Source: Kocuria rosea
GTDB lineage: Bacteria > Actinomycetota > Actinomycetes > Actinomycetales > Micrococcaceae
Reading direction: 5' to 3'
DNA: 64,000 nucleotides
Assembly (NCBI RefSeq): GCF_023715525.1
Contig: NZ_JAMBOG010000010.1
Coordinates: 62,001-126,000, forward strand
A program made the position numbers and the translations under genes. Positions 1 to 64,000 of this stretch are shown here, in pieces. A model generated the notes under the pieces. The model saw only the letters and a program-made list of their open reading frames with translations. It made no database searches and was not told where the DNA came from. Numbering within the stretch: position 1 is the stretch's first letter; each line of letters opens with the position of its first letter.

Positions 1-1373
1 AGGAACTCGGGCTTGGGCGAGGTGAACGCGTGGTGCACGGCGGTCCAGGCCCCGGCGCCGACGGCGACGTCCCCGGACTCGACGGCCTCGGCCGCCGGCT
101 CGAACATCGGCGCGTCGACGACCCACACGAACGCCCACTCGCCCTCGTCTATCAGCCCGGTGCGGTGGCCGATCTCCACGCGCGCGGCCCCGAGCAGGGC
201 GCGGGTGGACTTCCTCTCGCCGGCGCCGAAGAAGATGCAGTCGCCGGGCTGGGCGCCGGTGGCGGCGGCGAGGCCGTCGCGCTCCGCGTCGGTCAGGTTC
301 TTGGCGACGGGCCCGGAGAGGGCGCCGTCCTCGCCGACGAGCACGTAGGCGAGGCCCTTGGCGCCGCGCTGCTTGGCCCACTCCTGCCAGGCGTCGAGCG
401 TGCGGCGCGGCTGGGAGGCCCCGCCGGGCATGACGACCGCGCCCACGTAGGGGGCCTTGAACACGCGGAAGGTGGTGTCCTTGAAGTACTCGGTGAGCTC
501 GGTGAGCTCCAGGCCGAAGCGCAGGTCCGGCTTGTCGGAGCCGTACTTCGCCATGGCCTCGGCGTAGGTCATCCGGCGGATCGGGGTGGGGATCTCCACG
601 CCGATGAGCCGCCACAGGGCGGCGACGATGCGCTCGCCCAGGGCGATGACGTCGTCCTGCTCCACGAAGGAGGCCTCGATGTCGAGCTGGGTGAACTCCG
701 GCTGGCGGTCGGCGCGGAAGTCCTCGTCGCGGTAGCAGCGGGCGATCTGGAAGTACTTCTCGACGCCGCCGACCTGCAGCAGCTGCTTGAACAGCTGCGG
801 GGACTGGGGCAGGGCGTACCAGGAGCCGGGCGCGAGGCGGGCCGGCACCAGGAAGTCGCGGGCGCCCTCGGGGGTGGAGCGGGTCAGCGTGGGGGTCTCG
901 ACCTCGAGGAAGTCGTCGCCGTGGAGCAGCTCGCGGGCCACGCGGTTGGCCTCGGAGCGCAGCCGCAGGATGCGGGCGGGCCCGGGCCGGCGCAGGTCCA
1001 GGTAGCGGTGGCGCAGGCGGGTCTCCTCGCCGACCTCCACGTGGGCGTCGATCTGGAACGGCAGCGGCGCGGCGGTGTTGAGCACGGTCACGGTCTCGGC
1101 CATGACCTCGACCTCGCCGGTGGCGAGGGCCGGGTTCTCGTTGCCCTCGGGCCGGCGCTCCACGGTGCCGGTCACCTGCAGGACGTACTCGTTGCGCAGG
1201 TGGTGGAAGTCCGCCTCGTCGCGCACCACGATCTGGGCGATCCCGGACGCGTCGCGCAGATCCAGGAACGCCACCCCGCCGTGGTCGCGGCGGCGGCCGA
1301 CCCAGCCGGCCAGCGTGACGGTCTCTCCGATGTGCTCGGCGCGCAGCTCGCCGAGGTTGTGTGTGCGCAGCAC
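1..1373 (-). CDS. aspS: Aspartyl-tRNA synthetase, 3' end cut by window edge
   Basis: Class II synthetase that charges tRNA-Asp in the cytoplasm. About 457 of the usual ~590-600 residues are present. The N-terminal OB-fold anticodon domain starts [17 protein letters not shown]. Motif 2 is visible as [15 protein letters not shown], with [12 protein letters not shown] after it. The visible part ends at [13 protein letters not shown], so class II motif 3 and the C-terminus lie outside the window. The start is GTG at 1373, with GAAGGG seven bases upstream. It lies downstream of hisS on the same strand, separated by 287 bases. Confidence 0.97.
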
Positions 1374-1609
1374 TCAAAAACCCTTCGTTGTTCGGGAGGT
1401 CCGGACGGGGCCGCGCGGATCGCACGTTCGCCCGGGGTTCGCCCGGTGCCCCTACTCTCGTTCGGGCACGAGTTTACAGCCCGCCTCTCGGGCCCCAGGA
1501 CGGCCCCACCGGAGCGCCGGGCTCCCGGGGCCCCGCCCCGGCACCGCGCCGAGCCCCCATCCCGGGCGCATTCCCCCGGGATCGAACGTGGGGAGATGGG
1601 GCAGAGGTG

Positions 1610-1660
1610 GGGACTCGGCGGAAAGGAGCGGGGCTCGGCGGAAGGGAGTGGGGGCTCGGC
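1610..1660. repeat. Short 20-bp tandem repeat abutting the hisS stop
   Basis: Two full units and one half unit with a 20-bp period are seen: GGGACTCGGCGGAAAGGAGC at 1610-1629, GGGGCTCGGCGGAAGGGAGT at 1630-1649, then GGGGGCTCGGC up to the hisS stop codon. The core GGGGACTCGGCG recurs at 42132 and 42151. The function is unknown. Confidence 0.7.
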
Positions 1661-3025
1661 TCAGGCCTCGACCGGCACGACGGCCCGCACGACCGGGCGC
1701 AGGTCCTCGGCCGGCGGGGTCCAGGCGGCGAGGTCGGCGGGGACCTGCTCTCCCGAGCGGATGTCCTTGACCTCGTGGGTCAGGCTCCCGTCCTCGCCGC
1801 GGGAGGTGAACCACACGTACGGGATGCCGCGGCGCTCGGCGTACTTGATCTGCTTGCCGAACTTCGCCGCGGTCGCCGAGACCTCGCAGGCGATCCCGCG
1901 GGCGCGCAGCTGCTCGGCCGCGTCCTGGGCCTGGGCCCACGACTGCTCGTCCACCAGCGAGACCAGCACCGCGGTGGGCACCTTGCGCGAGGGCTCGGCC
2001 ATCCCCTGGGAGAGCATCCGCGAGACGAGGCGGGTCACCCCGATCGACAGGCCCACGCCCGGGTAGCTCCTCTTGCCGGCGGAGGCCAGCGACTCGTAGC
2101 GCCCGCCGGAGCAGATGGAGCCCAGCTGCTCGTGGCCCACCAGCACGGTCTCGTAGACGGTCCCGGTGTAGTAGTCCAGGCCGCGGGCGATCGACAGGTC
2201 GGCCACGACCTTGCCCGGGGCGCGGCGGGCGGCCTCGCCCACCACCTCGGCGAGCTCCGCCAGGCCCTCCTCGAGCAGCTCGTCGCTCACCCCGAGCGCG
2301 CGGACCTGCTCCACGAAGGAGGTGTCCTCGGTGCGGATGGAGGCGAGCCGCAGCGCGGCCTCGGCCTGCGCGGCGGTGGCACCGACCTCCTCGCGCAGCG
2401 CCTCGGCGACCCGCTCCGGGCCGATCTTCTCGAGCTTGTCGATGTTGCGCAGCACCCCGGCGGTGTCCTCGAGGCCGATGCCGCGGTAGAAGCCCTCGGC
2501 GAGCTTGCGGTTGTTGATCCGCAGCCTGAACGGCGGGACGGGCAGCTTCGCGAGGGCGTCGATCATCACGAGCGCGAGCTCCACGTCGTAGCGGAACGGC
2601 AGCGTGCCGTCGCCGACCACGTCGATGTCCGCCTGGGTGAACTCCCGGGCCCGGCCCTCCTGGGGGCGCTCGCCGCGCCAGACCTTCTGCACCTGGTAGC
2701 GGCGGAACGGGAACGTGAGGAAGCCGCTGTTCTCGACGACGTACCGGGCGAAGGGGACGGTGAGGTCGAAGTGGAGGGCGAGCTGCTCCTCACCCTTGGG
2801 GGAGCCGGCGTCCTCGTCCTCCTGGAGGCGCGAGACGGCGTAGACCTCCTTGTCGATCTCGCCCTTGCGCAGCAGCTGGCCGACGGTCTCGACGGCGCGG
2901 GTCTCGATCGAGGAGAAGCCGTGCAGCTCGAAGGTCTCGCGCAGCACGTCGAGCACGTGCAGCTCGACCAGACGCTCCTCCGGAAGCCATTCGGGGAAAC
3001 CGGACAGGGAGGTCTTGCGGGCCAT
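1661..3025 (-). CDS. hisS: Histidyl-tRNA synthetase
   Basis: Class II synthetase that charges tRNA-His; 454 residues, a little longer than the usual 420-430. The catalytic core carries motif 2 (YQVQKVWRGERPQEGRAREF) and the histidine-specific signatures RGLDYYTGTVYE and GGRYESLA. The anticodon-binding domain occupies roughly residues 335-454. The start is ATG, with GAGGAG upstream (spacing near 9). It lies upstream of aspS on the same strand, a common actinobacterial arrangement, and diverges from the DUF349 gene. A -10-like TAGGAT lies at 3115-3110 on the minus strand, but I see no good -35. Confidence 0.97.
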   Translation of the reverse strand: MARKTSLSGFPEWLPEERLVELHVLDVLRETFELHGFSSIETRAVETVGQLLRKGEIDKEVYAVSRLQEDEDAGSPKGEEQLALHFDLTVPFARYVVENSGFLTFPFRRYQVQKVWRGERPQEGRAREFTQADIDVVGDGTLPFRYDVELALVMIDALAKLPVPPFRLRINNRKLAEGFYRGIGLEDTAGVLRNIDKLEKIGPERVAEALREEVGATAAQAEAALRLASIRTEDTSFVEQVRALGVSDELLEEGLAELAEVVGEAARRAPGKVVADLSIARGLDYYTGTVYETVLVGHEQLGSICSGGRYESLASAGKRSYPGVGLSIGVTRLVSRMLSQGMAEPSRKVPTAVLVSLVDEQSWAQAQDAAEQLRARGIACEVSATAAKFGKQIKYAERRGIPYVWFTSRGEDGSLTHEVKDIRSGEQVPADLAAWTPPAEDLRPVVRAVVPVEA

Positions 3026-3266
3026 GGGGACGTGCTCCTCGGGTGGGACGGGGGGGACGGGGCGACAACGGTCGGACGACGGGACGGCAGGGGCCGCGGG
3101 TCCGGACTCATCCTAGAGAGCACCGCCGCCCGGCCCCAAGCTCCGGCCCGTGGGACCTCCCCGGCACGGTCCTCGGTACTATGGGGCAGACGACTGTCCG
3201 AAGCCGGGCGACGACGCCGGGTGCACGCTCCGGCCCCCGTCCGGCGAGAGCGAAAGAGTTTCAGCG

Positions 3267-4766
3267 GTGACCGAACGTCTCGAATCCGACGACCAGCCCA
3301 CGCCCCGCCCCGTCCCCGCCCCGGGGCCCGTGCCGAAGCCTGCCGTGCCCGCCCCTGCGGCACCGGCCCCGGCAGCGCCCACCCCGGCGGCCGCGGCACC
3401 CGGTCCTGCCGCCCCGGCAGCGCCTGCGGCACCGGCCCCCGCCGCCACGGCACCGGCCGCCACGGCACCGGCCCCCGCGGCGGCTCCCGCCCCGGCCCTG
3501 GCCTCCCCGGAGACCCTGGAGCGGGCCCGGCCCTTCGGCCGGGTCACCGAGGACGGGCACGTCTACGTCGTGGTGGACGGCGAGGAGGCGCTGTGCGGGC
3601 AGTTCCCGGACGCCACCGAGGACGAGGCCCTGGGCTACTTCGCGCGGAAGTTCGAGGACGTCGAGGCGCAGGCGGCGCTGCTCGAGCAGCGCGTGGCCGC
3701 GGGCGCCCCGTCGTCGGACATGCTCAAGACGGTCGACCACCTCGCGGAGCAGGTCGCCCAGCGCACCCTGCTCGGCGACATCAGGGCCCTGGAGGCCCGG
3801 CTCGAGGCCCTGCGCCCCGCGATCCGCGAGCTGGAGGCCGCGGAGCGGGCCGCCCACGAGGCCCAGCGCGCCCAGAACGTGGCCGCGCGCGAGGCCATCG
3901 TGGCGGAGGCCGAGAAGATCGCCGCCCAGGACCCGCAGCGCACCCAGTGGAAGCAGGCCTCGGCCCGGATGGCCGAGCTGTTCGAGCAGTGGAAGGCCCA
4001 CCAGAAGTCCGGCGTGCGCCTGGGCCGCTCTGCCGAGGACGCCCTGTGGAAGCGCTTCCGCACCGCGCGCACCACCTTCGACAAGCACCGGCGCGCCTTC
4101 TTCTCCCAGCTCGACGCCGACAACGCCGAGGCGAAGAAGGCCAAGGAGGCCCTGATCGCCGAGGCGGAGGCCCTGTCGACCTCCACGGACTGGGGCACCA
4201 CGGCCGCGGAGTACCGCCGGCTCATGGACCGCTGGAAGCAGGCCAAGCGCGCGTCCAAGAAGGACGACGACGCCCTGTGGGCCCGCTTCCGCGCCGCCCA
4301 GGACCGCTTCTTCGAGGCCCGCAAGGCCGACAACGACCGGATCGACCAGGAGTTCGAGGGCAACCTCGCCGTCAAGGAGCAGCTGCTCGCCGAGGCCAGA
4401 GCGCTGCTGCCCGTCACGGACCTCAAGGCCGCCAAGCGCGCGCTCGGGGACATCCTGGACCGGTGGGAGCAGGCGGGCAAGGTCCCCCGCGCCCACATGC
4501 GCCGGGTCGAGGCCGAGATGCGCGCCGTGGAGGACGCCGTGCGCAAGGTCGAGGACGAGAAGTGGCAGCGCTCCAACCCGGAGACGAAGGCCCGCTCCAA
4601 CTCGATGCTCACCCAGCTCGAGGTGAAGATCGAGGACCAGGAGGCCGCGCTCGCCAGGGCCCGGGCCACCGGGGACACCAAGCGGGCCGCCAAGCTCGAG
4701 GCCGAGCTCACCACGAGCCGGCAGTGGCTCGAGACGCTGCGCCGCTCCGCCGCCGACCTGCACTAG
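3267..4766 (+). CDS. DUF349 domain protein with Pro/Ala-rich N-terminus
   Basis: A 499-residue protein of a conserved actinobacterial family whose function is not established. After about 10 residues comes a low-complexity Ala/Pro tract (residues ~12-85). The rest is highly charged and helical, with DUF349-type repeats such as WKQASARMAELFEQWKAHQK and YRRLMDRWKQAKRASKKDDD, and it is probably coiled coil. The chosen start is GTG at 3267, with GAAAGAG about 10 bases upstream; an in-frame start at 3150 would add 39 residues that look non-coding. No signal peptide or membrane segment is seen. It is divergent from hisS. Confidence 0.85.
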   Translation: MTERLESDDQPTPRPVPAPGPVPKPAVPAPAAPAPAAPTPAAAAPGPAAPAAPAAPAPAATAPAATAPAPAAAPAPALASPETLERARPFGRVTEDGHVYVVVDGEEALCGQFPDATEDEALGYFARKFEDVEAQAALLEQRVAAGAPSSDMLKTVDHLAEQVAQRTLLGDIRALEARLEALRPAIRELEAAERAAHEAQRAQNVAAREAIVAEAEKIAAQDPQRTQWKQASARMAELFEQWKAHQKSGVRLGRSAEDALWKRFRTARTTFDKHRRAFFSQLDADNAEAKKAKEALIAEAEALSTSTDWGTTAAEYRRLMDRWKQAKRASKKDDDALWARFRAAQDRFFEARKADNDRIDQEFEGNLAVKEQLLAEARALLPVTDLKAAKRALGDILDRWEQAGKVPRAHMRRVEAEMRAVEDAVRKVEDEKWQRSNPETKARSNSMLTQLEVKIEDQEAALARARATGDTKRAAKLEAELTTSRQWLETLRRSAADLH

Positions 4767-4861
4767 GACCCGGAGCCCCTGCGCACGGCCTCGCGGGCCC
4801 GCTGTCCACAGCGCGCCCGCGGGGCCTTCCGCGTGCCGGGGTGCGGCACCAGGCTGGGCCC

Positions 4862-5458
4862 ATGGACGCCCCGCCCTGGCACCCCGACGCCCTGCTCCTG
4901 CCCGGCCGGCCCTTCCCCCGGGTCGAGCTCTCCGCGCTCGTCGCCGACGGCGTGCTCGTGCCCGTGGTGCTGGAGGCCCACGTGCTGCGCGGGCGGCCGG
5001 TGACCCGGGCGCTGAAGGTCGCGGCGCTGGAGGCGCAGCTGCCCCCGCACCTGCTGCGCCGCGGGGTGCTCGGCCGGCTCTCCGCCGCGTGGTTCTACGA
5101 CTGCGCCCGGGCGCCGACCACCCTGCCGCTGCTGCTGGACAAGCTGCGGCGCACCACCATGTCCCCCGTGCCGGAGGGGCTCACGCTGCACCAGGTCACG
5201 CTGGGCGGCTACGACGTGCACGAGGCCGGGCCCGTGCACGTCACCACCCCGCTGCGCACCGCGGTGGACCTGGCGCTGCACGTGCCGGGGCGGGAGGGCA
5301 CCGCCGCGCTCGAGAAGCTGATGCACGCCCCGCACCTGCACTGCCCGCCCGCCCTGGTGCACACCGCCCTCGAGAGCTACGGACGGATGCCGGGGCGCCG
5401 GGCCGCGCTCGTGCGGGTCCGCCGGGCGGGCCGGGCGATCGGCCGGCCCGTGCCGTGA
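4862..5458 (+). CDS. AbiEi-antitoxin-like hypothetical protein
   Basis: 198 residues, ATG start, same strand as the DUF349 gene 95 bases upstream. The arrangement, including PLRTAVDLALHVPGREG near residue 135, resembles the C-terminal domain of proteins annotated in Micrococcales as type IV toxin-antitoxin AbiEi-family antitoxin. No nucleotidyltransferase (AbiEii) toxin is nearby and the usual N-terminal winged-helix segment is not obvious, so a toxin-antitoxin role is not supported. The gene is real by coding pattern and conserved position beside rsh; its function is unknown. It is convergent with rsh. Confidence 0.7.
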   Translation: MDAPPWHPDALLLPGRPFPRVELSALVADGVLVPVVLEAHVLRGRPVTRALKVAALEAQLPPHLLRRGVLGRLSAAWFYDCARAPTTLPLLLDKLRRTTMSPVPEGLTLHQVTLGGYDVHEAGPVHVTTPLRTAVDLALHVPGREGTAALEKLMHAPHLHCPPALVHTALESYGRMPGRRAALVRVRRAGRAIGRPVP

Positions 5459-5504
5459 GCGGCGCCGGCCGGTCCGGGGCCCGGAGGTCCCGCGGCCGGG
5501 CGGC

Positions 5505-7901
5505 TCAGCGCCCGGCCGGCTCCGAGACGGGACGGTGGCCCGTGGTGCGGTAGACGTCGTAGACCCCGTCGATCCGGCGGACCTGGTTGAGCACGTGGTC
5601 CAGGTAGCGCGGGTCGCCCATCTCGAACGCGAACCGGGAGATCGCCAGGCGGGACTTCGAGGTGTGCACGGAGGCCGAGAGGATGTTGACGTGGTTCTCG
5701 GAGAGCACGCGCGTCACGTCCGAGAGCAGGGACTTGCGGTCGAGGGCCTCCACCTGGATCTCCACCAGGAAGACGCTGGACTGGGTGGGCGCCCACTCGA
5801 CCTCCACGATCCGCTCCGTGGAGGTCAGCGCCTGCATGTTCACGCAGTCGCGGCGGTGCACCGAGATCCCGGTGCCGCGGGTGACGAAGCCCATGATCTC
5901 GTCGGGCGGGACCGGGGTGCAGCAGCGGGCGAGCTTGACGTAGACGTCGGAGGCGCCCTTGACGACCACCCCGGAGTCGGACACGCGCGGGCGGATCGGC
6001 TGCGTGGCGATGGTCGTCTCGGCGAAGTCCTCCTCCGCGCCGTCGGCCCCGCCGAGGCTGCCCACGATCTTCTCGACGACGTCCTGGGCGCTGACCACGT
6101 CCGAGCCGATCGCCTCGTAGAGGGAGCTGATGTCGGAGCGGTGGAAGTCCTGGGCCACCGCGAGCAGCGACTCCTGGGTGAGGGTGCGCTGCAGGGGCAG
6201 GTGGTGCTTGCGCAGCGCCCGGGTGAGCGCGTCCTTGCCCTTCTCGATGGCCTCCTCGCGGCGCTCCTTGGAGAACCACTGGCGGATCTTGTTGCGCGCG
6301 CGCGGGGAGCGCACGAACTTCAGCCAGTCCTGCGACGGGCCGGCGTGCTCGGACTTGGACGTGAGGACCTCGACCCAGTCCCCGTGCTGCAGCTCCGAGG
6401 ACAGGGGCACGAGCTTGCCGTTGACGCGCGCGCCGATGGTCTTGTGGCCCACCTCGGTGTGCACGGCGTAGGCGAAGTCCACGGGCGTCGAGCCCGCGGG
6501 CAGGGCCATCACCTCGCCCTTGGGCGTGAAGACGTACACCTCGGACGTGTTGATCTGGTAGCGCAGGGAGTCCAGGAACTCGGAGGAGTCCTGCGTCTCC
6601 TCCTGCCAGGACACGAGCGAGCGCAGCCAGTTCAGGTCGCCCTCCTGCGCCTTGGGCGTGGCGGAGTTCGCCTGGTTGACCTGGTCCTTGTACTTCCAGT
6701 GCGCAGCCACGCCGTACTCGGCGCGGCGGTGCATCTCGTGGGTGCGGATCTGGATCTCCACGGGCCGGCCGTCCGGGCCGATCACCGTGGTGTGCAGGGA
6801 CTGGTACATGTTGAACTTCGGCATGGCGATGTAGTCCTTGAACCGCCCCGGCAGGGGCCGCCACCGCGCGTGCAGGGCGCCCAGCGCCGCGTAGCACTCC
6901 CGCACCGTGTTCACGAGCACCCGGACCGCCTGCAGGTCGTGGATCTCGTCGAAGTCCTTCCCGCGCACGATCATCTTCTGGTAGATCGAGTAGTAGTGCT
7001 TGGGCCGGCCCGTGATGGTCGCCTCGATCCCCGCCTCGGCGAGGTCCTCCGCGATCCGCTCCCGGATCTTGGCCAGCGACCGCTCGCGCTGGGGCTGGCG
7101 CTCCCCCACCATGCGGACGATCTCCTCGTAGACCTTGGGGTAGAGCGCCGCGAAGGCGAGGTCCTCGAGCTCCCACTTGATGGTGTTCATGCCGAGCCGG
7201 TGGGCCAGCGGGGCGAAGATCTCGAGGGTCTCGCGGGCCTTCTTCGCGGACGACGCCGGGGGCACGAAGCGCCAGGTGCGGGCGTTGTGCAGGCGGTCGG
7301 CGAGCTTGATGACGAGCACGCGGATGTCCTTGGCCATCGCCACGATCATCTTGCGCACCGTCTCGGCCTGCGCGGCGTCCCCGTACTGGACCTTGTCGAG
7401 CTTGGTCACGCCGTCGACGAGCGCGGCGACCTCGTCCCCGAACTGCGCGCGCAGCTGCTCGAGGGTGTAGTCGGTGTCCTCGACGGTGTCGTGCAGCAGG
7501 GCGGCCACGAGGGTCGCCCCCGTCATGCCGAGCTCGGCGAGGATCGTGGTCACGGCCACGGGGTGGGTGATGTAGGGGTCGCCGCTCTTGCGCTTCTGCC
7601 CCTCGTGGCACTTCTCGGCCACCTTGAACGCCCGCTCCAGGACCTCGAGGTCCTCCTCGGGGTGGGTGGCGCGCACGGTGTGCAGCAGCGGCTCCAGGAT
7701 CGGGGAGTGGTCCATGGGCCGGCCGGAGAGGTAGGACAGGGAGGACCGGGTGCGGTCGCTGCGGCCCGGGAACACCGCGCGCCCCACCATCGAGCGCGAG
7801 GCGGGCAGGACGTAGTGCGTGCCGGCCATGTCGGAGCGCCGCGGCGGCATGGGGGCGGCCCCCGGGCCTGCGGGGGTGGTGCCGTCGTCGGTCGGGCTCA
7901 T
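5505..7901 (-). CDS. rsh: RelA/SpoT bifunctional (p)ppGpp synthetase/hydrolase
   Basis: Makes and degrades the alarmone (p)ppGpp in the cytoplasm during amino-acid starvation. 798 residues. The hydrolase HD domain has [12 protein letters not shown] (HDTVED at 137-142). The synthetase domain carries [13 protein letters not shown] and DLQAVRVLV. The TGS domain begins [16 protein letters not shown], and a C-terminal ACT domain ends near the stop. The first ~62 residues are poorly conserved, so an internal Met (63) is possible. The upstream GGGAG spaced 8 bases from ATG at 7901 supports the long form. In many actinobacteria apt lies between secF and rsh; it is absent here. Confidence 0.96.
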
Positions 7902-7930
7902 GACCGTGGCTCCCTTCCCGGTATGCGCGC

Positions 7931-7958
7931 GGGGCGGCGGCCGTGCGGCCGCCGCCCC
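7931..7958 (-). terminator. 12-bp perfect hairpin after secF
   Basis: GGGGCGGCGGCC pairs perfectly with GGCCGCCGCCCC around the loop GTGC. It lies between secF and rsh and probably ends the secDF transcript. There is no T tract. Confidence 0.6.
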
Positions 7959-8031
7959 GGGCGTCGAGTGACGTGTGGTGCTGCTGTGCGGCGGGCGCTC
8001 CTGCGCGGCCCGCCCTACGGTGAGCTACATT

Positions 8032-9063
8032 CTAGTCCGCCGCGGCGGCCACGGCGGCACGCTCCGCCGGGACCTGCCGCGGGTCGCCCGCACCGGCCTC
8101 CTGCTCCCGCACGGCCGGCTCCCCGCGGCGCAGCAGCGCGTACAGCGGGGCGGCGACGAACAGGGTGGCCACGGTGCCCGCGACGATGCCCACGAACAGG
8201 GACAGGGACAGGTCCTTGAGGGTGCCCGCGCCGAGGACCAGCCACCCGATGAACAGGATGGAGCCCACCGGCAGGATGCCCACGACCGACGTGTTGATCG
8301 AGCGGACCAGGGTCTGGTTGACGGCGAGGTTCACCTGGTCGGAGAAGCCGCGCCCGGCGCGCTCGGGCGGGGCCGTGCCGTCGAGCAGGCCCTCGGTGTT
8401 CTCCCGGACCTTGTCGAAGACCACCACGGAGTCGTAGAGGGAGTAGCTGAGCACCGTGAGGAAGCCGATCACCGCCGAGGGCGTCACCTCGAAGCCCACG
8501 AGCGAGTAGACGCCCGCGGTGATGGCCACGGTGGCGAGCATCCCGGCGATCGCGGAGACCGACATCTTCCAGGTGCGGAAGTACAGGGCCATCAGCGCCG
8601 TGGCCAGGACCACGAAGACCACCAGGCCCCACAGGGCCTGGCGGGTGACCCCGGCGCCCCAGGTGGGGCCCACGAAGGTCGACGTCACCTGGTCCTCGCC
8701 CACCCCGTAGGCGGTGACGAGGGCGTCCTTGACCGCCAGCGTCTCGTCGTCGTCGAGCTGCTCCGTCTGCACGCGCACCGTCTCGGCGGCGATGTTGGTG
8801 ACCTCGACCTCCGCGGCGTCGGAGGACTCCGCGACGGCGCGCTCGCCCACGGACACGTCCGGGTCCGCGACCGAGGAGACCGTGAACTCGGACCCGCCCG
8901 TGAAGTCGATGCCGAGGTTGAACCCGCCCTTGACCACGGGCACCAGCAGGGAGAGGACCACGGCGGCGGCGGCCACCGCCAGCCACAGCCGCGCCCTCGC
9001 CACGAAGGGGTAGGACTTCCGCCCGCTGTGCAGGGCGTTGCCGAAATCTGCGAACCGGGACAT
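8032..9063 (-). CDS. secF: Protein translocase subunit SecF
   Basis: Inner-membrane partner of SecD that uses the proton gradient to help SecYEG-driven export. 343 residues. TM1 lies near residues 27-47, followed by the family signature GIDFTGGSEFTV. A periplasmic loop runs to about residue 125, and then the TM2-TM6 block contains GVYSLVGFEVTPSAVIGFLT and the DSVVVFDK motif. The tail is Ala/Arg-rich. Its ATG shares one base with the secD stop (TGATG), and GAGGAG lies 10 bases upstream, so translation is probably coupled. Confidence 0.97.
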   Translation of the reverse strand: MSRFADFGNALHSGRKSYPFVARARLWLAVAAAAVVLSLLVPVVKGGFNLGIDFTGGSEFTVSSVADPDVSVGERAVAESSDAAEVEVTNIAAETVRVQTEQLDDDETLAVKDALVTAYGVGEDQVTSTFVGPTWGAGVTRQALWGLVVFVVLATALMALYFRTWKMSVSAIAGMLATVAITAGVYSLVGFEVTPSAVIGFLTVLSYSLYDSVVVFDKVRENTEGLLDGTAPPERAGRGFSDQVNLAVNQTLVRSINTSVVGILPVGSILFIGWLVLGAGTLKDLSLSLFVGIVAGTVATLFVAAPLYALLRRGEPAVREQEAGAGDPRQVPAERAAVAAAAD

Positions 9064-10916
9064 CAGGCGTTCTCCTCGGAGGTGCGGGCGGGGGCGGACG
9101 ACGCCGAGGCGCCGGCCGGTGCGCCGGCCGGCGCGTCACCGGCGGGCTCCTCCGGGGCGGCGGCCCGGGCGGCGAGCCGGCGCCGCTCGGCGATGGTCAG
9201 GCCGTCGTGCTCCCCGGGCTGCCGCAGCCGCCCGGCCCCCCGGTAGAGGGGCACGGCGTCGAGGGCCTCGGGGTTGAGCCCCGAGTGCTTCCCGCCGCCG
9301 CCGAAGTAGCGGGTGCGGGCGAGCAGCACCATGACCGGGTGGGTGAACAGGAAGACCACGAGCAGGTCGGCGAGCGCGGTCAGGCCCAGGGTGAAGGCGA
9401 AGCCGCGGACGTTGCCGACCGCCACGAAGTAGAGCACCACGGCGGCCAGCAGGTTCACGGCCTTGGACGCGAGCACCGTCTGGCGGGCGCGCCGCCAGCC
9501 GTGGTCGACCGCGGCGGGAATGGAGCGGCCGCCGCGGATCTCGTCGCGGATGCGCTCGAAGTAGACGATGAAGGAGTCGGCGGTCTGGCCGATGGCCACG
9601 ATCAGGCCCGCGACGCCCGCCAGGGACAGCCGGTAGTTCGCGGACCAGCCCAGCAGCGCGATCGCCAGCCAGGTGAGCACGCCGGCCACCACGAGGGAGC
9701 TGATGGTCACGAGGCCGAGCAGCCGGTACTGGAACAGCGAGTAGACGCACACCAGGGCCAGGCCGATGAGCCCGGCGACGATGCCCATCCGCAGCTGGTC
9801 GGCGCCCAGCGTCGCGGAGATCTGCTGCTCGGACTGGATCCCGAAGCTCACCGGCAGGGCACCGTACTTGAGCTGCTCCGAGAGGAACTTGGCCTGCTCC
9901 TCGGTGAAGCTGCCCGTGATCTCGGCCTTGCCGTCGGAGATCACGGCGTTCATGGACGGCGCGGAGACCACCTGGCCGTCGAGCAGGATCGCGAACTGGC
10001 TGCGCGGGTCCCCGGGCGTGGTCTGCCCGATGCCGTAGAGCCGCTCGGACAGCACCCGGAACCGGTCGGTGGCCTCGGGGCCGAACTGGAGGTTCACGGC
10101 GAACTGGTTCAGGGACACGCCCGTGGAGTTCTGCGCGGTCCCGTAGGAGGCGTCCTGGATGCCGGTGCCCTGGATCTCGACGGGGCCGAGCAGGTACTTG
10201 GTGCCGGTGTCGGGCTCGCACGCGACGACCGGCTCGTCGGCCGGCTGCGCCTCCCGCTCCTCGGGGGGCACCGTGGCGGTGCAGTCGGTGGCCTCGAACT
10301 GCCGGTAGAGCTCGGGGGTGATCCAGTTGGGGTCGGAGGAGTCGGCGGGCTCGCCCGTGGGCTCGGGCAGCTCGTCCTTCGGCGTGCGCTGGTCCTCGGG
10401 CACGGCCCCGGCGGCGGCGGTCGTGAGCACGGGGCGGAAGTTCATCTCCGCCGACGACTGGATCAGCTCCCGGGTCTCGGCGGAGGGCACGCCCGGCATG
10501 GACACGACGATGTTGTCCCCGGACTGGGTGGAGATCTCCGCCTCGGAGACCCCGGACCCGTCGACGCGCTGGCGGATGATCTCGACCGCCTGGCTGAGCT
10601 GCTCGGGGGTGATCTCCCGGCCCTCGTCGTCGCCCCGCAGCGACGGGGAGAGGATCATCTGGGTGCCGCCCTCGAGGTCGAGGGCGAGCTTCGGGCCCCA
10701 GCCGGTGCGGTCCGTGCCGGCGCCCCAGGCGAGCAGCCCGGCCAGCAGGGCCAGGAGCACGAGGAGCCCGAGCAGGGAGCGGCGGGCGCCGGAGAGGGCG
10801 GCCCGCACCCCCGGGCCCGCGGGGGCGCTGGAGCCGGCCCGCGCGCCCGCGCGCCGGGAGCCGTCGGGGGCGTCGGGTCCGGCGCCGCCGGACGTGTTCC
10901 GTGTGGTCAGTGCCAT
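9063..10916 (-). CDS. secD: Protein translocase subunit SecD
   Basis: 617 residues; forms the SecDF membrane complex that drives late steps of protein secretion. TM1 (LLGLLVLLALLAGLLAW) follows a basic, disordered N-terminus. The signature LDLEGGTQMIL comes next, then a long extracytoplasmic P1 region with an inserted acidic/Pro-rich segment, then the five-helix block. ATG at 10916 is chosen because AAGGA lies six bases upstream; an in-frame TTG at 10934 lies above that ribosome site. Runs yajC-secD-secF. Confidence 0.97.
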   Translation of the reverse strand: MALTTRNTSGGAGPDAPDGSRRAGARAGSSAPAGPGVRAALSGARRSLLGLLVLLALLAGLLAWGAGTDRTGWGPKLALDLEGGTQMILSPSLRGDDEGREITPEQLSQAVEIIRQRVDGSGVSEAEISTQSGDNIVVSMPGVPSAETRELIQSSAEMNFRPVLTTAAAGAVPEDQRTPKDELPEPTGEPADSSDPNWITPELYRQFEATDCTATVPPEEREAQPADEPVVACEPDTGTKYLLGPVEIQGTGIQDASYGTAQNSTGVSLNQFAVNLQFGPEATDRFRVLSERLYGIGQTTPGDPRSQFAILLDGQVVSAPSMNAVISDGKAEITGSFTEEQAKFLSEQLKYGALPVSFGIQSEQQISATLGADQLRMGIVAGLIGLALVCVYSLFQYRLLGLVTISSLVVAGVLTWLAIALLGWSANYRLSLAGVAGLIVAIGQTADSFIVYFERIRDEIRGGRSIPAAVDHGWRRARQTVLASKAVNLLAAVVLYFVAVGNVRGFAFTLGLTALADLLVVFLFTHPVMVLLARTRYFGGGGKHSGLNPEALDAVPLYRGAGRLRQPGEHDGLTIAERRRLAARAAAPEEPAGDAPAGAPAGASASSAPARTSEENA

Positions 10917-10964
10917 GGTCTTCCTTACGGGCAACGGCCCGGTCCCCCGGGCCTGCTCATGGGA

Positions 10965-10989
10965 ACGGGCCGACCAGTGGTCGGCCCGT
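10965..10989 (-). terminator. 11-bp perfect hairpin between yajC and secD
   Basis: ACGGGCCGACC pairs with GGTCGGCCCGT around the loop AGT, with no T tract. It stands inside what is normally one transcript, so it may attenuate, protect an mRNA end, or end yajC. Confidence 0.45.
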
Positions 10990-11003
10990 GCTCCCGAGGG
11001 GGG

Positions 11004-11465
11004 TCAGTCGCTGCGCTGTCCGGGGTCGCGCGGGGTGTCCTCGTCGCGGACCTCGGCGGACGTCGACCCGGGCAGTTCCTCACCGGGCGCCGGGCGCGCC
11101 CCGAGGTCGCCGGCCGGCTCGGCGTCGGCCGCCGTGGCGGGCTGCTCGTCGACGACCGTGGTGACGGTCTGCAGGTGGACGGTGACGGAGGTGCCGGGGG
11201 CGATCTCCAGGACGGCCTTGTTCTCGTCCCGGTCGATGGCCCGGACGGTGCCGTAGAGGCCGAAGCTGGTCATGACCTCCGTGCCGGGGGCCATGCTCGC
11301 CTGCTTCTCCTTCATCTGGGCCGTGGCCTTCTTCTGCCGGCGCATGGGCAGCCACAGCAGCAGCACCATGGCCACGAGCATCAGCGGCAGCAGCCACGAG
11401 GTGCCGCCGCCCGCGGGCTGGGCCGCCTGGGCGGTGAGGGACTGGACGAGGAGGTGCGGGCTCAC
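11004..11465 (-). CDS. yajC: Preprotein translocase subunit YajC
   Basis: Small single-span membrane partner of SecDF. Using GTG at 11465 (CGGAAG six bases upstream) gives 153 residues, with the TM helix WLLPLMLVAMVLLLWLPM near residue 25. Then come the basic RRQKK stretch and the YajC core (ASMAPGTEVMTSFGLYGTV). The last ~45 residues are an acidic Pro/Ala-rich tail longer than in most homologues. An upstream GTG at 11516, also with a GGAG, would add 17 residues. Confidence 0.92.
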   Translation of the reverse strand: MSPHLLVQSLTAQAAQPAGGGTSWLLPLMLVAMVLLLWLPMRRQKKATAQMKEKQASMAPGTEVMTSFGLYGTVRAIDRDENKAVLEIAPGTSVTVHLQTVTTVVDEQPATAADAEPAGDLGARPAPGEELPGSTSAEVRDEDTPRDPGQRSD

Positions 11466-11535
11466 GGACTTCCGTTCGATCGGGTGCAGGTGTTGCTCCC
11501 ATGGTAGGTGATCCACCCCGGAGCTCCCTGGAGGC

Positions 11536-11558
11536 GCCCGCGCCGGAACGGCGCGGGC
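11536..11558 (-). terminator. 10-bp perfect hairpin after ruvB
   Basis: GCCCGCGCCG pairs with CGGCGCGGGC around the loop GAA. It lies in the 117-base gap between the ruvB stop and the yajC start. No T tract. Confidence 0.5.
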
Positions 11559-11582
11559 CCGGCACCGCCGGTCCGTGGCCGC

Positions 11583-12707
11583 TCAGCCCTCGAACAGCGG
11601 GGGCTCCTCGTCGTCCCCGCCCGGCGCGCCCGGCGCCGCGCCGAAGGCGGCGCGCACGGCGGGGTCCTGGAAGGCGGCGTGCTCGGGCGGGGTCAGGCCG
11701 AGGTGCTCCCACGCCGCGGCCATGGCGATGCGGCCCCGCGGGGTCCGGCCCAGCAGGCCCTCCCGCACGAGGTAGGGCTCGGCGACCGTCTCGACGGTCT
11801 CGGTCTCCTCCCCCACGGCGATCGCGAGGGTGGACAGCCCGACCGGGCCGCCGCCGAACTTCGTGACCAGGGCCTCCAGCACGGAGCGGTCGAGGCGGTC
11901 GAGCCCGCGGGCGTCGACCTCGTACATGTCCAGGGCCGTGGAGGCGGCGCGGGCGTCGATCCGGTCGACGCCGTGCACCAGCGCCCAGTCCCGCACCCGG
12001 CGCAGCAGCCGGTTGGCGATGCGCGGGGTGCCGCGCGAGCGGGACGCGACCTCGGTGAAGGCCTCGGCGGTCATGGCGAGGTCCATGAGCCCGGCGGAGC
12101 GGCGCAGCACGAGCTCCAGCTCCTCCACGGAGTAGAACTCGAGGTGTCCGGTGAACCCGAAGCGGTCGCGCAGGGGCCCGGGCAGCAGCCCGGCGCGGGT
12201 GGTGGCGCCCACGAGCGTGAACGGCGGGAGGTCGAGCGGGATGGAGGTGGCCCCGGCGCCCTTGCCGACGACGATGTCGACCCGGAAGTCCTCCATGGCC
12301 ATGTAGAGCATCTCCTCGGCGGGGCGGGACATCCGGTGGATCTCGTCGAGGAAGAGCACCTCCCCCTCGGTGAGGGAGGACAGGATCGCGGCGAGGTCCC
12401 CGGCGTGCTGGATGGCCGGGCCCGAGGAGATGCGCAGCGGCGCGGCCATCTCCTCGGCGATGATCATGGCGAGAGTGGTCTTGCCCAGGCCCGGCGGGCC
12501 GGAGAGCAGGACGTGGTCGGCGGAGCGCCCGCGCAGCTTCGAGGCCTCGAGGACGAGGGAGAGCTGCTGGCGGACCCGCTTCTGGCCCACGAACTCGTCG
12601 AGGTTCGCCGGGCGCAGCGCGGACTCCAGCTGCTTCTCGTCGGGCTCGTTGTCCGCGGAGACCAGCCGGTCGCGGGAGTTGACGGCCGGGCCGTCCTCGC
12701 GGGCCAC
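11583..12707 (-). CDS. ruvB: Holliday junction helicase RuvB
   Basis: Hexameric AAA+ motor that drives branch migration with RuvA. 374 residues. It shows Walker A ([12 protein letters not shown]), Walker B (LFLDEIHRM), sensor I (GATTRAG), the arginine-finger region (GPLRDRFG), and a C-terminal winged helix (TPRGRIAM). The GTG start at 12707 lies two bases after the ruvA stop, so coupling is likely. The tail after EHLGL is longer than usual and rich in Pro, Gly and acidic residues. Confidence 0.97.
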
Positions 12708-12709
12708 GG

Positions 12710-13351
12710 TCAGGCCCCCCGCTCGGCGGCGGTGCGGGTGCCGGCCTTCGCCGTGCCCAGCCACGCCAGGACGGTGCGCAGGATGACCGCGACGTCCCCG
12801 GAGTCCGCGAGCTCCTCGCGCCCGGCCAGGGCGTCGGCGATGCCGCGGGTGGCGTCCTTCTCGTTCCAGCCCAGGCCCACGAGGGCCTCCAGCACCTGCG
12901 CGCGCCACGGCTCGACCGGGACGGCCGCCGGCTCCGCGGGCCGCTCGGGGACGATGAGCTTGTCGGCGAGCTCCAGCACGATCCGGCGGGCGCCCTTGGG
13001 GCCGATCCCGGGGACCTTGGTGAAGGCCTTGGCGTCGCCCTGGGCGATGGCCCGGTGGACGTCGTCGGGGCCCAGCACGGCGAGCACGGCCAGTGCGGTG
13101 CGCGGGCCGACCCCGCTGACGCCGAGCATGATCTCGAAGACCTCCCGCTCGGCGGGACCGCGGAAGCCGAAGAGCAGCGGCGACTCGTCCTTGCGGGCGA
13201 CGAAGGCGGTGTCGAGGCGGACCTCTCCCCCGACGCGCAGCCCGGAGAGCGTCTCCGCGGTGGCGTGCACCTGGACGCCGAAGCCGCTCACCGACACGAC
13301 GGCGGTGGTCAGGCCGACGTGCTCGACCCGGCCCGTGATGGACGCGATCAC
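12710..13351 (-). CDS. ruvA: Holliday junction-binding protein RuvA
   Basis: Tetrameric junction-binding protein that loads RuvB. 213 residues from a GTG at 13351 preceded by GGAGG at spacing seven. It starts [13 protein letters not shown] (OB-fold), has the central HhH motifs ([13 protein letters not shown] and [16 protein letters not shown]), and a C-terminal RuvB-binding domain ([12 protein letters not shown]). An in-frame start nine codons upstream lacks a better ribosome site. It precedes ruvB in an operon. The 180-base gap to ruvC holds a tandem repeat. Confidence 0.97.
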
Positions 13352-13402
13352 CGCGTGCCTCCTTCCGGTGCCCGGCACCGACGACGTCGGCCGGGCGCCG
13401 TG

Positions 13403-13453
13403 CGAACAGAACTACGGACACAACTACCGGACAGAACTACCGAACACATCTAC
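13403..13453. repeat. Four imperfect 12-13-bp tandem repeats upstream of ruvA
   Basis: Units CGAACAGAACTAC (13403), GGACACAACTAC (13416), CGGACAGAACTAC (13428) and CGAACACATCTAC (13441) lie head to tail, 51 bases above the ruvA start. The patch is clearly less GC-rich than its surroundings. It does not match the actinobacterial LexA palindrome. Confidence 0.75.
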
Positions 13454-13531
13454 GAATGTGTCGTCGACCGCCACTCTAGCAGTGGGCCCCGACGCCACCG
13501 GCGCACCCGGCGGCGCACCGCCCGGGCCGGC

Positions 13532-14158
13532 TCAGCCGCGCCCGCCCCGGCGGGCACGGGCCTCCGCCTCCGCCCACGCCTGCTGGGCGGGGGTCATGAC
13601 CCGGCGGCGGTGGGCGACCGGGCGGGCGCCCTGGTGGGTCTCGGTGCCGGCGGTGGCGTCCATGCCCGTGCCGCCGCCGCGCCAGCCGTGGCAGATGGCG
13701 ATGGCCAGGGCGTCCGCGGCGTCCGCCGGCCTCGGCGCCTCGGCGAGGCGCAGGATGCGCACCACCATCCGGGCGACCGAGGCCTTGTCCGCCCCGCCGT
13801 CGCCGGTGACCGCGGCCTTGACCTCCGAGGGGGTGTGCCAGGCCACCGGGATCCCGTGCCGGGCGGCGGCCGCGATCACTGCCCCGGAGGCGTGGGCCGT
13901 GCCGATCACCGTGTTCACGCTGGTCTGGGCGAACACGCGCTCCAGGGCCACCGTGTCCGGGTGGTAGCGCTCGATCCAGCGCTCGGCCGCCTCCCAGATC
14001 CGCAGGATCCGCCGGTCCAGGGGGTCGGCCGCCGCCGTGCCGGCCACGCCGACGTCCACGAGGGACGCCGTGCGGTTGCCGGCCATGTCGATCAGGCCGA
14101 AGCCGCAGCGCGTCAGTCCGGGGTCGACCCCGAGGATCCGCTGGGCGGTCGTGGTCAG
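13532..14158 (-). CDS. ruvC: Crossover junction endonuclease RuvC, CTG start likely
   Basis: Dimeric nuclease that resolves Holliday junctions. With the CTG start it has 208 residues: [14 protein letters not shown] with catalytic D12, E73 in ALERVF, and D146/D149 in [11 protein letters not shown]. The tail is a basic extension of about 50 residues. There is no ATG, GTG or TTG between the end of yebC and the first catalytic Asp; the only suitable codon is CTG at 14158, overlapping the yebC stop as CTGA. The next ATG (MAGNRTA) would remove D12. No clear ribosome site is seen, so it probably relies on coupling to yebC. Confidence 0.93.
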
Positions 14159-14916
14159 TCCTCGGTCTCGAGCTGCGCCAGGACCTCGGCGGGGATCTCG
14201 GCGTTCGAGTAGACGTTCTGCACGTCGTCGAGCTCCTCCACGGCCTCGGCCAGGCGCAGGAACCTGCGGGCGCCGTCCGCGTCCAGCTCCACCTTCATGG
14301 TGGGGCGGAACTGCGGGTCGTCGTTGTTGTACTCGAGCCCGGCCTCGTCGAGGGCCGCGCGGATGCTCGGCAGGTCGGTGGCCTCGGAGACGACCTCGAA
14401 GACGTCCTCCTGCTCCACGACCTCCTCGGCGCCGGCGTCGAGCACGGCCATGAGCACGTCGTCCTCGCTCAGCCCGTCTGCGCGGGTGACCTCGACGACG
14501 CCCTTGCGCTCGAAGAGGAACGCCACGGAGCCGGAGTCGGCCATGGTGCCGCCGTTGCGGGTCACGGCCACGCGGACCTCGGAGGCCGCCCGGTTCTTGT
14601 TGTCGGTGAGGCACTCGATGTAGAGGGCGGTGCCCTGGGGGCCGCGGGCCTCGTAGAGGATCTCGGTGTAGTCCACGACCTCACCGGTCAGCCCGGCGCC
14701 GCGCTTGATGGCGCGGTCGATGTTGGCCACCGGCACCGAGTTCTTCTTGGCCTTGGACACGGCGAGGTCCAGGGCCGGGTTGCCCGAGGTGTCGGGCCCG
14801 CCCATGCGCGCCGCCACCTCGATGCCCTTGATGTACTTGGCGAAGGCCTTGGCGCGCTTGGCGTCGATCGCGGCCTTCTTGTGCTTGGTCGTGGCCCATT
14901 TGGAGTGCCCTGACAT
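14155..14916 (-). CDS. yebC: YebC/PmpR family (TACO1-like) regulatory protein
   Basis: 253 residues of a universally conserved family, described as transcriptional regulators and more recently linked to translation of proline-rich stretches. The N-terminal signature [20 protein letters not shown] and the three-domain layout, including GYGP-like [18 protein letters not shown], are clear. ATG preceded by GAGGAGG. First gene of yebC-ruvC, and it overlaps ruvC by four bases. Confidence 0.96.
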
Positions 14917-14972
14917 GCGTTCCTCCTCGGAAGTCTGCGACGCGATGGTGCGCCGGGGAAGTCGTCGGTCCT

Positions 14973-15000
14973 CGTCCCGGCGCGGCGGGGCGCCGGGACG
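14973..15000 (-). terminator. 11-bp perfect hairpin between gatD and yebC
   Basis: CGTCCCGGCGC pairs with GCGCCGGGACG around the loop GGCGGG. It is downstream of gatD and upstream of yebC, both on the minus strand. No T tract. Confidence 0.5.
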
Positions 15001-15054
15001 GGCCGGAAAAGTCCTGGTCCATTCTACCGGGTGCGCCCGCTCCCGGTGCCGGGC

Positions 15055-15786
15055 CTAGCGGGGCCTGGCCTGGGCGACCTCGCGGGCGCGCTCGGCGAGG
15101 GTGTCGTCGAGGGGCTCGCCGTCGAAGACCCCGAGGCGGCGCTCCACCGCCGCGCGCAGGAGGTGGTCGGCCACCGCCGGGTTCTTCGGCAGCATCGACC
15201 CGTGCAGGTAGGACGCCACGACGTTGTGCACGCGCGCGCCCTCGGTGCCGTCCTCGCCGTTGTTGCCGGCACCGTGGACCACGGTGCCGAGCGGGGCCTG
15301 GCCGGGACCCAGGCGGGTGATCCCGGAGTGGTTCTCGTAGCCGACGACCGTGCCGAACTCGGGGGAGTCCAGGACGATGTTGCCGATCAGCCGGGTGGGC
15401 CCGCCCACGGTGGTGACGTCGAGGACGCCGATGCCGGGCAGGGTCTGCCCGGCGCCGGTGCGGAACTCGTGGCCGAACAGCTGGTAGAGCCCGCAGATCG
15501 CAAGCATGGGCACGCCGTCGGCGGCCATGGCCCGCAGCTCGGGGGCGATGCGCTGCAGGTCCTCCTGGACCCGGAACTGCCCGGAGTCCTGACCGCCGCC
15601 GCCCACGAGCAGGTCGGCGTCCCGGGGGAAGGGGTCCCCGGGGTTGTGGTCGGTCAGGCGCACGGCGTAGCCGTAGCGCTCGAGCCGGCGCTTGAGGGTC
15701 AGGGTGTTGCCCCAGTCCCCGTAGATGTTCATGTCCCGGGGGTAGAGCTGGACGAGGTGGACGGTGCGGTCGGTGGGGGCAGTCAT
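15055..15786 (-). CDS. gatD: Lipid II isoglutaminyl synthase, glutaminase subunit GatD
   Basis: Supplies ammonia from glutamine to MurT, which amidates the D-glutamate of lipid II to D-isoglutamine on the cytoplasmic face of the membrane. 243 residues of the CobB/CobQ-like class I amidotransferase fold. Nucleophile Cys98 in MLAICGLYQLFG, with catalytic His195 in SYLHGSMLPKNP. The start is seven bases after the murT stop. The VGGGGQDSGQ motif is typical of GatD. Confidence 0.93.
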   Translation of the reverse strand: MTAPTDRTVHLVQLYPRDMNIYGDWGNTLTLKRRLERYGYAVRLTDHNPGDPFPRDADLLVGGGGQDSGQFRVQEDLQRIAPELRAMAADGVPMLAICGLYQLFGHEFRTGAGQTLPGIGVLDVTTVGGPTRLIGNIVLDSPEFGTVVGYENHSGITRLGPGQAPLGTVVHGAGNNGEDGTEGARVHNVVASYLHGSMLPKNPAVADHLLRAAVERRLGVFDGEPLDDTLAERAREVAQARPR

Positions 15787-15793
15787 GGGGCTC

Positions 15794-17101
15794 TCAGATC
15801 TCGGCGACCTCGGCCACGCGGGAGAGCTCCCGGCGCAGCGCGAGCATGGACGTGTAGGTGCAGAAGACGCGCATCGGCCGGTCCCCGGCCTGCGCGACGA
15901 ACCGGCGCAGCGCCTCGCCGAGGTCCGGGGCGACCTCGCGGACCGGGACCTCGTCGTAGTCCAGGCGCAGCGCCATGTCCCAGGCCCGGGTGCCGGCCAC
16001 CACGTCGACGCCCCCGTCGCGCAGGGAGTGGAAGTCGACGTCCCACAGCCAGGAGACGTCCCGGCCGTCGGCGTACTCGTCGTTGATGGTGATCATCGTG
16101 GCGTAGTCGCCGGGCCGGGCCGACGCCAGGGAGAGGCGGAAGCCGGCGGGGTTCTTCACGAGCAGCAGCTGCAGCGGGCGGCCGTCGACCTCGATGGTCT
16201 CGCCGCGCCCGAAGGCGGGGGTCACCCGGGACAGCTCGTCGACCAGCGCGGCGCGGTCGGCGGCGGGCCCGGCGACCGCGAGCGCGAGGGCCAGGGCGGC
16301 GGCGGCGTTGTAGATGTTGTAGACGCCGTAGAGCTCCACGGTGGTCGAGACGTCCTCGCCGTCCACCGTGAGGTGCACCCGGTTCGCCTCGAAGGACGTC
16401 AGCTCCACGGCGGCGCCGGGACGCGGGGCGAGCTCCTGCTCGTGGTCGGCCTCGGCGTCGGGGCCGCCGGCGGAGCGCATGTCGTCGTCGGAGGGGAACA
16501 TGGGCCGCAGCCGGGCCGAGAGGCCGAACCAGTGCACGCCGGTGCCGTCGGGGACGTGCTCGGCGAGGGAGGCGATGCGGGGGTCCTCCCGGTTGAGCAC
16601 GACCGCGCCCGTGGTCGCCGCGGCGACCTCGGCGAGCATCCGGCGGGTGGTGTCGATCTCGCCGAAGCGGTCGAGCTGGTCGCGCATGACGTTGAGCAGC
16701 AGCGCGTAGCGGGGCCGCACCTGCTTGACGAAGTGCACGGCGTGCGCCTCGTCGAGCTCCAGCACGGCGATGTCGGCGTCGAGGCGGCCGGTGAGGCTCA
16801 TCTCCCCCAGCAGGGCGGCGGCGACGCCGCGCACGAAGTTCGAGCCCGTGCGGTTGGTGAAGACCTTGTAGCCCTGGGCGCGCAGCAGCTGCACGGCCAT
16901 CTTGGTGGTCGTCGTCTTGCCGTTGGTGCCGCTGATCACGACCACGCCGTGCGGGAGCTTCGCGAGCTCCTCGGCCACGAAGCCGGGATGCAGCTTCTCC
17001 ATCACGAGGCCGGGGAACGCGGAGCCTCCGCCGCGCAGGGTGGAGAGGTACCGGATGCCTTGGCCGAGCAGGCGCACGTGGGGTCGGGACATGCGCTCCA
17101 T
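15794..17101 (-). CDS. murT: Lipid II isoglutaminyl synthase, ligase subunit MurT
   Basis: ATP-dependent Mur-ligase-like enzyme that amidates lipid II with GatD. 435 residues. The P-loop is GTNGKTTTT at 58-66, the central domain has LELDEAHAVHF, and the C-terminal DUF1727 domain carries the conserved INDEYADGRDVSWLWD. The four cysteines of the zinc ribbon known from staphylococcal MurT are absent: the only cysteine is near the C-terminus (VFCTYTSM), and the expected ribbon position is a charged loop. ATG at 17101; a second ATG at 17092 with GGAG just upstream is possible. It diverges from the amidotransferase gene. Confidence 0.93.
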   Translation of the reverse strand: MERMSRPHVRLLGQGIRYLSTLRGGGSAFPGLVMEKLHPGFVAEELAKLPHGVVVISGTNGKTTTTKMAVQLLRAQGYKVFTNRTGSNFVRGVAAALLGEMSLTGRLDADIAVLELDEAHAVHFVKQVRPRYALLLNVMRDQLDRFGEIDTTRRMLAEVAAATTGAVVLNREDPRIASLAEHVPDGTGVHWFGLSARLRPMFPSDDDMRSAGGPDAEADHEQELAPRPGAAVELTSFEANRVHLTVDGEDVSTTVELYGVYNIYNAAAALALALAVAGPAADRAALVDELSRVTPAFGRGETIEVDGRPLQLLLVKNPAGFRLSLASARPGDYATMITINDEYADGRDVSWLWDVDFHSLRDGGVDVVAGTRAWDMALRLDYDEVPVREVAPDLGEALRRFVAQAGDRPMRVFCTYTSMLALRRELSRVAEVAEI

Positions 17102-17461
17102 CCTAGGGCGTCCGCCGGCGCTGCCCCGCCGGGCGGGGCCGGCCGTGCCGGGGGCTCGGGCCTCCCGGCTGCCCGGGCCCGTCCTGGGCGGGCACCTCCG
17201 CCGCCGGGGCGCGGCGCTGCGCCGCTGGGGGGCGTCCGTCGTGCGGACCGCACCGAGCAGGGTGGCGGTCGAAGGCGGCGGTCAGCTCGTCCCGAGGGGC
17301 AGCGGCGGCCCGGATCCGGCCGGCACCCGCTTCGCCGCCCGACCGCACGCCCCGGGAGGCATACAGTAAGGGCACGTACCGCTTCCTCGGGGACCCCGGG
17401 GAAGTGCCCGGCACCTTCAGCAGCGAGGGGGGCCCGGGCGGAACGGACGAGGAGCACGACG
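17102..17461. other. Divergent intergenic region, no gene seen
   Basis: 360 bases between the murT and asnB-like starts. It should hold both promoters. A -10-like TACAGT at 17362-17367 faces the asnB-like gene, but I find no -35 at a suitable distance. I see no gene, RNA motif or repeat here. Confidence 0.5.
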
Positions 17462-19243
17462 ATGTGCGGCATCGCGGGAGAAATCGCGTTCAGAGGAACG
17501 CGGGCCGACAGCGAGGCGGTGGGCCGGATGACGGCCGCCCTGGCCGAGCGGGGACCGGACGGGCACGGCCAGTGGAGCGGGGGCTGGGTGGGGCTGGGCC
17601 ACCGGCGGCTGAAGGTCATCGACCTGTCCGAGGCCGGGGCCCAGCCCATGGTCGACGAGGACCGGGGCCTGAGCATCGTCTTCAACGGGTGCATCTACAA
17701 CCACCGAGAGCTGCGGCAGCAGCTGCGGGACGACTACGAGTTCCGCTCCACCTCCGACACCGAGGTGATCCTGGCCGCCTACGACCGGTGGGGCGAGGAC
17801 TTCGTGGACCACCTCGTGGGCATGTTCGCGATCGCCCTCGTGGACCGGGCGCGGGAGCAGGTCGTGCTGGCGCGGGACCGGCTGGGCATCAAGCCGCTGT
17901 ACCTGGCGCAGGTGGGCCGGCGCCTGCGGTTCGCCTCCACCCTGCCCGCCCTGGTGGCCGCCGGCGGGGCCGACACCTCCATCGACGACGTCGCCCTGCA
18001 CCACTACCTGAGCTGGCACTCCATCGTCCCGGCACCGCGGACGATCCTGTCCGGGGTCACCAAGCTGCCCCCGGCGACGGTGCGCGTGGTCGAGGCCTGC
18101 GGGCGGACCCGGGACCGGGTGTACTGGCAGCCCGACTACATCCGCCGGGCAGAGCACGCACGGTGGGCGCCCGAGGACTGGCAGCAGGCGGTGCACGAAG
18201 CCCTGCGCACCGCCGTGGCCAGGCGGCTGGTCGCCGACGTCCCGGTGGGGGTGCTGCTGTCGGGCGGGCTGGACTCGAGCCTGCTCGTGGCCCTGCTGGC
18301 CGAGGCCGGCCGGCAGCACCTGTCCACCTTCAGCATCGGCTTCGACGCCGCCGGGGACCGTGCCGGGGACGAGTTCTCCTACTCCGACCTGGTGGCCGAG
18401 GCCTTCGGCACCGACCACCACCGCCTGCACATCACCACCACCGACCTGCCCGTGGCCGTGCAGGACACGGTGGCGGCGATGACCGAGCCGATGACCAGCC
18501 ACGACGTCACCGCCTTCCACCTGCTGTCGGCGGCGGTGTCCGCCCACGTGAAGGTCGTGCAGTCCGGGCAGGGCGCGGACGAGGTGTTCGCCGGCTACGC
18601 CTACCACCAGGCGGCCGCGGCGGTTCCCCGGAACACGGCCCTGGACACGTTCATCGCGGCGTTCACCGACCACGACCGCACCGGGCTGGCCGGGATCCTC
18701 GCCCCGGACCGGCTGCCCCCGGGCGACCCCAGCCGAGCCCTGCTGGCCGAGCACCTGGCCGCCCCGGGAGCGGAGACGGCCCTGGACGCGGTGCTGCGCC
18801 TGGACACCCACCTGCTCATGGCCGACGACCCCGTCAAGCGGGTGGACAGCATGACCATGGCCTTCGGGCTGGAGGCCCGCGTGCCGTTCCTGGACCAGGA
18901 CCTGGTGGAGCTGGCGGCGGCCTGCCCGCCGGAGCTGAAGACCGCCCGGTCCGGCAAGGGCGTCCTCAAGGACCTGGGGCGCAGCATTCTTCCCGCCGAG
19001 GTTGTCGACCGGCCCAAGGGCTACTTCCCCGTGCCGGCCCTGTGCCATCTGGAGGAGCCGATCCTCGGCATGGTCCGCGAGGCGCTCCGCGCGCCCGAGG
19101 CCAGGCGGCGGGGCCTGTTCCGCACCGAGACCGTCGAGGACCTCCTGGCGCAGCCCAACGCCCGCCACGCGCCGACCGGGCCCAACGTGCTGTGGCAGCT
19201 GGGCCTGCTGGAGATGTGGCTCCAGCGCCACGGGGTCGGGTGA
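17462..19243 (+). CDS. AsnB-like amidotransferase, N-acetylglutaminylglutamine type
   Basis: 593 residues. Class II glutaminase domain with nucleophile Cys2 (MCGIAGEI), RGPDG, and FNGCIYN, where ordinary asparagine synthetases have FNGEIYN. The synthetase domain has the PP-loop GVLLSGGLDSSL and GQGADEVFAGY. The sequence matches the family annotated as N-acetylglutaminylglutamine amidotransferase, which makes the dipeptide osmolyte NAGGN. The usual partner synthetase and M42 peptidase are not in the window. ATG preceded by GAGGAG. The divergent murT-gatD neighbours allow an alternative envelope role. Confidence 0.85.
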   Translation: MCGIAGEIAFRGTRADSEAVGRMTAALAERGPDGHGQWSGGWVGLGHRRLKVIDLSEAGAQPMVDEDRGLSIVFNGCIYNHRELRQQLRDDYEFRSTSDTEVILAAYDRWGEDFVDHLVGMFAIALVDRAREQVVLARDRLGIKPLYLAQVGRRLRFASTLPALVAAGGADTSIDDVALHHYLSWHSIVPAPRTILSGVTKLPPATVRVVEACGRTRDRVYWQPDYIRRAEHARWAPEDWQQAVHEALRTAVARRLVADVPVGVLLSGGLDSSLLVALLAEAGRQHLSTFSIGFDAAGDRAGDEFSYSDLVAEAFGTDHHRLHITTTDLPVAVQDTVAAMTEPMTSHDVTAFHLLSAAVSAHVKVVQSGQGADEVFAGYAYHQAAAAVPRNTALDTFIAAFTDHDRTGLAGILAPDRLPPGDPSRALLAEHLAAPGAETALDAVLRLDTHLLMADDPVKRVDSMTMAFGLEARVPFLDQDLVELAAACPPELKTARSGKGVLKDLGRSILPAEVVDRPKGYFPVPALCHLEEPILGMVREALRAPEARRRGLFRTETVEDLLAQPNARHAPTGPNVLWQLGLLEMWLQRHGVG

Positions 19244-19568
19244 CAGCCGTGGCCCGGGGCAACGGCCCCGGCACCGGGACGGCACCGGGATCGACGGGAA
19301 GGACGGCGGCGTGCGCCCGTTCGGCGGGGAGGAGGAACTGCCGAGGAACTGCCGAGGAAACTGCTGCGGGCTGAGGCGCCGGACGTGCCGGCGTCCCTGC
19401 TGCGCACGCGGAGCCGGCAGGTCGGCCGCTCCAGGAGACCCGGGTGCGGCACGGCTTCCTCCGTGCGGCACGGGCATCGCTGGTAGAATCCCTGGCCGGT
19501 GCCCGAGGCGGGCGTCCTCGGCGGCGGCCACGGCGCGCGCACCGGCAACTGCGACGGACGGACACCCC
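19244..19568. other. Intergenic region with likely promoter of the GAF-ANTAR gene
   Basis: 325 bases. It begins with a hairpin (19254-19271) after the amidotransferase gene. A good -10-like TAGAAT sits at 19484-19489, 80 bases above the next ATG, but no clear -35 is present at 17-18 bases. No coding sequence is recognised. Confidence 0.45.
19254..19271 (+). terminator. 7-bp hairpin after the amidotransferase gene
   Basis: CCGGGGC pairs with GCCCCGG around AACG, 10 bases after the stop. No T tract. Confidence 0.4.
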
Positions 19569-20303
19569 ATGACAGACCACCAGAGCAGCGGAGCGCCCGT
19601 GGCGCAGCTGCACGACCTGCTGCTGGAGTCCAAGGACATCAGCGGGTTCCTCGACGAGTTCACCCGCGCCATCGCCCAGGCCCTGTCCACCGACGGCGAC
19701 GAGGCGTGGTGCGCGGTGACCCTGCTGCGGCCGAAGAAGTCCGCCACCGTGGCGTCCTCCAGCGACCACGCCGAGGCCCTGGACGAGATCCAGTACCACT
19801 TCGGCGACGGACCGTGCCTCACCGCCGCCCGGGAGCACCGGACGGTCCACGTCCGCGACACCCGCACCGACCCCCGGTGGCCCGACTACGGGCGGGCCGC
19901 GGCCGAGAACGGCATCCTCTCCGCCCTCGGGGTGCCCTTCGAGCTCGGCGACGAGGCGAGCGCGGGCCTGAACGTCTACGCCGACCGCCCGGGCAAGTTC
20001 GACGAGGCGACCGTCGAGGTCGTCCAGCGCCACGTGGCCGCCGTCTCCACGACCCTGCGCCTGGCCGTGCGCCTGGCCCGACACCGTGACACCGAGGCCG
20101 ACCTGCAGGCGGCCATGGCCTCGCGCACCTCCATCGACCTGGCCGTGGGCATCGTCATGGGCCAGAACCGCTGCACCCAGGACGAGGCCGTGAGGATCCT
20201 GATGGCCGCCTCCAGCCACCGCAACGTCAAGCTGCGGGACCTGGCCGCCGAACTGGTCGCGACGGTGGGCAGGGGACCGGCCACCACCCACTTCGACCAC
20301 TGA
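19569..20303 (+). CDS. GAF and ANTAR domain antiterminator
   Basis: 244 residues. A sensory GAF domain covers about residues 15-165 (DEIQYHFGDGPCLTAAREH is a typical signature). An RNA-binding ANTAR domain covers about 170-235 (RTSIDLAVGIVMGQNRCTQDEA). Proteins of this build bind paired hairpins in nascent mRNA and prevent termination in response to a signal. The ligand and target are unknown. ATG start; the gene stands alone between a hairpin and the M3 peptidase gene. Confidence 0.88.
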   Translation: MTDHQSSGAPVAQLHDLLLESKDISGFLDEFTRAIAQALSTDGDEAWCAVTLLRPKKSATVASSSDHAEALDEIQYHFGDGPCLTAAREHRTVHVRDTRTDPRWPDYGRAAAENGILSALGVPFELGDEASAGLNVYADRPGKFDEATVEVVQRHVAAVSTTLRLAVRLARHRDTEADLQAAMASRTSIDLAVGIVMGQNRCTQDEAVRILMAASSHRNVKLRDLAAELVATVGRGPATTHFDH

Positions 20304-20462
20304 GCACTCCCCCACCGGCAGAGCAGCAGGCCGGCCGGCCCTCCGTCCGGCGGCGGCGGGCGGGCGCCCCGGCACCCGGTCGCCGTAGCACCGCCGCAAC
20401 ACGGGCGGGGTAGTGTGTGCCAGCACACGGGCCCGACCCGCCGACCTGACAGAGACGGATCC

Positions 20463-22556
20463 TTGGACAACCCACTCCTGCGCCCCAGCGACCTCCCCTA
20501 CGAGCTGCCCGACTTCGGCCGGCTCCGGGAGGAGCACTTCCTGCCGGCCTTCGAGGCCGCCATGGCGCACGACCTCGCCAACGTCGAGGCGGTCCTCACC
20601 GACCCGGCCGCCCCGACCTTCGCCAACACCGTCGAGGTCCTCGAGCGCGGAGGCCTGTTCCTGGACCGCGTGGAGTCGGTGTTCTTCACCCTCACCGCCG
20701 CCCACAACACCCCCGGCGTCCAGCGGATCTACGAGCAGCTCGCGCCCCGGCTGTCGAAGCACAAGGCGGACTTCACGCTCAACAAGGCCCTCTACCACCG
20801 GGTGCGCCGGGTCGACCGCACGGACCTGGAGCCATGGCAGGTCCGTGCGCTGGACGAGTACCTGTCCTGGTTCCAGCGCTCCGGCGTGGAGCTGACCCTC
20901 GACGAGCAGGCCCAGCTGCGGCGGATCAACGACGAGCTCTCCGCGCTGAGCATCCGCTTCGGCAACGACCTGATCCAGGAGGTGCACGCCTCCGCCGTGC
21001 TGGTCGAGGACCCGGCGGAGCTCGACGGGATGGCCGAGGCCGACGTCGAGGCCGCGGCCCTCGCCGCCGCCGAGCAGGGCCACCCCGGCCGGTGGCTGCT
21101 CACCCCGTCCCTGTTCACCGTCCAGCCGGCGCTGTCCGTGCTCACGGACCGGGCGCTGCGCCGGCGGATCCACCTGGCCGCCGTCAACCGCGGCACGGGG
21201 GCGCGCGGCGGCCCGGGCTCCCAGAGCCGCATCGACCTGCTGCCCGTGGCCGCGCGGATCGCCGCGCTGCGGGCCGAGCAGTCCGAGCTGCTGGGCTGCC
21301 GCAGCCACGCCGAGTACGTGATGCAGGCCAGCACGGCGCCCTCCCCCGAGGCGGTGCACGAGATGCTCGAGCGGGTCAGCGGGCCCGCCGTGCGCAACGC
21401 GCTCGAGGAGCGGGCCGAGCTGGAGGCGCTCGCCGGGCACCGGATCGAGGCCTGGGACTGGCCGTTCTGGGCGGAGCGGGCGCGCCGGGAGCGGTTCGCC
21501 GTGGACACCTCCGCGCTGCGGGAGTGGTTCGAGCTGGAGTCCGTGCTCGAGCAGGGGATCTTCCGCACGGCACGGGAGCTCTACGGGCTGGTCTTCACCG
21601 AGCGCCCGGACCTGCGCGGCTACCTGCCCGAGGTGCGCGTGTGGGAGGTCACCGACGAGCGGGGCCGCGGGGTGGGACTGTTCCTCGGCGACTGGTTCAC
21701 CCGCTCCACCAAGCAGGGCGGAGCGTGGATGGGGTCCCTCGTGCACCAGAACCGGCTCACGGGGCAGCGGCCCGTCGTCGTGAACAACGCGAACTTCACC
21801 CCGCCCCCGGCGGGCAGCCCGAAGCTGCTCACCCTCGACGAGGTGGTGACGGTCTTCCACGAGTTCGGCCACGCCCTGCACGGGCTGCTCTCGGACGTGC
21901 ACCTGCCCTCGTTCTCGGGCACGAAGGTGCCGCGGGACTTCGTGGAGTACCCCTCGCAGGTGCACGAGATGTGGGCGCTGCACCCGGACGTGGCCCCGCA
22001 CTACGCCCGTCACCACGTCAGCGGGGAGCCGCTGCCCGAGCAGACCCTGGAGGCCCTGCGGGCGGCGGCCGCCCACGGGCAGGGCTTCCGCACCGTGGAG
22101 TACCTGGCCTCCACGTGCGTGGACCTCGCCTGGCACGGGAGCGCGGACCCCGACGGGCCGCCCGCCCCCCACACCGTGGAGGCCGGGGCCCTGGCCCGGG
22201 CCGGCCTGGACGTGCGCGGCATCGACCCGCGCTACCGGACGGGCTACTTCAAGCACGTCTTCGCCGGCGGCTACTCCGCGGGCTACTGGTCCTACCTGTG
22301 GTCGGAGATCCTCGACGCGGACACCGCCCAGTGGTTCACCGCCCGCGGCGGGCTGACCCGCGACAACGGCCGGCGCTTCGCCGCGGAGGTGCTCTCCCGC
22401 GGCAACGAGACCGCCCCGATGGAGGCGTTCGAGGCGCTGCTGGGCCGTGGCCCGCACCTGCGCGCCCTGCTCGAACGCCGCGGGCTGCTGCCGCGGGAGC
22501 AGTTCGTGCACCGGCGCCGGGGCGCCCCCGCACCGGAGGCGCCCGTGCGCGCCTGA
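20463..22556 (+). CDS. M3 family metallopeptidase (Dcp-like)
   Basis: Cytoplasmic zinc oligopeptidase or dipeptidyl carboxypeptidase of about 697 residues. The catalytic HEFGH is at 466-470 (VTVFHEFGHALHGL), followed by DFVEYPSQVHEMW, which carries the third zinc ligand. The C-terminal GYSAGYWSYLWSEIL is typical of the family. I choose TTG at 20463 because the reading then starts just before the conserved domain (LDNPLLRPSDLPYELPDF). A GTG 16 codons upstream overlaps a -10-like TAGTGT. No signal peptide. Confidence 0.92.
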   Translation: MDNPLLRPSDLPYELPDFGRLREEHFLPAFEAAMAHDLANVEAVLTDPAAPTFANTVEVLERGGLFLDRVESVFFTLTAAHNTPGVQRIYEQLAPRLSKHKADFTLNKALYHRVRRVDRTDLEPWQVRALDEYLSWFQRSGVELTLDEQAQLRRINDELSALSIRFGNDLIQEVHASAVLVEDPAELDGMAEADVEAAALAAAEQGHPGRWLLTPSLFTVQPALSVLTDRALRRRIHLAAVNRGTGARGGPGSQSRIDLLPVAARIAALRAEQSELLGCRSHAEYVMQASTAPSPEAVHEMLERVSGPAVRNALEERAELEALAGHRIEAWDWPFWAERARRERFAVDTSALREWFELESVLEQGIFRTARELYGLVFTERPDLRGYLPEVRVWEVTDERGRGVGLFLGDWFTRSTKQGGAWMGSLVHQNRLTGQRPVVVNNANFTPPPAGSPKLLTLDEVVTVFHEFGHALHGLLSDVHLPSFSGTKVPRDFVEYPSQVHEMWALHPDVAPHYARHHVSGEPLPEQTLEALRAAAAHGQGFRTVEYLASTCVDLAWHGSADPDGPPAPHTVEAGALARAGLDVRGIDPRYRTGYFKHVFAGGYSAGYWSYLWSEILDADTAQWFTARGGLTRDNGRRFAAEVLSRGNETAPMEAFEALLGRGPHLRALLERRGLLPREQFVHRRRGAPAPEAPVRA

Positions 22557-22632
22557 GCCGCGGCACGGGCGGGCGCCGTCATGTGGGGTCTGCCCCTTCC
22601 TCGCGCGCGGCGGGGAGGCGGACAATCCCACC

Positions 22633-23109
22633 ATGACGACTCTCAAGCCCTGCCTGTGGTTCGACACCGAAGCCGAGGACGCGGCGAACTTCTACCTCAC
22701 GGTGTTCCCCGACTCCCGGATCACCGGCATCACCTACTACGGCGAGGCCGGACCGCGGCCGGCGGACATGGTGCTGACGGTGGAGTTCGAGCTCGACGGC
22801 AATCCGTTCACCGCCCTCAACGGCGGACCCGAGTTTAGCTTCAGCCATGCCGTGTCGTTCCAGATCGACTGCACCGACCAGGCGGAGGTGGACCGGTACT
22901 GGGAGGCCCTCACCGCCGACGGCGGGCAGGAGGACATGTGCGGGTGGCTCAAGGACAAGTACGGGCTGTCCTGGCAGGTGGTGCCCCGCCGGCTCGTCGA
23001 GCTGCTGGCCGACCCCGACCCGGGCCGGGCGCAGCGGGTGATGGCCGCCATGATGCCGATGCGCAGGATCGTCGTCGCCGACCTGGAGGCCGCCGCGGAC
23101 GCCGCCTGA
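22633..23109 (+). CDS. PhnB-like VOC superfamily protein
   Basis: 158 residues, of the group often named 3-demethylubiquinone-9 3-methyltransferase-like after a structural relative. It has LKPCLWFDTEAEDAANFYL, FTALNGGP and the C-terminal GLSWQVVPRRLVELL. No enzymatic role is established for this group. ATG start, 76 bases after the M3 peptidase gene on the same strand. It ends at a strong bidirectional hairpin, convergent with the HIT gene. Confidence 0.88.
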   Translation: MTTLKPCLWFDTEAEDAANFYLTVFPDSRITGITYYGEAGPRPADMVLTVEFELDGNPFTALNGGPEFSFSHAVSFQIDCTDQAEVDRYWEALTADGGQEDMCGWLKDKYGLSWQVVPRRLVELLADPDPGRAQRVMAAMMPMRRIVVADLEAAADAA

Positions 23110-23121
23110 CCGGGCGCCGCC

Positions 23122-23168
23122 CCGGGCGGTCCCGGCCCGGGGCGGTGACCCGGGCCGGGACCGCCCGG
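23122..23168. terminator. 20-bp perfect hairpin between convergent genes
   Basis: Arms 23122-23141 and 23149-23168 are perfectly complementary around the loop GCGGTGA. It fills the gap between the VOC gene and the HIT gene, so it can serve both strands. No T tract. Confidence 0.75.
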
Positions 23169-23169
23169 A

Positions 23170-23748
23170 TCAGGACGCGGGCCAGGCCCGGGCGATGTCC
23201 TGGCGGGTGTCGCCCAGGGTCTGCATGATCGCCTTGGTCCCGGCCAGCACCGGCATGAAGTTCGCGTCCCCGCTCCAGCGCGGCACCACGTGCTGGTGCA
23301 GGTGCTCCGAGAGGGAGCCGCCCGCGGCGGAGCCCAGGTTGATCCCCACGTTGAAGGCGTGGGGGGAGGCGACCTCGCGGATCGTCGCGATCGCGGTGCG
23401 GGTGAGCTGGGTGAGCTCCCGCGCCTCGTCGTCGTCGAGCTCCGTGAGGTCCGCGACGTGCCGGTACGGGCACACGAGCAGGTGCCCGGGGTTGTACGGG
23501 AACAGGTTGAGGATCACGAAGCAGTGCTCGCCGCGGTGGACGATCAGGGACTCCTCGTCCGGGCGCCCGGGCCCGTTGCAGAACGGGCAGCCCGGATCGG
23601 CGTGCACGGACGGGTCCTCCCCGCGCACGTAGGCGAGCCGGTGCGGGGTCCACAGCCGCTGGAAGCTGTCCGGGACCCCGGGGATCTCGAACTCGTCCTG
23701 GCGGATCCAGCGGTGCGGGGGTCCGGCCTCGGGGGCGGGCCCCGTCAC
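23170..23748 (-). CDS. HIT family (AP4A phosphorylase-like) hydrolase
   Basis: 192 residues. Histidine triad HLHQHVV (H149, H151, H153) is the nucleotide-binding site, with a zinc-type CPFC at 54-57. Members cleave diadenosine polyphosphates or related nucleotides. The GTG start at 23748 overlaps the thrS stop as GTGA, so translation is likely coupled. The thrS-HIT order is common in actinobacteria, but the phospholipid genes that usually follow (pgsA region) are not here. Confidence 0.93.
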
Positions 23749-25847
23749 CGGGCCTCCGCGGGCTCGCTCGCCACGGCGTTCGCCGTCGGGTCGGTGTTGA
23801 CGCGGCCCCGCACGTGCGCCACGATCCGCTCCACGGCCTCGGCCACCGGCACCCGGTTCTCCTGGGAGCCGTCGCGGAAGCGGAAGGACACGGCGGCGGA
23901 CTCCGCGTCCTCCCCGCCGGCGATGAGCACGAACGGGACCTTCTCCTTGGAGGCGGTGCGGATCTTCTTGGGGAACCGGTCGGAGCCCGCGTCGAGCTCC
24001 ACCCGCACCCCGCGGGCCCGCAGCTGGTCGACGACGGCCTGCAGGTAGTCGTTGAACGCCTCCGCGACCGGGATCGCGCGGACCTGCACGGGGGCCAGCC
24101 ACGCCGGGAACGCGCCCGCGTAGTGCTCCACGAGCACGCCCATGAACCGCTCGATCGAGCCGAACTTCGCGGAGTGGATCATCACCGGGCGCTGCCGGGT
24201 GCCGTCGGCGGCCTGGTACTCGAGGTCGAAGCGCTCCGGCTGGTTGAAGTCGTACTGGATCGTCGACATCTGCCAGGTGCGCCCGATCGCGTCCTTGGCC
24301 TGCACGGAGACCTTCGGCCCGTAGTACGCGGCTCCCCCGGGGTCCGGCACGAGGTCCAGGCCGGTCCCGGTGCAGACCTCCTCCAGGACGCGGGTGGCCT
24401 CCGCCCACTGCTCGTCGGAGCCGATGAACTTGTCCGACTCGGGGTCGCGCGTGGACAGCTCGAGGTAGAAGTCGTTCATGCCGAAGTCCCGCAGCAGCCC
24501 GAGGATGAAGTCCAGCAGGTGGCGGATTTCCCCCGGGGCGTCCTCGCGGGTGACGTAGGAGTGGGAGTCGTCCTGGGCGAACCCGCGCACGCGGGTGAGC
24601 CCGTGCACCACGCCCGACTTCTCGTAGCGGTACACGTGCCCGAACTCGAACAGCCGCAGGGGCAGGTCGCGGTAGGAGCGGCCCCGGGAGCGGTAGATGA
24701 GGTTGTGCATGGGGCAGTTCATGGCCTTGAGCCGGTAGTCCTGGCCCGGCTTGGTGACGTTGCCGTCCTCGTCCCGCTCCTCGTCCACGTGCAGGGGCGG
24801 GAACATGGTGTCGGCGTAGTAGGGCAGGTGCCCCGAGGTGTGGAACAGCCCGTCCTTGGAGATGTGCGGGGTCCCCACGTACTGGAAGCCCTCGGCGACG
24901 TGGCGGTCGCGGACGTAGTCCTCCATCTCGCGCTTGATGATCCCGCCCTTGGGGTGGAAGACCGGCAGGCCGGAGCCGAGCTCGTCCGGGAAGGAGAACA
25001 GGTCGAGCTCGACGCCGAGCCGGCGGTGGTCGCGCCGCTCCGCCTCGGCGAGGCGGTCCTTGTACGCGGTCAGCTCCTCCTTGGTGGGCCAGGCCGTGCC
25101 GTAGATGCGCTGCAGCTGCTTGTTCTTCTCCGAGCCGCGCCAGTAGGCGGCGGCCGAGCGCATGAGGGCGTAGCCGTTGCCGATGAGCTTGGTGTCCGGC
25201 AGGTGCGGGCCGCGGCACAGGTCCTTCCACACCGTCTCCCCGCTCTTGCGGTCCACGTTGTCGTAGATCGTCAGCTCCCCGGCGCCGACCTCCACGGAGG
25301 CGCCCTCGGCCGCGGCGTCGACGTCCCCGCCGGAGCCGGGGCCCTGGGACAGGCCGATGAGCTCGAGCTTGTACGGCTCGTCCGCCATCTCCGCCCGGGC
25401 CTCCTCCTCGCTCACCGGGCGGCGGCGGAAGGACTGGGTCGAGTTGACGATCTTCTGCATCCGCTTCTCGATGGCCTTGAGGTCCTCGGGCGTGAACGCC
25501 TGCTCGACGTCGAAGTCGAAGTAGAAGCCGTCGGTGATGTAGGGGCCGATGCCGAGCTTCGCGTCCTCGTGCAGCTGCTGCACGGCCTGGGCCATGACGT
25601 GGGCGGCGGAGTGGCGCAGGACCTCGAGGCCCTCCGGGTCGGAGATCAGCACGCGCTCCACGACGTCGCCGTCGGCGAGCTCCGTGGCGAGGTCCTTGAG
25701 CACCCCGTTGACGTGGGCCACGACGACGGCGCGGTCCTCCCGGTACAGCTCCGCGGCGGTGGTCCCGGTCCCGACCGTGCGCTGCTCGCCGTCGACGGTG
25801 ATCGTGAGGGGGGCGGACTCGGGCGTGGGCTCCGGCGCGGTGGTCAT
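23745..25847 (-). CDS. thrS: Threonyl-tRNA synthetase
   Basis: 700 residues. N-terminal TGS domain, then the editing domain with [20 protein letters not shown], then the class II core with the zinc ligands of [20 protein letters not shown] and [20 protein letters not shown], and the C-terminal anticodon domain. ATG with AAGGAG ten bases upstream. The ~90-base leader shows no T-box sequence. It is divergent from the MFS gene and overlaps the HIT gene by four bases. Confidence 0.97.
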
Positions 25848-25985
25848 GGGGAGGGTGCTCCTTCGATCGGCGGGCAGCACGCACCCGTACGGGGGGCGCG
25901 CGCGGGCGGCGCCGGGGCACGGCGCACGCCGTCTTCGATGGTACCCGCCCGGTGAGATGATGACCGGCGGAGGTGAGGCCCCCCG

Positions 25986-27224
25986 ATGCCCGCAGACGAC
26001 CCGAGACCGCCCGACCGCCCCGGAGACCCCGGACCCGGCGCCCCGCCGCCCCCGCAGCGGCTGTGGACCGCCGGGTTCGTGCTGATGTGGGCCGGGCAGT
26101 TCCTCATCGCCGTGAACTTCTACCTGCTGATGACCGTCATGGCCCTCTACGCCATGGAGCGCTTCGGCGCGGACGAGTCGCTGGCGGGGATCGCCACGAG
26201 CGCGTTCATCGCGGGGGCGGTGCTCACCCGCCTGCTCACGGGCAAGTACATGGAGCTGCTCGGGCGGCGGCGGGTGCTGCGCACCGCGCTGGTGCTGCTG
26301 GTGCTGTGCGCGGCGGCCTACCTGCCGGACACCGGCTTCGGCGGCCTGCTGGTGGTCCGGGTGCTCAACGGCGCGGCCTTCGGGATGGCCACCACCGTCC
26401 TGCCGGCCGCCGTGCAGGCCCTCATCCCCCCGCACCGGCGGGGGGAGGGCACGGGCTACTTCATGCTCTCCACCACGCTGGCCGCGGCCCTGGGCCCCCT
26501 GGCGGGGCTGGCCCTGTCCACGGCCCTGGGCTACGGGGCGCTGTTCTGGACCTGCACGGGGATCGCGGGGCTGGGGCTGGCCGTGGGGGCGGTCACCCGG
26601 GTCCCCGAGCTGGAGCTCTCCGCCGCGCAGCGGGCGGGGCTGTGCTCCTTCTCCGTCGGGCAGTTCGTGGAGGCGCGGGCGCTGCCGGTCTCCGCGCTCA
26701 TGCTCTTCGTGGGCGCGGGCTACGCGTCCGTGCTGTCCTTCCTCAACCCCTTCGCGGCGGAGACGGGCCTCGTGGGCCCGGCGGGGGGCTACTTCCTGGC
26801 CTACGCCGCCACGGTGCTCGTGAGCCGGCCCTTCGCGGGGCGGCTGCAGGACCGCCGCGGGGACGACGCGGTGCTCTACCCGTCCCTGCTGCTGTTCGTG
26901 GTCGCGCTGCTGCTGCTGGCCGCCGCGGACTCCGCGGCCCTCGTGCTCGCCTCGGGCGTGGTGCTGGGCGTCGGCTACGGTGCCGTGCTCTCGGCCGCGC
27001 AGGCCGCCGCGATGCGCTCGGCCCCGCTGACGCGGGTGGGGCTGGCCACCTCGACCTACTTCCTGTGCATGGACGTGGGGGTGGCGCTGGGTCCGGTGGT
27101 GATGGGGGCGCTCATCCCGGGGCTGGGCTACCGGGGGATGTACGTCGCGGCCGCGGGCGTGGTCGCCGCGGGCCTGCTCTACTACGCGGGCGTGCCCGCC
27201 CGGGCGCGGCGCCGCGCGGCCTGA
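25986..27224 (+). CDS. MFS transporter
   Basis: 412 residues with about 12 predicted membrane helices after a Pro-rich cytoplasmic N-terminus. The loop 2-3 motif is [12 protein letters not shown], and the second-half equivalent is [13 protein letters not shown]. The family resembles drug or metabolite exporters, and the substrate cannot be told from sequence. Divergent from thrS. It ends before a strong hairpin shared with the convergent DUF2382 gene. Confidence 0.9.
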
Positions 27225-27257
27225 GCAGGGCGGCCTGAGCCGGGCGGGCACGACGAC

Positions 27258-27291
27258 GGGGCCCCCGTCACCTCGCGGTGACGGGGGCCCC
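27258..27291. terminator. 15-bp perfect hairpin between convergent genes
   Basis: GGGGCCCCCGTCACC pairs perfectly with GGTGACGGGGGCCCC around the loop TCGC. Located between the MFS gene and the DUF2382 gene. No T tract. Confidence 0.75.
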
Positions 27292-27331
27292 GGACGACCA
27301 GGCCGGGAGGACCCGGCGGGATCGGGTGGGA

Positions 27332-28321
27332 TCAGATGCGGCGGTCGCGGTCGGTGAGGCCGCGGTCGGTGTCGGTCTCGACCTCGACCTGCTCCTTGCG
27401 GACGTCGGCGTCGACCCGCTGGGTGTCGGTGACGACCTCCTTGTCGAGCTCCACGCGCTCGACGCCCACGGTCTCCTTGGCGACGACGGGGCGCTCCTCG
27501 TGGAGGACCACCTCCACGTCCTCCTCGCCGATGGTGCCGGTGGTGGCCTCGGTGCCGTTGAGCGGGGTGCGCTCGACACGGACCTCCTCGCGCTGGACGG
27601 CGACGTCGACGGTCTCGTGGTCGGTCACGACGTACTTGCGCAGGCGCGCCCGGCCGGTCTCGACGTTCTCCTTGCCGACGTGCAGGCGCTCCTCATGGCG
27701 CACCACGCCGTTGTCGCGGTCCGTGAGGTCGCGGTCGGTGACGTCACGGTCGGCGTAGCCGGCGGTGCGGTCCGTCTCGGCGTAGCCGGCGGTGCGTCCC
27801 GTCTCGGCGTAGCCCTCCTCGCCCGAGGCCGCCGAGGTGTCGCGGTCGGTCACCGCGTAGCCCGCGGCGCCCCCGGCCAAGCCGCCGCCGGGAACGGCGT
27901 TGCGGTCGGTGTCGACCGTGTCGTAGGAGTCACGGCCGGTCGTGCCGGTGCCGACGTAGTCGGTGCCGCGGTCGTTGTCCGCGTAGCCGGCGGTGCCGTT
28001 GCCGGCGCCGGAGTAGTTCAGCTTGTAGTAGCGGTAGATCTCCTCCTCCTCGGAGGGGGAGAGGTGCTGGTCCGCGTCCACGTTCGGGGCGTCCTTGACG
28101 ACCTCCTTGGTGTACGGGAGGACGAGGCGGTCGCCGTCCTGCTGCGCGCCGTCGACGGGGACGAAGCTCTCCTTGGTGCCGAACAGGCCGGTGTTGACGG
28201 TCACGAAGGTGACGTCCTCGGTGTTGTCGTCGAGGAAGACCTGCTGGACCTTGCCGATCTTGTCGCCGTCGGAACCGTAGGCGGTCGCGGACAGAAGAGC
28301 GTTGACATCGTACGTGGCCAT
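27332..28321 (-). CDS. PRC-barrel and DUF2382 stress-type protein
   Basis: 329 residues. The N-terminal PRC-barrel ([20 protein letters not shown] onwards, to about residue 105) is followed by a Gly/Tyr/Asp-rich linker with GYAET-type repeats (about 125-215), then a DUF2382 domain ([29 protein letters not shown]). Such YsnF-like proteins are often linked to general stress, but the role is not proved. ATG with AAGGAG at spacing five. The acidic linker suggests a soluble protein. Confidence 0.9.
27753..27814. repeat. 27-bp coding tandem repeat in the DUF2382 gene
   Basis: Two full 27-base units (27753-27779 and 27780-27806) differ at few positions, and a third starts at 27807. They encode the nine-residue repeat GYAETDRTA / GYAETGRTA in the linker. 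Slippage could change linker length in frame. Confidence 0.8.
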
Positions 28322-28421
28322 GAGAACTCCTTGATCTGATTTCTGCGTGGCAACGGACTCCCTGGGTCGGGGCCCGGCGCGGACGTTCTCCGCCGGGGGG
28401 CGGGGTGCAGCTCGTCCGCTG

Positions 28422-31400
28422 TTATTGGTAACCATACTGCCTATCAGCCTCCTGACCAATGGATTCTCCGAGAGTGAAATCACCCTGCGCCCGGCCCCCG
28501 GAAGGAGTATTTTCCCTCGCCGCGCCCCGGCTTCCGCAGGCCCCGCCCGCGCGCCGTCCCCCGCCCGGCGCGGGCTCCGGGGGCGTCCCGGCCAGGGCGG
28601 CACGCACCGCGGCGGGGGTCGCCGGGTCCGTGAGGTCCCACGCCTGCACCGCGCCGACGCTGATCCCGCGCGGGCCCGTGCGCCGGGTGCGGCCCCGGAC
28701 CAGGAGCATCCGCGCGCCGAAGAGGTGCCGCCCGGAGCGCTCCTGGGCGTCGGCGAAGAAGGCGCAGTCGACCGGGCCCGTGCCGTCGTCGAGGCTCACG
28801 AACACGACGCGGCGTCCGCTGCGCACGGGAGGGGTCATGGTGGAGACCCGCACCCCGGCCACCAGCACCTCGGACCGGGTCCGCAGCTCCAGCAGCCGCT
28901 CGGCGGGCGTGACCCCGAGCTCCCGCAGCAGGGGGGCCCAGCTGTCCATGAGGTGCGCCGAGACGTCCACGGCGAGCAGCTCCAGCTCGGTGCGCACCTT
29001 CTCCTCGACGGTGGGCTCCGGCCGCCGCGCGGCCAGCCCCCGCAGCTCGAGGTCCCCCAGCGGGAGGGCCAGCTGTCCCTCGACCTCCCGGGCCACGGCG
29101 GGCCGGGGCGGCCGGTCGGCGTCCGCCCGCGCGCGCAGGGCGTGCACAAGGTCGGCCCGGGAGGCCGCGGCCCCGGAGCGGTGCAGCAGCCCGTCGAGCG
29201 CGCCGACGGCGGCGAGCCGCTCCAGGGTCCGCCGCCCCGGGCGCGCCCGCTCCCGCAGGTCGGCGAGCGTGGCGTACGGGCGCCCGGCCGCGATCCGGCG
29301 GACCTCGGCGCGGGAGACCCCGTGGATCCCGGTGAGGGCCAGGCGCACCCCCAGGCGGGCCGGGTCCTCGTCGAGGCGCTCCACCCGGTGCTGCTCGTCG
29401 GAGCGGTTGACGTCCACGGGCAGGATCGGGATCCCCATCCGGCGGGCCTCCCCCACGAGCAGGCGCTTGGGGTACATCCCGGGGTCGTGCTCCCACAGCC
29501 CCGCCAGGAACGCCTCGGGGTGGTGGGCCTTCAGCCACGCGGACTGGTAGGTGGGCACGGCGAACGCGGCCCCGTGGGCCTTGCAGAAGCCGAAGGAGCC
29601 GAACGCCGCGAGGATCCCCCACACCCGGTCGACCACGTCCAGCGGATATCCCCTCTCCCGGGCGCGCTCGCGGAAGAACGCCTCCACCTCGAGTCGGCCC
29701 TCGGCGCCCAGCCGGCGGCGCAGCTCGTCGGCCCGGGCGAGCCCGCAGCCGGTGAAGACGTCCAGGATGCGCAGGACCTGCTCGTGGAAGACGGTCACCC
29801 CGTGGGTCTCCGCGAGGATCGGGTCGAGGTCCGGGTGCACGGACACGGGCCGGGACCAGCCGTGGCGGTGCTCCAGGTAGGGGCGGACCATGTCCGAGTG
29901 CATGGGCCCGGGGCGGAAGAGGGAGATGTCCACGATGAGGTCCCCGAAGCCGGTGGGCGCCATCTTGCCGATGAGCTCGCGCTGGCCCGGGGACTCGATC
30001 TGGAAGCAGCCGAGGGTGTGAGTCGAGCGGATCAGCTCGAACGTGGCCTCGTCGTCGCGGGGGACCGCCTCGAGGTCCAGACGGGGCCGGTCCGGGTGCA
30101 GCCGGGCCACCTCCTCCACGGCGTGGGCGAGCGCCGACTGCATCCGCACGCCGAGGATGTCGAGCTTGAGCATCCCCATGGGGTCCATGTCGTGCTTGTC
30201 GAACTGGCTCATGGGCAGCCCCATCCCGCTGGCCTGCACCGGGGTGCGGTCCAGGAGGGTGCGGTCCCCGAGGATCACCCCGCACGGGTGCACGGAGATG
30301 TGCCGGGGCAGGCGGTCGAGGCGCTCGGTGAGGTCCACGAGCAGGTCCAGCTGCTTCTCCCGGGCCACCTGCTCGGCGACGGCGCACAGCTCCGGCCGGT
30401 CCGCGAGGGTGCCCCGCAGCGCCGCGGCCGGCAGGTTCCACAGCTGCTTGGCCACGGTGTCGACGGTCTCGGGGTCGACGCCGAGGGCGAGGCCCGCGTC
30501 CCGGACGGCGCCGCGGGCCCGGTAGGCGTTCTGCATGCTCATCAGGCTCACCCGCTCGGGCCCGAAGCGGGCGAAGACCTCCCGGTAGACGCGGTGGCGC
30601 TGGGCGGACTCGACGTCGATGTCGATGTCCGGCAGGGTCGAGCGGTCGCTGGAGAGGAAGCGCTCGAAGAGCAGCTCGTGCTCGAGGGGGTCCACGTGGG
30701 AGACCTCGAGGAGGTAGTTGACGAGGGAGGAGACGCCGGAGCCGCGGGCGGCGTGGCGGATCCCCAGCGCCCCGATCATCGCGGAGACCTCGGCCACGGT
30801 GAGGAAGTAGGAGGCGAAGCCGAGCTCCTCGATCACCCCCAGCTCCCGCTCCAGCCGGTCCCGCACGGCCGGGTCCGCCGGGCCCGGGTAGCGCCGCGCC
30901 AGCCCGGCCTCGCACCGGGCGCGCAGCTCCCCGGCCGCGGGGCGCTCCAGGCCCAGCACCGCGGCCTCGGGCACCACGGGCCGGCCCCAGCCGCAGTCCG
31001 CGACGGGGTCCAGCCGGCACCGGTCGGCGACCCGGTGGGTGCCCCCCAGCAGCGCCGCGGCCCCCGCGTCCCCGAGGTCGGCGGCGCGGGCGATCTCGGC
31101 GGCGAGCGCGCGCATGAGCCGGGCGGGCTTGAGCCATCCCTGCCCGTTGGGCTGCAGGGAATCCGGCCCGAGCGCGCCCCTCCCCCGGCCGGCGGCTGCC
31201 CCGCCGGCGCCGAGGGCCTCGAGCGGGGTGAGGGCGCGGGCGGCGTCGAGGACGTCGGCGGTGGCGGCCTCGGCGGGGGTCGCGTAGCGCACCGCGTTGG
31301 TCAGCACGGGGGTCAGCCCGGCCTCGAGGGCGGCGCGCAGCAGGCGGGCCGCGTGGGAGGTGCTGGACGCCGTGCCGGGGGCGGTCAGGTGGGAGACGAC

Positions 31401-31958
31401 CTCCACCGCGAGCGCCTCCCCGGGCAGCAGGGCCCGCCAGCGGGCCAGGGCGGCGCGCCCGGCGCGGTAGCGGCGGACCGCGAGCTCCCGGCCGACATCG
31501 GAGGCGGGGCCCAGCAGGACGGTCAGCACCGGGCGCTCGCGGGCGGGCGGGCGGGCGTGGGCGGCGACGTCGGCGGCCGTCACCCCGACGGGAGCTCCGC
31601 CGGCGCCCCCGCGGCCCTTCCGGGTGCCGGTGCTGGCGTGCGCGGCGGAGACGAGCCGGCACAGGGCGGCGTAGCCGGCGCCGTCGGTGCCGCCGGCGGC
31701 GAGGACGACGACCCGCCCGAGGACCCGTTCCCGCCCGGGGTCCAGCAGCGCGAGGTCCGCGCCCAGGACGGGGTCCAGCCCGTGCTCGCGGCACGCCCCG
31801 AGGTGCTTGACCGCGCCGTAGAGCCCGTCCCGGTCGGTGCACGCGAGCACGTCGGCGCCGTCGGCCGCCGCTGCCGCGGCGAGGGCGCGCGGACGGCTGA
31901 CCCCGTAGTGGGCGCTGAACGCGGTGGCGACGTGCAGGTGCGGAAAGCTCACGTCCAT
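28422..31958 (-). CDS. dnaE2: Error-prone DNA polymerase III alpha subunit DnaE2
   Basis: 1178 residues. N-terminal PHP domain (FPHLHVATAFSAHYGVSRP), the polymerase core with catalytic Asp motif PDIDIDVES (443-451), the helix-hairpin-helix region near IHGVSRAEVRRIAAG, and a C-terminal OB fold (VSTMTPPVRSGRRVVFVSL). It performs SOS-induced translesion synthesis, usually with ImuB. No imuA or imuB lies beside it in this window. A LexA box lies two bases upstream of ATG, leaving no room for a ribosome site, so the mRNA is probably leaderless. The last ~40 residues are an unconserved tail. Confidence 0.95.
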   Translation of the reverse strand: MDVSFPHLHVATAFSAHYGVSRPRALAAAAAADGADVLACTDRDGLYGAVKHLGACREHGLDPVLGADLALLDPGRERVLGRVVVLAAGGTDGAGYAALCRLVSAAHASTGTRKGRGGAGGAPVGVTAADVAAHARPPARERPVLTVLLGPASDVGRELAVRRYRAGRAALARWRALLPGEALAVEVVSHLTAPGTASSTSHAARLLRAALEAGLTPVLTNAVRYATPAEAATADVLDAARALTPLEALGAGGAAAGRGRGALGPDSLQPNGQGWLKPARLMRALAAEIARAADLGDAGAAALLGGTHRVADRCRLDPVADCGWGRPVVPEAAVLGLERPAAGELRARCEAGLARRYPGPADPAVRDRLERELGVIEELGFASYFLTVAEVSAMIGALGIRHAARGSGVSSLVNYLLEVSHVDPLEHELLFERFLSSDRSTLPDIDIDVESAQRHRVYREVFARFGPERVSLMSMQNAYRARGAVRDAGLALGVDPETVDTVAKQLWNLPAAALRGTLADRPELCAVAEQVAREKQLDLLVDLTERLDRLPRHISVHPCGVILGDRTLLDRTPVQASGMGLPMSQFDKHDMDPMGMLKLDILGVRMQSALAHAVEEVARLHPDRPRLDLEAVPRDDEATFELIRSTHTLGCFQIESPGQRELIGKMAPTGFGDLIVDISLFRPGPMHSDMVRPYLEHRHGWSRPVSVHPDLDPILAETHGVTVFHEQVLRILDVFTGCGLARADELRRRLGAEGRLEVEAFFRERARERGYPLDVVDRVWGILAAFGSFGFCKAHGAAFAVPTYQSAWLKAHHPEAFLAGLWEHDPGMYPKRLLVGEARRMGIPILPVDVNRSDEQHRVERLDEDPARLGVRLALTGIHGVSRAEVRRIAAGRPYATLADLRERARPGRRTLERLAAVGALDGLLHRSGAAASRADLVHALRARADADRPPRPAVAREVEGQLALPLGDLELRGLAARRPEPTVEEKVRTELELLAVDVSAHLMDSWAPLLRELGVTPAERLLELRTRSEVLVAGVRVSTMTPPVRSGRRVVFVSLDDGTGPVDCAFFADAQERSGRHLFGARMLLVRGRTRRTGPRGISVGAVQAWDLTDPATPAAVRAALAGTPPEPAPGGGRRAGGACGSRGAARENTPSGGRAQGDFTLGESIGQEADRQYGYQ

Positions 31959-31960
31959 AT

Positions 31961-31976
31961 TCGAATACGTGTTCGA
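31961..31976 (-). promoter_or_regulatory. LexA (SOS) box of dnaE2
   Basis: TCGAATACGTGTTCGA differs by one base from the actinobacterial palindrome TCGAAC-N4-GTTCGA. On the minus strand TTGACT lies 11 bases upstream of the box, so the box covers the -10 region and transcription would begin at or near the ATG. Confidence 0.85.
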
Positions 31977-32095
31977 AGATTAAGTCAATTGCAAATCATC
32001 GGTCCTGGTGGGAGCGGCTCCTGTCCGGCGGCCGGGAGCGCGCATAGGATCGGGCCACCGACGTCCCACGGAAAACGTAAAAGAGGAGCAGGACG

Positions 32096-32305
32096 ATGAC
32101 GCACCAGCCCGAGGACCTGGGCGAGGCCTACGCCGAGATGCAGCAGGAGGGCCTCAGCGTCCTCGACGAGGACTCGCTGACCGCCAACACGGACGAGGTC
32201 AACCGGCGCCGCGCGGACGAGCAGCCCGCCCCGCCGACCGAGCAGCCGGACGACACGAGCACCGAGGACACCGACGGCCCGCCCCCGCCGGACGGCACCC
32301 GCTGA
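32096..32305 (+). CDS. Small acidic hypothetical protein
   Basis: 69 residues, rich in Asp, Glu and Pro, with no cysteine and no hydrophobic stretch. It is probably disordered. GAGGAG lies nine bases before ATG, and TAGGAT at 32045-32050 could be the -10. The family is not recognised. A hairpin follows the stop. Confidence 0.65.
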   Translation: MTHQPEDLGEAYAEMQQEGLSVLDEDSLTANTDEVNRRRADEQPAPPTEQPDDTSTEDTDGPPPPDGTR

Positions 32306-32307
32306 GC

Positions 32308-32335
32308 CCGCGCGCCCGGCCGGCGGGGCGCGCGG
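32308..32335 (+). terminator. 10-bp perfect hairpin after the small acidic gene
   Basis: CCGCGCGCCC pairs with GGGCGCGCGG around an eight-base loop, starting three bases after the stop. Confidence 0.5.
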
Positions 32336-32382
32336 ACATGTTCGGGCATCTGCGGCGAGGGGCTGGAGATGACCCGGGCGCT

Positions 32383-32424
32383 GTTCCTACGGTGAAGGTC
32401 CGTGTTCCTACGGTGACGGTCCGT
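32383..32424 (+). repeat. 21-bp direct repeat upstream of the CFA synthase gene
   Basis: Two adjacent 21-base units start at 32383 and 32404 with GTTCCTACGGTGA and differ at one base. Each contains a -10-like TACGGT, the same hexamer found at 33832. They may be duplicated promoter or activator sites. Confidence 0.7.
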
Positions 32425-32504
32425 GCCGGCAGGCCCCGTCCTGCCCGGACCGCGGAGTCGCCGGCCCGGGGAGGACGGGCCGGCCCCGACCGCAGAGGAG
32501 GCAG

Positions 32505-33788
32505 GTGATCGCCATGGGCAGCCCGCCGGACGTGGCTCCACGGCTGGCCGAGATCCTGGGCATCGTGCTGGGGAGCGACGGGATCCCGGTCCGCCTGCGC
32601 GCCTGGGACGGCTCCGAGGCCGGCCCGCCCGACGCCCCGCCCCTCGTGGTCCGGTCCCGGCGGGCGCTGCGGCGGCTGGTCTGGTCCCCCGGGCAGCTGG
32701 GCCTCGCCCGCGCCTACGTGGCCGGGGAGCTCGACCTGCCGGGCGACGCCTTCGCCGCCGTCTCCGCCATCACGTCCGCGGGCCGGCCCACCACGTCCGA
32801 TCCCCTGACCGCACGCCAGCGGCGGAGGCTGCTCACCGCGGCCGCGCGGCTGGGGGCGCTGGGCCCGGAACCGGCCCCGCCCCCGGAGGAGGTGCGGCTG
32901 GACGGTCACGGCCGCCGCCACTCCAGGACCCGCGACGCCGTGGCGATCTCCCACCACTACGACGTCGGCAACGACTTCTACGCCCTGGTCCTCGGGCCCT
33001 CGATGGTCTACTCCTGCGCCGTGTGGGACGACGAGCGCACCGGCCTGGACACCGCCCAGGAGACCAAGCTCGACCTGGTGTGCCGCAAGCTCGGTCTGCG
33101 GCCGGGCATGCGGGTGCTGGACGTGGGATGCGGCTGGGGCAGCTTCGCCCTGCACGCCGCCCGGCGCTACGGGACCGACGTCCTGGGCATCACCCTCTCC
33201 GCCGAGCAGGCCGCCCTCGCCCGCGACCGGGCGGCCGCGGCGGGACTGGCCGGCCGGGTGGAGATCCGGGTCCAGGACTACCGCGACGTCGACGACGGGC
33301 CCTTCGACGCCGTCGCCTCCATCGGCATGTCCGAGCACGTCGGCCGCGCCCAGATCGCCAGCTACGCCTCCCACCTGCACGGCCTGCTGGCCCCCGGAGC
33401 CCGGCTGCTCAACCATGCCATCGCCTGGAACGCCGGACCGGCCGAGCACGACCCCGACACCTTCATGGCCCGCTACGTCTTCCCTGACGGCGAGGTGCTC
33501 AGCCTCACCGAGATGGTCGGCGCCCTGGAGGCCGGGGGCCTGGAGGTCCTCGACGTCGAGGCCCTGCGCCCCCACTACCCCCTGACCCTGCGGGCCTGGG
33601 TGCAGCGCCTGGAGGAGCACTGGGACGAGGCGGTCCGGCTCGTCGGGGAAGGACGGGCCCGGGTGTGGCGGCTCTACATGGTCGCCGCCGTGTGGACCTT
33701 CGAGTCGGGCCGGCAGGGCGTCGACCAGGTGCTCGTGCAGCGCCCCGGCGGCCCCCTCCCGCCCCTGCGCCGGAGCGCATGGGTCTGA
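32505..33788 (+). CDS. Cyclopropane-fatty-acyl-phospholipid synthase family
   Basis: 427 residues from GTG (424 from the ATG three codons later; AGGAGG lies just upstream of both). A SAM-dependent methyltransferase that modifies unsaturated acyl chains of membrane lipids. Family motifs: HYDVGNDFY (151-159), MVYSCAVW, SAM-binding VLDVGCGWGSF (204-214), and SIGMSEHVG. An N-terminal lipid-binding domain is present. Preceded by a 21-bp duplicated element and ended by a composite hairpin. Confidence 0.92.
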   Translation: MIAMGSPPDVAPRLAEILGIVLGSDGIPVRLRAWDGSEAGPPDAPPLVVRSRRALRRLVWSPGQLGLARAYVAGELDLPGDAFAAVSAITSAGRPTTSDPLTARQRRRLLTAAARLGALGPEPAPPPEEVRLDGHGRRHSRTRDAVAISHHYDVGNDFYALVLGPSMVYSCAVWDDERTGLDTAQETKLDLVCRKLGLRPGMRVLDVGCGWGSFALHAARRYGTDVLGITLSAEQAALARDRAAAAGLAGRVEIRVQDYRDVDDGPFDAVASIGMSEHVGRAQIASYASHLHGLLAPGARLLNHAIAWNAGPAEHDPDTFMARYVFPDGEVLSLTEMVGALEAGGLEVLDVEALRPHYPLTLRAWVQRLEEHWDEAVRLVGEGRARVWRLYMVAAVWTFESGRQGVDQVLVQRPGGPLPPLRRSAWV

Positions 33789-33794
33789 CCGGCG

Positions 33795-33824
33795 CCCTCC
33801 GGCGCTGTTGCGCTCCGCGGAGGG
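33795..33824 (+). terminator. Composite hairpin after the CFA synthase gene
   Basis: Outer stem CCCTCCG/CGGAGGG encloses the inner stem GCGC-TGTT-GCGC. It overlaps the putative -35 of the following riboswitch promoter. Confidence 0.5.
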
Positions 33825-33856
33825 ATTCCACTACGGTGTGGTGACAGTCACCATAC
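33808..33856 (+). promoter_or_regulatory. Promoter with palindromic operator ahead of the glycine riboswitch
   Basis: TTGCGC (33808) and TACGGT (33832) are 18 bases apart, which places the start near 33844. A palindrome, TGGTGAC-A-GTCACCA, centred on 33846 and extending with one mismatch over 33836-33856, covers the start point. The TGGT/ACCA ends recall FadR-type GntR operators, but the regulator is unknown. Confidence 0.55.
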
Positions 33857-33871
33857 TGCAGCCGTTGACGT

Positions 33872-34062
33872 GCGGCGGGAGAGTCCCGTCCGGCACGACC
33901 GGTCGGGCGCCGTAGGAGCAATTCCTCCCCGGGAAACTCTCAGGCCCCCGCACCGCCGCACCGAGGCGAATCTGGAAAGTGGCACGGTCGTTCCCGTGCT
34001 CGCCGAAGGAGCAAGCTCCGCCCGGTCCGGGCGGGACGGAAACTCTCAGGCTGTGCAACAGA
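33872..34062 (+). promoter_or_regulatory. Tandem glycine riboswitch
   Basis: Two glycine aptamers lie in series. The first has GGGAGAGTCCCG, CGCCGTAGGAGCAA and GGGAAACTCTCAGGC. The second has CTGGAAAGTGG, CGCCGAAGGAGCAA and CGGAAACTCTCAGGC. These are the standard conserved cores of the family. Binding of glycine normally turns on glycine cleavage genes. Here the first reading frame downstream is a gcv deletion scar (34120), followed by sdaA. Confidence 0.93.
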
Positions 34063-34119
34063 TCGGGGAGGAACCAAGAAACCGCGTGGCGCGGCCGCGC
34101 AGACTTCTGGAGTTCCTCG

Positions 34120-34422
34120 ATGACGATCACCACGGCTCGCCCCACCACCGGCCACCCCAGCGGCGAGCACACCTTCGCCGACCGCCGCCTCCCGCAGACC
34201 CTCGCCGTGGCGCGGGGCCGGGCCGAGGCCCTGGGCTTCGAGGTGGAGGTCGCCGACCTCTCCGCGGGGGTGCCCGAGGGCGAGATCTCCGGGATCGTGC
34301 TCCAGCAGCCCGGCGACGACGGCGCGGTCGTGGACCACACCGCCACCGTCGCGGTCTCCCCGGAGGACCCGCTCCTGTCCGCCCAGGACTACGCCGCCGC
34401 CCCCGGAGGTGAGCTCGCATGA
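34120..34422 (+). pseudogene. gcvP/gcvH in-frame deletion scar
   Basis: A 100-codon frame with a good ribosome site (GGAG at spacing seven). Residues 1-21 look like a GcvP N-terminus ending FADR, where intact proteins continue HIG. It then jumps to an internal GcvP stretch: [46 protein letters not shown]. The last part, [16 protein letters not shown], resembles a GcvH C-terminus. No lipoyl site, PLP lysine or intact domain remains. The stop overlaps an ATG preceded by GGAGG that opens only a six-codon frame. A glycine-cleavage function is not possible from this piece. Confidence 0.82.
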
Positions 34423-34511
34423 GCCCCCGCGCCGGCTGATCCCGCGCGACGCCCGCACCCCGCCACACCTCCTGCCCCCGTCCGGGGGCACCACCTGCTT
34501 TGGAGCACACC

Positions 34512-35942
34512 ATGGCCATCAGCGTCTTCGATCTGTTCACCGTGGGCATCGGCCCCTCGAGCTCCCACACCGTTGGGCCCATGCGCGCTGCCGGGCGCTT
34601 CGCCCGGACCCTGGTCGAGGACCGTCTCCTCGAGGCCACCGCGGACCTGCGCGTGGACGTCTACGGATCGCTGGCCGCCACCGGCCGCGGCCACGGCACG
34701 TTCACCGCGATCCTGCTGGGCCTGGAGGGCTACGACCCCGAGCAGGTCCTTCCCGCCCAGGTCGAGGACCGGCTCGCCGACATCGCCGCCACCGGCACGC
34801 TGCGGCTGTGCGCCGCGCTCGGGCACCGCAAGGACATCCGCTACACCGTCGAGGACATGGTGCAGCACCCGCTGACCGTGCTGGCCCGGCACACCAACGG
34901 CATGCGGTTCCAGGCCCTGGACGCCGGCGGGGGCGTGCTGGCCGAGCAGACCTGGTTCTCCGTGGGCGGGGGCTTCATCGTCCGCGACGGCGAGGAGGAC
35001 ACCGCCGCCGCCGAGCTGGCCGCCGCCGGCACCCAGGTGCCCCACCCCTTCCGCACCGCCCGGCAGCTGCTGGACCACTGCCGGGCCACCGGGGGCAGCA
35101 TCAGCGAGGTGATGCTCGCCAACGAGCGGACCTGGCGGACCGAGGAGGAGGTCCGGGCCGGGCTGCTGCACCTGTGGGAGGTGATGGAGCAGTGCAAGGA
35201 CTCCGCGATCACCCGCACCGGGGTGCTGCCCGGGGGCCTGGACGTCGCCCGCCGGGCCCCGGGGTGGCACCGGCGCCTGCGCATCGAGGACCCGGACCGG
35301 GACCCGGGCTTCTGGCAGGAGTGGGTGAACCTGGTGGCCCTGGCCGTGAACGAGGAGAACGCCTCCGGGGGCCGGGTGGTCACCGCCCCCACCAACGGAG
35401 CGGCCGGCATCATCCCCGCCGTGCTGTTCTACGCCACCCACTACTCCCCCGCCGTGCGCGCCGCCGCCCGACAGGCCCCGGAGACCCTCGAGGCGACGCG
35501 GCAGGAGATCGTCGTGCGGTTCCTGCTCACCGCCGGGGCGGTCGGGGTGCTGTACAAGGAGCAGGCCTCGATCTCCGGGGCCGAGGTCGGCTGCCAGGGC
35601 GAGGTCGGCTCGGCCTCCTCGATGGCGGCGGGCGGTCTGGCCGAGGTCCTGGGCGGCACCCCCGGCCAGGTGGAGAACGCCGCCGAGATCGCCATGGAGC
35701 ACAACCTGGGCCTGACCTGCGACCCGATCGGCGGGCTCGTGCAGGTGCCGTGCATCGAGCGCAACGCGATCGCCGCGGCCAAGGCCATCAACGCCGCGAA
35801 GATGGGCCTGTGGGGTGACGGCACCCACCGGGTGAGCCTCGACCAGGTCATCGTGACCATGCGCGAGACCGGCCGGGACATGAGCCACAAGTACAAGGAG
35901 ACCGCCCTGGGCGGGCTCGCCGTCAACGTCGTCGAATGCTGA
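34512..35942 (+). CDS. sdaA: L-serine ammonia-lyase (single-chain, [4Fe-4S])
   Basis: 476 residues; converts L-serine to pyruvate and ammonia in the cytoplasm. The beta-type domain has [12 protein letters not shown] at the N-terminus. The alpha domain has [15 protein letters not shown] and the iron-sulfur cysteines in [28 protein letters not shown]. The ATG at 34512 has GGAG at spacing six; an in-frame TTG at 34500 overlaps that site. It follows the glycine riboswitch and the gcv scar with no intervening terminator seen, so its expression may respond to glycine. Confidence 0.95.
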
Positions 35943-36048
35943 CCCCGTCCGGGACCGCCGAGGACGGCCGCCGCAACCGTTGCGCCCACGGCATGTCCAG
36001 CACCTGAAGGAAGCCGGTGCTCCCATAGGTGTCAGGAAGCACACGGAG

Positions 36049-36075
36049 GGCCCCTGTCGCCGCAGCACAGGGGCC
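36049..36075 (+). terminator. 9-bp perfect hairpin downstream of sdaA
   Basis: GGCCCCTGT pairs with ACAGGGGCC around a nine-base loop, 107 bases after the sdaA stop. Confidence 0.5.
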
Positions 36076-36198
36076 GGAACCATGGCCCTCCCGCCCGGCC
36101 TCTCCACGAGGCCGCGGAGCCCGGGGCCACCAGCTCGGCGGCGACAGGGCCGCCGGGTCCCACCACGCCCCGCCCGCCTGCTGGAGCAGCCCGCCACG

Positions 36199-36238
36199 CC
36201 CTCCGCCCGGTCGGGGTTCTCCCCGGTCGGGCGGAGGG
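36199..36238. terminator. Long hairpin (11 + 5 bp) downstream of the LLM gene
   Basis: An 11-bp outer stem (CCCTCCGCCCG / CGGGCGGAGGG), a GT/GT internal mismatch, and a 5-bp inner stem CGGGG-TTCT-CCCCG. It stands 70 bases beyond the end of the minus-strand LLM gene and could serve both strands. Confidence 0.6.
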
Positions 36239-36307
36239 CCGGGGGCACGACCGGGCCGAGACGGTTCCCCGGTCGTCACGCCCCCTCCGGCCGGTGCGGC
36301 GCGGGGA

Positions 36308-37276
36308 TCACCCCGCGGCGAGCTGGGGGAGCACGGCCTCCCCGAAGGCGTCGAGGAAGGGCGCCTGCTCCCGGCCCACGTGGTGGAGCTGGAGCTCGTC
36401 GAAGCCGAGCGCGGCGTACTCGTGCAGCCACTGGGCGTGCCGGGCGAGGTCGGCGGAGACATTGACAGCCCCGGCGAGCTGCTCGTCCCCGACGTCCTCC
36501 CGGACCGCCTTGCGCTCGTAGTCCTGGGGCGAGGCGAGCTCCGCCATGGTGACGGGGTCGAAGACGTTGGTGCGCCACTGGTCGCGGGCGACCGCGCGGG
36601 CCTGCTCCGGGGAGGGCGCCCAGCTCAGGTGCACCTGCAGCACGGCCCGGCCGGTGCCCCCGCCCTCGCGGTACGCGTCGAGCATCCGGCGCAGGTCCGC
36701 GAGGGGCTGGTTGACGGTGATGAAGCCGTCGGCCCGGGGCGCGAGGCGGCGGACCGTCGCCGGGGTGAGGGCGGCCGCGAGCAGGGGCGGGGGGACCTCC
36801 GGGGCGTCCCAGACCCGGGCGCGGTCGGCGTGGAACGGCTCGCGGCAGCTGACCTCCTCCCCCGCGTGCAGGCGGCGGACGACGTCGAAGGCCGCCTCGA
36901 GGAACTGCTGGCGCTGCTCCTTGGCCGGCCAGTCCGGGGAGACGGGCCGGTCGTTGAGCCGCTGCCCGGTGCCCAGGGCGGCCCACAGCCGGCCGGGGAA
37001 CATGCGGGCGAGGGTGGCCGTGGCCTGGGCCGTGACCACGGGGTGGTAGCGCCGGCCCGGGGCGTGGACGACGCCGAAGGGCAGCTCCGTGCTGGCCATG
37101 GCCGCGCCCAGCCAGGACAGGGCGAAGCCGGCGTGGCCCTGGCGCGGGGACCACGGCTCCAGGTGGTCGGAGCACATGGCGGCCCCGAAGCCGGCCTGCT
37201 CGGCGTGGCGGACGTCGCGCAGCAGCTGCTCGGGCGGGATCTGTTCGTGGGAGGCGTGGAAGCCGATCGTCACCAT
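36308..37276 (-). CDS. LLM class flavin oxidoreductase (TIGR03885-like)
   Basis: 322 residues of the luciferase-like fold. The N-terminus MVTIGFHASHEQIPPEQLL and the SDHLEPWSPRQG stretch match the group described as non-F420 flavinoid oxidoreductases; the substrate is unknown. ATG with GGAGGA upstream. FAH-family gene 45 bases upstream on the same strand, likely co-transcribed. Confidence 0.87.
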   Translation of the reverse strand: MVTIGFHASHEQIPPEQLLRDVRHAEQAGFGAAMCSDHLEPWSPRQGHAGFALSWLGAAMASTELPFGVVHAPGRRYHPVVTAQATATLARMFPGRLWAALGTGQRLNDRPVSPDWPAKEQRQQFLEAAFDVVRRLHAGEEVSCREPFHADRARVWDAPEVPPPLLAAALTPATVRRLAPRADGFITVNQPLADLRRMLDAYREGGGTGRAVLQVHLSWAPSPEQARAVARDQWRTNVFDPVTMAELASPQDYERKAVREDVGDEQLAGAVNVSADLARHAQWLHEYAALGFDELQLHHVGREQAPFLDAFGEAVLPQLAAG

Positions 37277-37321
37277 GGGTCCTCCGGGTGGAGCGGGCTC
37301 GGGTCCGGGCGGGGCGCGGGC

Positions 37322-38158
37322 TCAGGGCCGCGGCAGGAGGTCCTCGGCGGGGGTGCACAGGTTGCGCAGCTCCCCGATGCCCTCGATCTCGGTGACGACC
37401 TCCTGGCCGTCCTGCAGCCAGATCCGGCGGGGTTTCTGGGCGAGGCCCACACCGGCGGGGGTGCCGCAGGCCACGAGGTCGCCCGGCTCCAGGGTCATGA
37501 ACCGGCTGAGGTACTCCACCAGCTGCACGGCGGAGAAGATCATCCGGTCGGTGCTGGAGTCCTGGCGGCGCACGCCGTCGACGGTGCACCGGATCGCCAG
37601 CCCCGCCTCGGGATCGACCTCGTCGGCGGTCACGACCACGGGGCCCACGGGGGTGGTGCGGTCGAAGTTCTTGCCCTGGAACCACTCGGAGGTGCGGCCC
37701 TGCCAGTCCCGCACCGAGACGTCGTTCATGATCGTGTACCCGGCGATCGCGGCCCGCGCCTGCTCGGGGGTGGCGTGGCGGACGCTGGTGCCGATCACGG
37801 CGACGAGCTCGGCCTCCCAGTCGACCTTCTCGGACTCCTCCGGCATGGCGATGGGGTCCACGGGCCCGACGAGGACGTTGGCGTACTTCGCGAAGACCGT
37901 GGGGTGCTCGGGGATCTGCTGGCCGACCTCCTCCGCGTGGTCGTAGTAGTTCAGCCCGGCGCACACGATCTTGCCGGGGCGCAGCACGGGGGTCAGCAGG
38001 TCCTCGGGGGCGGGCGCCGGACCGGGCTCCCCCGGCAGGGCGAGGTCGCCCCCGGCGAGGAGCTCCCCGACGTCGGCGACGGGCAGGTAGTCGGTGCGCC
38101 CGCCCTCCTGGCGGAAGGCCTGGGTGGCGCTGTCGCGTCGCACGGTGCCGAGTCTCAC
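37322..38158 (-). CDS. Fumarylacetoacetate hydrolase family protein
   Basis: 278 residues from GTG at 38158. FAH fold with GKIVCAGLNYYDHAEEVG, HPTVFAKY, metal-binding glutamates in VDWEAELVAVIG, and the Asp in TIMNDVSVRDWQGRTSEW. Members hydrolyse or decarboxylate 2-hydroxy-dienoate or acylpyruvate compounds using Mg2+ in the cytoplasm. The exact substrate cannot be assigned. Upstream of the LLM oxidoreductase, so the two may act on one aromatic breakdown product. Confidence 0.9.
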   Translation of the reverse strand: MRLGTVRRDSATQAFRQEGGRTDYLPVADVGELLAGGDLALPGEPGPAPAPEDLLTPVLRPGKIVCAGLNYYDHAEEVGQQIPEHPTVFAKYANVLVGPVDPIAMPEESEKVDWEAELVAVIGTSVRHATPEQARAAIAGYTIMNDVSVRDWQGRTSEWFQGKNFDRTTPVGPVVVTADEVDPEAGLAIRCTVDGVRRQDSSTDRMIFSAVQLVEYLSRFMTLEPGDLVACGTPAGVGLAQKPRRIWLQDGQEVVTEIEGIGELRNLCTPAEDLLPRP

Positions 38159-38256
38159 GGGTGCTGCCTTTCTCGGGGCGGATGCCGGGCGGGGCCGCCG
38201 GGATCCGGACGGCGGGCTCCACCCGATCCTATGCGCCCGCCGGGACCGGCGGCCCG

Positions 38257-38580
38257 TCACGCGCAGCGCACCACCCGGATCCCGGTCGCGCTCGTGGCCG
38301 TGAGCAGCCGCCAGCGGCCGGTGTCGAGGGTGTGGACGAGCTCGAGGGTCAGCAGCTCGGCGCGGGGAGCGAGCTGGACCTGGACCCGCCACATCTGCTG
38401 GTCCACCGCCCCGACCCCGCGGTCCCGGGGCAGCCGCGCGTCCTCGGCCCACCAGGCGCGCCGCTCGTACCAGCGCACGGGCTCCTGCGCCACCCGGTAG
38501 CCCCGTCCGCGCCAGCGCACCGCCACCGGCACGCCCTGGGCGTCGCAGTCCACGTCCACGCTCTCCGTGAGAACTCCCAC
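38257..38580 (-). CDS. DUF6504 family protein
   Basis: 107 residues from GTG (GGAG at spacing five). Core VRWRGRGYRVAQEPVRWYER and MWRVQVQL match the small actinobacterial DUF6504 family, which often sits near DnaE2/ImuB repair genes; here dnaE2 is 6.3 kb away. Function unknown. No membrane segment. Confidence 0.75.
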   Translation of the reverse strand: MGVLTESVDVDCDAQGVPVAVRWRGRGYRVAQEPVRWYERRAWWAEDARLPRDRGVGAVDQQMWRVQVQLAPRAELLTLELVHTLDTGRWRLLTATSATGIRVVRCA

Positions 38581-38875
38581 GGCGGCTCCTCTCTCCCTCG
38601 CTCGGCGCCCGCCCGGCGGCACGCCCTGGTCCCTGGAAGCTAGAACGCGTGTCCGACAGGCTAACGGCCTCGGGCGGTGACGGGGAACACCAGTTCTGCC
38701 GCCGGAGGGCCTCCCGGCCGCGCCACGGCATGTCGGGACCCTTCGCCGGGGTCATGGACAAGACCAGCGAAATGGATACGCTGAGACACCGGAGGACCGG
38801 TTCCCAGGTCCTCCCAGGCGCCCCTGTCCCTCGTCCCCCGCCGGAGCAGCCGGCGTCGACCCCACGGAGGTCTCC

Positions 38876-39379
38876 ATGACCGGAACCATCACGCTGATCG
38901 CCCAGACCACGGAGAACCCGAAGGCCCACCCCGTGCCCACGCGCCCGGCCGCCCCGGAGGACGCCGAGGGACTCGCGCAGCTCTACTACTCCTCCTACGA
39001 GCAGGGCGGGGTCTCCAGCCTGGAGGAGGCGCGCGAGGTCATCAAGGGGGTGTTCGCAGGCGAGTACGGGCCCTTCCTGCCGGACGCCTCCCCCGTGGTG
39101 GTGGACGAGGACGGGACCATCGTGGCCGCGGCCCTGGTGCTGGCCCGACGTGTCGGCGACGACCTCCCCGACGCCCCCTACATCTTCGAGCTGTTCACCG
39201 CGGCCTCCCGCCGCCGCCAGGGCCTCGCCGAGCAGCTCGTGCGCTCGAGCATGGCGACGCTCTACAAGAACGGCTACGAGCAGGTCTGCCTGCGCATCGC
39301 CGAGGACAACGCGGCCGCGCTCGCGCTCTACCTCACGCTCGACTTCAACCGCTGGATCCCGGACGGCGACTACTACTGA
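38876..39379 (+). CDS. GNAT family N-acetyltransferase
   Basis: 167 residues. Acetyl-CoA-binding motif A is seen as FTAASRRRQGLAEQLVRSSM, with the typical C-terminal AEDNAAALALYLTLDFNRW. ATG with GGAGG at spacing five. The substrate is unknown. Single gene with its own 250-base upstream region. Confidence 0.88.
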   Translation: MTGTITLIAQTTENPKAHPVPTRPAAPEDAEGLAQLYYSSYEQGGVSSLEEAREVIKGVFAGEYGPFLPDASPVVVDEDGTIVAAALVLARRVGDDLPDAPYIFELFTAASRRRQGLAEQLVRSSMATLYKNGYEQVCLRIAEDNAAALALYLTLDFNRWIPDGDYY

Positions 39380-39416
39380 GTCCCCCGCATCGGCCGGCGC
39401 CCCCGGCCGGCGCGCC

Positions 39417-39866
39417 TCAGAGGGCGAACTCCTCCCGGAGCGGCGGCTCGACGGCGACGTCGACGAACCGTGCCCAGCGCACGGTGACCGCCACGAGGCG
39501 GGTGCTGGGCTTGCCCACGGAGCCGGGGTGGCGGGCCTCCAGCAGCGCGGCCGCCGCCCGGGCGGCAGGGCCCTCCAGCAGCGCGGCGTCCCCCTCGAGC
39601 TGGACCTCCTGGCCCGTCCCGGAGACGACCACCAGGGAGACCCGCGGGTCCGCGCGGAGGTTGACGTGCTTGCGGCTGCGCCCATTGGTGCCGAAGACCA
39701 GCGTGCCGAAGGCCGGCGCGCCCGGGACCGGCTGCTCGTCCTCCGCCGCGGCGAGGTTGATCCACGCGGACTCCGGGCACCCGGTGCCGCTGTTGGTGGC
39801 CACGACCCCGCCGCCGTGGTCGCGGACGAAGGCCACGAGCCGGCGCAGGGGCTCCGGGGCGCTCAG
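39417..39866 (-). CDS. Pyridoxamine 5'-phosphate oxidase family protein, CTG start likely
   Basis: 149 residues with the split-barrel FMN fold: GGGVVATNSGTGCPESAWIN, FGTLVFGTNGRSRKHVNLR, and VSLVVVSGTGQEVQLEGDA. General-stress/flavin reductase type; the substrate is unknown. The best start is CTG at 39866, which overlaps the upstream stop as CTGA and has GGAG at spacing six. The first standard start, GTG at 39836, has no ribosome site and would drop ten residues of the first helix. Confidence 0.85.
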   Translation of the reverse strand: MSAPEPLRRLVAFVRDHGGGVVATNSGTGCPESAWINLAAAEDEQPVPGAPAFGTLVFGTNGRSRKHVNLRADPRVSLVVVSGTGQEVQLEGDAALLEGPAARAAAALLEARHPGSVGKPSTRLVAVTVRWARFVDVAVEPPLREEFAL

Positions 39867-40693
39867 AGCAGGCTCCGCTGCGGGACCACGAGCTCCGGGG
39901 AGTTGTTGCGCACGTTGCCGACCGCAGGGTCCACGGGGTCGAGCACCCAGCCGGCGGCGACCCGGTGCGCCTCGGCCCGGACCAGGTCCACGAGCTGCGG
40001 GGCCTCGTCCTCGCCCGGGCGCAGCCAGTCGTCCACGTGCTCGGGGGCCAGCGGGATCGGCATCCGGTCGTGCAGCTCGTGCAGCTCGCCCAGCACGGGG
40101 TGCTCGTCGGAGGGCTCGGGCGAGTCGGTGGTGAGGATCGAGCAGGACAGCAGCCAGGTGCTGCCGCCCCCGTCCCGGCCGGGCTGGAGGGCCTCCGAGT
40201 CCAGGGCCGTGCCCTCGGGCACCCGCCACCACTCGTAGATCCCGGCGAACCAGATCGTCTCGTCCGGGTCGGCCGGGTGGACGTAGTAGGGCTGCTTGCG
40301 CCCGCCCTTGCCCGGCCCGGGCTCCTTCTTCCACTCGTAGTAGCCGTTGGCCGGCACGGCGCACCGGCGGGCGCGCACGGCCTTGCGGAACGACGGCTTC
40401 TCTAGGACGGTCTCGGAGCGGGCGTTGAACATCCTCGCCCCGACCGCCGGGTCCTTGGCCCACCCCGGGATCAGGCCCCAGCGGGCGACGTGCAGCTCCC
40501 GGACCAGCTCGCCGTCGTCGCCCTCCCCGCCGGCGAGGCGCTCCAGGACGACGGGCACGTCGGTGGTGGGCGCGGTGTTGTAGTTGGCGCGCAGCCGGGC
40601 GTGGTCGGCGTCGCCGAGGCTCTCGTCGGGCACGGCCCCGGTGGCGGCCACGAGGTCCCCCACCGCCCGGGCGATGACGTAGCGTCCGCACAT
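39863..40693 (-). CDS. SOS response-associated peptidase (SRAP/HMCES/YedK)
   Basis: 276 residues. Catalytic Cys2 (MCGRYVIA) forms the covalent crosslink to abasic sites in single-stranded DNA. Conserved NTAPT, ARWGLIPGWAKDP, FNARSETV, RRCAVPANGYYEWKK and LHDRMPIPL are all present. It protects and marks abasic sites during replication. ATG preceded by GGAGG. No LexA box is seen in the 47-base gap to lplA. Confidence 0.95.
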   Translation of the reverse strand: MCGRYVIARAVGDLVAATGAVPDESLGDADHARLRANYNTAPTTDVPVVLERLAGGEGDDGELVRELHVARWGLIPGWAKDPAVGARMFNARSETVLEKPSFRKAVRARRCAVPANGYYEWKKEPGPGKGGRKQPYYVHPADPDETIWFAGIYEWWRVPEGTALDSEALQPGRDGGGSTWLLSCSILTTDSPEPSDEHPVLGELHELHDRMPIPLAPEHVDDWLRPGEDEAPQLVDLVRAEAHRVAAGWVLDPVDPAVGNVRNNSPELVVPQRSLL

Positions 40694-40740
40694 GATCTGC
40701 CTCCTGGTCTCCCGTGTGCTCTGCCCGGCGGCGGCCGGGC

Positions 40741-41451
40741 TCAGTCGCTCAGCGGCCCGTACCCCAGGTACTCCGAGTACATGCCGTACACCTTCCGGAT
40801 CCCGCGCTCGACGTCGGCCACGGTGGTGCCCGGGCGCAGGTCGTCGACCGCGCCCGCGGTCGTGGGGTCCCACTCGAGGTCCAGGGCGGCGTAGACGTCG
40901 GTGAGCACCGAGCGGATGGGCTCGGAGTGCTCCACCACGAGCACCGTGCTGAAGTACCAGGCGCCCGCGACCACCCGCTGGGCGGTGCCCGCCAGCTTGA
41001 CCTTCCGCGCCGGCGACGGCGCCGGGTGCGTCCCGTGCACGCTGTGCTCGCCCGGGCAGTACTCGCCGGGGAGCTGCCCGACGTCGGCGTCGACCTCGAG
41101 CTCCTCCAGCGCGGCCACGAGCATGTCGCCGAAGAGCCGGTAGCGGTCCTGGATCCCCGTGGCCGGGTCCTCGGCGGGCTCGACGTGGTCGACGACCAGG
41201 CACCCCCCGTGGTAGGCGGCCGCCCGCCCGCCGACCTTGCGGACCAGGGGTGTGAAGCCGCTCTCGCGGGCGGCGCGGGCCGCGTCCGGGAACCCGGGGC
41301 GCAGCTCGTCGCGGCGGCCGAAGGCGACCGTGGGGGCGGGCTCGTAGAGGCGCAGCACGGGTCCGGTGCGGCGGACGTCGGTGAGGAGGCTCATGGCGCT
41401 GTCGTAGTCCTGCTGGGCGCCCAGGGACTCGCGCTGGCGGATCAGTTTCAT
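40741..41451 (-). CDS. Lipoate/biotin protein ligase A/B family
   Basis: 236 residues. Contains the BPL/LplA fold with PTVAFGRRDELRPGF, RKVGGRAAAYHGG (in place of the usual RRSGGGAVFHD) and the conserved lysine in ARKVKLAGTAQRV. It likely attaches or transfers lipoate or octanoate to apo-proteins. GAGGG precedes the ATG. Eight bases from the nucleosidase stop, so likely one transcript. Confidence 0.87.
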   Translation of the reverse strand: MKLIRQRESLGAQQDYDSAMSLLTDVRRTGPVLRLYEPAPTVAFGRRDELRPGFPDAARAARESGFTPLVRKVGGRAAAYHGGCLVVDHVEPAEDPATGIQDRYRLFGDMLVAALEELEVDADVGQLPGEYCPGEHSVHGTHPAPSPARKVKLAGTAQRVVAGAWYFSTVLVVEHSEPIRSVLTDVYAALDLEWDPTTAGAVDDLRPGTTVADVERGIRKVYGMYSEYLGYGPLSD

Positions 41452-41458
41452 GCTGCCC

Positions 41459-42055
41459 TCAGTGTAGTGGGGGCCCGGGACGCGGTGATCCCGCGACGAT
41501 CCCGCTCTCGTGGAACCACCGGCCCAGGTCCCGGGCGCTGACCTCGACCATCTCGTCCCAGCCGACCGCGGCCTCGTCGGCGGCGTCGGAGACGTGCTTG
41601 ACCATCCGCAGCCGCACGCCCAGGTGGCGGCAGGCCACGGCGATCGCGTAGCCCTCCATGTCCACCAGGTCGGCGCGGGCGGCCAGCGCGTCCCGGACGG
41701 GCCCGCCGGCCACGAAGGAGTCGCCGGTGGCCAGGACGGGGCCGTCCCCGCCGAGCTCGACGACGTTGTCGATTGTGAACCCCGCCGCGCGCAGCAGCTC
41801 CTCGTCCACGTCCCGGTTGAGGATCCGGGACGGCTCGTGCACCCCGTTCAGGCCGTCCTTGAGGGCGCCGGCGCTGCCGATGTTGAGCACCAGCAGCTCG
41901 TGGCGGAGGGCCGGGTCCGGGCAGCGGCTCAGGATCGCCTCGGTGGCGCGCACCGCGGCGGCCGACATCCCCACGCCGGTGAGGACCAGGTCGATGTCGG
42001 AGGGGAAGTACTTCGTCTCCAGGGGGTGGGCGGCGAGCACGAGCAGTCGTTCCAT
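41459..42055 (-). CDS. Nucleosidase (MTA/SAH nucleosidase-like)
   Basis: 198 residues of the purine nucleoside phosphorylase superfamily. Glu in HPLETKYF, NIGSAGALKDGL, nucleobase-site LVDMEGYAIA and a catalytic Asp in KHVSDAADE. Probably splits the glycosidic bond of methylthioadenosine or adenosylhomocysteine, though the short length leaves the exact substrate open. The ATG at 42055 lies seven bases after a TAGACT -10-like element, so a very short or absent leader is possible. Confidence 0.85.
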   Translation of the reverse strand: MERLLVLAAHPLETKYFPSDIDLVLTGVGMSAAAVRATEAILSRCPDPALRHELLVLNIGSAGALKDGLNGVHEPSRILNRDVDEELLRAAGFTIDNVVELGGDGPVLATGDSFVAGGPVRDALAARADLVDMEGYAIAVACRHLGVRLRMVKHVSDAADEAAVGWDEMVEVSARDLGRWFHESGIVAGSPRPGPPLH

Positions 42056-42088
42056 CGGACCCAGTCTAGTCGCCCGCCTGCCGCCCTG

Positions 42089-42162
42089 CGCCGAGTCCCC
42101 GGGCCGGTCGCAGTTCCCCACGATGGATCCTGGGGACTCGGCGCCGCCCTGGGGACTCGGCG
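42089..42162. repeat. Repeated GGGGACTCGGCG motif, one inverted and two direct copies
   Basis: The motif occurs at 42132-42143 and 42151-42162 on the plus strand (19-bp spacing, sharing CCTGGGGACTCGGCG) and inverted at 42089-42100. A fourth copy is at 1609-1620. It sits between the LLM gene and the nucleosidase gene. The function is unknown. Confidence 0.7.
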
Positions 42163-42204
42163 GTGAGAGCCCCGAGCGGCCGGGGCCCGGCCACCGGGGC
42201 GGGG

Positions 42205-43203
42205 TCAGCGGGAGAACAGACCCGCCAGGAGCCGGTCGGAGGCGTCCTGCGCCTCGGGATCGGCCGCGCCGCCGGTGACGAGGAGCTCGTCGGCCCCGGT
42301 GGCGGCCAGCAGCCGCTCCAGCGCGCCGGCCACCGCGGCGGGCGTGCCGTGCACCGAGGTGGCGAGCGAGTCCTCGACGAGGCCGCGCTCGCGGTCCGGG
42401 AGCGCGGCGAGCTCCGCGGCGCCGAAGGGCTCCAGCGGCGGGAACTCACCCCGCGTGCGGGAGAGCGCCAGCGCGCGGGCCTCGGGCAGCAGCAGCGCCC
42501 GGGCGGCGCCGGGCGTGTCCGCGACGGCCACGTTGGCCGAGACCACGACGTAGGGCTCCGGCCACCACCGCGACGGGCGGAAGGCCGCCCGGTAGCGCTC
42601 GAGCGCGGCGCGGCCGCCGCGGGACCCGTCGCGGAACACCGCGGGGCCGCCGAGCACGACGGCGAGGCCGGCCCGCGCCGCGACGTCCACCCCGGAGCCG
42701 GTGGCGAGCACGAAGACCGGGGTGACGGCGCGGTCCTGCGGTCGGGCCGTGATCGGGGCGTCGCCGGCGAGGAAGGCCAGCAGCTCCGCCAGGTCGGCCT
42801 CGAACCGCTCCGCGGCCTCCTTGTCGGCGCGCAGCGCGCTCCGGACGGCGGACGTGAACCCGAGGGAGCGTCCCACGCCGAGGTCCACGCGCCCGGGGTG
42901 CAGCGCCTCGAGGGTGGCGGCCTGCTCGGCGACCACCAGGGGCTGGTGGTTGGGGAGCATCATCCCGCCCGAGCCGACGCGGATCGTGCGGGTGCGGGCG
43001 GCCACCGCGGCCATCAGCACCGCCGGCGCGGAACCGGCGATGCCGGGCACGCCGTGGTGCTCGGCCACCCAGAACCGGTGGTAGCCGAGGGCCTCCGCCC
43101 GCGCCGCGCGCTCGAGCACGCGGCGCAGGGCGTCCGTCTCCGAGGATCCGTGGCGGGAGTTGGCGCGGTCGAGGAGGGACAGACGGACGTCGGGAAGGGC
43201 CAT
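42205..43203 (-). CDS. LLM class flavin-dependent oxidoreductase
   Basis: 332 residues. Starts MALPDVRLSLLDRANSRHG with RFWVAEHHGVPGIAGSAP and VRVGSGGMMLPNHQPLVVAEQ (written here in parts), the usual FMN-type luciferase-like layout annotated as alkanal monooxygenase-like. The substrate is unknown. Not closely similar to the LLM protein at 36308. Confidence 0.9.
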   Translation of the reverse strand: MALPDVRLSLLDRANSRHGSSETDALRRVLERAARAEALGYHRFWVAEHHGVPGIAGSAPAVLMAAVAARTRTIRVGSGGMMLPNHQPLVVAEQAATLEALHPGRVDLGVGRSLGFTSAVRSALRADKEAAERFEADLAELLAFLAGDAPITARPQDRAVTPVFVLATGSGVDVAARAGLAVVLGGPAVFRDGSRGGRAALERYRAAFRPSRWWPEPYVVVSANVAVADTPGAARALLLPEARALALSRTRGEFPPLEPFGAAELAALPDRERGLVEDSLATSVHGTPAAVAGALERLLAATGADELLVTGGAADPEAQDASDRLLAGLFSR

Positions 43204-43267
43204 GGTCCGCACAACCGGGGCGGCGGCGGGAGCATTCCACCGCCACGGGCGCCCCGGTGCAGTGCGG

Positions 43268-44119
43268 CTAGCGCCGGGCCCGGACCTGGATCCGCCCGTC
43301 CTGGACGCGGGTCTCGTAGCCGGGCTGCGAGACGGTCGCCGGCCCCCGCACGACGGCGCCGTCCGCGAGCCGGAAGGTGCTGCCGTGCCAGGGACAGGTG
43401 ACGCAGCCGCCGTCGATCGTCCCCTGCCCCAGCGGGCCGCCCATGTGGTTGCAGACGCTGTCCAGGGCCTCGATCCGGGTGGCGTCGCGGACGAGCAGCA
43501 CCGAGACGCTGCCGGTGAGCACCACCCGGTGGCCGCCGGCGGCCAGGTCGGCGTCGGCCAGGACGTCGGTCCACTGCCGCGGACCCCGCCGCCAGGCGGT
43601 GCGGTTGACGTTGACGCCCCGCACGAAGACCAGGTGGCCGCCCAGGTAGCCCCCGCCCATGACGCAGCCGTAGCCGGCCAGGGCCAGCGCCTTGCCGGCG
43701 CCGCGCCGGCCGCGGGCCCGGGCGATGAGGGAGGCGGCGTAGAGGCTGAGGGCGGCGCTGTTGGCGGTGGCGTGCACCAGCCCGGTGCGCCGGTCGGCGC
43801 CCTGGGTGTCGGACCAGTCGTTGAGCCCGGCCACGGCGGTGGGCACGGCGGCGGCCGCCCCGGCACCCACGAGCAGGTCCGCGGCGCGGGCCGCACCGGG
43901 GCCTCCGGCCACGTCCAGCATCGCCGCCATGGTCCACGCGCCGATCGGGATGTCGGTGAGGAGGGGGTGCAGCGGATGCCCGATCACCGTCCCGCTCAGG
44001 ACGTTGCGCACCGGAGCCGGACGCACCGCACGGCCCACGGCCCGGGCCAGGGGCTCGGCCACCTGGTCCAGCGCCTTCCACGTCTCCACGCGGGCCACCA
44101 GGTCCTCGAGCAGTTTCAC
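43268..44119 (-). CDS. DUF2231-Rieske [2Fe-2S] fusion protein
   Basis: 283 residues from a GTG at 44119 that has GGAGG at spacing five; an in-frame GTG at 44194 has no such site. The N-terminal ~180 residues are a DUF2231-type membrane domain (VIGHPLHPLLTDIPIGAW and about four helices). The C-terminal ~95 residues are a Rieske domain with CNHMGG and CPWHGS as iron-sulfur ligands. It probably passes electrons at the membrane; the partner is unknown. Confidence 0.87.
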   Translation of the reverse strand: MKLLEDLVARVETWKALDQVAEPLARAVGRAVRPAPVRNVLSGTVIGHPLHPLLTDIPIGAWTMAAMLDVAGGPGAARAADLLVGAGAAAAVPTAVAGLNDWSDTQGADRRTGLVHATANSAALSLYAASLIARARGRRGAGKALALAGYGCVMGGGYLGGHLVFVRGVNVNRTAWRRGPRQWTDVLADADLAAGGHRVVLTGSVSVLLVRDATRIEALDSVCNHMGGPLGQGTIDGGCVTCPWHGSTFRLADGAVVRGPATVSQPGYETRVQDGRIQVRARR

Positions 44120-44248
44120 GACCGCCTCCTCCGCGCCGGGACCGGCCCCCGCCAGGGGCTCGGCCACCGCCTCCAGGACCGTCCAGTCTCCCACCGCCGT
44201 GCGCGGCAGGACAAGGACGCCCCGGTGTGTGAAGGCTGCGTCCCGGCC

Positions 44249-46170
<1,922 letters not shown>

Positions 46171-46227
46171 CTACCAGGACGTCCGGTCGGTGGGGCCGGG
46201 CGCCGGGGGGAGCAGGAACTGGGAAGC

Positions 46228-47238
46228 ATGGAGCACTCGAGCGCCGGGCGGCCGGACGCGGAGCCGTCGCGCGGGGGCGGCGGCAGGACCGGCGAGCTCG
46301 CAGCGCCGGCGAGCACCCAGGGCGGGCGGCCGCTGCGGCGGGTCGCCCACGGGGCACGGCGGTTCCGGACGCAGGCACGGCACGCCCCGCGCACCCGGCG
46401 TCGCCGCCCCCCGCGTGCGGCGGGCCACCACGCCGGGCCGCCGTCGCGGGGTCCGGCCTGGCGGGCGGCGCCCGCCTTCTGCCTCGTGCTGGTGGTGGTG
46501 CTGCACCTCGCCTCCGCGCTCGCCGACCGGGCGCTGCTGCCCGTCGCCCTCCCGCACCTGCCGGGCGCGGCGGCACCCCCGCGCGGGGTCGAGGCCTCCG
46601 ACAGGCCCCTGGGCACTCCCCCGGCCGTCACCCCGTCGGAGCGCTACCGGCTGCACCCGTCCCCCGATCCGGACCAGGCGGTGGTGGCGTACGACCCCTG
46701 CCGGCCGGTGCACTACGTCGTCCGGCCCGACCACGCACCGGAGGGCTCGGAGGAGCTCGTCGCGCAGGCCGTGACGGAGGTGTCCGCGGCGACGGGGCTG
46801 CGCTTCGTCCACGACGGACCCACCACGGAGGCACCGGGCGACCGGCGGGACACCTATCAGCCGGGCCGCTACGGCAAGCGGTGGGCGCCCGTGCTCATCG
46901 CCTGGTCGGAGCCCGGCGAGAACCCCGGCCTGGCCGGCGACGTCGTGGGGCTGGGCGGAAGCTCGTACGCGAAGGCACCCGGCGGAGCGCTCGTCTACGT
47001 CGCGGGCCAGGTGACGCTCGACGCGCCCGACATGGCGAAGATGCTGCAGCACCCCGGCGGCACCGCGCAGGTCCGCGCGATCATCATGCACGAGCTGGGG
47101 CACGTGGTCGGGCTGGACCACGTCGACGACCCCACCCAGCTCATGCACGCCGACAACGTGGGGGTGACCGGCTTCGCCGACGGCGACCGGGCCGGGCTCG
47201 CGCGGCTCGGGGCGGGGGCGTGCGTGCCGCAGCTGTGA
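46228..47238 (+). CDS. Membrane-anchored matrixin-like zinc metalloprotease
   Basis: 336 residues. A basic, Arg-rich cytoplasmic N-terminus (~75 residues) precedes one helix (APAFCLVLVVVLHLASALA). The outer part has the metzincin zinc site HELGHVVGLDH (288-298) and a following DPTQLMH Met-turn. The N-terminal YDPCRPVHYVVRPD segment is common in actinobacterial proteins of this group. Probably an extracytoplasmic protease of unknown target. Divergent from sufS. Confidence 0.85.
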   Translation: MEHSSAGRPDAEPSRGGGGRTGELAAPASTQGGRPLRRVAHGARRFRTQARHAPRTRRRRPPRAAGHHAGPPSRGPAWRAAPAFCLVLVVVLHLASALADRALLPVALPHLPGAAAPPRGVEASDRPLGTPPAVTPSERYRLHPSPDPDQAVVAYDPCRPVHYVVRPDHAPEGSEELVAQAVTEVSAATGLRFVHDGPTTEAPGDRRDTYQPGRYGKRWAPVLIAWSEPGENPGLAGDVVGLGGSSYAKAPGGALVYVAGQVTLDAPDMAKMLQHPGGTAQVRAIIMHELGHVVGLDHVDDPTQLMHADNVGVTGFADGDRAGLARLGAGACVPQL

Positions 47239-47338
47239 GACCGCGCCGGGGATCCCTCCCGTCGCCCGGCCGGGCCGCTTAGGATCAGCACACCGCCGCA
47301 CCACGTGCGCCGGCGCGGCCACCACGACGAGGAGCACG

Positions 47339-47803
47339 ATGAGCGACCCCGAGGCCTTCTTCCTGGACAAGTCCGACCCCGGTACCTGGCAGGCCCTGAA
47401 CGAGGTGGCCCGGGCCGTCCGTGCCGCCGCCGAGGACGCCGGGATCTCCCGGGCCGTGACGGAACTGGTGGGCGTGCGGATCTCGCAGCTCAACGGGTGC
47501 GCCTACTGCCTGGACCTGCACACCCGTCTGGCCGTCAAGGCGGGGGCCAGCCACCAGCAGCTGGCCGTGCTGCCCGCCTGGCGCGAGGCCGCGGTGTTCT
47601 CCGACCTGGAGCGGGCCGGGCTCGCCATCGGCGAGGCCGCCACCGTCCTGCCCCAGGACGAGTCCCGGCTCACGGAGCTCGCGGCGGCGCGGGCGGCGCT
47701 GACCGACGCGCAGTACTCCGCGCTGCAGTGGGCGGCGGTCGCGATGAACGCCTTCAACCGCGTGTCGATCCTCAGCCGCCACCCCGTCCGGCCCCGCGGC
47801 TGA
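47339..47803 (+). CDS. AhpD-like carboxymuconolactone decarboxylase family protein
   Basis: 154 residues. Redox CxxC motif in LNGCAYCLDLHTR (C54, C57, H61), the mark of the AhpD core, suggesting a peroxidase-type thiol role. ATG with GAGGAG, and a TAGGAT -10-like box at 47280. Ends INAFNRVSILSRHPV-like (here MNAFNRVSILSRHPV). Confidence 0.92.
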   Translation: MSDPEAFFLDKSDPGTWQALNEVARAVRAAAEDAGISRAVTELVGVRISQLNGCAYCLDLHTRLAVKAGASHQQLAVLPAWREAAVFSDLERAGLAIGEAATVLPQDESRLTELAAARAALTDAQYSALQWAAVAMNAFNRVSILSRHPVRPRG

Positions 47804-47884
47804 CCTGCTCCGCCGGATGCGCCCGCTCCGGAGGACCGGTCGGGGCGGGCGGGGCGCCGCGCCCGGTGTGCGAGGGTGGGGTCC

Positions 47885-48355
47885 ATGGAACGCCGCCCGC
47901 TGCACGACCGCCGCCTGACCTATCCCGAGGTCGGGGCCACGGCCGGTGCGCTGCCGCCCGGCTACCACCACCTGGTGCGGCACCGGACGGTGGGCACGGG
48001 CGAGGCGGCCTTCCGCACCGCGGCCGACCGGCTGATGACCTGGGACCTGCACCGCCGCGCCGGCATCGGCGTCGACCCGGGCACCCCGCCGGCCGCGGAC
48101 GGCACGCGGGTGCTGCTGCGGCTGGGCCGGGGACCGTTGAGGATCACGGCCGCGTGCCAGGTTGTCCACGTCCTCGACGAGCCCCGCCGGCGGGGCTTCG
48201 CCTACGGCACGCTGGACGGCCACCCCGAACGGGGCGAGGAGCGCTTCTGCCTCGAGTGGCACGACGACGACGCCGTGGTGCTCATCCTCACCGCGTTCTC
48301 CCGCCCGGCCGCCTGGTGGGCCCGCGCCGCCGCGCCGCTCGCCCGGCGGGTCTAG
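47885..48355 (+). CDS. DUF1990 family protein
   Basis: 156 residues. LTYPEVGATAGALPPGYHHL, HRTVGTG and YGTLDGHPERGEERF are typical of the DUF1990 family, whose function is unknown. ATG at 47885; an earlier in-frame GTG adds three residues. The 291 bases after it, up to the kinase gene, hold no recognised feature. Confidence 0.87.
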   Translation: MERRPLHDRRLTYPEVGATAGALPPGYHHLVRHRTVGTGEAAFRTAADRLMTWDLHRRAGIGVDPGTPPAADGTRVLLRLGRGPLRITAACQVVHVLDEPRRRGFAYGTLDGHPERGEERFCLEWHDDDAVVLILTAFSRPAAWWARAAAPLARRV

Positions 48356-48646
48356 GACCGCGTCACGCAACGCTATCTGCACGCGCTCTGACCGGCGAGC
48401 GCCGGGCCGGCAGCACTTCCCCGGCAGGCCTCCTGCCCGGTCAGATCCCGGTGCAGCTGGCCTTCCGGCCGGTCAGGCTGTCGTTCAGGACCAGGGTGGC
48501 GCCGGCGGGGGCCGCCGGCGCCCCAGCGCCCGCTCGGCCTCCGGGCGGGCGCCTCGGTGTCCAGGGCGCTCCCGGTCTTCCCCGGTGCTCACCGGCGCCC
48601 GCCGTGGTGCGGCACCGGGTCCGCCGCGCACCCCGTGGGGGCCGGC

Positions 48647-49327
48647 CTAGGCGTACACGATGACCAGGTCCGCGCGTGCCAGGGAGGCCTCGACGAGCTC
48701 GGCGTTGCGCTGGTCGGAGCCCAGCGCCCGGCGACGTGCCGTGGCGGGGTCGTCCTTGAACCGGACGTGCCGCGCGATCAGCCGTTCCAGCCGCGTCGCC
48801 TCCGGGACCTCCACGTACCAGGCCTCGTCCAGCAGGGGCCGCACCGCCGACCAGGGCGGGGTGTCGAGCAGGAGGTAGTTGCCCTCGGTGACGACCACGC
48901 GGACCGCGGGGTCCACCTCGACGGCGGCGGCGACGGGGTCGTCGAGCTCCCGGCGGAACTCCGGGGCGTAGACGGTCTCCCCGTCGGCGCGCCTGAGGCG
49001 CTCCAGCAGGGCGAGGTAGCCGGGGGCGTCGAACGTGTCAGGGGCGCCCTTGCTCCCGGCCCGCCCCCGGCGCTCGATCGTCGTCTGCGCCAGGTGGTAG
49101 CCGTCCATGGGCACGAGGGCGACCTGTCCGGGAAGGTGCCGTTGCGCCTCGTCCGCCACCGCCTGGGCGACCGTGGACTTGCCGGCGCCCGGGGCTCCGG
49201 CGATCCCGATGAGGACGCGCTCCCGCCCCTCCAGCAGAGCCGCGATCCGCGGCCACAGCCGCCGGCCGGCCGCGCCCTCCCCCCAGTGGACCGGCGGAGG
49301 GCCGGGCACCGGGTCCTGAGACACCAT
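48647..49327 (-). CDS. P-loop nucleoside/nucleotide kinase-like protein
   Basis: 226 residues. Walker A GAPGAGKST (44-52), VPMDGYHLAQTTIERRG, and RHVRFKDDPATARRR near the end. This is the uridine kinase/phosphoribulokinase-like family, sometimes named fructose-transport kinase or pantothenate kinase-like. The substrate cannot be fixed. ATG at 49327. Confidence 0.88.
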   Translation of the reverse strand: MVSQDPVPGPPPVHWGEGAAGRRLWPRIAALLEGRERVLIGIAGAPGAGKSTVAQAVADEAQRHLPGQVALVPMDGYHLAQTTIERRGRAGSKGAPDTFDAPGYLALLERLRRADGETVYAPEFRRELDDPVAAAVEVDPAVRVVVTEGNYLLLDTPPWSAVRPLLDEAWYVEVPEATRLERLIARHVRFKDDPATARRRALGSDQRNAELVEASLARADLVIVYA

Positions 49328-49410
49328 GGTCGTGCTCGTCTCCGTCCTGTGCCGCTCCGCGACCGTTCCCGGGCACGATGATAGCGGCCGGGGCGGGCAG
49401 GGGCGTGCCG

Positions 49411-49551
49411 TCGCGCGTGGACCACCTCGGCGTGGAGGTCCAGAGCACCGACCTCGTGGACACGGCCGCGCAGCGCCTGGCCGGCGCCGGGCGGGTCCCC
49501 GGCCCCGGCGCCGGGCCGTGGGAGGTCTGCACCGCCACGGCCGACGCCCGC
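49411..49551 (+). pseudogene. ArsI/CadI-like glyoxalase remnant
   Basis: About 47 codons inside an uncharacterised frame (49378-49761) match the second half of ArsI/CadI-type VOC proteins: DHLGVEVQSTDLVDTAAQRL, then GAGPWEVCTATADA. The N-terminal half is missing, and about 20 residues containing the metal-binding CC motif (CCYAxQDKVWV in relatives) are deleted in frame. The remaining 49328-49773 region holds no other gene. Confidence 0.7.
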
Positions 49552-49773
49552 CGCGCAGCGCCCCGCCGGCTGAGCCGCGAGCCGGCCTCCGGGACGTCCC
49601 GGGGACCGGGCCGTCGGCCCCGGGGAGAACGGCCGACGGCCCTACCCGTCGGTTACGGAAATACGCGGTGGCTACGCGAGAGAATCCTTGCCGGTCGGGG
49701 CGCCGCTTCCCTACCGTGGGGACGGGCCGAAGGACGGCCTGAGGTTCTCAGCATGCGATGAAGGATGCTCCCT

Positions 49774-50121
49774 ATGGACCACAAGCTCTCCGTGCTCGTC
49801 CAGGTCGATCTCCACGGCGCCTACGTGCGCCTGGTCGTCACCGGGTGCCTCACCGAGGCCAACCAGCACGCCCTGCACCCGGTGGTGGCCCGGGCCCGGA
49901 CCCTGATCCCCCCGGTGACGGTCACCGTCGACCTCACCTGCGCCGACCACGTGGAGGCCGGCGCGGTGGACCTGCTGCGCTGGGCCGTCGACCACGACGA
50001 GGCGGCCCCTGCCGCCGGCCCGGTGGAGGTGGTCCTGCCCGCCGAGCTGCCCGAGCACCGGCCCGTGGCCGCCCTGGGATCGCGCTTCCACCCCGGACCG
50101 GCCCTGCGGAGATCGGCCTGA
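49774..50121 (+). CDS. STAS-like small protein
   Basis: 115 residues. The pattern VRLVVTGCLTEANQHALHPV followed by VTVDLTCADHVEAGAVDLLR resembles the STAS/anti-sigma-antagonist fold, where the conserved Ser would be; here the equivalent looks like Ala/Glu, so phospho-switching is doubtful. ATG with AAGGA at spacing eight; an earlier ATG at 49765 is less well placed. No anti-sigma partner is nearby. Confidence 0.6.
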   Translation: MDHKLSVLVQVDLHGAYVRLVVTGCLTEANQHALHPVVARARTLIPPVTVTVDLTCADHVEAGAVDLLRWAVDHDEAAPAAGPVEVVLPAELPEHRPVAALGSRFHPGPALRRSA

Positions 50122-50169
50122 GCCGCCTCGATCGGGCCTCGCGGCCGGAGGGCTGCGCTCGAGCCCGCT

Positions 50170-50202
50170 GACCGGCCCGCCCAGCTCATGGGCGGGCCGG
50201 TC
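50170..50202. terminator. 14-bp perfect hairpin between convergent genes
   Basis: GACCGGCCCGCCCA pairs with TGGGCGGGCCGGTC around GCTCA. The right arm overlaps the last codons of the DUF2071 gene. Serves the STAS-like and DUF2071 genes. No T tract. Confidence 0.7.
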
Positions 50203-50980
50203 GGCGCGCTCCGCTCGGGCCGTTGCCGGGCAGCGAGGCCTGCACCCTCCGGGGTCCGCCGAACAGGCTGCGCACCCCGGAGGAGTACAGCACCGATTCG
50301 GGCGGTCCCCCGACGCCGAGGCCGGCCGCCGCCAGCAGCCCGTCGTCGAGGTGGGTCAGGGCGGCGGGGTGCAGCGGCCACGGCCGGTGGGAGACGGGCA
50401 GGAGGACCGTGCCCCCGGGACCCCGGGTGTGCATCCCGAACCGTGCGGTGAGCAGGAGGGACAGCTCGTCGTCGGCCTGCGCGGTGCGGTCGGGGCGGAC
50501 CGCGAACGTCGTGCCGGTCCGCCCGCCGCGGCGTGCCACCTCGTAGCCGTAGCAGGGCGCGGGCCCGTCCGTGGCGGTGGCCCGGCACCGGGACCACACG
50601 TAGGGGATGCCGCAGGCCCGGGCCGCCAGCACGACGGGGAGCCGGGAGGCGTCCAGGGACAGGAACACCACCCCGCGTGAGCCGTCCGCCGCCCGCGAGT
50701 ACAGGCGCACGTTAACCTCGGCGAAGGACCCGAGCCAGGGCATCGGCAGGACCGCCCCGAGCCGCACCTTCTGCATGCGGAACCCGACCAGCCCCACCCA
50801 GGCGGAGCCGTGGAAGACATCGGGCTCCACGCCGGGCGGCAGGTGCGGGGCGGTCACGGACGCGGGCACGCGCCAGTGCAGGAAGACCGCGTCGGACCAC
50901 GACTGCTCCATGAGGTACGGCCGGGGCAGCACCGGCCCGGCCGGCCACGGATCGCCGTCCCCGGACCGATGCCCCTCCAT
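50186..50980 (-). CDS. DUF2071 (YqjF-like) family protein
   Basis: 264 residues. MEQSWSDAVFLHWRVP, HLPPGVEPDVFHGSAWVGL, FAEVNVRLYSR and the C-terminal half of the acetoacetate-decarboxylase-like fold are typical of this family. Function unknown. ATG start; the terminal segment after VLYSSGV is basic and disordered. Confidence 0.87.
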   Translation of the reverse strand: MEGHRSGDGDPWPAGPVLPRPYLMEQSWSDAVFLHWRVPASVTAPHLPPGVEPDVFHGSAWVGLVGFRMQKVRLGAVLPMPWLGSFAEVNVRLYSRAADGSRGVVFLSLDASRLPVVLAARACGIPYVWSRCRATATDGPAPCYGYEVARRGGRTGTTFAVRPDRTAQADDELSLLLTARFGMHTRGPGGTVLLPVSHRPWPLHPAALTHLDDGLLAAAGLGVGGPPESVLYSSGVRSLFGGPRRVQASLPGNGPSGARRPARP

Positions 50981-51268
50981 GGCGCCAACCTAGCAATCGG
51001 CGCGGACGGCGGGCCAGGCGCCGGACAGGAGAAAAGCCGGGAGGGCCCCGGCTCTTCCCTTGAGGTGGTATGCCTTTCCCCCTCCCCCCGAGCATCTCCC
51101 CGCGCGCCCGCCGAGGCCAGAGGGCCGCGGCGTGTGTGTCGATCTGTGTCGGGATCCTCTGGCTGCGAGCCGGGCGGACGCCGGCCCGCGGCCTCGGGTC
51201 CTCCGGGGCACCGCTCCGGACGCCGGCACCGCGTTCCCCGCAGCTCCCCGACCCCGCAAGGACCTCCC

Positions 51269-52150
51269 GTGCTCCGCCACGCCTCCCTCACCGCCGCGCC
51301 CCTCGCATCCGGCCGGCTCCTGGCCGGATGCGCCGACGGCTCCCCGGAGACCGGCACCGGGGCGGCCGAGTGGTACCTGGAGCAGATGACCGAGCACCAC
51401 GAGGGGGCCATCGACATGGCCCGGGACGAGGGGGAGGCCGGCCAGAACCCCCAGGCCGTCGAGATGGCCCGCAGCATCGCCGAGGACCGGCAGGCGCAGA
51501 CCCAGGAGATGGACCGCCTGGCGCAGGAGCTGCCGGACCAGCCCTGGTCCTCGGGCACCGCCCCCGCAGCCGCGGGGCCGGTGCTCACGCCCGGGCCGCG
51601 GCGTCGATGGCCCTGGCCAGGTCCAGGGTGCGCGACCACATGGGCCAGTGCCCGGTGGGCAGGTCCACGTACTCGACGGGCAGCCGGGACAGTTCGCTCG
51701 CCACCGGGTGGCCCTCCGCGGCCAGCTCGCGGATCGTCGCCGCCGGGAAGCTGGAGCAGATCACGGTGGTCGGCACCTCGTAGCGCCGGTCGTCGTGCAG
51801 CGCCAGCGGCTGCCGGGTGGGGCCGGCGGGATGGGGAACGGCCCGGGACCGGAAGCGCTGCAGCGCGGCCTGGTCCAGGCCGGCGAGGCTGCTGCCCTCG
51901 GCCTCCAGCTGCGCCCACCCGGGCAGCGGCAGCTCCACCACCGCCGGGTCCAGGTCGGGACGGACCGCGGCGCCGTCCGGCAGGGGCCCGGAGTCGACGT
52001 AGACGAGACGGTCGATCCGCTCCGGCGCCCGGTCCGCGGCGGCGTAGGCCACGGGCCCGGCCCCGCTGTGCGCCACCAGCACGGTGCGCTCCTCGTCGTC
52101 GCCCGCCCCCACGGCCCGGACGACCGCGTCCACGTGGTCCCCCAGGGTGA
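51269..52150 (+). pseudogene. DUF305 lipoprotein remnant with lost stop
   Basis: GTG at 51269 has AAGGA at spacing six. The frame begins with a damaged lipoprotein signal (hydrophobic core broken by Pro and Arg, then RLLAGCAD) and passes straight to the second half of a DUF305 domain (LEQMTEHHEGAIDMARDEGE). The first half of the domain is missing. Homology ends near 51540, but no stop follows; the frame runs another ~600 bases antisense through the convergent hydrolase gene to TGA at 52148. I see no stop in the other frames near 51580 that a simple frameshift would restore. Confidence 0.7.
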
Positions 52151-52307
52151 TCGACGACCGGTCGGTCCCGGGGGACTCCAGGCCGGGCAGGGTCAGGGCC
52201 GTGGCACGGTGACCGCGGCGCTCCAGCTCGTCGGCCACGGCCTCCCAGGCCCATCCGCCGAGCCAGAACCCCGGGACCAGAACGATGCGGCTGCCCATGG
52301 CCTCCAT
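51585..52307 (-). CDS. Alpha/beta hydrolase
   Basis: 240 residues. IVLVPGFWLGGWAWEAVADE oxyanion region, nucleophile Ser81 in VLVAHSGAGPVAYAA, and catalytic His in LPTGHWPMWSRT. A general esterase-type fold like salicylate-esterase relatives; the substrate is unknown. ATG at 52307 is used; a second ATG at 52298 follows GGAGG too closely. Convergent with, and overlapped by, the DUF305 remnant. Confidence 0.88.
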   Translation of the reverse strand: MEAMGSRIVLVPGFWLGGWAWEAVADELERRGHRATALTLPGLESPGTDRSSITLGDHVDAVVRAVGAGDDEERTVLVAHSGAGPVAYAAADRAPERIDRLVYVDSGPLPDGAAVRPDLDPAVVELPLPGWAQLEAEGSSLAGLDQAALQRFRSRAVPHPAGPTRQPLALHDDRRYEVPTTVICSSFPAATIRELAAEGHPVASELSRLPVEYVDLPTGHWPMWSRTLDLARAIDAAARA

Positions 52308-52395
52308 GCTGGGGAAGGCCGCGGAGCGGATCAAGGCGGCGGGGAGTGTGACGGCGGCCGCCGTCGTGCCGGCCGGGGCTGGGCGCCACGGACCC

Positions 52396-52425
52396 TTGAT
52401 TGGCAACCAATATGTTGCCTATGAT
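52396..52425 (+). promoter_or_regulatory. ArsR-type promoter with operator in the spacer
   Basis: TTGATT (-35, 52396) and TATGAT (-10, 52420) are 18 bases apart. The whole spacer is the perfect inverted repeat GGCAAC-CAATAT-GTTGCC. The GTG of the regulator starts six bases after the -10, so the transcript is probably leaderless and autorepressed. Confidence 0.75.
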
Positions 52426-52431
52426 GCAGGA

Positions 52432-52725
52432 GTGGACTCGATCTTCCAGGCGCTGGCGCACCCCGCGCGGCGGATCCTCGTGGAGGAGCTGGCCGGGCGC
52501 AACGACCAGACCCTGTTCGAGCTCACCGTCCGCCTGATCAACAACCACGGCCTGGCGATGACGCGCCAGGCCGTCACCAAGCACCTGGCCGTCCTGCGCG
52601 AGGCCGGCCTGGTGACCACCACCACCAGGGGCCGCACCACGGTCCACCACCTGGACACCGCGCCCCTGACCACCGCCCGGAAGTGGCTCGACGCCCTCCC
52701 GCCCACCTCGGAGGACCCCGCATGA
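52432..52725 (+). CDS. ArsR/SdpR-like winged-helix regulator
   Basis: 97 residues. HTH with IFQALAHPARRILVEELAGR, and recognition helix in MTRQAVTKHLAVLREAGLV. No metal-binding cysteines, so it probably senses a small molecule or partner protein rather than a metal. GTG is the first base region after the -10, suggesting a leaderless mRNA. Overlaps the VOC gene (ATGA). Divergent from the hydrolase gene. Confidence 0.9.
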   Translation: MDSIFQALAHPARRILVEELAGRNDQTLFELTVRLINNHGLAMTRQAVTKHLAVLREAGLVTTTTRGRTTVHHLDTAPLTTARKWLDALPPTSEDPA

Positions 52726-53132
52726 TCATCACCACCGCCAGCGTCTTCGTGGACGACCAGCAGAAGGCACTGGACTTCTACACCACCAAGCTCGGCTTCC
52801 AGCTCAAGACCGACCTGCCCGCCGGGCCGTTCCGCTGGCTGACCGTCGTCTCGCCGTCGGCCCCGGACGGGGTGGAGCTGCTGCTGGAGCCCTCCGAGCA
52901 CCCGGCCGTCGGCCCGTTCAAGGAGGCCCTGGTGGCCGACGGCATCCCGTTCACCAGCTTCGGCGTCGAGGACGTCCGGGCCGAGTACGAGCGGCTGACC
53001 GGTCTGGGCGTGCGCTTCGTGCAGGAGCCGGCGTCGATGGGCCCGGTGACGACCGCGGTGCTCGACGACACGTGCGGCAACCTGATCCAGATCGCCGCCA
53101 TGGACGAGCCGGAGCCGAACGCCCCGGCATGA
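52722..53132 (+). CDS. VOC (glyoxalase) family protein
   Basis: 136 residues. VFVDDQQKALDFYTTKLGF and DDTCGNLIQIAAMDEPEP are the paired-repeat ends of a VOC domain. GGAGG precedes the ATG, which overlaps the ArsR stop. Probably the target that the ArsR-like protein controls; the substrate is unknown. Confidence 0.92.
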   Translation: MIITTASVFVDDQQKALDFYTTKLGFQLKTDLPAGPFRWLTVVSPSAPDGVELLLEPSEHPAVGPFKEALVADGIPFTSFGVEDVRAEYERLTGLGVRFVQEPASMGPVTTAVLDDTCGNLIQIAAMDEPEPNAPA

Positions 53133-53273
53133 GCCCGGGGCCGGACGCCCCGCTCCCACAGCGTGCTTACCGGCGGCAACAATCGGCCAAAAACCCGCCT
53201 CGCCTGCGAGAACGTTGTGCCGGGTGCGCCCGGGCACCAGCATGAGGAGCAGGGGGGTGCCACGGCGCCCCCG

Positions 53274-53313
53274 GGGACGAGTGCGCACCGCCCTGACGGC
53301 GCGCACTCGTCCC
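53274..53313 (+). terminator. 13-bp perfect hairpin after the VOC gene
   Basis: GGGACGAGTGCGC pairs with GCGCACTCGTCCC around a 14-base loop. It lies 20 bases before the next GTG, so attenuation of the following gene is also possible. Confidence 0.55.
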
Positions 53314-53332
53314 GCTCGGGGGAGGGTCCACG

Positions 53333-53713
53333 GTGACGGGCAGAGCACCGGTGGACGAGCGCGGCAGGGGGTACGGCATGAGCATGTGGTCGGTGGAGGT
53401 CACCGTGCGGACGACCCGCCGCGTGGACGGGCCCACGGTGGCGGCCGTGCTGGCTGACGCCACGGCCTGCCGGGCGGTCCTGAGCAGTCCCGGCGTGCCG
53501 GGGGCCTCCGTGCTGCTGTGCGTGGAGGCCCCCACCGGCGCGGGCGCCTACAGCGCCGCCCTGGTCCTGCTGATCGCCGACGTGCTGCCGCGGCTGGAGG
53601 GGGCGACCCTGATCGACGTGCGGATCACCACCGGCGAGCAGCCGGCTCCCCGCACGGACGGTGCCGGTTCGGCGGCCTCCGCCGCGGGACGGAGCGGCGC
53701 TCCCCCGGCCTGA
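53333..53713 (+). CDS. Hypothetical protein
   Basis: 126 residues from GTG with GGAGG at spacing seven; ATG at 53378 (SMWSVEVTVRTTRRV) is an alternative. The middle part (PTVAAVLADATACRAVLSSP, YSAALVLLIADVLPRL) is alpha/beta-like with one weakly hydrophobic stretch. The last 25 residues are low-complexity. No family is recognised. Confidence 0.55.
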   Translation: MTGRAPVDERGRGYGMSMWSVEVTVRTTRRVDGPTVAAVLADATACRAVLSSPGVPGASVLLCVEAPTGAGAYSAALVLLIADVLPRLEGATLIDVRITTGEQPAPRTDGAGSAASAAGRSGAPPA

Positions 53714-53872
53714 TCCTGGGTTCCCTCCGCATCCCGGGTCCCATCCGCTGCTGCGGCGCGGAGTACGACGGGAGGAACCGTCCGGCGAGGACGTGCCCGG
53801 CACACGCGCGGCGCGAAATGCGGGAGGATGCACCCAGGTGCGGTGCCCAGTCGCCGCAGGAACGAGGTCCCG

Positions 53873-55177
53873 GTGTTCGAAGCACCCAGTCTGCTCTATG
53901 CCGCCGCGGGTCTGGCCGTCTTCGCGGCCGCCCTGCTCCCCCGGCTGCTGATGCGGGCTCCCGTGTCGATGCCCATGGTCTTCCTGGGCGCGGGCGTGGT
54001 GATCTTCTCCCTGGCGGAGAACCTCCCCGACCCGGACCCGCTGGCCCACAGCGACGTCACCATCCATCTCAGCGAGATCTGCGTGCTCGTCTCGCTGATG
54101 GGCGCCGGCCTGGCCCTGGACCGCCCCCTGGGGCGCCGGCGGTGGGCCACCACCTGGCGCCTGCTCGGCATCGCCATGCCCCTGTGCCTGCTCGGGCTGA
54201 CCCTCCTCGGGTGGTGGGTCCTGGGACTGAGCCTGGCCTCGGCCGTGCTCGTGGCCGCGGCCCTGGCCCCCACGGACCCCGTCCTGGCCTCCGAGGTCCA
54301 GGTCGGGGAGCCCTCGGAGGCCCAGGAGGACCTGGACGGCGAGGACGAGGTGCGCTTCGGGCTGACCTCCGAGGCGGGTCTCAACGACGGCCTGGCCTTC
54401 CCCTTCGTCTACCTCGCCATCGCCCTGAGCGTGGTGGGGACCGCCCCGGGAGCATGGTCCCCGCACTTCGTCGCCGTGGACGTGGGCTGGCGCATCGCCG
54501 TCGGCTGCCTCGCCGGACTCGCCATGGGCAGGCTCCTGGGCCGGGTCTTCTTCCGCTCCCCGTTCGAGAGCGTCCGCATGGCCTCCCACTCCGAGGGCTT
54601 CGTGGCCCTGGCGGCCACCTTCCTGACCTACGGGCTGACCGAGATGGTCGAGGGCTACGGCTTCATCGCCGTGTTCGTGTGCGCGCTGACCATCCGGGCG
54701 GGCGAGCGGGTCCACGGCTACCACGGCGTGCTGCACAGCTACATCGAGCAGCTCGAGCGCCTGCTCACCGTGGTGGTGCTCGTCCTCCTGGGCGGGGCCG
54801 TCGCCCGGGGGCTGCTCGCCGGGCTCACCTGGCGGGAGATCCTCGTCGCCCTGGCCTTCCTGCTCCTGGTCCGGCCCCTCGCCGGGTGGATCGGCCTGGC
54901 CCGAGGACGCACGGGCCCGTGGGAGCGCAGTGTCATCGCCTTCTTCGGGGTCCGCGGCATCGGGTCCGTCTACTACCTCGCCTACGCCCTGTCCAAGGGC
55001 GAGTTCACCGCCGAGGCCGAGGCCCTGTGGCGGATCGTGGGACTGGTGATCGTCGCCTCGATCGTGCTCCACGGCATCACCGCCGGACCCGTCATCACGG
55101 TGATCGACCGCGCCCGCAAGCGCAAGGCCGTGCGCGAGACCGGCACCGAGGACGCCGCTCCCCGCACCAAGATCTGA
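53873..55177 (+). CDS. Sodium/proton antiporter (CPA1, NhaP-like)
   Basis: 434 residues with about 12 membrane helices. Ion-site motifs APTDPVLASEVQVGEPSEAQ and SEAGLNDGLAFPFVYLAIAL, with GVRGIGSVYYLAYAL. Exchanges Na+ (or K+) for protons at the membrane and supports pH and salt tolerance. GTG at 53873 has GAGG at spacing five; an in-frame ATG at 53828 would add 15 residues of poor quality. Confidence 0.92.
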   Translation: MFEAPSLLYAAAGLAVFAAALLPRLLMRAPVSMPMVFLGAGVVIFSLAENLPDPDPLAHSDVTIHLSEICVLVSLMGAGLALDRPLGRRRWATTWRLLGIAMPLCLLGLTLLGWWVLGLSLASAVLVAAALAPTDPVLASEVQVGEPSEAQEDLDGEDEVRFGLTSEAGLNDGLAFPFVYLAIALSVVGTAPGAWSPHFVAVDVGWRIAVGCLAGLAMGRLLGRVFFRSPFESVRMASHSEGFVALAATFLTYGLTEMVEGYGFIAVFVCALTIRAGERVHGYHGVLHSYIEQLERLLTVVVLVLLGGAVARGLLAGLTWREILVALAFLLLVRPLAGWIGLARGRTGPWERSVIAFFGVRGIGSVYYLAYALSKGEFTAEAEALWRIVGLVIVASIVLHGITAGPVITVIDRARKRKAVRETGTEDAAPRTKI

Positions 55178-55233
55178 CGGTCCCCCGGCGGACGTGTGGC
55201 CGGACACCGGGGGCTGCTGCTACCCTGCCGGCC

Positions 55234-55815
55234 ATGGCCATCGAGGTCCTGCCCGCCAGCGCCGACCGGTTCGACGACGTCGCCACCGTCCTGGCGCCGA
55301 AGAACCCCGACACGGCGGCCTGCTGGTGCCTCACCTACCGGCTCAGCCCCCGGGAGAACCGGGAGCTCGGGGCCCGGGAACGGCCGGAGCACGTGAAAGC
55401 CCTCTGCGCCCGGGAGCTCCCGCCGGGGGTGCTGGCCTACCTGGACGGCGAGGTCGCGGGCTGGGCCGGCGTCGCGCCGCGGCAGGAGCTGCACGCCTTC
55501 TCCCGCGGCACGAGGATCCCGCACGTCGACGACCGCGCGGTCTGGAGCGTGTGGTGCTTCAGGGTGCGGGCCGGCTACCGCAGGAGAGGCGTCGCCCAGG
55601 CCCTGCTGCAGGGCGCGGTGGACTTCGCCCGCGCCCACGGCGCCCCGGCGGTCGAGGGCTACCCGGTCGACAACGGGGACCAGCGGGTCGACGCCGTCAT
55701 GGCCTACGTCGGGACGCGGTCGATGTTCGAGAAGGCCGGCTTCCGCAAGGCCGCCGACACCGCGGCGGTCTCCGCCCGCCTGCCCCGGGTCCTGATGCGC
55801 CTCGAGCTGGGCTGA
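55234..55815 (+). CDS. GNAT family N-acetyltransferase
   Basis: 193 residues. CWCLTYRLSPRENREL near the start, then motif A FRVRAGYRRRGVAQALLQGA and RSMFEKAGFRKA. Resembles small-molecule acetyltransferases often named GNAT family in Actinobacteria; the substrate is unknown. ATG at 55234 with a TACCCT element just upstream, so the leader is very short. Confidence 0.88.
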   Translation: MAIEVLPASADRFDDVATVLAPKNPDTAACWCLTYRLSPRENRELGARERPEHVKALCARELPPGVLAYLDGEVAGWAGVAPRQELHAFSRGTRIPHVDDRAVWSVWCFRVRAGYRRRGVAQALLQGAVDFARAHGAPAVEGYPVDNGDQRVDAVMAYVGTRSMFEKAGFRKAADTAAVSARLPRVLMRLELG

Positions 55816-56180
55816 CCCCGGTCCGGTCCCGCTTCCCGGCGCCCCGGGCGCCGGGCGGGCCGGTCGGGCGAAGGCGACGACGGGCGGGAACACCACCACG
55901 ACGGCCGCCCACGCGTCGTGGACGGGCCGGCACCGCGCCTGCCGGCGCTCGAGCGCGGCGGGCGGGCGCTGCGCGACCTGCCCAACCTGGCGCGGCGCGT
56001 CGGCGACGCGGTCCTCGTCGATGCGCATCCTGCCTCCTGCCCCTGGATCTGGGAGGTGTCGGACCCTGTCGGTTCCAGGCATGGCCGGCGGTCGGCCCTG
56101 GGCGGCCCCCACCGCGGGGACGGGGTCAGGCCGGCCGGGGTGCTAGCCTCGGGCGTCGGTGGGCCGACGACGAGGTGGTC
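55816..56180. other. Intergenic region, no gene recognised
   Basis: 365 bases between the GNAT gene and the TRIC-type gene. An 8-bp stem (CCACGACG/CGTCGTGG, near 55893-55920) may end the GNAT transcript, and TAGCCT around 56145 may be a -10 for the channel gene. Frames here have no recognisable protein. Confidence 0.5.
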
Positions 56181-56894
56181 ATGGAGAATCTGGATCCGCG
56201 CGTGCTGTTCGACGTCGTCGACCTGATGGGGGTGCTCACCAACGGCATCCTGGGCGGGGCGGTGGCCCGCCAGCTCAGGCTGGACCCCGTCGGCTTCGTG
56301 GTGCTGGCCATCGCCTCGGGACTGGGCGGCGGGATGATCCGCGACACCCTGCTGCAGGGCGGCTTCCCCGTCGCCCTGACGAACTCGGCGTACCTGGCCA
56401 CGGCGATCCTCGGGGCCGCGGTCGCCTTCTTCCTCCAGCTGCGGGGCAGGTGGACGAACCGGATCCTGATCGTGGCCGACGCGCTGGCCATGGGCTGCTG
56501 GGCGGCCACCGGCACGTCCAAGGCCCTGGGCGCCGGCCTCACGTGGCTGCCGGCGATCATGCTCGGGGTGATCACCGCGGTCGGCGGGGGCATGATCCGG
56601 GACATCGCGGTGGGGCGGGTGCCGATGATCTTCGGCGGCAACACCCTGTACGCGACGGGTGCGGTGCTCGGCAGCGCCGAGATGGCCGTCCTGCACAGCC
56701 TGGGGTTCCCGAACGGGGGCATGGCGGCGGCGATCCTCACCGCGGCCGCGGTCACCGTGGTGGCGCGGCGCCGGGGATGGCGGCTGCCGGGGCCGGGAGA
56801 GTGGACCGTCCGGCTGCCCCGGCCGGAGTGGCCCCGCCCCCGGTTCCGGCGCCGCGGTGACGAGCCACCGGAGGAGACCGGCGCGGACGGGTAG
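56181..56894 (+). CDS. Trimeric intracellular cation (TRIC, UPF0126) channel family protein
   Basis: 237 residues, about seven membrane helices. Two copies of the family signature: GLGGGMIRDTLLQGGFP and AVGGGMIRDIAVGRVPMIFG. The tail is basic and Pro-rich. Bacterial members are small trimeric cation channels. ATG with GAGG at spacing five. Confidence 0.92.
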   Translation: MENLDPRVLFDVVDLMGVLTNGILGGAVARQLRLDPVGFVVLAIASGLGGGMIRDTLLQGGFPVALTNSAYLATAILGAAVAFFLQLRGRWTNRILIVADALAMGCWAATGTSKALGAGLTWLPAIMLGVITAVGGGMIRDIAVGRVPMIFGGNTLYATGAVLGSAEMAVLHSLGFPNGGMAAAILTAAAVTVVARRRGWRLPGPGEWTVRLPRPEWPRPRFRRRGDEPPEETGADG

Positions 56895-56922
56895 CTGCAC
56901 CCGCCGAGGACCCGCCGCTGGG

Positions 56923-56956
56923 TCCACGGCCGCGTCGACCTGGACGAGGCCGTGGA
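56923..56956. terminator. 9-bp hairpin between convergent genes
   Basis: TCCACGGCC pairs with GGCCGTGGA around a 16-base loop, between the TRIC-type gene and the MFS gene. Confidence 0.4.
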
Positions 56957-56975
56957 GCCCTGGACGGGCCGGCCG

Positions 56976-58313
56976 TCAGGGGGTCCTCTCGGCGGGGGCC
57001 GTGGGGGACGAGGAGCCGGGGCGCCCCAGGGTGCTGTGTCCGCGCAGCACGACCGGCAGCGCCACGGCGGCCAGGAGGGCGTGCAGGACCAGCGGCACCC
57101 ACGGGGTGCCGGGCCACCAGTGGTGCCGATCGGTCAGATCGAGCACCTGCCCCAGCACGGCGTTGCCCACCAGCACGGCGACGCCGCCGCAGGTGGCCGC
57201 CAGGCCGTAGTAGGCACCCCGCCCCGCGCCGGTCCCGGCGCCGGGCTCCGGGGCGGGGACGAACGCCGGGATCAGGGACAGGATCGTGGGGGTGAGGAGC
57301 ATGTGGCCCAGGATCAGCACCGCGACGGCGCCCAGCAGGGGCGCCGTCGAGCCGGCGGAGGGCCCCGGGTGCACGGCGGTTCCGGCGAGGATCGCGAACG
57401 CGGCGGCTTCCAGCACGAAGCCGGCCGCCACGGCGCGCCCCGGGCCCAGGCGCTGACCGGCCGCGGAGACGGGCAGCTGCAGGCTCAGGGTCAGGACCGA
57501 GGCGAGCAGGAAGAGCGCGCCCAGCCACGCCCCGTCGAGCCCTCGCCGGCCCAGCTCGACCGGCACCGCGAAGTAGAGCTGGTTGTAGACGAGCATGTTC
57601 GTGCCGGCGAGCAGGCAGAACACCACGAAGCGCCGGTCCCGCAGGCACCCGAGGGCAGGGCCGCCGGTGGCGGGGGCGGTCCGGGGCCCCTGCGCGTCCG
57701 CCCCCGTCGGGGCCCGCGCGGCCGCCCGGGGGAGGCGGTACCACAGCAGGACCGTCACGGCGCTGAAGACGGCGATCCCCGCGGTCAGGGCCGCGTCGAG
57801 ACCCCACCCCAGCAGGGCCGAGCCCAGCAGCGGGCCCAGGACGGCGCCGATCTCCCCGGTGATCGCCAGCCACACGAACACCGACCGCCGGCTCTTCCCC
57901 GCCGGGCGCGGTGCGCCGGTCCCGGCGGGCCGGTCGGCGTGGGACAGCTGCGCCTCCAGGGCCGGTGAGAACAGGGCGCCACCGGCGCCGGTGAGCACCG
58001 CGCCCAGGAGGAAGAGGGGGAAGCCCGAGGCCGCCGCCAGCGTGGCGTAGCCCAGCACGCGCACCAGGCAGCCGGTGAGGATCGCCCGGCGGGCCCCCCA
58101 CCGGTCGGCCACCAGCCCGCCGAGCAGGAACATTCCCTGCTGGCTGAAGGTGCGCGCCCCGAGCACCAGGCCGATCGCGGCCGCGCCCAGACCGTACTCG
58201 GCGCTCATGGCCCCGGCCAGGAAGGGGACGACGGCGTAGAAGCCGATGTTGAACACCAGCTGGGCGCCCAGCAGGGTGCGGGTCTCGGGCCGGTGGTCAC
58301 CGAACGGCGTCAT
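56976..58313 (-). CDS. MFS exporter of the transport operon
   Basis: 445 residues, about 12 membrane helices. GGLVADRWGARRAIL loop motif; the central loop is Ala/Pro-rich. ATG with AGGAG at spacing four; it begins 17 bases inside the ATPase gene, so translation is coupled. In staphylopine-type systems an MFS protein (CntE) exports the metallophore next to an Opp-type importer, and the layout here is the same, but substrate is inference. Confidence 0.87.
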   Translation of the reverse strand: MTPFGDHRPETRTLLGAQLVFNIGFYAVVPFLAGAMSAEYGLGAAAIGLVLGARTFSQQGMFLLGGLVADRWGARRAILTGCLVRVLGYATLAAASGFPLFLLGAVLTGAGGALFSPALEAQLSHADRPAGTGAPRPAGKSRRSVFVWLAITGEIGAVLGPLLGSALLGWGLDAALTAGIAVFSAVTVLLWYRLPRAAARAPTGADAQGPRTAPATGGPALGCLRDRRFVVFCLLAGTNMLVYNQLYFAVPVELGRRGLDGAWLGALFLLASVLTLSLQLPVSAAGQRLGPGRAVAAGFVLEAAAFAILAGTAVHPGPSAGSTAPLLGAVAVLILGHMLLTPTILSLIPAFVPAPEPGAGTGAGRGAYYGLAATCGGVAVLVGNAVLGQVLDLTDRHHWWPGTPWVPLVLHALLAAVALPVVLRGHSTLGRPGSSSPTAPAERTP

Positions 58314-59922
58314 GGTGCTCCTGGGTCGGGCGGGGGGTGTCCAGGATCGCGCACACCTGCGGCAGGGCCGCCGCCACCAGCTGCCTGCTGTGCTCGTGCC
58401 GGGGGGTGCTGAAGAACTCGTGGGCCGGGGCCAGCTCGACCAGGGATCCGCGCAGGAGCACGGCGACCCGGTGGCTCATGTACCGGATGACGCCCAGGTC
58501 GTGGGAGATCATGACCAGGGACAGGCCGCGGTCCCGGTGCAGGCGCAGCAGCAGGTCCAGGACGGTGCGCTGGGTCACCGCGTCCAGGGCCGAGGTGGCC
58601 TCGTCGCAGATCAGCACCGCCGGCTCCAGCAGCAGGGCCCGGGCGATGGTGAGCCGCTGCAGCTGGCCTCCCGAGCACTGGCCGGGATGTCGGTCCAGCA
58701 CCGCCGGGTCCAGCTCCACCTCCTGCACGACCTCCCGGATGCGCTTCCGGCGCTCCTCGGCCGTGCTGGTCCGGTCGTGCAGCAGGGGGGCCTCCAGGCT
58801 GGTGCGCAGCCTCATGCGGGGGTCGAAGGAGTCGTACGGCTCCTGGAAGACCAGCTGCACCTGCGTTCCCGCCGCGCCGGTGCGGGCCTCGCGCGTGTCC
58901 GGCGCCCGGGTGACGGTTCCGCCGTCGGGCGTCTCCAGCCCCACGACCAACCGCGCCAGGGTGCTCTTCCCGGACCCGGAGCGCCCCAGCACCCCGAGGA
59001 TCTCGCCCTCCTTCAGGTCGAGGGAGACCTGCTCCAGGGCCGGGCGAGCACCGCGGCCGCGCGAGGGGAAACGCTTGGTGAGGCCCTCCAGCGCCAGGAC
59101 GGTGCGCGTCCCCGGAGCAGGAGGGGGGCTCGGGGCGGGGGTGAGGGCCGAGGCCTCTACGAGGGCCTTCGTGCAGGCGCTCCGGGGAGCGTTGAGCACG
59201 GTGGTGGTCGGCCCTGCCTCCTGGATGCGCCCGGCGTCCATCACCACGACCCGGTCGGCGTAGGCCGAGACGGTGGCCAGGTTGTGGGTGATGTAGAGCA
59301 CCCCCAGTCCCCGTTCGCGCCGCTGCTGGTCGAGCAGCTCCAGGATCTGCCGCTCGAGCACCGTGTCCAGGGCGGAGGTCGGCTCGTCGGCCAGGAGCAG
59401 CTCCGGCCGGCCCGCCAGGGTCAGGGCCAGCATCGCCCGCTGCGCCATGCCTCCCGAGAGCTGGTGGGGATGCGCCCGGACGCACCACTGGGGGTCCTCG
59501 AAGCCCACGTCGGCCAGCAGCTCCAGCGCCCGGGCCCGCGCCTCGTCCCCCCGGAGCCCGCAGTGGAGCTTCAGCGGCTCGCGCAGATGGTCCCCGATGG
59601 TCCGGCGGGGATTGAACATCCGCTTGGGCTGCTGGTGGAGCATGCCGATCCGGCCGCCGCGCACCCGGTTCAGCTCCGCCTCACCCGCCGTCGTGAGGTC
59701 CGTCCCGCCGAGCCGGATCGCCCCGGAGCCGACGTGCACCTGGGGGGGCAGCAGTCCCAGCACGGCCATGGCCGTCATGGTCTTGCCGCTGCCCGAGGCC
59801 CCGACCAGGGCCACGAACTCGCCCGGGGCCACGGTGAGGTCCACGCCGGACAGGATCGGGCGGACGGCCGAGGGCGTCAGGTGATCCAGGTGCAGCTGCT
59901 CGACGACCAGGCCCTCAGGCAT
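58297..59922 (-). CDS. Double ABC ATPase of Dpp/Opp/Nik type
   Basis: 541 residues with two complete nucleotide-binding domains. First: GASGSGKT, HPHQLSGGMAQR, LLLADEPTSALD. Second: GRSGSGKS, HPGQCSGGQLQR, ICDEATSALDAV. This is the fused equivalent of CntD/CntF or DppD/DppF. GGGAGG at spacing six before ATG. Overlaps the permease gene by eight bases and the MFS gene by 17. Confidence 0.93.
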   Translation of the reverse strand: MPEGLVVEQLHLDHLTPSAVRPILSGVDLTVAPGEFVALVGASGSGKTMTAMAVLGLLPPQVHVGSGAIRLGGTDLTTAGEAELNRVRGGRIGMLHQQPKRMFNPRRTIGDHLREPLKLHCGLRGDEARARALELLADVGFEDPQWCVRAHPHQLSGGMAQRAMLALTLAGRPELLLADEPTSALDTVLERQILELLDQQRRERGLGVLYITHNLATVSAYADRVVVMDAGRIQEAGPTTTVLNAPRSACTKALVEASALTPAPSPPPAPGTRTVLALEGLTKRFPSRGRGARPALEQVSLDLKEGEILGVLGRSGSGKSTLARLVVGLETPDGGTVTRAPDTREARTGAAGTQVQLVFQEPYDSFDPRMRLRTSLEAPLLHDRTSTAEERRKRIREVVQEVELDPAVLDRHPGQCSGGQLQRLTIARALLLEPAVLICDEATSALDAVTQRTVLDLLLRLHRDRGLSLVMISHDLGVIRYMSHRVAVLLRGSLVELAPAHEFFSTPRHEHSRQLVAAALPQVCAILDTPRPTQEHHDAVR

Positions 59923-60760
59923 CCGGGACCTCCCGGGGCGCGGCCGGAGAGAGCACCGACCGGGTGCTGGTCAGGTGCGCGAGGCGCTGGCCGATCAGGG
60001 TGACGCACAGCGCGACGGTGAAGACCACCAGGCCCGGGGCCAGGATCGTCAGCGGCGAGCGCGCGGCGTAGGGCTGGGCCGCGGCCAGCATCGAGCCCCA
60101 GTCCGACTGCGGCGGCTGCACCCCCAGCCCGAGGTAGGACAGCGCGCCGACGGTGATCAGGAACTGCCCGAACCGCAGCGTGGCCTGCCCCAGCAGGGGC
60201 CCGGCCAGGTGCGGCAGGAGGTGGCGGAGGACGACGAAGGAGGGCGAGCAGCCCAGCACGCGGGCGGCCTCGACGAAGCCGCGGGCCGAGACGTCGTAGG
60301 ACAGCGCCCGGGCCAGCCGCGCGAAGGGCGTCCAGCCGGTCACGGTCAGGGCCAGCAGCAGGGAGGGGAAGCCCGTGCCCAGCAGGGCGACCAGGAACAG
60401 GGCCACGACCATCTCCGGCAGCGCCAGCAGGACGTCGTTGGCGCGGGTGAAGAGCTCGTCGACCCAGCCCCGGCGGCGGGCGCTGAGCACCCCGATCCCG
60501 GTGCCGAGCACACCGGTCAGCACCGTGGCCAGCGCGGCGATCGTCAGGGAGAACCGCCCGCCCTCGAGCAGCCGGCTCAGCGTGTCGCGGCCGAGGTGGT
60601 CCGTGCCCAGCCAGTGGGCCGCGCTGGGCCCGGCCAGCCGGGCGGTGAGGTCCTGCTCGGCGGGGGGATGGGGAGCGATCCAGGGCGACAGGCCCACGGA
60701 GACCACGACGAGGGCCAGGACCGCCACCGCCGCCCAGATCAGCGCGGGCCGCTCACGCAC
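59915..60760 (-). CDS. ABC transporter permease (DppC/NikC-like)
   Basis: 281 residues, about six helices. N-terminal WLGTDHLGRDTLSRLLEGGR and the EAA loop EAARVLGCSPSFVVLRHLLPH are signatures of the C-type permease. GTG start; overlaps the upstream permease gene by eight bases. Confidence 0.94.
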   Translation of the reverse strand: MRERPALIWAAVAVLALVVVSVGLSPWIAPHPPAEQDLTARLAGPSAAHWLGTDHLGRDTLSRLLEGGRFSLTIAALATVLTGVLGTGIGVLSARRRGWVDELFTRANDVLLALPEMVVALFLVALLGTGFPSLLLALTVTGWTPFARLARALSYDVSARGFVEAARVLGCSPSFVVLRHLLPHLAGPLLGQATLRFGQFLITVGALSYLGLGVQPPQSDWGSMLAAAQPYAARSPLTILAPGLVVFTVALCVTLIGQRLAHLTSTRSVLSPAAPREVPDA

Positions 60761-61694
60761 GGCGCCCCCTGAGCCGGGGGTTGAGGAACCCGTGGAGCAA
60801 GTCCGCCGCGGTGGTCAGCGCGACGGCCAGACCGACGACGACGACCACGCCCCCCTGCGCCAGGGGGATGTCGCTGTTGAGGACGGCGTCGTACAGCAGC
60901 CGCCCCATCCCGGGGATCGCGAAGATGACCTCCACGATGACGGAGCCGCCCAGCAGGCCGGCGAACCACACGGCCACCAGGGTCGTCAGGGGCAGCAGGC
61001 CGTTGGGGATCACGTGCCGCCGGACGGTCTGCGCGTGGGTGAGCCCGCGGGCGCGCGCCGCCACGACGTGCTCGGCGCCCAGGGCGTCGAGCATCCCCTC
61101 GCGCACCGCCGAGGTGAAGTAGCTCGTGGGGCGCAGCGCGAGGACGGCCACGGGCAGCACCGCGGAGGCCGGGCCCTCCCACCCGGCGGAGGGCAGCAGG
61201 GACAGGTTCAGGGCGAAGACCAGCACGAGCACCGGCGCCAGCCAGTACTCCGGCATGGCGATGAACGCCTGGGTGACCGTGGTGATGATCCGGTCGGCCG
61301 GGCGCCCCTCCTGCAGGGCGGCGGTGACCCCCAGGACCACGGAGACCACCGCGGCCGTGCCCAGCGTCAGGACCACCAGGCTCAGCGTGATCGCCAGGGC
61401 GGGCAGCACCTGCTCGAGCACCGGGGTGCGGCTGGCGTAGGACAGGCCCATGTCCCCGCGCACCAGCCGGCCCAGCCACCGCAGGTACTGCACGGCCAGG
61501 GGGTCCTGGAGCCCCAGCTGGACCGTCAGCCCCTGGACGACGGCGTCGTCGACCACCTCGCCGGCCACGCGCGACCGGATGATCTTGCGCACCGGGTCCC
61601 CGGGGGTCACGTAGGGGATGAGGAAGACCACGAAGGACGCCAGCAGGACGGTGACCCCCAGGGTCGCCGTCCTGCGGACGAGGAACGCCGTCAT
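60753..61694 (-). CDS. ABC transporter permease (DppB/NikB-like)
   Basis: 313 residues, six helices. VQYLRWLGRLVRGDMGLSYA, ARARGLTHAQTVRRHVIPNG (EAA loop), and the conserved FAIPGMGRLLYDAV end. ATG start. Second gene in the operon after the binding protein. Confidence 0.94.
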   Translation of the reverse strand: MTAFLVRRTATLGVTVLLASFVVFLIPYVTPGDPVRKIIRSRVAGEVVDDAVVQGLTVQLGLQDPLAVQYLRWLGRLVRGDMGLSYASRTPVLEQVLPALAITLSLVVLTLGTAAVVSVVLGVTAALQEGRPADRIITTVTQAFIAMPEYWLAPVLVLVFALNLSLLPSAGWEGPASAVLPVAVLALRPTSYFTSAVREGMLDALGAEHVVAARARGLTHAQTVRRHVIPNGLLPLTTLVAVWFAGLLGGSVIVEVIFAIPGMGRLLYDAVLNSDIPLAQGGVVVVVGLAVALTTAADLLHGFLNPRLRGRRA

Positions 61695-61746
61695 CGACGG
61701 ACCGCTTCGTGCACGGGGGTCCCGGTGACCGGTGTCCTGCTGCGGG

Positions 61747-63294
61747 TCACGAGCCGGGCTTGGTCGTGTCCGCGCGCAGCACGTAGCGGGACAGCGGGTC
61801 CTGGGCGTAGTTCTGCAGCTCGGCGCGGGTCGCGTCGATGGCCTGCTCGTTGACCAGCCAGACGTTGACGGCCTGCTCCTCCAGGATCTTCCCCGCCTGG
61901 GCGTAGAGCGCGTACCGCTGCTCGGTGTCGGCGGTCCCCGCGGCCCGGGTGACGAGCTCGTCGTACTCCTCGTCGCAGAAGTGGCTGATGTTATAGCTGC
62001 CCTCGCAGGTGTAGTCCGCGGTGAGGAACCCGATGGGGTCGGCGATGTCGATCAGGCGGTTGCGCTGGCTCAGCACCATGTCGTAGTCGCCGGCCAGCAG
62101 GTCCGGTTCCACCGCGGCGTACTCCGTGGTGCGGATCGTCACCGGCACGCCGACGCTCTTCAGGTTCTCCTGGATGACGGTGGCGACGTCGGCGAACTCG
62201 GCGCGCTCCACGATGGCGACGATCTCCAGCGGCCGCTCGGCGGTGTAACCGGCGGCGGCGAGCAGCTCCTTGGCCGCCGCCACGTCCTGCTGCGGTGTCA
62301 CGGCGTCCTCACCGGCCCACGGCTCCGAGGCGGCGAAGGGTCCGGTCCCCGGCAGGGCCGCGCCCTCGTAGACGCTGCTGGCGAGGGCGTCCAGGTCCAG
62401 GGCCGAGCGGACGGCCCGGCGGAAGTCGACGTCGTCGAACGGCGCCCGGCCGTTGTTCATGTACAGGGTCGCGGTGCGCGGCGAATCAGCCTTGAGGACC
62501 TCGACGCCGGCGTCCGCCTCCAGGGCGGACAGGCTGGAGACGGGCACGGAGAGGGAGACGTCCGCCTCGCCGGTCTGGACCTGCGTGGCGCGCGTCGCGC
62601 CGTCCGTGATGAAGCGGACCTCGGCGCCGGCGAGCTGGACCGGCCCGCCCCAGTAGTTCTCGTTCCGGTCCAGCGTCAAGGACTGCTTCGGCTCCTCCGC
62701 GACCGGGGTGAACGGTCCCGTGCAGTGCCCGAACGGATCCACCGACTCGCCCTCGAAGGCAGCCGGGGCCAGCACCCCGGTGTTGACGCTGGCCAGGCGG
62801 TAGGGCACCAGCGGGCTCTCGGCCGGCGTGGTGATGCGCACCGTGCGCTCGTCGACGGCCTCGACCTCGCTGACCACGGCCGGGCTGAAGGCCCGGGCCG
62901 GGACCTCCGCGTCCAGCACGTTGCGCAGCGACGTCACGACCGCCTCCGCCGTGAGCTCGGTGCCGTCCTGGAACTGCACTCCCTCGCGCAGGGTGAAATC
63001 CCACTCCAGGGGCGAGACCTGCTGCCACTCCGTGGCCAGCGCCGGCACGATCTCGCCCTCGGCCTCGTCGTACCGGGTCAGGGTCTCGAGGCACCCGGAC
63101 AGGGACAGGATGTAGGCGGCGTCGCTCGCCAGGGCCCAGTCGGCCACCGGAGCGCGGAAGTTGTCCACCACGATGCGCTGATCCCGGTCGGCAGCCTGCT
63201 CGGCCCCGCCCCCCTCACCGCTGAAGCCGCAACCCGACAGGGTCACAAGGGCCACGAGACCCACGGGCACCGAGGACCGGAGAAGAGCGCGCAC
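61747..63294 (-). CDS. ABC transporter substrate-binding lipoprotein (Dpp/Nik/Cnt-like)
   Basis: 515 residues. Lipobox LVTLSGCGFS marks a lipoprotein. Family 5 extracellular binding protein: WQQVSPLEWDFTLREGVQFQ, FRRAVRSALDLDALA, and YDMVLSQRN. Binds a peptide, nickel chelate or opine-type metallophore outside the cell and delivers it to the permeases. GTG with AGGTGG at spacing four. First gene of a five-gene operon. Confidence 0.93.
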   Translation of the reverse strand: MRALLRSSVPVGLVALVTLSGCGFSGEGGGAEQAADRDQRIVVDNFRAPVADWALASDAAYILSLSGCLETLTRYDEAEGEIVPALATEWQQVSPLEWDFTLREGVQFQDGTELTAEAVVTSLRNVLDAEVPARAFSPAVVSEVEAVDERTVRITTPAESPLVPYRLASVNTGVLAPAAFEGESVDPFGHCTGPFTPVAEEPKQSLTLDRNENYWGGPVQLAGAEVRFITDGATRATQVQTGEADVSLSVPVSSLSALEADAGVEVLKADSPRTATLYMNNGRAPFDDVDFRRAVRSALDLDALASSVYEGAALPGTGPFAASEPWAGEDAVTPQQDVAAAKELLAAAGYTAERPLEIVAIVERAEFADVATVIQENLKSVGVPVTIRTTEYAAVEPDLLAGDYDMVLSQRNRLIDIADPIGFLTADYTCEGSYNISHFCDEEYDELVTRAAGTADTEQRYALYAQAGKILEEQAVNVWLVNEQAIDATRAELQNYAQDPLSRYVLRADTTKPGS

Positions 63295-63355
63295 GAAACC
63301 ACCTAAGTTCGACGTCCGGAGACGAGATGTGACGGAGGGAAAACCCCGGGGACGA

Positions 63356-63373
63356 GGTTAGGCAGTCCTAACC
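63356..63373. promoter_or_regulatory. Perfect inverted repeat upstream of the transport operon
   Basis: GGTTAGG-CAGT-CCTAACC is a perfect 7+7 palindrome, 62 bases above the operon start and about 200 bases above the divergent glycosyltransferase gene. The half-sites recall the iron-regulator DtxR/IdeR box, but the spacing differs. Probably an operator. Confidence 0.6.
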
Positions 63374-63574
63374 ACGGCGACCAGTCGACCCTGAAGGACA
63401 ACGTCATGAACGCGCACGGATTTCGTCGGCGACGCCGCCAGTGCTATAGAGCCCGGCCCGCGGGGCGGTGCAGACGGCCCGGCGCCGGGCGCGCGTGCCG
63501 GGACGCTCCGCCGCATGACGGCCGTCCCCCGGTCGCCGCAGTGCGTACCGGCGCCCGGCTGTAAGGTGAGTTCC

Positions 63575-64000
63575 ATGCTGGGTGCCGCGGCGAGGAGGCC
63601 GCTCTCGAGAGCGAACACCGGCCGGCAGGGGGAGAACGCCGGCGTCCGCCGGTCGGTCTGCCTGTACACGCGCTCCGCCAACCCGTCCGGCATGGGCGCG
63701 CACATGCTGGACCTGGTGGAGGGCCTCACGGGCCGGGCGGACGTCTCCGTGCTGTGCCGCGACAGCCCCCGCGCCCGCTGGCTCCTGGAGGGGGCCTCCG
63801 CGCGCGGCGCCCGGACGGCGGCGCTGCCCAGCCCGCACGACGCCGCCTATCCGGCGATCATCAGCGGCTTTCTGTCCTCCCATCCGGTGGACGTCTTCCA
63901 CTGCCACGCCGGCTGGGGGTGGGAGGATCCGGACGGGCTGCGCCTGGCCAGGGCCGCCGGCGTGCCGGCGGTCGTGATCACCCACCACCAGCCGTTCCTG
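63575..64000 (+). CDS. Glycosyltransferase family 4 N-terminal part, cut by window edge
   Basis: 142 codons seen. Starts MLGAAARRPLSRANTG; then the GT4-like SANPSGMGAHMLDLVEGL, FHCHAGWGWEDPDGLRLARA, and VVITHHQPFL. Cytoplasmic sugar transferase acting on a lipid or small acceptor; the C-terminal donor domain is outside. ATG with AAGGTGAG upstream. Divergent from the transport operon. Confidence 0.8.
   Translation, partial: MLGAAARRPLSRANTGRQGENAGVRRSVCLYTRSANPSGMGAHMLDLVEGLTGRADVSVLCRDSPRARWLLEGASARGARTAALPSPHDAAYPAIISGFLSSHPVDVFHCHAGWGWEDPDGLRLARAAGVPAVVITHHQPFL

Follow-up and report, generated by a model that had tools for sequence, protein, structure and literature searches.

Organization of the locus

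The window analysed here is a 64-kb stretch of a Kocuria rosea genome (G000:C2:62001-126000; the assembly spans 3.64 Mb in 73 contigs and is 99.99% complete), within which a leader carrying a tandem glycine riboswitch precedes the serine deaminase gene sdaA on the plus strand, at a distance of 450 nt. The original prediction had the strand, the order and the coordinates of these elements right, save for the left end of the riboswitch, which it set at 33872 and which lies at 33866. The features of the locus are listed below, with identities to the corresponding regions of the congeners G005 and G006.

33808-33837, plus strand: promoter-like site of the leader, TTGCGC-18-TACGGT (looser promoter pattern and conservation)
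33837-33852, plus strand: operator-like palindrome TGTGG-N6-TCACC, overlapping the -10 element (conservation only)
33866-33965, plus strand: glycine riboswitch aptamer 1 (RF00504, 61.6 bits; covarying P1)
33970-34063, plus strand: glycine riboswitch aptamer 2 (alignment of 15 Kocuria leaders, covariation)
34061-34128, plus strand: predicted expression-platform hairpin, GAUCG and GAGGAAC pairing with GUUCCUC and CGAUC (fold)
34120-34422, plus strand: leader ORF of 100 codons made of gcvP and gcvH remnants (comparison with G005 and G006)
34120-34186, plus strand: gcvP start remnant, positions 1-67 from the old ATG, of which 42-67 match G005 at 96%
34190-34338, plus strand: internal gcvP remnant, positions 71-219 from the old ATG, 93% to G005
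34344-34424, plus strand: remnant of the gcvH end, positions 225-305, 84% to G006 and, over 243-305, 86% to G005
34419-34439, plus strand: mini-ORF of six codons and a stop, ATG AGC CCC CGC GCC GGC TGA (sequence)
34429-34458, plus strand: possible trace of the glyA end, positions 310-339, a weak match (87% over 30 nt to G005, E 0.04)
34459-34506, plus strand: former glyA-sdaA junction, including the ribosome-binding site of sdaA (GGAG, 34502-34505), positions 340-387, 90% to G005
34512-35942, plus strand: sdaA, iron-sulfur L-serine dehydratase of 476 aa (Pfam domains; alignment to 4rqo)

Both domains of SdaA score over their cut-offs (PF03313, 293.7 bits; PF03315, 182.6 bits), and residues 1-476 align full-length to the solved L-serine dehydratase 4rqo. 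Cysteines C361, C403 and C414, which we take to be the cluster ligands, are invariant among eight SdaA proteins and, together with the final cysteine, presumably the conserved C-terminal one, align to cysteines in 4rqo. A second SdaA, 61% identical, is encoded on contig C15 of the same genome.

Rfam lists a single glycine aptamer in the window, aptamer 1, far above the gathering score of 32 (E 2.4e-10). Aptamer 2 stays under this score and goes unlisted in the 64-kb window even at E<=1, and aptamer 2 of the intact operon in G006 is likewise not listed. Over its whole length, aptamer 2 aligns with 14 other Kocuria leaders; its P1 pairs AUCUG with CAGAU (33970-33974 and 34059-34063), and its helices covary in the 15-species alignment. 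Across the tandem as a whole, two-sided changes were found in 20 of the 50 consensus pairs, so that the leader holds two adjacent aptamers with a conserved core and covarying helices. Folding of the whole leader gave no significant signal (z -1.51). Judged from these alignments, an intact tandem glycine riboswitch, predicted to respond to glycine, is present upstream of sdaA.

A deletion scar between the riboswitch and sdaA

The interval between the riboswitch and sdaA holds, in this order, the start of gcvP, an internal piece of gcvP, the end of gcvH, a possible trace of glyA and the glyA-sdaA junction. No gcv gene stands between the two elements, only these remnants, and the claim that gcvPTH had been removed and the glycine leader left in front of sdaA is borne out by the pieces of the scar and by the lack of any other promoter-like site between them. 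The mini-ORF at 34419-34439 overlaps the stop of the leader ORF and possibly marks a scar that joins the start of glyA to its end. By this account, several deletions would have excised gcvPTH and glyA from an ancestral riboswitch-gcvP-gcvT-gcvH-glyA-sdaA operon, leaving the leader promoter, the two aptamers, the expression platform and the former start of gcvP upstream of sdaA.

The gcvP and gcvH pieces share one frame and thereby form the 100-codon leader ORF, which scores 23.8 bits against the GDC-P profile, under the threshold of 26. We rejected the openness of this frame as a sign of selection, given that a fraction of 0.49-0.90 of shuffled spacers are equally open, as expected by chance at this G+C content. 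In the corresponding spacers of two further Kocuria genomes, G015 and G023, all three frames are open apart from a TGA overlapping an ATG. The G015 spacer carries a trace resembling the end of gcvP followed by the sdaA junction (the junction 95% identical to that of G005), and that of G023 has no clear match to genes of the old operon.

Two minor features of these spacers may be recorded. A hairpin of the form CCCCC-N4-GGGGG lies at 34475-34488, just 5' of the sdaA ribosome-binding site, and comparable pairs of C-runs and G-runs are found in this position in G005, G015 and G023. In G015 (L134, 1039-2745), the leader ORF continues in frame into sdaA without a stop, giving 568 codons and possibly a longer SdaA.

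Glycine cleavage genes elsewhere in the genome

A search of the genome for other gcv genes, as the original prediction had proposed, found another tandem glycine riboswitch (C67:90190-90414), followed by intact gcvP and gcvT, and a separate gcvH at C4:66426-66782. Glycine cleavage is therefore still encoded, behind a glycine riboswitch of its own, and the deletions upstream of sdaA would have been tolerated because this second riboswitch-gcvP-gcvT locus and the separate gcvH remain. On this count, the proposal that glycine now switches on serine breakdown rather than glycine cleavage is not borne out. A circuit rewired in this manner, with serine deamination induced in place of cleavage, is suggested by the position of the riboswitch directly upstream of sdaA with the gcv genes deleted; we consider it highly improbable, however, given the gcvP, gcvT and gcvH genes elsewhere, with gcvPT under their own tandem riboswitch, and given that sdaA already stood behind the riboswitch in the intact operon.

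The second unit (C67:90190-94454) lies between rplL, encoding L7/L12, and rpoB, inside the ribosomal-protein and RNA-polymerase cluster, and the same gcvP-rpoB neighbourhood is found in relatives. In three of these (G003, G014 and G021; loci L139, L141 and L146), gcvT was not detected in the gcvP-rpoB interval, and these species may rely on the gcvT of the operon.

Recurrence in Kocuria

A glycine riboswitch, gcvP and gcvH are present in all 27 Kocuria genomes. In G005 and G006, the same leader is followed by an intact gcvP-gcvT-gcvH-glyA-sdaA operon, and in G005 sdaA is the final gene of this same-strand run. Since in intact relatives sdaA already ends the series of genes behind the riboswitch, its control by glycine appears to be ancestral, and was probably inherited rather than rewired.

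The genes gcvPTH and glyA are missing between riboswitch and sdaA in three of the 27 genomes: G000, G015 and G023. An aptamer was found within 1.5 kb upstream of sdaA in these same three among 30 fetched loci, a scan that covered 30 of 36 sdaA places with 1.5-kb flanks and thus leaves more distant riboswitches outside its view. G021 was left out of the assessment of operon state, its gcv genes and sdaA lying near the ends of different contigs.

The three genomes do not group together. G000 is sister to the intact G005 in the sdaA tree (99/95), G015 and G023 pair in the gcvP-B tree (100/99), and in the rpoB tree the latter two fall with G003, G014 and G021. Approximately unbiased (AU) tests reject a G000+G015+G023 clade for sdaA (p 3e-4), gcvP-B (p 0.011) and rpoB (p 3e-7, the G015 row being just 30% filled), and also for the three genes concatenated. 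Since the three are not one clade, the losses number at least two; unless intact species regained the genes by transfer, the gene trees indicate that gcvPTH-glyA was lost at least twice in Kocuria. The methyltransferase upstream and the oxidoreductase downstream in the window had no match in nine stretches from relatives, which include short flanks only.

Promoter and operator region of the leader

No intrinsic terminator or sigma-70 promoter was found by scan on the plus strand between the leader and sdaA. As the sigma-70 scan did not pick up the promoter-like site of the leader itself (33808-33837) either, a looser pattern, TTG-N16-19-TANNNT, was used. From 100 nt upstream of the aptamers to sdaA, this pattern occurs once in each of G000, G015 and G023, namely at the leader's own site, which reads TTGCTT-17-TAGGCT in G015 and TTGCCT-17-TAGATT in G023, with a spacing of 17 nt in both. 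The G000 interval from the aptamers to sdaA lacks even a single TANNNT hexamer.

These scans address the possibility that a promoter downstream of the riboswitch serves sdaA alone and cuts it off from the leader. The original prediction had named such a promoter, or a terminator, within 34063-34512 as grounds for abandoning its claim. Neither turned up among sigma-70-type patterns or in the terminator scan, and in G005 sdaA closes the same-strand run from gcvP. The conserved glyA-sdaA junction (90% in G000 and 95% in G015 relative to G005) could hide a promoter of another type, but with no TANNNT in the G000 interval, no site of the looser pattern other than the leader's in any of the three genomes and no terminator-like site on the plus strand, we regard an isolated sdaA as improbable.

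The palindrome at 33837-33852 resembles what we take to be a CRP/GlxR operator. As a stand-alone motif it was rejected, since the window contains one match to TGTGN7TCAC against 1.07 expected by chance, and only its conservation counts. A palindrome at the leader's -10 element is also present in G005, G006, G015, G023 and a Citricoccus locus (L147), with a perfect TGTGA-N6-TCACA at this position in G005 and L147. This conservation suggests that control of a cAMP type may be added to control by glycine.

Predicted expression platform and probable direction of the switch

The predicted platform hairpin (34061-34128) encloses the former translation start of gcvP, with its Shine-Dalgarno sequence (GGAG, 34109-34112) and AUG (34120), and the foot of the hairpin has bases in common with the 3' strand of the aptamer-2 P1. 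The fold of 34040-34140 has an energy of -40.9 kcal/mol (z -2.31). All 18 platform pairs are kept in G000, and 14-18 of 18 across eight aligned species, although the stem pairing is mostly invariant and covariation is thin; the exclusion of P1 by the hairpin is predicted from the shared bases alone.

Taken with the lack of a terminator and with the logic described for a comparable switch (PMC13104608), this arrangement is most likely an ON-type, translational switch. Without glycine, the 3' strand of the aptamer-2 P1 and the sequence following it would pair with the Shine-Dalgarno sequence and the AUG where gcvP once began; when glycine is present, P1 would form and the start would open. A translational tandem glycine ON switch has been tested experimentally in Neisseria gonorrhoeae and, according to the consulted part of that report (PMC13104608), it likewise lacks an intrinsic terminator, and without glycine its aptamer-2 sequence pairs with the site of translation initiation, as predicted here. 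There, the start that opens is that of gcvT itself, whereas in K. rosea it would be the start of the leader ORF derived from the scar, 392 nt before sdaA.

Given this distance, and given that sdaA has its own Shine-Dalgarno sequence, regulation of the former gcvP start does not necessarily extend to sdaA. Translation of the leader ORF could shield the mRNA from polarity, or could be coupled to that of sdaA, and in either case glycine would raise SdaA; we infer that such a relay to sdaA, and with it a glycine response in the cell, probably exists. Glycine would then induce its own cleavage, from the second locus, together with the serine-to-pyruvate step. A bolder version of this idea, which we put forward tentatively, is that repeated excision built, on more than one occasion within the genus, a stand-alone switch from glycine to serine deaminase, in which the riboswitch acts on sdaA indirectly, by gating the scar-derived leader ORF, and ribosome traffic relays the signal to sdaA.

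Conservation of the aptamers in the genomes that lost gcvPTH-glyA

If the riboswitch had lost its use along with gcvPTH, decay of its structure might be visible in the three genomes with excised operons. Of the 50 consensus aptamer pairs, 49 are kept in G000, 48 in G015 and 49 in G023, compared with 45-49 in the other 12 leaders, all of which have gcvP close downstream. Among the 90-91 columns that are invariant in the other 14 rows of the alignment, none is changed in G015 or G023 and one is changed in G000. A candidate compensatory change in P1 of G015 was rejected, the position being a U-U mismatch. Pairwise identities among G000, G015 and G023 are 0.85-0.90 in the aptamers, 0.79-0.83 at third positions of sdaA and 0.59-0.61 in the spacer, with shuffled spacers at about 0.50. 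G006 was left out of the position-by-position sdaA identities on account of an indel. A switch that remains in use would be expected to give such a pattern, though part of the aptamer conservation may be older than the deletions. On such comparisons, the leader does not look like a decaying spare.

The same data bear on the more modest reading that the leader is a spare relic, in which its promoter transcribes sdaA and the gene's own ribosome-binding site translates it whatever the glycine level, the riboswitch being an inherited 5' end. The original prediction had allowed for this, calling the circuit rewired if the cell had no other gcv copy and the riboswitch spare if it had one; by that rule the copy found makes it spare, but structure retained after at least two losses speaks against a spare in decay. 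A second riboswitch-gcv locus is indeed present, the start faced by the switch is the former one of gcvP, 392 nt upstream of sdaA, and promoter and leader might be kept regardless, as sdaA needs a promoter in any case. Moreover, the deletion in G000 may be recent, its internal gcvP piece being still 93% identical to G005. Against this stand the aptamer pairing, equal to that of gcvP-bearing species in three species after at least two losses, and the order of the identities, highest in the aptamers, lower at sdaA third positions and lowest in the spacer. We therefore judge a spare relic to be unlikely, albeit a more serious contender than an isolated sdaA.

We consider it likely that the locus is an eroded Kocuria operon in which glycine still switches on sdaA by acting on translation at the former start of gcvP. 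The riboswitch is, most likely, neither rewired nor plainly spare, and instead provides an inherited and still-used control of serine deaminase. The locus amounts to a natural experiment on the reasons for which a riboswitch is retained: the main targets of the switch became redundant and were deleted, the switch stayed with the last gene, and its structure gives no sign of decay. If control of sdaA by glycine persists, selection would act on the glycine-induced conversion of serine to pyruvate itself, and not only on glycine cleavage. In addition, the scar lends itself to a clean test of the way in which regulation at the start of a leader is passed on over hundreds of bases of a high-G+C actinobacterial mRNA.

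Comparison with other loci and published systems

Control of serine dehydratases by glycine riboswitches has been described in other settings. In Streptomyces, gcvT-gcvH-glyA-sdhA, ending in a serine dehydratase gene, is under a tandem glycine riboswitch (PMC12452182). These actinomycete operons resemble the K. rosea locus in having a tandem glycine riboswitch upstream of a serine dehydratase, and differ from it, as far as the consulted part of that source goes, in that the dehydratase gene closes a gcv operon that is still intact, whereas sdaA is here the first intact gene (PMC12452182). Predicted glycine-riboswitch control of sdaA, as here, has also been published for beta-proteobacteria and two mycobacteria, with no deletion scar described and no statement of whether sdaA is controlled directly or as a distal operon gene in the part of the article consulted (PMC3766115). 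The main text of a study of glycine aptamer conservation by genomic context mentions neither serine nor Kocuria (PMC6944388). Across titles and abstract openings, with few subscription journals represented, we found no riboswitch-sdaA unit left by deletion and no work joining riboswitch, Kocuria and glycine cleavage. Riboswitch control of serine dehydratase within operons is thus already published, and it is the excised riboswitch-sdaA form that appears to be new.

Among the best 80 of at least 588 confirmed relatives, which were scanned as named sdaA loci, 25 have a glycine aptamer upstream of sdaA. Fourteen of these precede gcvT-gcvH-glyA-sdaA, two precede gcvP-led operons, three precede gcvH-sdaA and one each precedes gcvT-gcvH-sdaA, gcvT-sdaA and glyA-sdaA; the remainder comprise one Hydrogenophaga locus and two loci without such genes. 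In Hydrogenophaga flava (L223, 4424-6001), the aptamer lies 1.5 kb before sdaA, and gcvP, gcvT, gcvH and glyA were not recognised between them.

The two loci without gcv or glyA genes between riboswitch and sdaA belong to Microbacterium oleivorans (L156) and to the metagenome-assembled Citricoccus sp. WCRC_4 (L147). In M. oleivorans, the aptamers lie directly before sdaA, as in K. rosea, with a gap of 160 nt after the end of aptamer 1; unlike in K. rosea, gcvP and further ORFs follow downstream of sdaA in the same direction, and there is no scar. The nearest parallel to the K. rosea locus among these best 80 of at least 588 named relatives is the Citricoccus locus, which has the same succession of a riboswitch, a short leader ORF from a gcvP-like start and then sdaA. 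Its leader ORF has 47 codons and ends 17 nt before sdaA, its scar differs from that of K. rosea, and gcvP is present elsewhere in the assembly.

Follow-up and report, generated by a model that had tools for sequence, protein, structure and literature searches.

The window, the whole stretch of DNA analysed here, comprises 64,000 nucleotides from Kocuria rosea and contains a tandem glycine riboswitch, a 100-codon open reading frame (ORF) and an intact sdaA gene encoding L-serine dehydratase (L-serine ammonia-lyase) on the forward strand (Table 1). The ORF runs from ATG to TGA and is preceded by a GGAG ribosome-binding site at 34109-34112, in agreement with the initial annotation, which had described a frame of this length with a normal ribosome site; sdaA has a ribosome site of its own. 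An Rfam search of the whole window did not return the second aptamer, which appears when searched alone. Both tandem aptamers exceed the RF00504 gathering score, marking the region by sequence as a candidate for glycine control, and, with scores similar to those of K. dechangensis (64.3 and 52.4 bits), both are intact by this measure. The DNA of the sdaA region (34441-35946) is 90% identical to K. dechangensis, and the window flanks beyond 33808 and 35946 show no alignment to the loci of other genomes. The riboswitch-to-sdaA unit (33808-35946 in the window) lies in a different genomic context in every Kocuria genome compared, neither the cyclopropane-synthase-like gene on its 5' side nor the flavin-dependent oxidoreductase gene on its 3' side being shared among them.

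Table 1. Features of the riboswitch-to-sdaA region, in window coordinates.
Feature	Position	Strand	Evidence and remarks
Glycine riboswitch aptamer 1	33866..33965	+	RF00504, 61.6 bits (gathering 32)
Glycine riboswitch aptamer 2 (tandem)	33962..34071	+	RF00504, 50.7 bits in a search excluding aptamer 1
Putative expression platform	34061..34128	+	Minimum-energy folds; conserved columns in 8 genomes; predicted function
Scar ORF	34120..34422	+	100 codons; fused gcvP-gcvP-gcvH remnants
gcvP codons 1-22	34120..34186	+	DNA alignment, L041 3663-3729
Internal gcvP, ~codons 185-236	34190..34343	+	91% to L041 4216-4378, alignment reaching 34352; GDC-P positions 163-219
gcvH residues 102-126 and own stop codon	34344..34422	+	80% to L041 8094-8184 (alignment 34344-34434); 84% to L042
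glyA remnant, 6-codon mini-ORF (MSPRAG, stop)	34419..34439	+	Start fused in frame to last codons and stop of glyA
sdaA, L-serine dehydratase, intact	34512..35942	+	TIGR00720, 641 bits (cut-off 345)

In K. dechangensis (genome G005, locus L041, NZ_BMEQ01000002.1) and a second congener (G006, locus L042), the operon riboswitch-gcvP-gcvT-gcvH-glyA-sdaA is intact, and these two loci served as references for DNA alignment. Among the 80 related loci examined in the genome collection, gcvP-gcvT-gcvH-glyA-sdaA lies on one strand in 29 and the same order without glyA in 20, the remainder including loci cut by contig or fetch ends. The order riboswitch, gcvP, gcvT, gcvH, sdaA expected in the initial annotation is borne out, apart from its omission of glyA, which those 29 loci carry and which was part of the ancestral operon.

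Aligned to L041, and with an identical three-block pattern against L042, the window follows the order of the operon: leader and gcvP codons 1-22 (33808-34186, 86% identity to L041), internal gcvP and the end of gcvH, followed by a short glyA end, intergenic DNA and sdaA. In the relatives' operons, the three blocks of the ORF are separated by ~0.5 kb and ~3.7 kb. The C-terminal end of the ORF consists of the final 25 GcvH residues, closed by the native gcvH stop codon, and the ATGA overlap of this stop with the glyA start is preserved at the glyA remnant. In L041, glyA starts at 8169 and ends (...GAG, stop) at 9503, and window positions 34429-34458 correspond to L041 9493-9522. The starts of gcvP and sdaA are 5978 bp apart in K. 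dechangensis; in the window, which lacks ~5.6 kb of the operon through no fewer than three internal deletions (~483 bp, 3.73 kb and 1.3 kb) and a small intergenic one, they are 392 bp apart. The length of the first deletion, 483 bp, is divisible by three; the second brought gcvP and gcvH together in frame inside a short stretch of similarity near ACCGTCG; and the third removed nearly the whole of glyA, leaving ATGAGC in frame with its last codons. gcvT is wholly absent from the locus.

Profile and protein searches gave concordant assignments. Residues 22-77 of the ORF match TIGR00461 (gcvP; E 1.8e-6, 26 bits over 56 residues, missing the full-length cut-off of 859 bits), and residues 23-77 match PF02347 (GDC-P; E 2.5e-5, 23.8 bits, just below the 26-bit cut-off). 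In a search of 26 congener genomes, the part from residue ~13 to residue 84 aligns with frames of full-length GcvP at identities of at most 78% (G006) and 71% (G005), and residues 74-100 match gcvH, ~3.7-3.8 kb further along, in G005 and G006. A search of the genome with the GcvH profile (PF01597) returned the copy on contig C4 only and none within the window, where the ORF holds only residues 102-126. The pieces are collinear with GcvP and GcvH by DNA alignment, but the proteins proper span ~967 and 126 residues, and the 100 residues kept hence constitute no functional member of either family.

With its pieces collinear with the intact operon of close relatives and the same riboswitch and sdaA at its flanks, the region is, on alignment evidence, almost certainly what several deletions have left of the gcv operon. 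This upholds the earlier proposal of an in-frame deletion scar of the glycine-cleavage genes: the GcvP N-terminus, internal GcvP segment and GcvH C-terminus were all found by DNA alignment, and the significant GcvP match falls where one had been expected, within residues 22-80. The accompanying statement that all but this scar is gone was right about the scar and overlooked a fourth piece, the glyA remnant. The genome is a draft of 73 contigs, and an assembly error might have joined pieces of a truly intact operon; this is scarcely credible, given that the pieces are 7-20% divergent from relatives, that no second copy of the missing parts turned up elsewhere in the genome, and that three clean joins lie in one place and relatives have eroded independently.

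At a GC content of 76-79%, an open frame this long has a chance probability of ~47% (45-56%), and the open frame was therefore dropped as a sign of coding; the reality of the scar is argued from collinear homology, not from frame length. All four DNA-supported joins, three in the window and one in the congener G015, are in frame, which has a chance of 1 in 81 if the joins are independent, although the tally is small and was drawn up post hoc. At positions where the window departs from a base shared by G005 and G006, the scar has 14 nonsynonymous and 5 synonymous changes. The same segments show 5 nonsynonymous and 14 synonymous changes between G005 and G006 (Fisher p 0.009 versus the scar), and a codon alignment of sdaA in the same lineage gives 24 and 36 (p 0.017 versus the scar). 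Random change is expected to be 72% nonsynonymous, and the scar stands at 14/19 (74%). The residues of the scar look free of protein-level constraint, and a small protein maintained from it is unlikely. The ribosome site, the in-frame joins and the natural stop would suit a chimeric ORF retained for a new function, but this is very improbable: the nonsynonymous fraction equals the neutral expectation, the fused form has no homologue in the 26 congeners or among the genome-collection matches, and parallel loci hold unrelated remnants. No conserved small-protein family of the scar's length was found, the matches in other genomes falling within GcvP or GcvH. The earlier suggestion that the scar may still be translated as a small protein can stand only for the act of translation.

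A complete second set of glycine-cleavage genes was found elsewhere in the genome: a second gcvP and gcvT lie on contig C67 behind another tandem glycine riboswitch, and gcvH is unlinked, on C4. The genome also has two glyA genes, one on C15 and one on C11, and C15 carries a second serine dehydratase gene as well. Judged by gene content, the cell retains glycine cleavage, and the redundancy provided by this second set (C67 and C4) and the two glyA genes explains why loss of the operon was tolerated. Two gcvP loci are also present in G003, G005, G006, G014 and G021. In several Kocuria genomes, ~5 kb separates the second gcvP-gcvT unit from rpoB (in the window's genome, G000:C67, gcvP is at 90472 and rpoB at 96647). 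A separate cluster (L136, G000:C15:28000-46000) contains two GCV_T-domain genes, that copy of glyA and the second serine dehydratase gene, and may serve sarcosine or betaine degradation.

Genes have been lost from the same operon in four other genomes, two of Kocuria (G015 and G023) and two of another genus (G102 and G083, from a 100-genome family sample). All four retain the riboswitch, an ORF from a gcvP-type start and sdaA, and their remnants differ from one another and from that of the window. In G023 (L134, G023:C1:2724264-2726268) and G015 (L138, G015:C9:787-2724), gcvPTH-glyA has been lost, sdaA lies within ~0.5 kb of the riboswitch, and ~14 and ~18 codons of the gcvP start are kept, respectively. 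The start is followed by an unrecognised stretch in G023 and by a gcvT piece joined in frame in G015, where the frame is lost later; in both genomes the leader frame continues into sdaA. In G102 (L150, G102:C63:24500-27000) the riboswitch is followed by a 45-codon ORF and sdaA, and in its congener G083 (L151, G083:C1:1973500-1977500) by a 46-codon ORF and gcvH-glyA-sdaA; judging from position, leader and first codons, both ORFs probably start where gcvP once did. A candidate glyA tail in the G102 leader was rejected, with a DNA alignment score of 29 against a shuffle maximum of 35.

On an rpoB tree, G023 groups with the intact G003, G014 and G021 (100/100), and on an sdaA tree the window's genome groups with the intact K. 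dechangensis (97/95), a pairing that is not repeated on a tree of the second gcvP. Because the rpoB and sdaA trees place each with intact relatives, the losses in the window and in G023 appear to be independent, unless the locus was transferred. G015 groups with G023 on the second-gcvP tree (100/99), and these two may therefore share a single loss.

By folding and alignment, the gcvP start codon is predicted to sit within a conserved hairpin adjoining aptamer 2. In the inner hairpin of the minimum-energy fold, GAGGAAC (34068-34074) pairs with GUUCCUC (34112-34118), overlapping the GGAG site, and in the outer pairing GAUC on the 3' side of aptamer 2 (34061-34064) pairs with GAUC in codons 2-3 (34125-34128). 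Among the relatives folded over the full hairpin, G006 (with shifted pairs), G014, G003, G021 and G023 also formed the inner hairpin, and the fold of G015 differed. The outer pairing is not universal, with GAGC in G014, G003 and G021 and GACC in G023 and G015. The hairpin would fit a translational switch on the gcvP start, a kind of switch that is reportedly common among Actinomycetota (PMC12452182); a literature search on glycine riboswitches in Arthrobacter found nothing specific.

The best explanation, and on balance a probable one, is that the operon remnant is a translated leader through which glycine controls sdaA. A redundant riboswitch-gcvP-gcvT-gcvH-glyA-sdaA operon would have lost most of its genes by internal deletions; glycine binding would open the hairpin that covers the remnant ORF's ribosome-binding site and start codon; translating the short leader would let transcription or re-initiation reach sdaA; and the glycine ON switch would thereby drive serine dehydratase almost alone. 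The amino-acid sequence of the leader would be free to drift, its start and translation being kept. Whether the remnant was kept as a translated leader is, taken by itself, finely balanced: the start site kept in five eroded loci, the intact aptamers, the predicted hairpin and the in-frame joins argue for it, whereas the ease of open frames at this GC content, the G023 and G015 frames that enter sdaA, the variable outer pairing and the differing G015 fold count against it. Coupling of sdaA to the leader is perhaps unneeded, since sdaA has its own ribosome site.

The locus could instead be inert debris, in which deletions removed redundant genes, the riboswitch and sdaA were simply inherited and the remnant ORF does nothing of its own. 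The neutral-looking substitutions, the frequency of chance open frames and a second gcv set that makes the window copy dispensable make this a serious possibility, albeit a doubtful one, as a gcvP-type start and the hairpin region are kept in 5/5 eroded loci examined, the aptamer scores match those of intact relatives and the DNA-supported joins are all in frame. Extending the translated-leader explanation to the family, it is tentatively proposed that repeated erosion of this operon in Micrococcaceae left a riboswitch, a gene-start leader and the last gene, that selection kept the start site as part of the switch, and that the beginning of a dead gene became a translated leader relaying the glycine signal to serine dehydratase.

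According to a 2013 survey (PMC3766115), glycine riboswitches seldom control serine genes, and the locus would represent one way in which such genes can become the main target. It would also be an unusually readable example of how the stump of a lost first gene can turn into a riboswitch-controlled leader ORF. Having occurred in two or more separate lineages and left different remnants but the same kept parts, the losses would form a natural deletion series showing which parts of the leader are needed. The Streptomyces tandem glycine riboswitch operon, gcvT-gcvH-glyA-sdhA (PMC12452182), resembles the Kocuria locus in placing tandem RF00504 aptamers before glycine-cleavage, glyA and L-serine dehydratase genes; unlike that operon, the window holds fragments of gcvP, gcvH and glyA, gcvT is gone and sdaA is the sole survivor. 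In Mycobacterium tuberculosis ppe2, experiments showed that the downstream gene needs translation of a riboswitch-controlled upstream ORF, by termination-reinitiation (PMC11260477), and such a mechanism therefore exists in Actinomycetota. The two leaders are alike in their succession of riboswitch, short ORF and regulated gene, but ppe2 is an experimentally established B12-sensing OFF switch, whereas the Kocuria locus would be a glycine switch acting through the putative translation of a leader built from a gene remnant.
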